From positions 1-21,684 of the IMG/VR virus record IMGVR_UViG_3300034118_001140: a DNA stretch of 21,684 nt, one strand, 5' to 3'. The stretch comes from a virus. Of this stretch, positions 1 through 21,684 are shown one piece after another. The translations under genes were made by a program, and so were the position numbers. Below the pieces are notes generated by a model. The model made no database searches and was not told the origin of the DNA. It saw nothing but the letters and a program-made list of their open reading frames with translations. Every line of letters starts with the position of its first letter. Position 1 is the stretch's first letter.

Positions 1-14
1 TGAATTATTGTCAC

Positions 15-60
15 GGCTAACACGCGATAGCCACAAAAATTTGTGGCCGAATCGGATTCG
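15..60. promoter_or_regulatory. Cluster of three inverted repeats upstream of the terminase gene
   Basis: Three dyads lie in the 79 bases before the terminase start. GGCTA (15-19) pairs with TAGCC (28-32) across 8 bases. GCCACAAA (30-37) pairs with TTTGTGGC (40-47) with a two-base centre. CGAATC (48-53) pairs with GATTCG (55-60) around one base. The first two overlap at 30-32, so both cannot form at once. They could be a terminator of the upstream gene, protein operators or a packaging-related site; nothing in the sequence decides between these. The bases 61-79 hold no clear ribosome binding site. Confidence 0.4.
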
Positions 61-79
61 TCCACAAACAAATTGACCA

Positions 80-1690
80 ATGACCGACCTCGACCAGCTC
101 CGCGCCCTTCTGGCATCGAAAGCATGGCGAATGGCGAATCTCTATCTCATCCTCGACGAGGACGGGAAGACGATTCCGTTCCGAATGCGAGGCGAGCAGG
201 AGCAGTATCTGGCCGAGCGTCACAACCGGAACTTCATTCCCAAGGCGCGGAAGTTAGGTGTGTCCACCGCCATTGTGCTGGCGAACCTGGACGATTGCCT
301 GTTCAACGCGAACCTCGCCGCCGGGATCATCGACCTCACCAAGGACGATGCCTTCGCCAAGCTCGCGATGGCCCGGTTCGCGTGGGAGAACGGACACCTG
401 CATCCTGATCCTGCCATCGGTGCGCTCTGGCGCTGGATCCGCAAGGCCAACCCGCTCGACAAGGATGCGGGCGGGGAGATGACCTGGGCGAACGGATCGA
501 AGATCACGGCGGGGGTGGCCTTCACGGGCCGCACGCCGCAACGCCTGCACATTTCCGAGTTTGGGCCGATCTCCGCGAAGTTCCCGGCGAAAGCGACCGG
601 GATCAAGCGAGGTGCGTTCAACTCCCTGCCGCCCGGCGGGATCATCGACATCGAAACCACGATGGAAGGAGGGCAGTGGGGTGAGTGCTATGCCATCTTC
701 CAACTGTCACTGGAGGCCGCAAAGCTCGACCGCCTGACTGCCTTAGACTGGAAGCTCCACTTCTTCCCATGGTGGGGCCATCCAAGCTATGTGCTGCCGG
801 GCGTCAAGCCCTCACGGGCTGAGACGGCGGAGTATTTCGCCGGGCTTCGCGAACGCTACGGCATCGAGATTCCCCTCGACCGCCAGGCGTTCTACGAGCG
901 CAGGAAGGCGGAGCAGGGGGAGGAAATGTGGCAGCAGTTTCCCAGCGTCATCGAAGAGGTCGATCGCCAGGTCGTTCCCGGGCAGATCTACCCGGAGATG
1001 AAGCGGGTCCGAGCGGAGAAGCAGGTGGCGGCCTTCGAACCCGAGAAGGGGTATCCCATGTTCACCGCATGGGATCTCGGCTCCTCCGACAACATGGCGG
1101 GGGTTCTCATCCAGCCCGCCGGGAAGGCGCACAACTTCCTCGACGGGGCCGTGGGCGAGGGCGCTGGAGCCGGGGGTGTGGCCGAGGTCATCCGGTCATG
1201 GGAGCGGACGCATGGCGAGAGCTTCGCGCACTTCCTCCCGCACGATTGCGAGATCACCGACAAAGGATCCGGCAAGACCTACCTCCAGCAACTGGTCGAG
1301 GCCGGGATCCCGAGGAGGAGCATCGTCGTCGTCCCGCGCATTCCCGACCTCTGGGTGGGCATCGAGGAGGTCAGGCGCATCCTCCCGAACTGCTGGTTCC
1401 ACGCGAGGATGGACGAGCCGATCTACTCCGAGACCGGGGCGAAACTTCCCAGCCTGGTGGGCCGCCTCGAAGGTTACCGAAAAAAGCTCGACCAATCCAC
1501 CGGCATCCTGCGATCGGTCCCGGTGCATGACCTGTGCAGCCATTTCGCGGATTCCGTCCGCACCTATGCCGAGGCGCTGAGTCGCGACCTGGTCCGAGGA
1601 TCGAACGTCAAACACAAGGGGGCGACGGTCGTGGACGGGTTTCGCGGCGAGGACAGGCCGGTGCGGAAAAACGTGCAGATTTTGTCATGA
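80..1690 (+). CDS. terL: Phage terminase large subunit (packaging ATPase-nuclease)
   Basis: The 536-residue product is the motor that pumps phage DNA into the prohead and cuts it to length. Visible motifs come in the expected order: a Walker A-like segment PKARKLGVST (residues 54-63), a Walker B segment LHISEFG (156-162) with catalytic Glu160, a coupling motif ETTM (192-195), then a C-terminal RNase H-like nuclease with acidic residues in FTAWDLGSSD (Asp332), LPHDCEITD (Asp389) and SHFADSVRTY (Asp491). The Walker A-like segment is degenerate (no GKS/T), which is common in phage terminases. Length fits the family. The start follows a leader without a clear Shine-Dalgarno motif. It overlaps the next gene by ATGA. 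No small terminase subunit is visible; it may lie upstream of the window. Confidence 0.93.
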   Translation: MTDLDQLRALLASKAWRMANLYLILDEDGKTIPFRMRGEQEQYLAERHNRNFIPKARKLGVSTAIVLANLDDCLFNANLAAGIIDLTKDDAFAKLAMARFAWENGHLHPDPAIGALWRWIRKANPLDKDAGGEMTWANGSKITAGVAFTGRTPQRLHISEFGPISAKFPAKATGIKRGAFNSLPPGGIIDIETTMEGGQWGECYAIFQLSLEAAKLDRLTALDWKLHFFPWWGHPSYVLPGVKPSRAETAEYFAGLRERYGIEIPLDRQAFYERRKAEQGEEMWQQFPSVIEEVDRQVVPGQIYPEMKRVRAEKQVAAFEPEKGYPMFTAWDLGSSDNMAGVLIQPAGKAHNFLDGAVGEGAGAGGVAEVIRSWERTHGESFAHFLPHDCEITDKGSGKTYLQQLVEAGIPRRSIVVVPRIPDLWVGIEEVRRILPNCWFHARMDEPIYSETGAKLPSLVGRLEGYRKKLDQSTGILRSVPVHDLCSHFADSVRTYAEALSRDLVRGSNVKHKGATVVDGFRGEDRPVRKNVQILS

Positions 1691-2145
1691 CTCCCGCCCT
1701 TCGCGCCGCTCAATGGCACTCCCGGCAACCCGACTGCGAATCGTTCAGCGAGGCACTGCTGGCGCATCTCCATGGCGGCTATGTGATCTCGACGCCCGAG
1801 GTCTTTCTGCTTTTCCGTCCCGTCGATTCCCGAGGCGACCGGCTCCTCTTCGATGACCCTTGGCACCGGTTCGAGACTTTCGATACCTGGCACTGCTACC
1901 TCGCCGCCGGAGACCTCACCCAGTTCCGCCAGTTCATTCCTTTCGACCTGCCGTTTTTTTCCTATGTGCGAAAAAACCGCTTGCGCGTTCGACCTTTGAC
2001 GCAAAGCCCAGTTCTCTATGGGCGGAAAACAGAAACTCGCAAAGCAGCAGGCGCAGGCCAACTTTTTGTCGCAGCAATCCATCCGGCAACAGGCGGCTGC
2101 GAATCGACAGGCGCAAAGGACCGCACAGCAGGCGGCAGCGGCTGA
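1687..2145 (+). CDS. Small phage protein of unknown function after TerL
   Basis: A 152-residue product if it starts at the ATG overlapping the terminase stop (ATGA); an upstream in-frame start at 1534 would lie inside terL and is unlikely. The body (residues 1 to about 105) is rich in aromatic residues, including LLFRPV, DPWHRFETFDTW and FIPFDLPFFSYVRKN, and looks like a compact globular domain. I do not recognise a function. Small proteins in this position, between terminase and portal, occur in many podovirus genomes (general knowledge). Its last 43 or so codons overlap the next gene out of frame by 128 nt and read like low-information sequence, so the functional part may end near residue 105-110. 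The 33-bp repeat at 1977-2009 lies inside its coding sequence. Confidence 0.65.
   Translation: MTPALRAAQWHSRQPDCESFSEALLAHLHGGYVISTPEVFLLFRPVDSRGDRLLFDDPWHRFETFDTWHCYLAAGDLTQFRQFIPFDLPFFSYVRKNRLRVRPLTQSPVLYGRKTETRKAAGAGQLFVAAIHPATGGCESTGAKDRTAGGSG
1954..2009 (+). promoter_or_regulatory. 33-bp repeat, copy 1, with AT-rich dyad: candidate promoter or control element
   Basis: Positions 1977-2009 match 5448-5480 at 31 of 33 bases; the two differences are adjacent (TC against CT at 1989-1990). Both copies contain TTGACG (here 1996-2001), which resembles a bacterial -35 box, and an imperfect dyad with arms GCTTGCGCGT and GACGCAAAGC. Just upstream is an AT-rich dyad, TTTTTTC (1955-1961) with GAAAAAA (1970-1976). 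A gene start follows 8 bases downstream, at 2018. No convincing -10 box is shared between copies, so a host sigma70 promoter, a phage-polymerase promoter, an operator or an RNA hairpin all remain possible. Confidence 0.5.
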
Positions 2146-2374
2146 CCGGCGGTTCCAGGCCGAGCAGACCCGCCGCATGAGTGAGGTCGAGCGGCGATCT
2201 GCCGACGCGCTCGCGGCGATGAAGGACAAGCAGGATGTCCGCACCGACTACATCGAGGACGAGGAGGCCATGCGCCGACGCCGCGGCGGTGGAGGTGGTG
2301 GCGGGGGTGGCGGTTACGGATTCGCCCGTCCCATGGGAAGTGGCCTCGGAGGTTCCCCGAGCAAGCTGGGATGA
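2018..2374 (+). CDS. Small Gln/Ala-rich coiled-coil protein with a polyglycine tail
   Basis: 118 residues. The N-terminal half (about 1-60) is rich in Gln, Ala, Arg and Lys and should be a long basic helix or coiled coil; residues 61-87 are highly charged and end in MRRRR; residues 89-98 are a run of ten glycines followed by YGFARPMGSGLGG. I do not recognise a function. Short helical proteins with glycine tracts are seen next to portal genes in podoviruses and may be minor head or ejection components (inference). It overlaps the preceding gene by 128 nt in another frame and the portal gene by ATGA. The start at 2018 has no Shine-Dalgarno motif; a later ATG at 2177 would remove the overlap but discard most of the helix, so 2018 is preferred. 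Confidence 0.7.
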   Translation: MGGKQKLAKQQAQANFLSQQSIRQQAAANRQAQRTAQQAAAADRRFQAEQTRRMSEVERRSADALAAMKDKQDVRTDYIEDEEAMRRRRGGGGGGGGGGYGFARPMGSGLGGSPSKLG

Positions 2375-4005
2375 CCGACGCCGCTCAAATCCTGCAACGC
2401 TACAAGGCCGCCGAATCGGTGCGCCTGGCGATGTGTTCGATATGGAGGGATGTCGGAGCCTACGGCGATCCGCTCAACCGGCAGATCGGTATGGACACCG
2501 CGACGGTGGGCTGGTCGCCGTCCCTGGCTGGTCAGGCGCAGATCTTCGACTCGACCCTCCGGCAGGCCGCGATGACCTACGCCGCCGGGTGCATGAGCTG
2601 GATCACTCCGGCGGAGACGAAGTGGTTCGCGTACACTGCGCCGCGATTCCTGCGGGGTGACGACGCCGCCAAGAGCTGGTATTCGGAATGCTCCGACATC
2701 GCGTCCGAGGTGCTGGCCGGGACCAACTTCTACAGCCAGGTGCATGATGTCTACATGCAGGACGGCATCTACGGAACCTCGGGGCTGTTCGTCCGCGAGA
2801 ATACCCGCTACGGGCTCCACTTCGAGTCCATGCAGATCTCGGAGTATTCCATCCTTGAAAACCACCTCGGGGATGTGGACACCGTGTTCCGGGTCAAGAA
2901 GTATTCCGCCCGCCAGATGGCCGACGACTTCGGGGAGCGGAACCTGCCGCACGAAGTGGCGCAGTGCCTCGGCTACCCGCTCAAGGAGCGCAGTGAGGAC
3001 CATGAGGTCATTCACTGCATCTCCGAGCGCAAGGAGCGCGACCGATACCGGAAGAACGTGCAGAACGCGCCGTGGGCCTCGGTGTGGATCCACAAGGCAT
3101 CCGAGACGATCCTGCGGGAGAGCGGCTTCTACGAGGCTCCCTTCTGCGTCCACCGCCACCTCCCGTGGGGGCGCACGCCCTACGGTCGCAGCCCCGGCAT
3201 GGAGGCGATTTATGACACGCGCACGCTCAACTACATGCAGCAGCAGCTCGACACCCTGGTCGAGAAGCAGGTTTCCCCGCCCGTGATCGCCCCAGCCAAC
3301 TTCGAGGGGACCATCGACCTGCGGGCTCGCGGCATCACCTACACGCCCGACATGAATTCCCGGCCCCAGTATTTCGGGGAGCCGGGCAACTACATGATCG
3401 GAGAGGACCGCACCGAGTTCCGCAAGCGGCAGATCAACAACGCCTTCCACGTCGAGCTGTTCCAAGCCCTGGCCTCGGTCCCCATCGGCAAGCAGATGAC
3501 CGCCGAGGAGGTGCGCCAGCGCCGCAACGACCGGCTCCCGAACTTCTCCCCGACGTTCGCGCGAAAGACCCGCGAGATCTGCGATCCCATCATGCGCCAG
3601 GTCTTCTCGGTGCTGGCCAAGGCCGGGGCATTCCCGCCCGCTCCGCGTCAACTGATGCAGAACCTCGGCAACGGAGAAGTCTTCATTCCCGACCCGAACA
3701 TCGTCTACTCCTCGCGCATGGCTCTGGCGCTCCAGACCATCCACAACGATGCCTTCTTGGATGCCATGACCATGGCCGGGAACATCGCCAACGTGCGGCC
3801 CGATGTCCTCGACAACCTCAACATTGACGACGGGTTCCGCAACTACGCCCGCAACCTCGGCGTCCTCGAATCGTCAATCGTCCCCGAGCGCATCCGCGAC
3901 CAGATGCGAATGGAGAGGGCGCAGGCGCAGGCTCGCGCCGAGCAGGAGATGTCCATGCTGGATGAGGCGGAGGGTGTCGCCAAGCTGGCCCAGGCCGCCG
4001 CATGA
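2371..4005 (+). CDS. Portal / head-tail connector protein (T7 gp8-like family)
   Basis: 544 residues, the usual size for podovirus head-tail connectors. It should form the dodecameric ring through which DNA enters and leaves the capsid. Family features visible include an N-terminal helical part with WITPAETKWF (77-86), the wing/stem region TNFYSQVHDVYMQDGIYGTS (118-137), and the conserved APFCVHRHLPWGRTPYGRSP (256-275) followed by a long helix LNYMQQQLDTLVEKQVSPP (286-304). The C-terminus (about 500-544) is a charged Gln/Ala/Glu-rich helix, as expected for the crown or barrel. It starts at the ATGA overlapping the previous stop and itself overlaps the next gene by ATGA. Assignment rests on remembered family patterns, with strong support from neighbours TerL and capsid. 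Confidence 0.9.
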   Translation: MTDAAQILQRYKAAESVRLAMCSIWRDVGAYGDPLNRQIGMDTATVGWSPSLAGQAQIFDSTLRQAAMTYAAGCMSWITPAETKWFAYTAPRFLRGDDAAKSWYSECSDIASEVLAGTNFYSQVHDVYMQDGIYGTSGLFVRENTRYGLHFESMQISEYSILENHLGDVDTVFRVKKYSARQMADDFGERNLPHEVAQCLGYPLKERSEDHEVIHCISERKERDRYRKNVQNAPWASVWIHKASETILRESGFYEAPFCVHRHLPWGRTPYGRSPGMEAIYDTRTLNYMQQQLDTLVEKQVSPPVIAPANFEGTIDLRARGITYTPDMNSRPQYFGEPGNYMIGEDRTEFRKRQINNAFHVELFQALASVPIGKQMTAEEVRQRRNDRLPNFSPTFARKTREICDPIMRQVFSVLAKAGAFPPAPRQLMQNLGNGEVFIPDPNIVYSSRMALALQTIHNDAFLDAMTMAGNIANVRPDVLDNLNIDDGFRNYARNLGVLESSIVPERIRDQMRMERAQAQARAEQEMSMLDEAEGVAKLAQAAA

Positions 4006-4295
4006 GCATTGACGACATCATCTTCGCCCGCCGACCGGGGGAGGACGAAGAGGCCCACGCCAAAAGGGTAGCCGAAACCGAGCGCATTTTCCGCAACGTC
4101 CTCGCCAACGCTGATGGCCACCGGCTCATCAACCTGCTCATCAACGCCCGCAACCCGTTCGCTCCCCGGTTCCGCGAGGGATCCACGCCGGAGATGGCTG
4201 CCTACCGGGACGGTCAGGCGGATGTCGTCTCCATGCTGGTGACCAGGGGAACCAATCTCGCCATTTCCAAGCCCGACGACTACCACAACCAATGA
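4002..4295 (+). CDS. Bbp19-like small phage structural protein
   Basis: 97 residues. The central part, FRNVLANADGHRLINLLIN followed by NPFAPRF and AAYRDGQADVVSML, matches the pattern of the Bbp19-like family named after Bordetella phage BPP-1: a short helical domain with a conserved AYRDGQ motif. Members lie between portal and scaffold/capsid genes, as here. The biochemical role is not established; a minor virion or assembly role is likely. ATGA overlaps at both ends tie its translation to the portal gene before it and the HeH protein after it. Confidence 0.8.
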   Translation: MSIDDIIFARRPGEDEEAHAKRVAETERIFRNVLANADGHRLINLLINARNPFAPRFREGSTPEMAAYRDGQADVVSMLVTRGTNLAISKPDDYHNQ

Positions 4296-4609
4296 CCACC
4301 GAAGAAAAGAAAGCCGCCCTTGAGGAGGCAGGAATCAAGGTCCGCAGCAATGCGACCGACAAGCTGATCGAGCGCATGTATGCCGAGGAGTTTCCCGAGC
4401 CCAAGGTTGAGACGGTCGAGGAGCCGAAGGCCGCGCCCGCGAAGAAGGCCGCGCCCGCATCGAGCCGAATCGCCGAGTTCGCCGCCTTCATTGAGGCGCA
4501 CGCCGATCCGATGATGGGCGACAAGACGCCGGTCGTGGTCGCGTGGGCTCGCGCCAACCTCAGTCCCGAGGAGTTCCAAGCCCGTTACAAAGGGAGGACC
4601 ATTCCATGA
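4292..4609 (+). CDS. HeH/LEM-like domain protein upstream of the scaffold
   Basis: 105 residues. Residues 4-31, with KKAALEEAGIKVRSNATDKL, have the helix-turn-helix-extended look of the HeH (LEM/SAP-like) domain found in small phage proteins beside scaffold or head genes. A Lys/Ala/Pro-rich linker follows (about 40-57, with the PAKKAAPA repeat), then a helical C-terminal part. The HeH fold can bind nucleic acid or protein; which applies here is unknown. It may be an assembly factor. The start is the ATGA overlap with the preceding gene. A strong Shine-Dalgarno sequence for the next gene lies inside its 3' end at 4589-4597. Confidence 0.75.
   Translation: MTTEEKKAALEEAGIKVRSNATDKLIERMYAEEFPEPKVETVEEPKAAPAKKAAPASSRIAEFAAFIEAHADPMMGDKTPVVVAWARANLSPEEFQARYKGRTIP
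4589..4597 (+). promoter_or_regulatory. Strong ribosome binding site for the scaffold gene
   Basis: AAAGGGAGG-type purine run ending 8 bases before the ATG at 4606. It fixes the scaffold start at 4606 rather than the in-frame upstream ATG at 4543. It is one of only two clear Shine-Dalgarno motifs in this window, consistent with high demand for scaffold protein. Confidence 0.75.
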
Positions 4610-5430
4610 GCGAGGACACCATGACGACCGCGCCTGCGGTGGATGCCGCAACCTCGACCGTGACGACAGCCGGGGCCGCCGACATCACGACGACCGGGGC
4701 GCCTTCCATCTTTTCGGACGGCTACCGCTTCGCCGCCGGGTGGTCCGATTCGGTTGGCGAGCCGACCCTCTCGAAGTTTGACGGCAAGGAGGTCAACGAC
4801 CTGGCCAAGGCGTATGCCAACCTCGAAAAGCTCGCCAGCCGCAAGAGCGAGGGCATGGTTCGCATCCCGACCGAAACCTCGACGCCCGAGGAGATCGCCG
4901 CCTATCGAACCGCCGTCGGCGCTCCCGAGGATCCCACTGGCTACACGGCCACCTTCCCCGAGGGAATGGAATCCCATGCCGAGGCGCTGAGTCCGTTCCA
5001 GGAGATCTTCCACAAGCACAGTGGGAGCCCAGCGCTCTACCAGGAGGCGGTCGCGAAGTGGGCGCAGATCGAGGCCGAGCAGCTTCAAGCCGTGCAGTCA
5101 GCCGAGCGGCAACTGGTCAACGAATGGGGGGACGATTTCGAGTATCGAATCGGGGACATCGAAGCACGCACCAAGGACGTCCTCGACCTGAGTCAGCCGT
5201 TTCTTTCGCGCGTCGATGTCCTGCGAGCCCTCGACCTGTTCGCCGCCGATTTCCGGCCCGATTCCACCGGCATGGATCGACCCAGTGCGGCCACATCAAG
5301 CCTTGAGGACCAGATCTCGCAGATCTTGGCAAGCCCCAGCTATCGAAGCGGTCAGGACAAGGGTGCGAGGGATCGACTCCATGCGCTCTATCGCGAACAG
5401 GCCGCCCGCGAGGCGGCGACGAGGCGCTGA
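4606..5430 (+). CDS. Candidate capsid scaffolding protein
   Basis: 274 residues from the ATG that follows the ribosome binding site and overlaps the previous stop by ATGA. The N-terminus is a Thr/Ala-rich disordered stretch (about 1-40). Residues 60-130 hold a conserved-looking segment with AKAYANLEKLASRK and GAPEDPTGYTATFPEG, a pattern common in phage scaffold proteins. The rest is acidic and helical, ending in a basic helix (ALYREQAAREAATRR) that could contact the capsid protein. Position directly before the major capsid gene supports the role. It should direct procapsid assembly and leave or be degraded before packaging. No protease motif is seen. Confidence 0.82.
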   Translation: MSEDTMTTAPAVDAATSTVTTAGAADITTTGAPSIFSDGYRFAAGWSDSVGEPTLSKFDGKEVNDLAKAYANLEKLASRKSEGMVRIPTETSTPEEIAAYRTAVGAPEDPTGYTATFPEGMESHAEALSPFQEIFHKHSGSPALYQEAVAKWAQIEAEQLQAVQSAERQLVNEWGDDFEYRIGDIEARTKDVLDLSQPFLSRVDVLRALDLFAADFRPDSTGMDRPSAATSSLEDQISQILASPSYRSGQDKGARDRLHALYREQAAREAATRR

Positions 5431-5609
5431 GTATTTTCCGAAAATTTCCGCTTGCGCGTCTGACCTTTGACGCAAAGCCCTGATCAATAGTTCTTCAACT
5501 GGCCCTCTGAAATGGGGACAACCCGACGAAGGCACGCATCTCAAGCGCGGCCCGATCCCGGACAACCGAAGCGGCGGAGCAATCCACCTCTCAAACCCAT
5601 TTCACCATC
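5431..5609 (+). promoter_or_regulatory. Non-coding leader of the capsid gene with the 33-bp repeat, copy 2
   Basis: This 179-base gap starts at the scaffold stop. It holds a small AT-rich dyad, TTTTC (5434-5438) with GAAAA (5440-5444), then the 33-bp repeat (5448-5480) with TTGACG at 5467-5472 and an imperfect dyad with arms GCTTGCGCGTC and GACGCAAAGC. The remaining 129 bases form a leader for the capsid gene, with no gene and no clear Shine-Dalgarno motif before 5610. The same AT-dyad-plus-repeat arrangement occurs at 1954-2009. A promoter driving high capsid expression is the simplest reading, but no consensus -10 box can be shown. Confidence 0.5.
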
Positions 5610-6527
5610 ATGGCACTTTCCGTTGCTCACGGTATCCCCGAAGAATTCCGTCGCGAATTCACCAACAACCTCGAACACGAGGTCCAGCAGCTCCTGTCCA
5701 AGTTCTCCAGCCGCATCAAGGTCGAGGGCTTCGAGGGCAAGGAGAACATCTACAACTCGCTCGAACCGCGTTCGTTCAAGACGCGCACCGGGCGACTCCA
5801 GCAGTCCGCTCCGACCGAGGCCGAACTGCACGCCCGCAAGCTCGTCAAGGTTCCGTTCTACGACCAGGCGATCTTCGACAAGTGGGACGCCGAGTTCCTC
5901 GGCAAGCTCGCGCTTCCCGACTCCGAGACCATCCAGGCCATGAAGGCCGCCTACGCCCGCCTCATCGACACCGAGGTGTGCAAGGCCGCCGATGCCACGG
6001 TCTACGGGGGTGAAGAGCCCTACGTCACCGCCATCGACCTGCCTGCGGACCAGAAGGTCAACGTGCAACTCGGATCCTCGCCAGCCGCCAACGTCGGCCT
6101 CACGCCGGACAAGCTGGTCAAGGCGATGCAGATCTTCAAGGAGAACGACATCTACCCTGAGGAGGAGGAGCTGATTCTGGCCATCAACCCGAAGGCGGAG
6201 CAGGATCTCTACAGCTACATCAAAGCCTCGACCAACGATGTGTGGGCCAACATGATCTCGCGGTGGGCGGAATCCGGCGGAACGACCAAGCTCTTCGGAT
6301 TCACGGTCGTTTGCACCAACCGCATCGTGAACACCACCGGGAACATCGACCAGTGCTTCGCCTACTCGGCCAAGCGCGGGATCTACATGGCCCCCGAGAA
6401 GCTCGAAATCCACATGGATGTCCTGCCGACCCAGCAGCACGCCCTCCAGATCTCGGCCTACGCGACCCTCGGGTTCATGCGCCGGTTCGAGAAGGGTGTC
6501 GTCATGATCCCCTGTGACCGCGACTGA
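5610..6527 (+). CDS. Major capsid protein
   Basis: 305 residues. It should form the icosahedral shell. The N-terminal part (about 1-60) carries HGIPEEFRREFTNNLEHEVQ and a segment with LEPRSFKTRTGRLQQ, and the C-terminal part has LEIHMDVLPTQQHALQIS then a short strand-rich end (GFMRRFEKGVVMIPCD). These features and the position after the scaffold fit capsid proteins of the BPP-1/epsilon15-like podoviruses (HK97-type fold), which are of similar length. There is no N-terminal protease or prohead extension, so proteolytic maturation is not indicated. The start lacks a recognisable ribosome binding site, unusual for so abundant a protein; initiation may depend on the leader at 5481-5609. Confidence 0.88.
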   Translation: MALSVAHGIPEEFRREFTNNLEHEVQQLLSKFSSRIKVEGFEGKENIYNSLEPRSFKTRTGRLQQSAPTEAELHARKLVKVPFYDQAIFDKWDAEFLGKLALPDSETIQAMKAAYARLIDTEVCKAADATVYGGEEPYVTAIDLPADQKVNVQLGSSPAANVGLTPDKLVKAMQIFKENDIYPEEEELILAINPKAEQDLYSYIKASTNDVWANMISRWAESGGTTKLFGFTVVCTNRIVNTTGNIDQCFAYSAKRGIYMAPEKLEIHMDVLPTQQHALQISAYATLGFMRRFEKGVVMIPCDRD

Positions 6528-6542
6528 TCAACTTCAACGCTG

Positions 6543-6548
6543 AAAGGA
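6543..6548 (+). promoter_or_regulatory. Ribosome binding site of the candidate cement protein
   Basis: AAAGGA lies 10 bases before the ATG at 6559, in the 31-base gap after the capsid gene. It supports independent, efficient initiation of the downstream gene. Confidence 0.65.
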
Positions 6549-6558
6549 CACCATCATC

Positions 6559-7023
6559 ATGGCCGACAAAAACACTGACTACTACCTCGACGCCCTGGAG
6601 GAGAACATTCGCCGGGATGCTGCGCCGAACATGGCTCCGCTTTCGAAGAAGCTTCGGTATGCGGAATTCGACATCACGCTCCAAACCGATTACATCGCCC
6701 AGAACGACAACTACGTCCTCGGGAAACTCCCGTGCGATGCGTTCATCATCCCCACTCTGTCGTTTCTCGTCGGGGTGTCGGGATCGGTGCAGGGCGTGTT
6801 CACCGTCGAGAAGGTCACCGCGTCTGGAGCGTCTCCGACCGCCATCGGGGCGTCCGTCACGATTGCGACCGATGGGACTCCCGTTGCTCTCGGCGCGGGA
6901 ACTGGTCTCATCTCGACCTCGAACTACCTCCAGCTCACCATCAACACCGCGACGGCACTTGCCAACGGTGATGTGGTGAAGTTGCTCGTTGCCTACGTTC
7001 CGACCAACGACGTGGTCAACTGA
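6559..7023 (+). CDS. Candidate capsid cement/decoration protein
   Basis: 154 residues. The N-terminus (1-35) is polar with the motif APNMAPLSKKLRYAEFD; the rest alternates short beta strands rich in Val, Thr, Ser, Ala and Gly (for example FLVGVSGSVQGVFTVEKV and LQLTINTATALANGDVV), as expected of a jellyroll or similar beta-sandwich. In BPP-1 a roughly 140-residue jellyroll cement protein is encoded next to the capsid gene and locks the capsid lattice. The same size, position and beta-rich character suggest that role here, but I see no diagnostic motif, so this is inference. It is the last gene before the terminator at 7034. Confidence 0.6.
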   Translation: MADKNTDYYLDALEENIRRDAAPNMAPLSKKLRYAEFDITLQTDYIAQNDNYVLGKLPCDAFIIPTLSFLVGVSGSVQGVFTVEKVTASGASPTAIGASVTIATDGTPVALGAGTGLISTSNYLQLTINTATALANGDVVKLLVAYVPTNDVVN

Positions 7024-7033
7024 CCCACCTCAC

Positions 7034-7076
7034 GCCCCAGGCCGGAACGACCACCGGCCTGGGGCTTTCTTTTCTC
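7034..7076 (+). terminator. Rho-independent terminator after the capsid genes
   Basis: A perfect 12-bp stem, GCCCCAGGCCGG (7034-7045) with CCGGCCTGGGGC (7054-7065), closes an 8-base loop and is followed by a T-rich tract (7066-7076). It begins 10 bases after the stop of the candidate cement gene. It should separate abundant capsid transcripts from the tail genes, which would then depend on read-through or another promoter. No promoter is evident between it and the tRNA gene that starts 4 bases later. Confidence 0.9.
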
Positions 7077-7079
7077 AAT

Positions 7080-7152
7080 CGCGGGATCGTCTAGCCTGGC
7101 AGGATACCTGGCTCATAACCAGGTGGCGCGGGTTCAAATCCTGCTCCCGCAA
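7080..7152 (+). tRNA. tRNA with CAT anticodon, initiator-Met-like
   Basis: The 73 bases fold into a full cloverleaf. Acceptor arm CGCGGGA (7080-7086) pairs with TCCCGCA (7145-7151), leaving a C1.A72 mismatch and discriminator A73. The D arm is GTCT/GGAT with loop AGCCTGGCA. The anticodon stem CCTGG/CCAGG holds loop CTCATAA, anticodon CAT at 7114-7116. A 4-base variable loop precedes T arm GCGGG/CCTGC with loop TTCAAAT. CCA is not encoded. The C1.A72 mismatch, D loop and T loop resemble bacterial initiator tRNA-fMet; the anticodon stem, however, has T29-A41 rather than the full GGG/CCC run, and T11-A24 is elongator-like. Elongator Met or lysidine-modified Ile2 (also CAT) remain alternatives. 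It sits between a terminator and a tail gene. Confidence 0.88.
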
Positions 7153-7163
7153 TTCCTCCGGCA

Positions 7164-9029
7164 ATGACGAACACCGATCTCGCGAACATGGCGCTCTCCC
7201 GGCTCGGAGAGCCCAGAATCACGGACATTGCCGAGAACTCTCCCGCGGCGATCTCCTGCCGCGAGAACCTCGAACTGGTCCGCGACTCGCTTCTCAGAGC
7301 GCACCCGTGGAACTTCGCCATGGGCAGGGCCACGCTCACCGCCGGGGCCGCTCCTGCCTTCGGATGGGAATACTCCTACCCGCTTCCCGCTGACCTCCTG
7401 CGGGTTCTCACGTTCAACGGCGTGCAGGCGGCCATGTGCGCCGCCGACTTCACCATCGAGGCCGGGAAACTGCTCGCCCATGTCGAGGAGGCCAAGATCA
7501 CCTACGTCCGCCGGGTGACCGACCCGACCTTCTTCGACCCGCTCTTCGTCGAGGTGCTGGTCCTCCGCCTCGCCTCGGCCATTGCCCTGGATGTCACCTC
7601 CTCGACCGAGAAGCGGGACGCCATGGAGGTGCTTGCCGATCAGCGGATGAGGGGCGCGACGTTTGTCGATGCCGGGGAGCGCCGCGTCCAACTCGTTGAC
7701 GGGCTTGAGGGCGTGCGGATGCGGCACTACGGGTCCGTGGGGGAATGCCTCCAGAGCCCGATCTGGTCTGCCGGGACGCACGGGTGGTCGCCGGTTCTTG
7801 CTGCCGTACCCCACAGCAACGGCAAGGTGCTTCAGATCACCAACTGGATTGGCGGGAGCGGTGAAAAGCCTTCGACCGGCTACGTTGGCGCGAACGGGAT
7901 CGTTTCCAGCATCAATGACGCGACCGTCATTCCTGACGGATTGTCCGGGAGTGAGGGAGACGACGGATGGACTCCCGTTTTTGCTGTCGAGTCCGATGGC
8001 GAGCGTCGCGTTCTGAAGGTGGTCGATTGGACCGGCGGGCAGGGAACAAAGCCCGCCATCAACGTATGGGTGGGGGCGACCGGGTTCGTGACAAGCATCG
8101 CGTCCGCGGTCAACATTCGCGGCCCGCAGGGATTGTCGGGTCCGTCGGGCAATTCGATCACAGGCCAACCGGGACCGGCTGGACCGGCTGGACCGGCTGG
8201 GCCGGCTGGGCCGGCGGGAGCAGATGGTGACAGCGCCTACGAGGTGGCGTTGGCCAACGGGTTTGTCGGGACGGAAGAGCAGTGGCTCGACTCGTTGATC
8301 GGTCCGGTGGGTGATGCAGGTCCGGCGGGTGCAGACGGGTCCAGCGGATCCCCCGGTCCGCAATTCAATAGCCGTGGGGAATGGGCAATCAACCAGACCT
8401 ACAACCTCTACGATGCGGTCACGCACGAAGGGTCGAGCTACTGGGCTTTGAGCCAACTCAACAGCGTTAACAATACTCCTCCAAACGTGCCGCAGTCTTG
8501 GCAACTCATTGCGTCAAAAGGCGACACCGGACCGGCGGGAGCGACCGGTCCGGCGGGAGCGAAGGGCGACACGGGCGACACCGGACCCGCCGGTGAGACA
8601 GGTGCAACGGGAGCGACCGGTCCGGCGGGAGCAACCGGCCCCCAAGGCCCAGCCGGTGCCACCTTTTCCAACGGACAGCTCGGCATCGTCATCGACGGGG
8701 CGGGAAGCACGATTACCACGGGGGTAAAAGGCTATCTGCGAGTGCCCTACGCCTGCACGATCAACTCCGTCGAGATCGTCGCGAACGCATCCGGTTCGAT
8801 CGTCGTCGATGTCTGGCGAGACACGTACGCCAACTTCCCTCCGGTCGTCGGTGATGCCATCACCGGATCGGCGAAACCGACTCTATCAAGCGCACTAACC
8901 TCGCAGTCCTCGACACTGACCGGATGGACGACGAGCCTGTCGGCGGGTGATTATCTTGCGTTCAACGTCGATTCCGCCACCACCGTGAGCCGCGTCACCC
9001 TCACCCTCGTCGTCACCCGCACCTCATGA
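7164..9029 (+). CDS. Tail tubular A adaptor fused to a collagen-like tail fibre (copy A)
   Basis: 621 residues in a modular chain. Residues 1-175 are a T7 gp11-like adaptor domain ([39 protein letters not shown]), which in podoviruses joins portal to nozzle. Residues 207-320 hold two tandem fibre repeats of the type GWSP...VLQ...NW.GG.G.KP...GA.G. Gly-X-Y collagen tracts at 320-354 and 452-500 flank a segment with [19 protein letters not shown] and a [13 protein letters not shown]-type module. Residues 501-621 form a beta-rich C-terminal knob with [13 protein letters not shown] and [13 protein letters not shown], likely the host-contact tip. The start is 11 bases after the tRNA and lacks a Shine-Dalgarno motif. 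The covalent adaptor-fibre fusion is unusual because T7 encodes the two separately. A paralogue starts at 10386. Confidence 0.85.
8172..8216 (+). repeat. Five tandem 9-bp units in the collagen region of fibre A
   Basis: Three exact units GGACCGGCT are followed by GGGCCGGCT and GGGCCGGCG. Each unit encodes one Gly-Pro-Ala triplet. Unit length is a multiple of three, so copy-number change would alter fibre length without a frameshift. Confidence 0.85.
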
Positions 9030-9343
9030 GCGATCGAGAGCAGATAATCGCCAGCATGGCGGCAGACTTTGAAACACTCCCGCAGTGGCTCCGCGATCCT
9101 TTTGAGCCATTCCGCGACACCGTGGTGCTGCTCATGGAGCGGCGCCAGGAGGAACTCGCCCGCAATCTCATCGCCGCGATTCCGACTCCGGCGGGTTTCG
9201 ATGAGAGTCAAGTGTCCGCTTTTTCTGCGGCAGTCGCGGCAATTCTTTCCGGCCTTGACGCGATCATCGCCGCCCGGCCCTGCAACCAACCCGAATTCAT
9301 CGCCGCCTACGAAGCCACCGTGCAAGCCCGTCTCGACCAATGA
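9026..9343 (+). CDS. Small helical protein between fibre genes, unknown function
   Basis: 105 residues, predicted mostly alpha-helical and acidic, with two amphipathic blocks ([20 protein letters not shown] and [20 protein letters not shown]) and no signal peptide or membrane segment of convincing length. I do not recognise the family. It overlaps the fibre A gene before it and the beta-sandwich gene after it by ATGA, so it is made together with the receptor-binding proteins. A fibre-assembly chaperone or a minor tail component would fit this location; this is inference only. Confidence 0.7.
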
Positions 9344-10389
9344 TTGCCTCCGTTCCAACGATGTCGATGCCCGCCTTCCCGAACAATGTTTCGGCGGCCC
9401 CCGCTTTGGCATCCGGCACGAATTTTGACCTCAACGCCGCGTCTGCGTCGGTGGCATACGTGATGCAGATGCCGTCAACTCAAACCATCGACCGAGTGTG
9501 GTTTCGAGTTGGGGCGGCAACAACCGGATGCACTGCGACAGTGCGGCTCGAAACGGTCGGCACTGGGGACGGTCTTCCGACCTCGACACTCGTCCATGCG
9601 AACGCATCACAGACGGTGACAATCACCAGTGGCGCAGCCGACTACGAGGTGACTTTCCCCGGCACCTTTTCGATTTCTCAGGGAGACCTGTTCGCCTTTG
9701 TCATCCAGGCAACCAGCGGCACACCGTCAGCGGTGCGTTTCGCGAACTTCGCCGACGACAATCACGGCAACGGACTGCCCTACGCGCTCGATTCCGGGTC
9801 GCACGTAGGGACGCTCGCGCCATGCTTTGGCATCGGCATCAGCGGCAGTGCGGTGCCGATGCGGCATATGTGGCCGATCAATGCTGCCGCCCTCGAAACC
9901 TACAACAACACATCATCGCCCGATTTTCGAGGCAACAAAATCACGATCAGCGCACGGGTGCGGTGCGTCGGATTGCGGGTCTGGGTCGATCTCGACGCTG
10001 GGGCGGAAGCGATTCTTTTCGCGGCAGATGGACAGACCGAACTGGCTGCGGTGACGTTGCACGCGAGCGTGCCACCGGACACAGCAGCATGGACCCAAGA
10101 GTGCCTTTTCGCGTCGTCGGTTACTCTTGAGCCTGGCACGTATTACGTCGCGGTCGAGGCGACGAGCGGAACGAACATTGGCCTCGGTGTCATCACGTTC
10201 CCTTCCGCGACGTGGCGGGCTGGATCGCCTTTCGGTGGAGCGGACGTGGTTTACACGGGCGCGACTAACGCACCCAGCGGCACTGGTAGCTGGACCGATA
10301 CGACAACAAAACAGGCGATGATCGCCTTGCTCATCGACGGCGTCGATGACGGGGCAGGCGGACAAACTGCGCACGTTTTCATGGCATGA
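9340..10389 (+). CDS. Two-domain beta-sandwich protein, putative receptor-binding virion protein
   Basis: 349 residues, almost entirely beta-strand in character, rich in Thr, Ser, Ala, Gly and Val. Two related halves can be seen: residues about 25-135 with DRVWFRVGAATTGCTATVRL and SQGDLFAFVIQATSG, and about 190-300 with CVGLRVWVDLDAGAEAILF and EPGTYYVAVEATSG. Both fit a jellyroll or carbohydrate-binding-like sandwich, so the gene probably arose by internal duplication. Proteins of this look are found among tail genes of environmental phages and are thought to decorate tails or bind hosts. Here it lies between two adaptor-fibre genes with ATGA overlaps on both sides. The precise function is unknown. 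Confidence 0.72.
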   Translation: MIASVPTMSMPAFPNNVSAAPALASGTNFDLNAASASVAYVMQMPSTQTIDRVWFRVGAATTGCTATVRLETVGTGDGLPTSTLVHANASQTVTITSGAADYEVTFPGTFSISQGDLFAFVIQATSGTPSAVRFANFADDNHGNGLPYALDSGSHVGTLAPCFGIGISGSAVPMRHMWPINAAALETYNNTSSPDFRGNKITISARVRCVGLRVWVDLDAGAEAILFAADGQTELAAVTLHASVPPDTAAWTQECLFASSVTLEPGTYYVAVEATSGTNIGLGVITFPSATWRAGSPFGGADVVYTGATNAPSGTGSWTDTTTKQAMIALLIDGVDDGAGGQTAHVFMA

Positions 10390-12662
10390 CCGAGACTGAC
10401 ATCGCCAACCGCGCCCTCTCCCTCCTCGGGGAGCCGGCCATCCTGTCGTTGGACGACGGGACTGCGGTTTCGCGGGCGCTGGGTGTCCATTACGAGCAGG
10501 TGCGAGATTCGCTCCTGCGCTCTCATGCGTGGGACTTTGCCATTGAGCGGGTCGAGCTGTCCCAATCCGCCGAGGCTCCGCCCTTCGGGTGGCAATACCA
10601 GTTCCCGCTTCCGGCAGACTTCCTCCGACTTGAAACCTTCAACCAGGTGGAGGCCGGATCCTGCCAATCCTCCTTTGCGGTGGAGGGCGGGATGCTCGTC
10701 ACCAACTCCTCGGCGGCGCAGATCACCTATGTGGCGAGGGTCACCAATCCTGGCCAGTGGGACGCCCTTTTCGCGGACGTGTTCGCCCACCGCCTCGCCG
10801 CCGCAGCCTGCCTCCAGATCACGGGCAGCGATGGCCGGAAGCAGGGCATCGACCGCCACGCGGAGCGCCGACTCAAGGAAGCCCGCATGGTCGATGCGAA
10901 CCAGGGCTTGAGGACGCCGGATCCGCTGGAGCGCGGGGCCATTGGCCGGAACGTGCGGCCCATGAACGGCGACTTCGACCACGTCAGGACGGTCATCGGC
11001 CCGCCTGGACCTCCGGGACCGGCAGGCCCGGCTGGACCGGCGGGCGGACCGCAAGGACCGGCGGGACCGGTGGGACCGCAAGGACCGGCGGGAGTGGGTT
11101 CGCTTTGGCTACAAGGCGAAGGCGCACCTTCCTCGGGAGATGGAGGGGAGGGGGACTTCTGGCTCGACACGGACACCGGCAACATCTACGGTCCGAAGGG
11201 AAGCAGTGCGTGGGGAGGTGTGGTCTTCAACATTGCCGAGGGGCAGCAGGGAACCCAAGGCGCGCCCGGAATACAAGGGCAGCAGGGAATTCAAGGAATT
11301 CAAGGAATTCAAGGCCAGACCGGACCCGAGGGACCGGCAGGACCGTCGAACTTTCTCAGCATTGGGAACGTGTCAGCGGTGTCCTACGACTCCAACGCTT
11401 ACGGGGTGACCATCAGTGGTGCGCCTCCGGCCCAGCAACTTAGCTTCATCCTTCCGAGCGGACCTCCCGGTTCCATCGGGGCGCAGTACCAATTCTCAAG
11501 CGGCACATCAACCGCCACTGCGTTCAATCGCTTCTTGAACTTCAACAATGCGACCTTCGCGAATATCACCGCGATCCTACTCAGCACGACCGACGACTAT
11601 CTCATCGACCAGACCGCATGGCTGGATTCGTTCGACGACAGCAGCAGTGCCATCCGGGGGCAGGTCCGCATCATCAAGAAAAACCAACCCGGAGTCCAAC
11701 GCCTCTTCAACATCACCGGAGCGACGACGAGCATCACCGGAGGCAGGATTCTCTCGGTGACGCCAGTGTCGAGCGTCGGAACGATCAACGCAGGGGATGT
11801 CCTTGAAGTGGGTTTCAGCCGGACGGGAGACAAGGGGGAAGTCGGAGCGCAAGGACAGCAGGGGGTGCAGGGGTTGCAGGGGGTTCAAGGCCCATCTTCC
11901 GGCATTCAACTGACCAGAACAACGGACGGGAACTCGAATCCGTTCGGGACGATTTTTTCTGTTTCATTCGGGAGTCCGTCACCGGGAGCAAGCTTCACCA
12001 TTTTTTTCAACGAAGGCACGTTTATACCTGCTCTCAGTTTGGTTGCGGGTGACTACGTCAACGCGAGTTCGGCAACGACCCATATCTCGTTCGAGGTGGT
12101 ATCAACATTCGGCACGGGCACCGGGGCGATTCAAGTCAGTGCGAAAAATATCCAGGGATCGTTCGGCTCAATCAACGCCGCGCACGGGTTCACTGTATCA
12201 AAGCGAGGAAATGATGGGTTCGGAATCCTCACCGGGATGGTGACTCCCTATGCCGGAATGGCACTCCCCGCCGGGTGGCTATGGTGCGACGGATCGTCTG
12301 TTTCGCGCACGACCTACGCCGACCTTTTCACCGCCATCGGAACCACCTACGGGTCCGTCGATGCGTCGTCCTTCACCCTCCCCGACCTTCGTGGTCGTGT
12401 CGCAGCCGGGCGTGATGACATGAACAACACCGTCGGCACAGGCGGAGGGAATGCCGGGCGACTCACAACGGCATCTCTCGACGGGGACATCCTCGGAAAC
12501 GCAGGCGGAGCAGAAACTCACTCGCACTCGATCACGCGTTCGTCGGCGAGCACCACAACCACTGGCGGCAGTGCGACTCGCGTCACCTCAGTCACGACTC
12601 CCACGGGAGGCGCGTCGTCACTCCAGCCGACCATCATCCTCAACTACATCATCAAGACCTGA
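10386..12662 (+). CDS. Tail tubular A adaptor fused to a collagen-like fibre with tail-collar tip (copy B)
   Basis: 758 residues. Residues 1-180 are a second gp11-like adaptor domain, clearly paralogous to the one at 7164 (shared VRDSLLR.H, PLPAD.LR, FGW.Y, ITYV.RVT). Collagen-like tracts follow at about 204-237, 286-320 and a Gln-Gly-rich one near 482-505, separated by a GDFWLDTDTGNIYGPKG module (256-271) and beta-rich segments. Residues about 613-672 are a phage tail collar domain (GMVTPYAGMALPAGW, DGSSVSRTTYADLF, FTLPDLRGRVAAGRDD). The end has a HSHS motif and LQPTIILNYIIK, as in collar-tipped fibres. The tip differs wholly from that of copy A, so the two fibres probably recognise different ligands. 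It starts at an ATGA overlap and its stop overlaps the nozzle gene start (TGATG). Confidence 0.88.
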   Translation: MTETDIANRALSLLGEPAILSLDDGTAVSRALGVHYEQVRDSLLRSHAWDFAIERVELSQSAEAPPFGWQYQFPLPADFLRLETFNQVEAGSCQSSFAVEGGMLVTNSSAAQITYVARVTNPGQWDALFADVFAHRLAAAACLQITGSDGRKQGIDRHAERRLKEARMVDANQGLRTPDPLERGAIGRNVRPMNGDFDHVRTVIGPPGPPGPAGPAGPAGGPQGPAGPVGPQGPAGVGSLWLQGEGAPSSGDGGEGDFWLDTDTGNIYGPKGSSAWGGVVFNIAEGQQGTQGAPGIQGQQGIQGIQGIQGQTGPEGPAGPSNFLSIGNVSAVSYDSNAYGVTISGAPPAQQLSFILPSGPPGSIGAQYQFSSGTSTATAFNRFLNFNNATFANITAILLSTTDDYLIDQTAWLDSFDDSSSAIRGQVRIIKKNQPGVQRLFNITGATTSITGGRILSVTPVSSVGTINAGDVLEVGFSRTGDKGEVGAQGQQGVQGLQGVQGPSSGIQLTRTTDGNSNPFGTIFSVSFGSPSPGASFTIFFNEGTFIPALSLVAGDYVNASSATTHISFEVVSTFGTGTGAIQVSAKNIQGSFGSINAAHGFTVSKRGNDGFGILTGMVTPYAGMALPAGWLWCDGSSVSRTTYADLFTAIGTTYGSVDASSFTLPDLRGRVAAGRDDMNNTVGTGGGNAGRLTTASLDGDILGNAGGAETHSHSITRSSASTTTTGGSATRVTSVTTPTGGASSLQPTIILNYIIKT
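11286..11312 (+). repeat. Three perfect tandem 9-bp units in fibre B
   Basis: GGAATTCAA occurs three times without interruption. The units encode consecutive Gly-Ile-Gln collagen-like triplets. The perfect identity contrasts with surrounding triplets that use varied codons, suggesting recent expansion by slippage. Confidence 0.9.
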
Positions 12663-15600
12663 TGAGCATCCACGTCCATCGAAACAGCTTCAACGCCGGG
12701 GAACTCTCCCCGCTCATGGACGCCCGTGTGGACGAGGCGAAGCACCCGTTCTCCTGCCGCATTCTGGAGAACTTCATTCCGAAGATCTACGGCGGCGCGT
12801 TTCGTCGGCCCGGCACGATGTATCTCGCGACCCAGCACGCTTTGGCGGATTGGGTGGAGAATGTAAATCGCGACCACCGGCTATTGTTTCCCAATGGAAA
12901 TCCTCCACCCCCTCCGACAGTTTTCCGTGCCAATGGGGTGGAAGCAAATGACGCCGATTGGGTCGTGGTCACGGCGAAGGTGGAATATTCAACCGCCTCC
13001 AATCCTACCAATGCCGCAAACACGACCCAGGGTTTTTCCTCTGGATCGGTCTGGGTGAATCTTTCCACCGGTGCGGTTTACACCTGCTCCAGTGCCGACA
13101 GCAGCACGGCGACGTGGACCCTTTCGACGGCACAGCACAACAAGACCGCAACGACATTTCCGATTCCATCTGACGACTCTGGAGATGGTTATCAAGTCGG
13201 TTCTCTTTGGTTCGATGTTGGCAAGTTCTACCCGGCCAATACGCTTTACCTTGAGGATGACGGCAAGACGGTCTACAAGGTCACCGCATCGACGCCATGG
13301 ACATGGACTTTGGTCACTGTGCAGAACAAGCTGGACGGAAACGGACCACCAACGTCGGCCAATAACAACTCGCAAGGTTACGTCGTGAACTCGGTGTGGA
13401 TTGATGAGCCCAACAGGGCGGTCTACGTATGCACCGCATCCACCACCGCTACGGCAACCTGGGCTTTGTCTACCGCAAAGAATAATCTCGACGGGATCAC
13501 TATCCCGACCGAAAGCAACAATTCCTCGCAGGGCTACACCAACGCCGGTGCTTACACAAGCGAATCGTATTGGGTCCGCAATAACCGGAAACTCTGGAGA
13601 CGAAATTCAACAAGTGCTGGGATCCTTGTTTGGTCTGATGTGACCGGAACCAGCAACCTGACCTCGACCCGCCCTCCCTCCGGCGCGGACATTGGGCATC
13701 CCATCGGAGACTACTGGGTTTGGGAAGATGAAAACCGTGCCTGGCAACTGGCCTCGCTCACCAACCAAGAGCCGATCCGACTTTTCGACTTCAACGTCTC
13801 AGCCACGACCCGCTACATTCTCGCCTTCGGGGACGGGTATGTCCGCATCTACAACGACGACGGAACTCCGTTCATTGACCAAGTCAATTTGCCCTACAAC
13901 CTTCCGCTCCAGCTTGCCACGCCCTATCTGGCCGCCGACCTCTTCGAGGTTCAGATCGCGCAGTTGGGGAACCTGGCCTATTTCGCGCACCCCAAGTATC
14001 CACCCCAGAAGCTGGAGCGATTTTTCCGCGCCAACTTCAACGCGGACACTTTTCAGTGGTCGCGAGTCAGCTGGTCTTTCCCCGCCTTTCGAGACACCAA
14101 CAATTCCGGCGTCACTGCCACCCCTTCGGCAACATCGGGAAGTTCCATAAACATCAACTTTACGGCGGATCCGTTCACTGACACGCTTCAGTATGGCAAA
14201 TACACCGGCGCAAGGATCATGCTGTCGCAACGGCGTGCGGCGAGTCATGTGAAACTGGCGCTGGGCGGGACCGCAAGCAGTGACGCGGTCAACATTCTTG
14301 GATCCTACCAAGTCTTCACCTACGGAACCTTCACCGGAACGCTGCGGGTGCAGGCCAAGGACAAGGCCGGAGCATGGACGACCCTGCGCTCGTTTGAGTT
14401 CACCGCCGAAACCGGCGGACGGCAGATTGTGTTCAGCTCGGCAACTCAGGAGGCGACCGACCTTCGCCTCGACGTGACCCACACCTCAACGCCTTCCGGG
14501 GCGTCACCCGTTGCCTACCTCGAAGCCGGAGACTCCCGCCGCGTCGGCTACGCACGAATCAGTGACGGTATTGGGTTTAACGAATCGCTCCCAGTGGTTG
14601 ATTGTGCCGTGCAGCTTCCTTTCGACTCGACCGCCGCAACGACCGAATGGGCCATTGAGGCATGGGCTGAATACGCCGGGTGGCCTCGGGCCGTCTGCTT
14701 CCACGAACAGCGCCTCTGGTTTGGCGGAACCGAACTCCAGCCCAACACGATCTGGGCCTCCGCCACCGGGGACTACGAGAACTTCCGCCGAGGCGCCTTT
14801 GACAACGATGCGCTCGCCTTCACGCTCGCGGCGCAGGAGGGCTCCGCGATTCAAAGCCTGGTCTCGCATTCCAGCCTCGTCATCTTCACGCAGAGTGAGG
14901 AGTGGACCGCCGCCACGTCGCAGCAGACGGCGATCACGCCGAGCAACATCTTCGTCCGGCGTCAATCGCGTTTTGGCTCAACGCACCGCCAGGCGTTCGT
15001 CGCGGCCAACAACCTGCTTTTCCTCCAGCGGGGGGCGCGGAAGCTCCGCCAGTTCAGCTACGGGCAGGGAGGGGAGGGTGTCGCCAGTGACCTGACCCTG
15101 TTGGCCGAGCATATCACCCGCTCCGGGATCCGACAGATGGCCTTCCAGCAACAACCCGACCCGATCATCTGGGCGGTCCGAAACGATGGCGTCCTCCTCT
15201 CCCTGACCTATGAGCCCGACCAGAGCGTCATTGCCTGGGCTCGCCACACCTCCGGAACCGGCTTGGTCGAATCCGTCGCGGTGATCTACGGCGACGAAGG
15301 GGACGCTGATCAAGTCTGGCTGGTCGTCAACCGGGGAGGGACGCGCCTCATCGAGCGGTTCGACCCGGACCATTTCGCGAAGCTCGACGAGAACAATGCC
15401 GACGAACTGGTCTACGTCGATTCGGCGGTCCTCGTCTCCGGCTCACCCAGCACGACCATTTCCGGCCTGACCCACCTCAACGGCTCAACGGTGGCCATCC
15501 TCGCGGACGCCGGGGTCGAGGAGTCCAAGGTCGTCTCCGCCGGTCAAGTGTCCATCGGGACGGCGGCGGCGGTGCGGATCGCGGGGATTCCGTATACCTC

Positions 15601-15934
15601 GCGCCTCCAGCCTTCCAAGATCGAGGTGGGCATGGACAACGGCACGGCGCAGGGGCGGCGCTTTGTCGCCAAGCGGGCCACGTTGAACCTGTGGAAGACT
15701 TTCGGGGCGCAGTATGCCGACGACCCGTCCGCGACCGAATCGAAGTGGTTCGAGGTGCTGGGCCGGTCCACCGAAACCAACAGTGGCGAGGCCGAGCCGC
15801 TTTACACAGGAATGGTTGACATTACCAACCTTGGCGCACACAAGACCAGTATCGACTTCACGCTCCGCCAGACCCTGCCGCTTCCCTGCAACATCCTCGC
15901 GGTGATTCCAAAAATCGAAGTCCTAGGCAAATGA
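12662..15934 (+). CDS. Tail nozzle (tubular B-like) protein with an inserted repeat array
   Basis: 1090 residues. The N-terminus (NSFNAGELSPLMDARVD, then LENFIPKIYGGAFRRPGTMY, residues 8-54) and the segment from about 370 (PIRLFDFNVSATTRYILAFG, DGYVRIYNDDGTPF, YFAHPKYPPQKLERF) are typical of podovirus nozzle proteins, which form the hexameric lower tail. Between them, residues about 60-370 form an insertion with four or five degenerate repeats of roughly 40-55 residues (for example QGFSSGSVWVN...AVYTCSS...ATWTLST and QGYVVNSVWID...AVYVCTAS...ATWALST). Such repeats are common in phage fibres. The C-terminal half carries LWFGGTELQPNTIWASATGD and VIFTQSEEWTA, as in the beta-propeller part. Length exceeds T7 gp12 (about 800), largely because of the insertion. 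Confidence 0.85.
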   Translation: MSIHVHRNSFNAGELSPLMDARVDEAKHPFSCRILENFIPKIYGGAFRRPGTMYLATQHALADWVENVNRDHRLLFPNGNPPPPPTVFRANGVEANDADWVVVTAKVEYSTASNPTNAANTTQGFSSGSVWVNLSTGAVYTCSSADSSTATWTLSTAQHNKTATTFPIPSDDSGDGYQVGSLWFDVGKFYPANTLYLEDDGKTVYKVTASTPWTWTLVTVQNKLDGNGPPTSANNNSQGYVVNSVWIDEPNRAVYVCTASTTATATWALSTAKNNLDGITIPTESNNSSQGYTNAGAYTSESYWVRNNRKLWRRNSTSAGILVWSDVTGTSNLTSTRPPSGADIGHPIGDYWVWEDENRAWQLASLTNQEPIRLFDFNVSATTRYILAFGDGYVRIYNDDGTPFIDQVNLPYNLPLQLATPYLAADLFEVQIAQLGNLAYFAHPKYPPQKLERFFRANFNADTFQWSRVSWSFPAFRDTNNSGVTATPSATSGSSININFTADPFTDTLQYGKYTGARIMLSQRRAASHVKLALGGTASSDAVNILGSYQVFTYGTFTGTLRVQAKDKAGAWTTLRSFEFTAETGGRQIVFSSATQEATDLRLDVTHTSTPSGASPVAYLEAGDSRRVGYARISDGIGFNESLPVVDCAVQLPFDSTAATTEWAIEAWAEYAGWPRAVCFHEQRLWFGGTELQPNTIWASATGDYENFRRGAFDNDALAFTLAAQEGSAIQSLVSHSSLVIFTQSEEWTAATSQQTAITPSNIFVRRQSRFGSTHRQAFVAANNLLFLQRGARKLRQFSYGQGGEGVASDLTLLAEHITRSGIRQMAFQQQPDPIIWAVRNDGVLLSLTYEPDQSVIAWARHTSGTGLVESVAVIYGDEGDADQVWLVVNRGGTRLIERFDPDHFAKLDENNADELVYVDSAVLVSGSPSTTISGLTHLNGSTVAILADAGVEESKVVSAGQVSIGTAAAVRIAGIPYTSRLQPSKIEVGMDNGTAQGRRFVAKRATLNLWKTFGAQYADDPSATESKWFEVLGRSTETNSGEAEPLYTGMVDITNLGAHKTSIDFTLRQTLPLPCNILAVIPKIEVLGK
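12839..13771 (+). repeat. Insertion with fibre-type protein repeats inside the nozzle gene
   Basis: This in-frame segment encodes nozzle residues about 60-370. Repeat cores are seen near residues 123-155, 176-220, 238-270, 289-325 and 341-365, each with a GY/GF-x(3)-GSVW-like start, an aromatic VY(T/V)C-type strand and a closing W. A proline run (81-85) marks its start region. The DNA copies have diverged, so the array is not recent. Confidence 0.7.
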
Positions 15935-16749
15935 TGATTCTCCCCACACTCATTTCTGCCATCGGCGGAGGGATCGGCGTTCTCGGGCAACTGGGGAGCG
16001 CACGCCGCTATTCCCAGACCGCCGGAATCAACGCGGGAATCGACGCCGCCAACGCGACCCAACAACGGGCCACGACGCTCAACCAGCTCGCCCTCAATCG
16101 CGTGGGCATCGGCATCCAGCGGGGAGCCAATCGGGCGAACCTGCGCCTTGCCATTGCCGAGAACGAGGCCCAGCAGCGGAACGCCGAGCGACTGCGGAAC
16201 TTTGCCGAAGCGCGAACCGCATCGAGCCGGGAAGCGATCCGCCGGAAGATGCGTGCCTTCGATGAGTTTCAAGGGCGGCAGCAGGCGGCCACGGCGGCGA
16301 GCGGCGTCATGATGTCCGGCAGCCCTCTGGAGGTCATGGCCGAATCGGCGGCCCAATTTGCCCTGGAGGTGCAGGACGCGCAGGATGCGGCCAACTTCGA
16401 GCGGAACGACACCCTCGCCCGCGCCGGCATGATCGAGGCCGGGGCCGCCCTCGGCAACGCCCGCGCCCGCGCCGACTACCAGATGGGCCAGCGGGGAGCC
16501 GCCCTCTCCATGGCTGCCAACAAGCTCGGTCGCATCGGAGCCCAGACTGCCTACCAAATGGCGCTCCAGCAGGCGGAGATGAAGCGCCTCGCCGGAATGG
16601 ACGCCGCCCAAGGGGCGACCACCTCGGCCCTCGGATCGGCCCTCGCGGGCGTCGGCGGAATCCTCCAGCAGAACTACACCAGCAATTACCTCGGCATGAA
16701 CCTCCCCGGCGTGACTTCGCGTCCGGCGGGATCCTCCATTTGGCGATGA
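15931..16749 (+). CDS. Internal virion/ejection protein (T7 gp14-like position)
   Basis: 272 residues. A hydrophobic Gly-rich N-terminus (about 1-22, LPTLISAIGGGIGVLGQLG) is followed by a long Ala/Gln/Arg-rich helical region (about 30-115). The segment QAATAASGVMMSGSPLEVM (about 118-136) with a following acidic helix is the pattern I associate with podovirus internal proteins that are ejected into the host envelope. Gene order (nozzle, small internal protein, larger internal proteins) matches T7 gp12-gp14-gp15-gp16. It starts at 15931 with an ATGA overlap (a second ATG at 15934 is possible). A role in forming the transenvelope DNA channel is inferred. Confidence 0.75.
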   Translation: MMILPTLISAIGGGIGVLGQLGSARRYSQTAGINAGIDAANATQQRATTLNQLALNRVGIGIQRGANRANLRLAIAENEAQQRNAERLRNFAEARTASSREAIRRKMRAFDEFQGRQQAATAASGVMMSGSPLEVMAESAAQFALEVQDAQDAANFERNDTLARAGMIEAGAALGNARARADYQMGQRGAALSMAANKLGRIGAQTAYQMALQQAEMKRLAGMDAAQGATTSALGSALAGVGGILQQNYTSNYLGMNLPGVTSRPAGSSIWR

Positions 16750-17132
16750 GCCTCCACTTTGAACTGATGAGCGAACAGGAACAGCACGAACTTTTCGAGG
16801 CTTTGGAGCGGATCAACCACGCGGGTTCCGCCCTCAAGGTCATCGCATGGGCTCTCGGCGGCCTCGCGGCGGCGGGCGTGGCGGTCGCCGGGTGGGTCTT
16901 CACCGTCAACCAGGTGCAGGCGGAGCATGGCGATGACATCGCGGAGCTGCAACCGAAGGTCGCGCAGCTGGAAACGCGGGCGGTGCGGTTCGACGCCGCA
17001 CCTCCTCCGTCGCAGGCGCAGTTCCACGACATCGACAAGCGCCTCGACCGCACCGAGGACCAGCTCGCGGACATCAAGGAGCAGAGCGCCCTGATCCTCG
17101 AAGCCGTCAAGAAACTCGAAGCCAGACCCTAA
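16746..17132 (+). CDS. Small membrane protein with C-terminal coiled coil
   Basis: 128 residues from the ATG that overlaps the previous stop (ATGA); a TTG six bases upstream is a less likely start. Residues about 30-54 form one transmembrane segment (VIAWALGGLAAAGVAVAGWV). A charged helix (60-82), a short Pro linker (86-88) and a second heptad-like helix (92-126) follow. The layout, one N-terminal membrane helix plus coiled coil, resembles inner-membrane spanins (T7 gp18.5-like) and some holin-like proteins, but I see no overlapping outer spanin gene and no endolysin nearby. A role with the surrounding ejection proteins is equally plausible. Function unresolved. Confidence 0.7.
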   Translation: MSLHFELMSEQEQHELFEALERINHAGSALKVIAWALGGLAAAGVAVAGWVFTVNQVQAEHGDDIAELQPKVAQLETRAVRFDAAPPPSQAQFHDIDKRLDRTEDQLADIKEQSALILEAVKKLEARP

Positions 17133-17133
17133 A

Positions 17134-19056
17134 ATGCCCATCATTCCACAATATCGAGCAGAGGGACCGGCCCAGCCGGTGGCTCCGGCCATGGAGTCCG
17201 AGCAGGGGCTGCGGGTCGATGCGTCCACCGCCCTTCGCGGCATCGCTTCTCTGGCGGACGCCCTGGGCGATGTCAAGCAGCCCGTCGCCAACGTCTCGCC
17301 GGAACTCGGCCAGGCAAGCGCCAGGGGGCTCCAGAACCTGGGGCAGGGCGTCGGCAACCTCGGGGAGGCCATGTTCGACGTGCGCCAGCGCATTGCCGAG
17401 GCGTGGAACTTCCGCAAGGTTTCGGAGGCGCAGGAAGCCATGGACCGCGAGGTGGGCGAATTCGAGGCTTGGAAGCTGACTGAACCCAACCCGACCCGGT
17501 GGGAGTCGGAGTGGAAGGGCCGGATGGAGCGCATCCAGAACGACCTGCTTTCCGGCGAGGATCTCTCCCCGGCGGCCAAGGACCAGATCTCGGCGCGGGT
17601 CATCACCTTCGGCAACCGGCACGGTGTCCGCGTGGGCCTCGACGCCGCGAAGCAGGTCGTGGAGTTGGCCAACCAATCGAACGGCGCGGAGATCATGCGG
17701 GCGGTTCGCGCGGGGGATCTGGCGACGGTAGAGAACCTCACCCAGTATGCCGTCGATCAAGGCTGGCAGGGCGCGGATTGGGCGGAGCGGACCCGGTGGG
17801 AGGCAAGCGAGAAGATCCGCGAGGACGCGCTCAACGGGGCGAAGCTGCGGAGCGAGACCTTCGCGCTGCGCGGATTGTGGCAGGAAGGCCGGGACGAGAT
17901 CGCCAACGCGCCGTGGGAAACCGAGGACGACCGCCAGAATGCTGTCGCCAACTTCGACAGCAAGGTCGTGTCCCGGCAGATTCAGTTCGAGGTCATCGAG
18001 CGTGCGCGTGACGGCGCGGACCCGGACGACCTTATCGCGGAGCTGACCGCCAAGGACGCCGAGGGCAACTACGTCAACCACCCGGAACTTTCACCCATGA
18101 TGCGGGCCGAGACTTTGGAGCCGCTATACAAGGCCAAGAACGACGAATACGCGTCCCAGGTCGAGGCCGCCGAGATCTACATTGGCAACGGTGACATCAA
18201 GACCGAGGGGGATCTCGACGCGTTCTTCGACGGCAAGCCCATCGACCCGCTCAACCGGTCGATCCTGACGGCCAAGCTCAAGGAGGAATTCGTCAAGACC
18301 GAGGCCGGCATCGTTGACCTCATGGCCAAGGCCGCTGCCTACGACCCGGCCAAGGATGTCGGAGGAGTTGCCGCCGGGGTTCTGGAGTTGGCTATCGGTC
18401 AGACCATGGGCGACGACCCGAGGGCGGAGGGCGCTCGAACCATCCTCGAAAAGCGCAAGAACGGGGAGCCGCTGACGTTTGGGGAGGACATCCTTGCGAC
18501 GAGGAAGAAGGCCATGGAGGAAATGGCCCACGCCGGGGCTGATTATCGCGTCGAGGCCGGGAAGCTGGAACAGCGAGAGGTTTCGGGAAAGACGCTCTTC
18601 ATCGACTTCAGTCAGCAGCCCGACGAGGGTGACGCGGCGCGATACGAGGAAACGGTCGATCCTTGGTGGCGGGGGCCGAGGCAGAAAGTCGGTCGCATCG
18701 TCGAGGTCAGCCAGGCGGATCGCGAAGATCTGCTTGAAGGCAAGGCCAAGTTTGTCACCGACCAACGGAAGAAGCGGGCCGTCGATGAGGATGTGGCGAA
18801 GACTCTCCTTGAAATGCAGCGCCAGGCCGACACCGGCGAGATGACGCGGGAGAACGCGCCGGAGGTCGAGCGCAAGATCACCGAGCCCGCCCGAGCGAAG
18901 GCCGCCGAAAAGATGGTCGATGAGAAACTCAGCGGCGACGACCCTCTCGGAATGTCACCCGCAGGGGAGAGCGGCCAAATTGACCCTGCCCTGTTTCCAG
19001 AAAAAGACCTCGAGTGGCTCAACAGCTACACCATCCCGGCGCAAGCCACCATGTGA
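17134..19056 (+). CDS. Candidate internal virion protein (T7 gp15-like position)
   Basis: 640 residues, highly charged and mostly helical, with no membrane segment, signal peptide or enzyme motif that I recognise. The N-terminal 80 residues are Gly/Ala/Pro-rich; about 90-330 are amphipathic helices with repeated Trp-Glu patterns (FEAWKLTEPNPTRWESEWKG); the C-terminal part (about 545-600) is Lys/Arg/Glu-rich. The length is near that of T7 gp15 (about 750) and the place in the operon is the same, so an ejected internal core protein is likely. One base separates it from the preceding stop and no Shine-Dalgarno motif is seen; its stop overlaps the next start by TGATG. Confidence 0.65.
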   Translation: MPIIPQYRAEGPAQPVAPAMESEQGLRVDASTALRGIASLADALGDVKQPVANVSPELGQASARGLQNLGQGVGNLGEAMFDVRQRIAEAWNFRKVSEAQEAMDREVGEFEAWKLTEPNPTRWESEWKGRMERIQNDLLSGEDLSPAAKDQISARVITFGNRHGVRVGLDAAKQVVELANQSNGAEIMRAVRAGDLATVENLTQYAVDQGWQGADWAERTRWEASEKIREDALNGAKLRSETFALRGLWQEGRDEIANAPWETEDDRQNAVANFDSKVVSRQIQFEVIERARDGADPDDLIAELTAKDAEGNYVNHPELSPMMRAETLEPLYKAKNDEYASQVEAAEIYIGNGDIKTEGDLDAFFDGKPIDPLNRSILTAKLKEEFVKTEAGIVDLMAKAAAYDPAKDVGGVAAGVLELAIGQTMGDDPRAEGARTILEKRKNGEPLTFGEDILATRKKAMEEMAHAGADYRVEAGKLEQREVSGKTLFIDFSQQPDEGDAARYEETVDPWWRGPRQKVGRIVEVSQADREDLLEGKAKFVTDQRKKRAVDEDVAKTLLEMQRQADTGEMTRENAPEVERKITEPARAKAAEKMVDEKLSGDDPLGMSPAGESGQIDPALFPEKDLEWLNSYTIPAQATM

Positions 19057-21684
19057 TGCCCATCCCAGAACAAGACGCCCTTCGTGCCATTGCCGTCGCA
19101 AAGGCCAACCCGAACGACCCTGCCGTCATCGCCAAGGCGCAGGCGCTCACCCGTGCCTATCAGGCCCAGCAGGAGGCCGCCGGTCTCTCCATGTTCCCCG
19201 AGCAGGAGCGCCGCCGAGACGAGCAGGCATCGACCCTCCGGTCGTTCTTCACCGAGCCCAATCACGGCCTTGATGAGGACACGCTTGTTTCCCTCAATGA
19301 AAACTTCCGCGAGTCCCCGGACGAGAAGTTCAAGCTCTTCAACCGGAAGTGGTTTGAGGCTGCCGGAGTCCCCAGGGAGCGCGTCGAGCGCGAGGCCGAT
19401 GAGCTGATGAAGATCTACTCGGAAAGGGAGTGGGGAACTCCCTCCACGACCCACAAGCATTTCTTCGACCGCATCGCGAGGGATTACCAAACCCGCGAGG
19501 AGGTCGCCAACGCCGCCAAGGAAACCTCGCTCCAGAACCTGGGCGTCCTCCGCTCCGAGCTGGCCTTCAAGGAGCGGTTCCGCGAGAACTCCTCCTATGT
19601 GGGGCGGGAGCAGAAGTGGGACAAGGAGTTCCAATCCCTCAAGGACCGGTTCGACCAAAAGCTGGCTCCGCATCGCTCGACGGTCAAGCTGCTGTCGGCG
19701 GCCCTGATGACCAAGGAGGGCGTCGATGTGGAAGATCCCACGACGATGGACGAAGCCCTGGCCCAGCGGCGCGAGATCGACAATGCTGCGAGCTATCGGG
19801 AGCTGGCCGAGATGGTGATGATGGTCCCCGCCGAAGACCGCAAGCTCGTCATCGCTGCGGCGGTGGCGGCCAGCGCCAACGACGAGGCCGGGAGGAAGAG
19901 CGTCATGGAGGGGCTGGTCGAGAAGTTCGACCGGGGGCTGCGCGGCGGAATGGATTCTGTCGTCTCCATCGGTGAGCGCAGTCAGGCCATCGCCGTTGAG
20001 CGGGCCATTGCCGAGGGTGTCGAGGTTCCCGCCGAAAAGGCCGGAACGCCGGAGGAATACATGGAAGCCGTGCTTCAGCGCGTAGCCGGTGGTGACGCTT
20101 ATGAGGTCCGGGCTGGAGTCATGAAGGCGGTGGCCGGGGCGGATTTCGACAAGCCCTCGGACGAGGTCAAGGACCAGGCTTTGGCCATGATCCGAGAAAA
20201 CAAGGACGCCATCGACCTTCGGGACGAGCTTCGGCTCGCGGCAGAAAACGACATTGATCCGGTGACTTCGGAGTTCCTTCCCGTGCGCGGGCTTTACGCC
20301 GCCGCCGAGTCCGTCCCCTACATGATGACCTCCATGGCTCGCGGCGGATGGGCGATCAACGCCATGGCCTTGGCCGGGGATTCCTACCGGTCCCTTCGGG
20401 CGGCGAATCCGACCATGACCGCAGAGCAGGCGCAGACGCTCTCCATGCTTTCCGGTCCCTTCCAGGCATTCATCGAGAAGGGCCAGACCACACTGGCACT
20501 GGGCCAGTTCAAGGCCGTCAACCGCTTCTTCAACCAGATCACCCGGACCAAGGGCGCGGTCGCCTCGCGATTCCTCACCCGCACCGCCGCCACAGCCGGT
20601 CTGGAAATGGTTCAAGAGAACGTGCAGGATTTGACGCCCTTCGTGCTGCAAGGGCTCCTTTCGGCCCTCGACGAGGATATGCCGGAAGTTCCCTGGGGGC
20701 CGGTCTATGGCGACCTGCTCAAGCAACAGCCCGAACTGTTCTTCGCGGTGCTGCCACTGGCGGTGATCGGCGGCGGGGCCGGGACGTATTCGGATTTCAA
20801 GGGCGGGGCGGAACTTCTCACCTCCTACGACCTCCTCCGAGCCACCGGCCTGTCCGAGGCGGCGGCTTCCGAGGTGCGGGCGCTGGCAAGCCAGGGCAAC
20901 GTCGAGGGGGCGCAGACTCTCCTGCGGCAGGAGTTCAAGACCCTCGGCCAGGACCAGAAGTCGGTGCAGGAGGCGCGGGCCGAGGCGATCCCCAGAATGA
21001 TCGCGGAGCGCGAGGCCATGCAGCAGGCGCTGAACGAGGCCGGGGAGCTGGACATCCTCCCGGCCATCCTTCGCGAGGGCGAGAAATACACGCTCCGCTA
21101 CTCCGGCGGGGAGGCGGTCCAATACGATTCCCACGCGGAGGCGTTCGCACGCTTCGAGGCGGTGGCCTCCAGTGCGGTCGCCGCCCTCCATGAGGACATG
21201 ATCACCGCCGCCCGCATGACCACCTCGCAGATCGAGCGGGGCCGGGAGGTGAAGTTCATCGTTTCTCCCCTGCGTCCAACGACCGAGGACATGGAGGCGC
21301 AAGGGGTGGCGACCGGCGAGGACATGGCCCAGCGCATGGAGATCTCCGAGGCCGACAAGGCGCTCACGCCCAAGACCGAGGAGCGAAAGGCCAAGGCCAT
21401 GGCGGGCATGGTCGCCAATTCGCCGGAGGCGAGGACGGCGGTCAACTACATTCTCGGATCCGCGACGACCGCCGACGCCGCGCCGGATTCCTTTGGGGAC
21501 CGTGTCGTCCGCAACACGGTGCGACTCTACCAGGGGGCGACACCCTTCACCCTCTTCGAGGAAACCGCCGAGGGGGACGCCAAGTTCATGATCCGCGAGC
21601 TGGGCCTCCGGCGGTGGATGATCGGGGCGCTCCGGCAATGGGAGGCGACGAGCGGGGACACCCTGTTCCGCGCCAGCATCAAGG
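19056..21684 (+). CDS. Very large internal virion protein, 5' part (continues past the window)
   Basis: An open frame starts at the ATG overlapping the previous stop (TGATG) and runs to the window edge with no stop: at least 876 residues. The visible part is helical and charged. A moderately hydrophobic segment, ELFFAVLPLAVIGGGAG, lies near residues 560-576. The last visible region (about 795-876) has a VVRLYQG-like strand region and an acidic FEETAEGDAKF motif that I cannot assign. In order and size it matches T7 gp16 or the giant ejected proteins of environmental podoviruses. No lytic transglycosylase motif, expected at the start of T7 gp16, is visible. An equally long frame exists on the opposite strand, but overlap with the upstream gene, uniform gene direction and protein character favour this strand. 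Confidence 0.75.
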   Translation, partial: MPIPEQDALRAIAVAKANPNDPAVIAKAQALTRAYQAQQEAAGLSMFPEQERRRDEQASTLRSFFTEPNHGLDEDTLVSLNENFRESPDEKFKLFNRKWFEAAGVPRERVEREADELMKIYSEREWGTPSTTHKHFFDRIARDYQTREEVANAAKETSLQNLGVLRSELAFKERFRENSSYVGREQKWDKEFQSLKDRFDQKLAPHRSTVKLLSAALMTKEGVDVEDPTTMDEALAQRREIDNAASYRELAEMVMMVPAEDRKLVIAAAVAASANDEAGRKSVMEGLVEKFDRGLRGGMDSVVSIGERSQAIAVERAIAEGVEVPAEKAGTPEEYMEAVLQRVAGGDAYEVRAGVMKAVAGADFDKPSDEVKDQALAMIRENKDAIDLRDELRLAAENDIDPVTSEFLPVRGLYAAAESVPYMMTSMARGGWAINAMALAGDSYRSLRAANPTMTAEQAQTLSMLSGPFQAFIEKGQTTLALGQFKAVNRFFNQITRTKGAVASRFLTRTAATAGLEMVQENVQDLTPFVLQGLLSALDEDMPEVPWGPVYGDLLKQQPELFFAVLPLAVIGGGAGTYSDFKGGAELLTSYDLLRATGLSEAAASEVRALASQGNVEGAQTLLRQEFKTLGQDQKSVQEARAEAIPRMIAEREAMQQALNEAGELDILPAILREGEKYTLRYSGGEAVQYDSHAEAFARFEAVASSAVAALHEDMITAARMTTSQIERGREVKFIVSPLRPTTEDMEAQGVATGEDMAQRMEISEADKALTPKTEERKAKAMAGMVANSPEARTAVNYILGSATTADAAPDSFGDRVVRNTVRLYQGATPFTLFEETAEGDAKFMIRELGLRRWMIGALRQWEATSGDTLFRASIK

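Follow-up and report, generated by a model that had tools for sequence, protein, structure and literature searches.

The window, that is, the whole 21,684-nt stretch of record IMGVR_UViG_3300034118_001140 that was analyzed, comes from a virus of bacteria and contains a complete CAT tRNA gene at positions 7080-7152 of the + strand. The late region is arranged in the order terminase, portal, protease-like/scaffold-region protein, capsid, small ORF, terminator, tRNA, and a tail-tubular-A/fibre fusion. The tRNA gene is intergenic, with the ORF at 6559-7023 on one side and the tail tubular gene at 7164 on the other. The features of this region are as follows.

5610-6527, + strand: major capsid protein gene (phrog_3437, E value of 1.3e-22), start without a Shine-Dalgarno (SD) motif
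6559-7023, + strand: small ORF 3' of the capsid gene, SD-like AAAGGA, without a PHROG match
7034-7065, + strand: intrinsic terminator, 12-bp stem and 8-nt loop, then TTTCTTTTCT; directly upstream of the tRNA
7080-7152, + strand: CAT tRNA gene, positions 1-73, without CCA (ARAGORN, Rfam, tRNA numbering)
7080-7086, + strand: 5' arm of the acceptor stem, CGCGGGA, with C1 opposite A72 (tRNA numbering)
7089-7105, + strand: D arm, GTCT..GGAT, with G10.U25, U11-A24, C12-G23, and U13.G22; Glu/Gln type, not initiator type
7107-7123, + strand: anticodon arm, CCTGG-CTCATAA-CCAGG, with U29-A41, G30-C40, and G31-C39
7124-7127, + strand: 4-nt variable loop, TGGC; 5 nt (AGGTC) in the initiators compared
7145-7152, + strand: 3' arm of the acceptor stem, TCCCGCA, and discriminator A73 (tRNA numbering)
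7164-9029, + strand: N-terminal domain resembling tail tubular protein A, in fusion with fibre-like domains (phrog_394, E value of 5.7e-46); ATG 11 nt past the tRNA, no SD

ARAGORN, which the original prediction had proposed as a check, returned tRNA-Met(CAT) at 7079-7153, and the Rfam tRNA match covered exactly 7080-7152 (score of 55.2 bits, with a gathering threshold of 29; E value of 1.3e-9). The gene reads CGCGGGA-TC-GTCT-AGCCTGGCA-GGAT-A-CCTGG-CTCATAA-CCAGG-TGGC-GCGGG-TTCAAAT-CCTGC-TCCCGCA-A. In tRNA numbering, 1.72 is C.A, followed by G-C, C-G, and G-C at 2-71, 3-70, and 4-69; 11-24 and 29-41 are both T-A, and 30-40 and 31-39 are both G-C. The tRNA also has U13.G22, a 4-nt variable loop, and A73, and CCA is not encoded. 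The claims made earlier from the letters of the window, namely a complete CAT cloverleaf with C1.A72, T11-A24, and T29-A41 that lies inside the structural operon, were thus borne out, the position being between the capsid-side ORF and the tail tubular gene. The minimum-energy fold computed for the unmodified tRNA was not the cloverleaf. This was the sole tRNA found in the record, and the same was true of all six relatives that were searched whole (seven records together).

Bacterial initiator tRNA-fMet shares with the window tRNA C1.A72, G2-C71, C3-G70, G4-C69, A73, CAU, A37, G30-C40, and G31-C39, and the acceptor of a Sphingobium initiator (1-7/66-73) is identical to it. The window tRNA differs from tRNA-fMet in having U11-A24 rather than A11-U24, and in U13.G22, the 4-nt variable loop, and U29-A41. 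Bacterial tRNA-Glu and tRNA-Gln, in turn, share its U11-A24, C12-G23, U13.G22, and 4-nt variable loop, but not its CAT anticodon, initiator acceptor, or unpaired 1.72. The Glu-type core features (U11-A24, U13.G22, and the short variable loop) are common to tRNA-Gln, and the tRNA-Glu anticodon, UUC/CUC, is replaced by CAT. Among the tRNAs compared, the core of the window tRNA scored best with Euzebya tRNA-Glu, while its full-length BLAST matches in Actinomycetota were tRNA-Gln and its 3' half was about 87% identical to actinobacterial initiators. In one relative (L190), positions 7-65 matched tRNA-Glu at every Pseudomonadota locus checked, and the core (positions 8-64) was about 80% identical to bacterial tRNA-Glu (best matches, 78 to 81%). 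Because the matches were divided among tRNA-Glu, tRNA-Gln, and initiators, we call the core Glu/Gln-type and claim no single donor. A purely tRNA-Glu origin is only one candidate for the window tRNA, given the initiator-like 3' half and the full-length matches to tRNA-Gln; judged from these similarities, the gene may be a mosaic.

Relatives were collected by searching viral contigs with the capsid and the tail (capsid identity of 64 to 100%), and their genomes reach about 38 kb, compared with 21,684 bases for the window record. Matches of capsid, portal, and terminase among isolated phages were remote, and terminase matches in 299 Pseudomonadota genomes reached only 34 to 36%. No formylase, deformylase, or integrase was found among ten early proteins of the relative G001. 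A CAT tRNA occupied the equivalent spot in nearly all related contigs covering it. Two contigs with 64 to 65% capsid identity (L233 and L234) had the gene order and terminator of the window without the tRNA, so that their lineage evidently can do without the gene; L233 (4901-5600) and L234 offer a natural empty site for comparison.

Nine distinct members were aligned by tRNA numbering. Invariant were G2-C71, C3-G70, G4-C69, G6-C67, A72, A73, T33-C34-A35-T36-A37, and G30-C40. Seven members had C at position 1, and L188 and L216 (the latter from a separate MAG contig) had A; since A72 did not change, the mismatch was kept though its base differed, and every distinct relative had an unpaired 1.72, either C.A or A.A. 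The A1.A72 form lies at 4295-4365 of L188 and 266-336 of L216, and the tRNA-Met of phage pf16 (L212) has it likewise. L216 (JAIYCT010000013.1), a phage-like contig that belongs to this clade, was binned with a Microbacteriaceae MAG from a pond, which may hint at the host or may reflect misbinning. Two members with capsid identities of 92% (L186) and 88% (L190) matched the window completely over the acceptor and A73 (100%) but at only 58% over the core, and for L194 (capsid identity of 69%) the figures were 80% and 63%. The acceptor was thus kept while the core diverged, indicating that the tRNA body turns over quickly and the initiator-type ends stay. A paired change from G27-C43 to C27-G43 between L186 and L189 preserved that stem. 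In the outgroup forms L194 and L232 the body is that of an ordinary initiator, with A11-U24 and an AGGTC variable loop, and every other member carries U11-A24 and C12-G23 together with a variable loop of 4 nt. L194 and L232 were thus the only members with R11:Y24 as a D-stem pair, the window having U11-A24. The three G-C pairs at 29-41, 30-40, and 31-39 were complete only in L190 to L192, whereas the window has two of them and U29-A41. Many cellular Pseudomonadota initiators with A29-U41 likewise depart from the three-G-C rule. Some relatives carry U38 and G31.U39, unlike initiators.

Viral contigs were then surveyed with a pattern in which CGCGGG..CTCATAA..CCCGCAA was fixed, the window type of the clade being set aside. 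At least 102 distinct well-paired tRNAs were recovered (sequences counted regardless of kinship), of which at least 61 had R11:Y24 and at least 41 a pyrimidine at position 11. With a near-identical pattern, 189 of the 299 Pseudomonadota genomes had a purine at position 11, and the C.A form with a pyrimidine there was found in none of the 299. A second viral pattern left positions 1 and 72 free and required Y11, the GCGGG/CCCGC acceptor, and CAT; among the matches listed, 60 of 73 distinct viral Y11 CAT tRNAs were mismatched at 1-72 (26 C.A, 13 U.U, 8 A.A, and others), and the looser pattern had no match in 100 Pseudomonadota genomes. Since the viral counts cover the matches listed and ignore kinship, the contigs were accepted as viral collectively, the acceptor in the pattern preselects initiator-like ends, and the cellular control is one phylum, this viral/cellular contrast at 1-72 is a strong lead and not a measured rate. 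CAT tRNAs that combine a D stem of elongator type with one of several 1-72 mismatches (C.A, U.U, A.A, and U.C) appeared to be widespread among viral contigs (for example, L394, L406, L432, and L438), and several of their bodies resembled other elongators by eye, such as the Gly-like L058. The combination of a Glu-like D arm, CAT, and GCGGG/CCCGC was present in 4 contigs when about 85,000 genomes were searched: the phage-like L216, one with a tRNA from Armatimonadetes that has G1.U72, and two not called as tRNAs. Within the limits of this search, we rejected the idea that the gene is nothing more than the initiator of the host. The Armatimonadetes gene (L214, 5500-5577 of a MAG), near Val and Glu tRNA genes, is a cellular CAT tRNA on a body similar to the window type.

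Among initiator features, unpaired 1-72 is a primary and A11:U24 only a secondary determinant of formylation, and a chimera of initiator acceptor and elongator anticodon arm was fully formylated (PMC4611024). For charging by MetRS, CAU alone suffices in tRNAVal (PMC9976931). The three G-C pairs of the initiator anticodon stem have been called universal (PMC4611024), and a U29A/C30G/A31U triple mutant lacking them was charged and formylated yet inactive in initiation (PMC10486304). We consider it moderately probable that the window gene makes an initiator-like tRNA, its Glu/Gln elongator-type body having been exchanged or rebuilt at this locus with the initiator determinants retained. Arguing against this are Y11:R24, which differs from the D-stem pair of initiators, the presence of two rather than three G-C pairs, U38 and G31.U39 in some relatives, the absence of the gene from L233 and L234, and the computed fold, which was not the cloverleaf. 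The initiator-like assignment of the original prediction nevertheless gained support from the formylation-type acceptor, CAU, and G30-C40, all kept in relatives despite the replaced core; the Glu/Gln type of that core in most clade members lay beyond its view.

Since no sigma-70-like promoter was found between the terminator and the tRNA, the transcript probably arises by read-through of the terminator that follows the capsid genes, and on the best reading the tRNA would be made late, together with the structural genes. Host enzymes would trim it and add CCA, host MetRS would recognize CAU and charge it, and the Met-tRNA formyltransferase of the host would formylate it, the last step being proposed from the unpaired 1.72 and the initiator pairs at 2-71, 3-70, and 4-69. 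The resulting fMet-tRNA would enter the P site during late structural-gene expression. Beyond the structure, synteny, determinant conservation, and core type observed here, we infer with fair confidence that the tRNA is probably methionylated and formylated, and with less that it is used in the P site. A plausible benefit would be a supply of initiator when that of the host is limiting or hit by initiator-targeting nucleases; alternatively, it could boost SD-less late mRNAs.

Other functions would explain parts of these data. An elongator tRNA-Met or generic phage CAT tRNA that serves internal AUG codons, with C1.A72 the result of drift, would fit the U11-A24 D stem, the elongator-like core, the incomplete three-G-C motif, and the U38 of some relatives. 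However, under drift 1-72 and the acceptor would be expected to revert or to diversify, and both were kept while the core changed. The paired 1-72 expected of an elongator tRNA-Met was not seen in the window clade, viral Y11 CAT tRNAs with the same acceptor were mostly mismatched among the matches listed (60/73, as above), and formylation, which is tied to unpaired 1-72, blocks EF-Tu binding (PMC4611024). This explanation appears improbable. We think it more doubtful still that the gene acts as RNA punctuation, with RNase P and 3' processing cleaving the read-through RNA where the capsid cistron gives way to the tail cistron and leaving a defined 5' end 11 nt before the tail ATG. The tRNA does lie exactly between the terminator and the tail tubular ATG in the members seen, and the downstream tail gene has no SD, but processing needs none of CAU, A73, G2-C71/C3-G70/G4-C69, or the 1.72 mismatch, all of which are conserved, and L233 and L234 manage without a tRNA.

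Phage CAT tRNAs can be tRNA-Ile2, in which case lysidine would be introduced by host TilS and AUA decoded, and the classes cannot be told apart by anticodon. In E. coli, TilS has a preference for C4-G69/C5-G68, whereas the window acceptor has G4-C69 and G5-C68, and all relatives have an initiator acceptor with unpaired 1.72. The kept acceptor, CAU, G30-C40, and mismatch leave this assignment disfavored, and we give it the lowest probability of all. Hardly more probable is an anti-defense role, in which the tRNA would be a nuclease-resistant substitute or decoy for a host initiator attacked by VapC-like or other tRNA-targeting systems. Initiator tRNA is a target of VapC toxins, which cut its anticodon stem-loop (PMC7180214), changes in the anticodon loop have been suggested to let phage tRNAs escape tRNA nucleases (PMC10264068), and base 38 or pairs 29-41 and 31-39 are altered in several relatives. 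The window loop, on the other hand, is an ordinary CTCATAA, and Shigella phages generally avoid encoding tRNA-fMet (PMC10264068). Such a role could also be combined with initiator function and need not replace it.

The initiator marks kept on a changing body at this locus suggest that a start tRNA of their own is carried by some phages. If the initiator reading is right, a phage whose sole tRNA is of this kind would speak against codon compensation in elongation and point to initiation as the supplied step. A wider proposal, which we put forward tentatively and regard as rather unlikely, is that phages of many groups carry an initiator tRNA class of their own, a formylation acceptor joined to varied elongator-type bodies that differ from host initiators, so that late SD-poor mRNAs stay translated when the host initiator is limiting or attacked; the window would be a single-tRNA, Glu/Gln-type example. 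If the initiator reading of the window tRNA holds, natural phage tRNAs would reveal which initiator features are really needed, with the acceptor mismatch and G30-C40 kept and the D-stem pair, 29-41, base 38, and variable loop free. The viral survey makes the question of phage-owned initiators directly testable. Isolated phages already provide examples of CAT tRNAs that show initiator features, annotated just as tRNA-Met. Those of phiCbK, S-PM2, Myrna, and pf16 share such features with the window tRNA, and pf16 has the A1.A72 of L188 and L216, but they have R11:Y24 bodies and belong to phages over 150 kb, compared with about 38 kb for the window clade; in S-PM2 and pf16, further tRNA genes adjoin the CAT tRNA. 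The literature searched, of which coverage was partial, yielded no account of initiator-like phage tRNAs built on elongator bodies. In mitochondria and eukaryotes, tRNA remolding or anticodon shift joins a body of one identity to the anticodon of another (PMC4783518, PMC3923123); the window case differs in that its acceptor determinants are also initiator matching and in that it is found in a phage.

With regard to start sites, the absence of SD motifs noted in the original prediction, capsid gene included, held for the window, where the ORF at 6559 (AAAGGA) was the only late gene with an SD-like motif. Capsid starts were compared in the window, G001, G002, and G003, and all four lacked an SD. 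Several early genes of the relatives carry good SDs, indicating that the host does use them, and alteration of start selection by the tRNA is only suggestive on these sequences. The early gene at 7651 of G002 has a strong SD. An A/C-rich leader, aaacccatttca, precedes the SD-less capsid gene (5590-5610 of the window) and is conserved in the window, G001, and G002.
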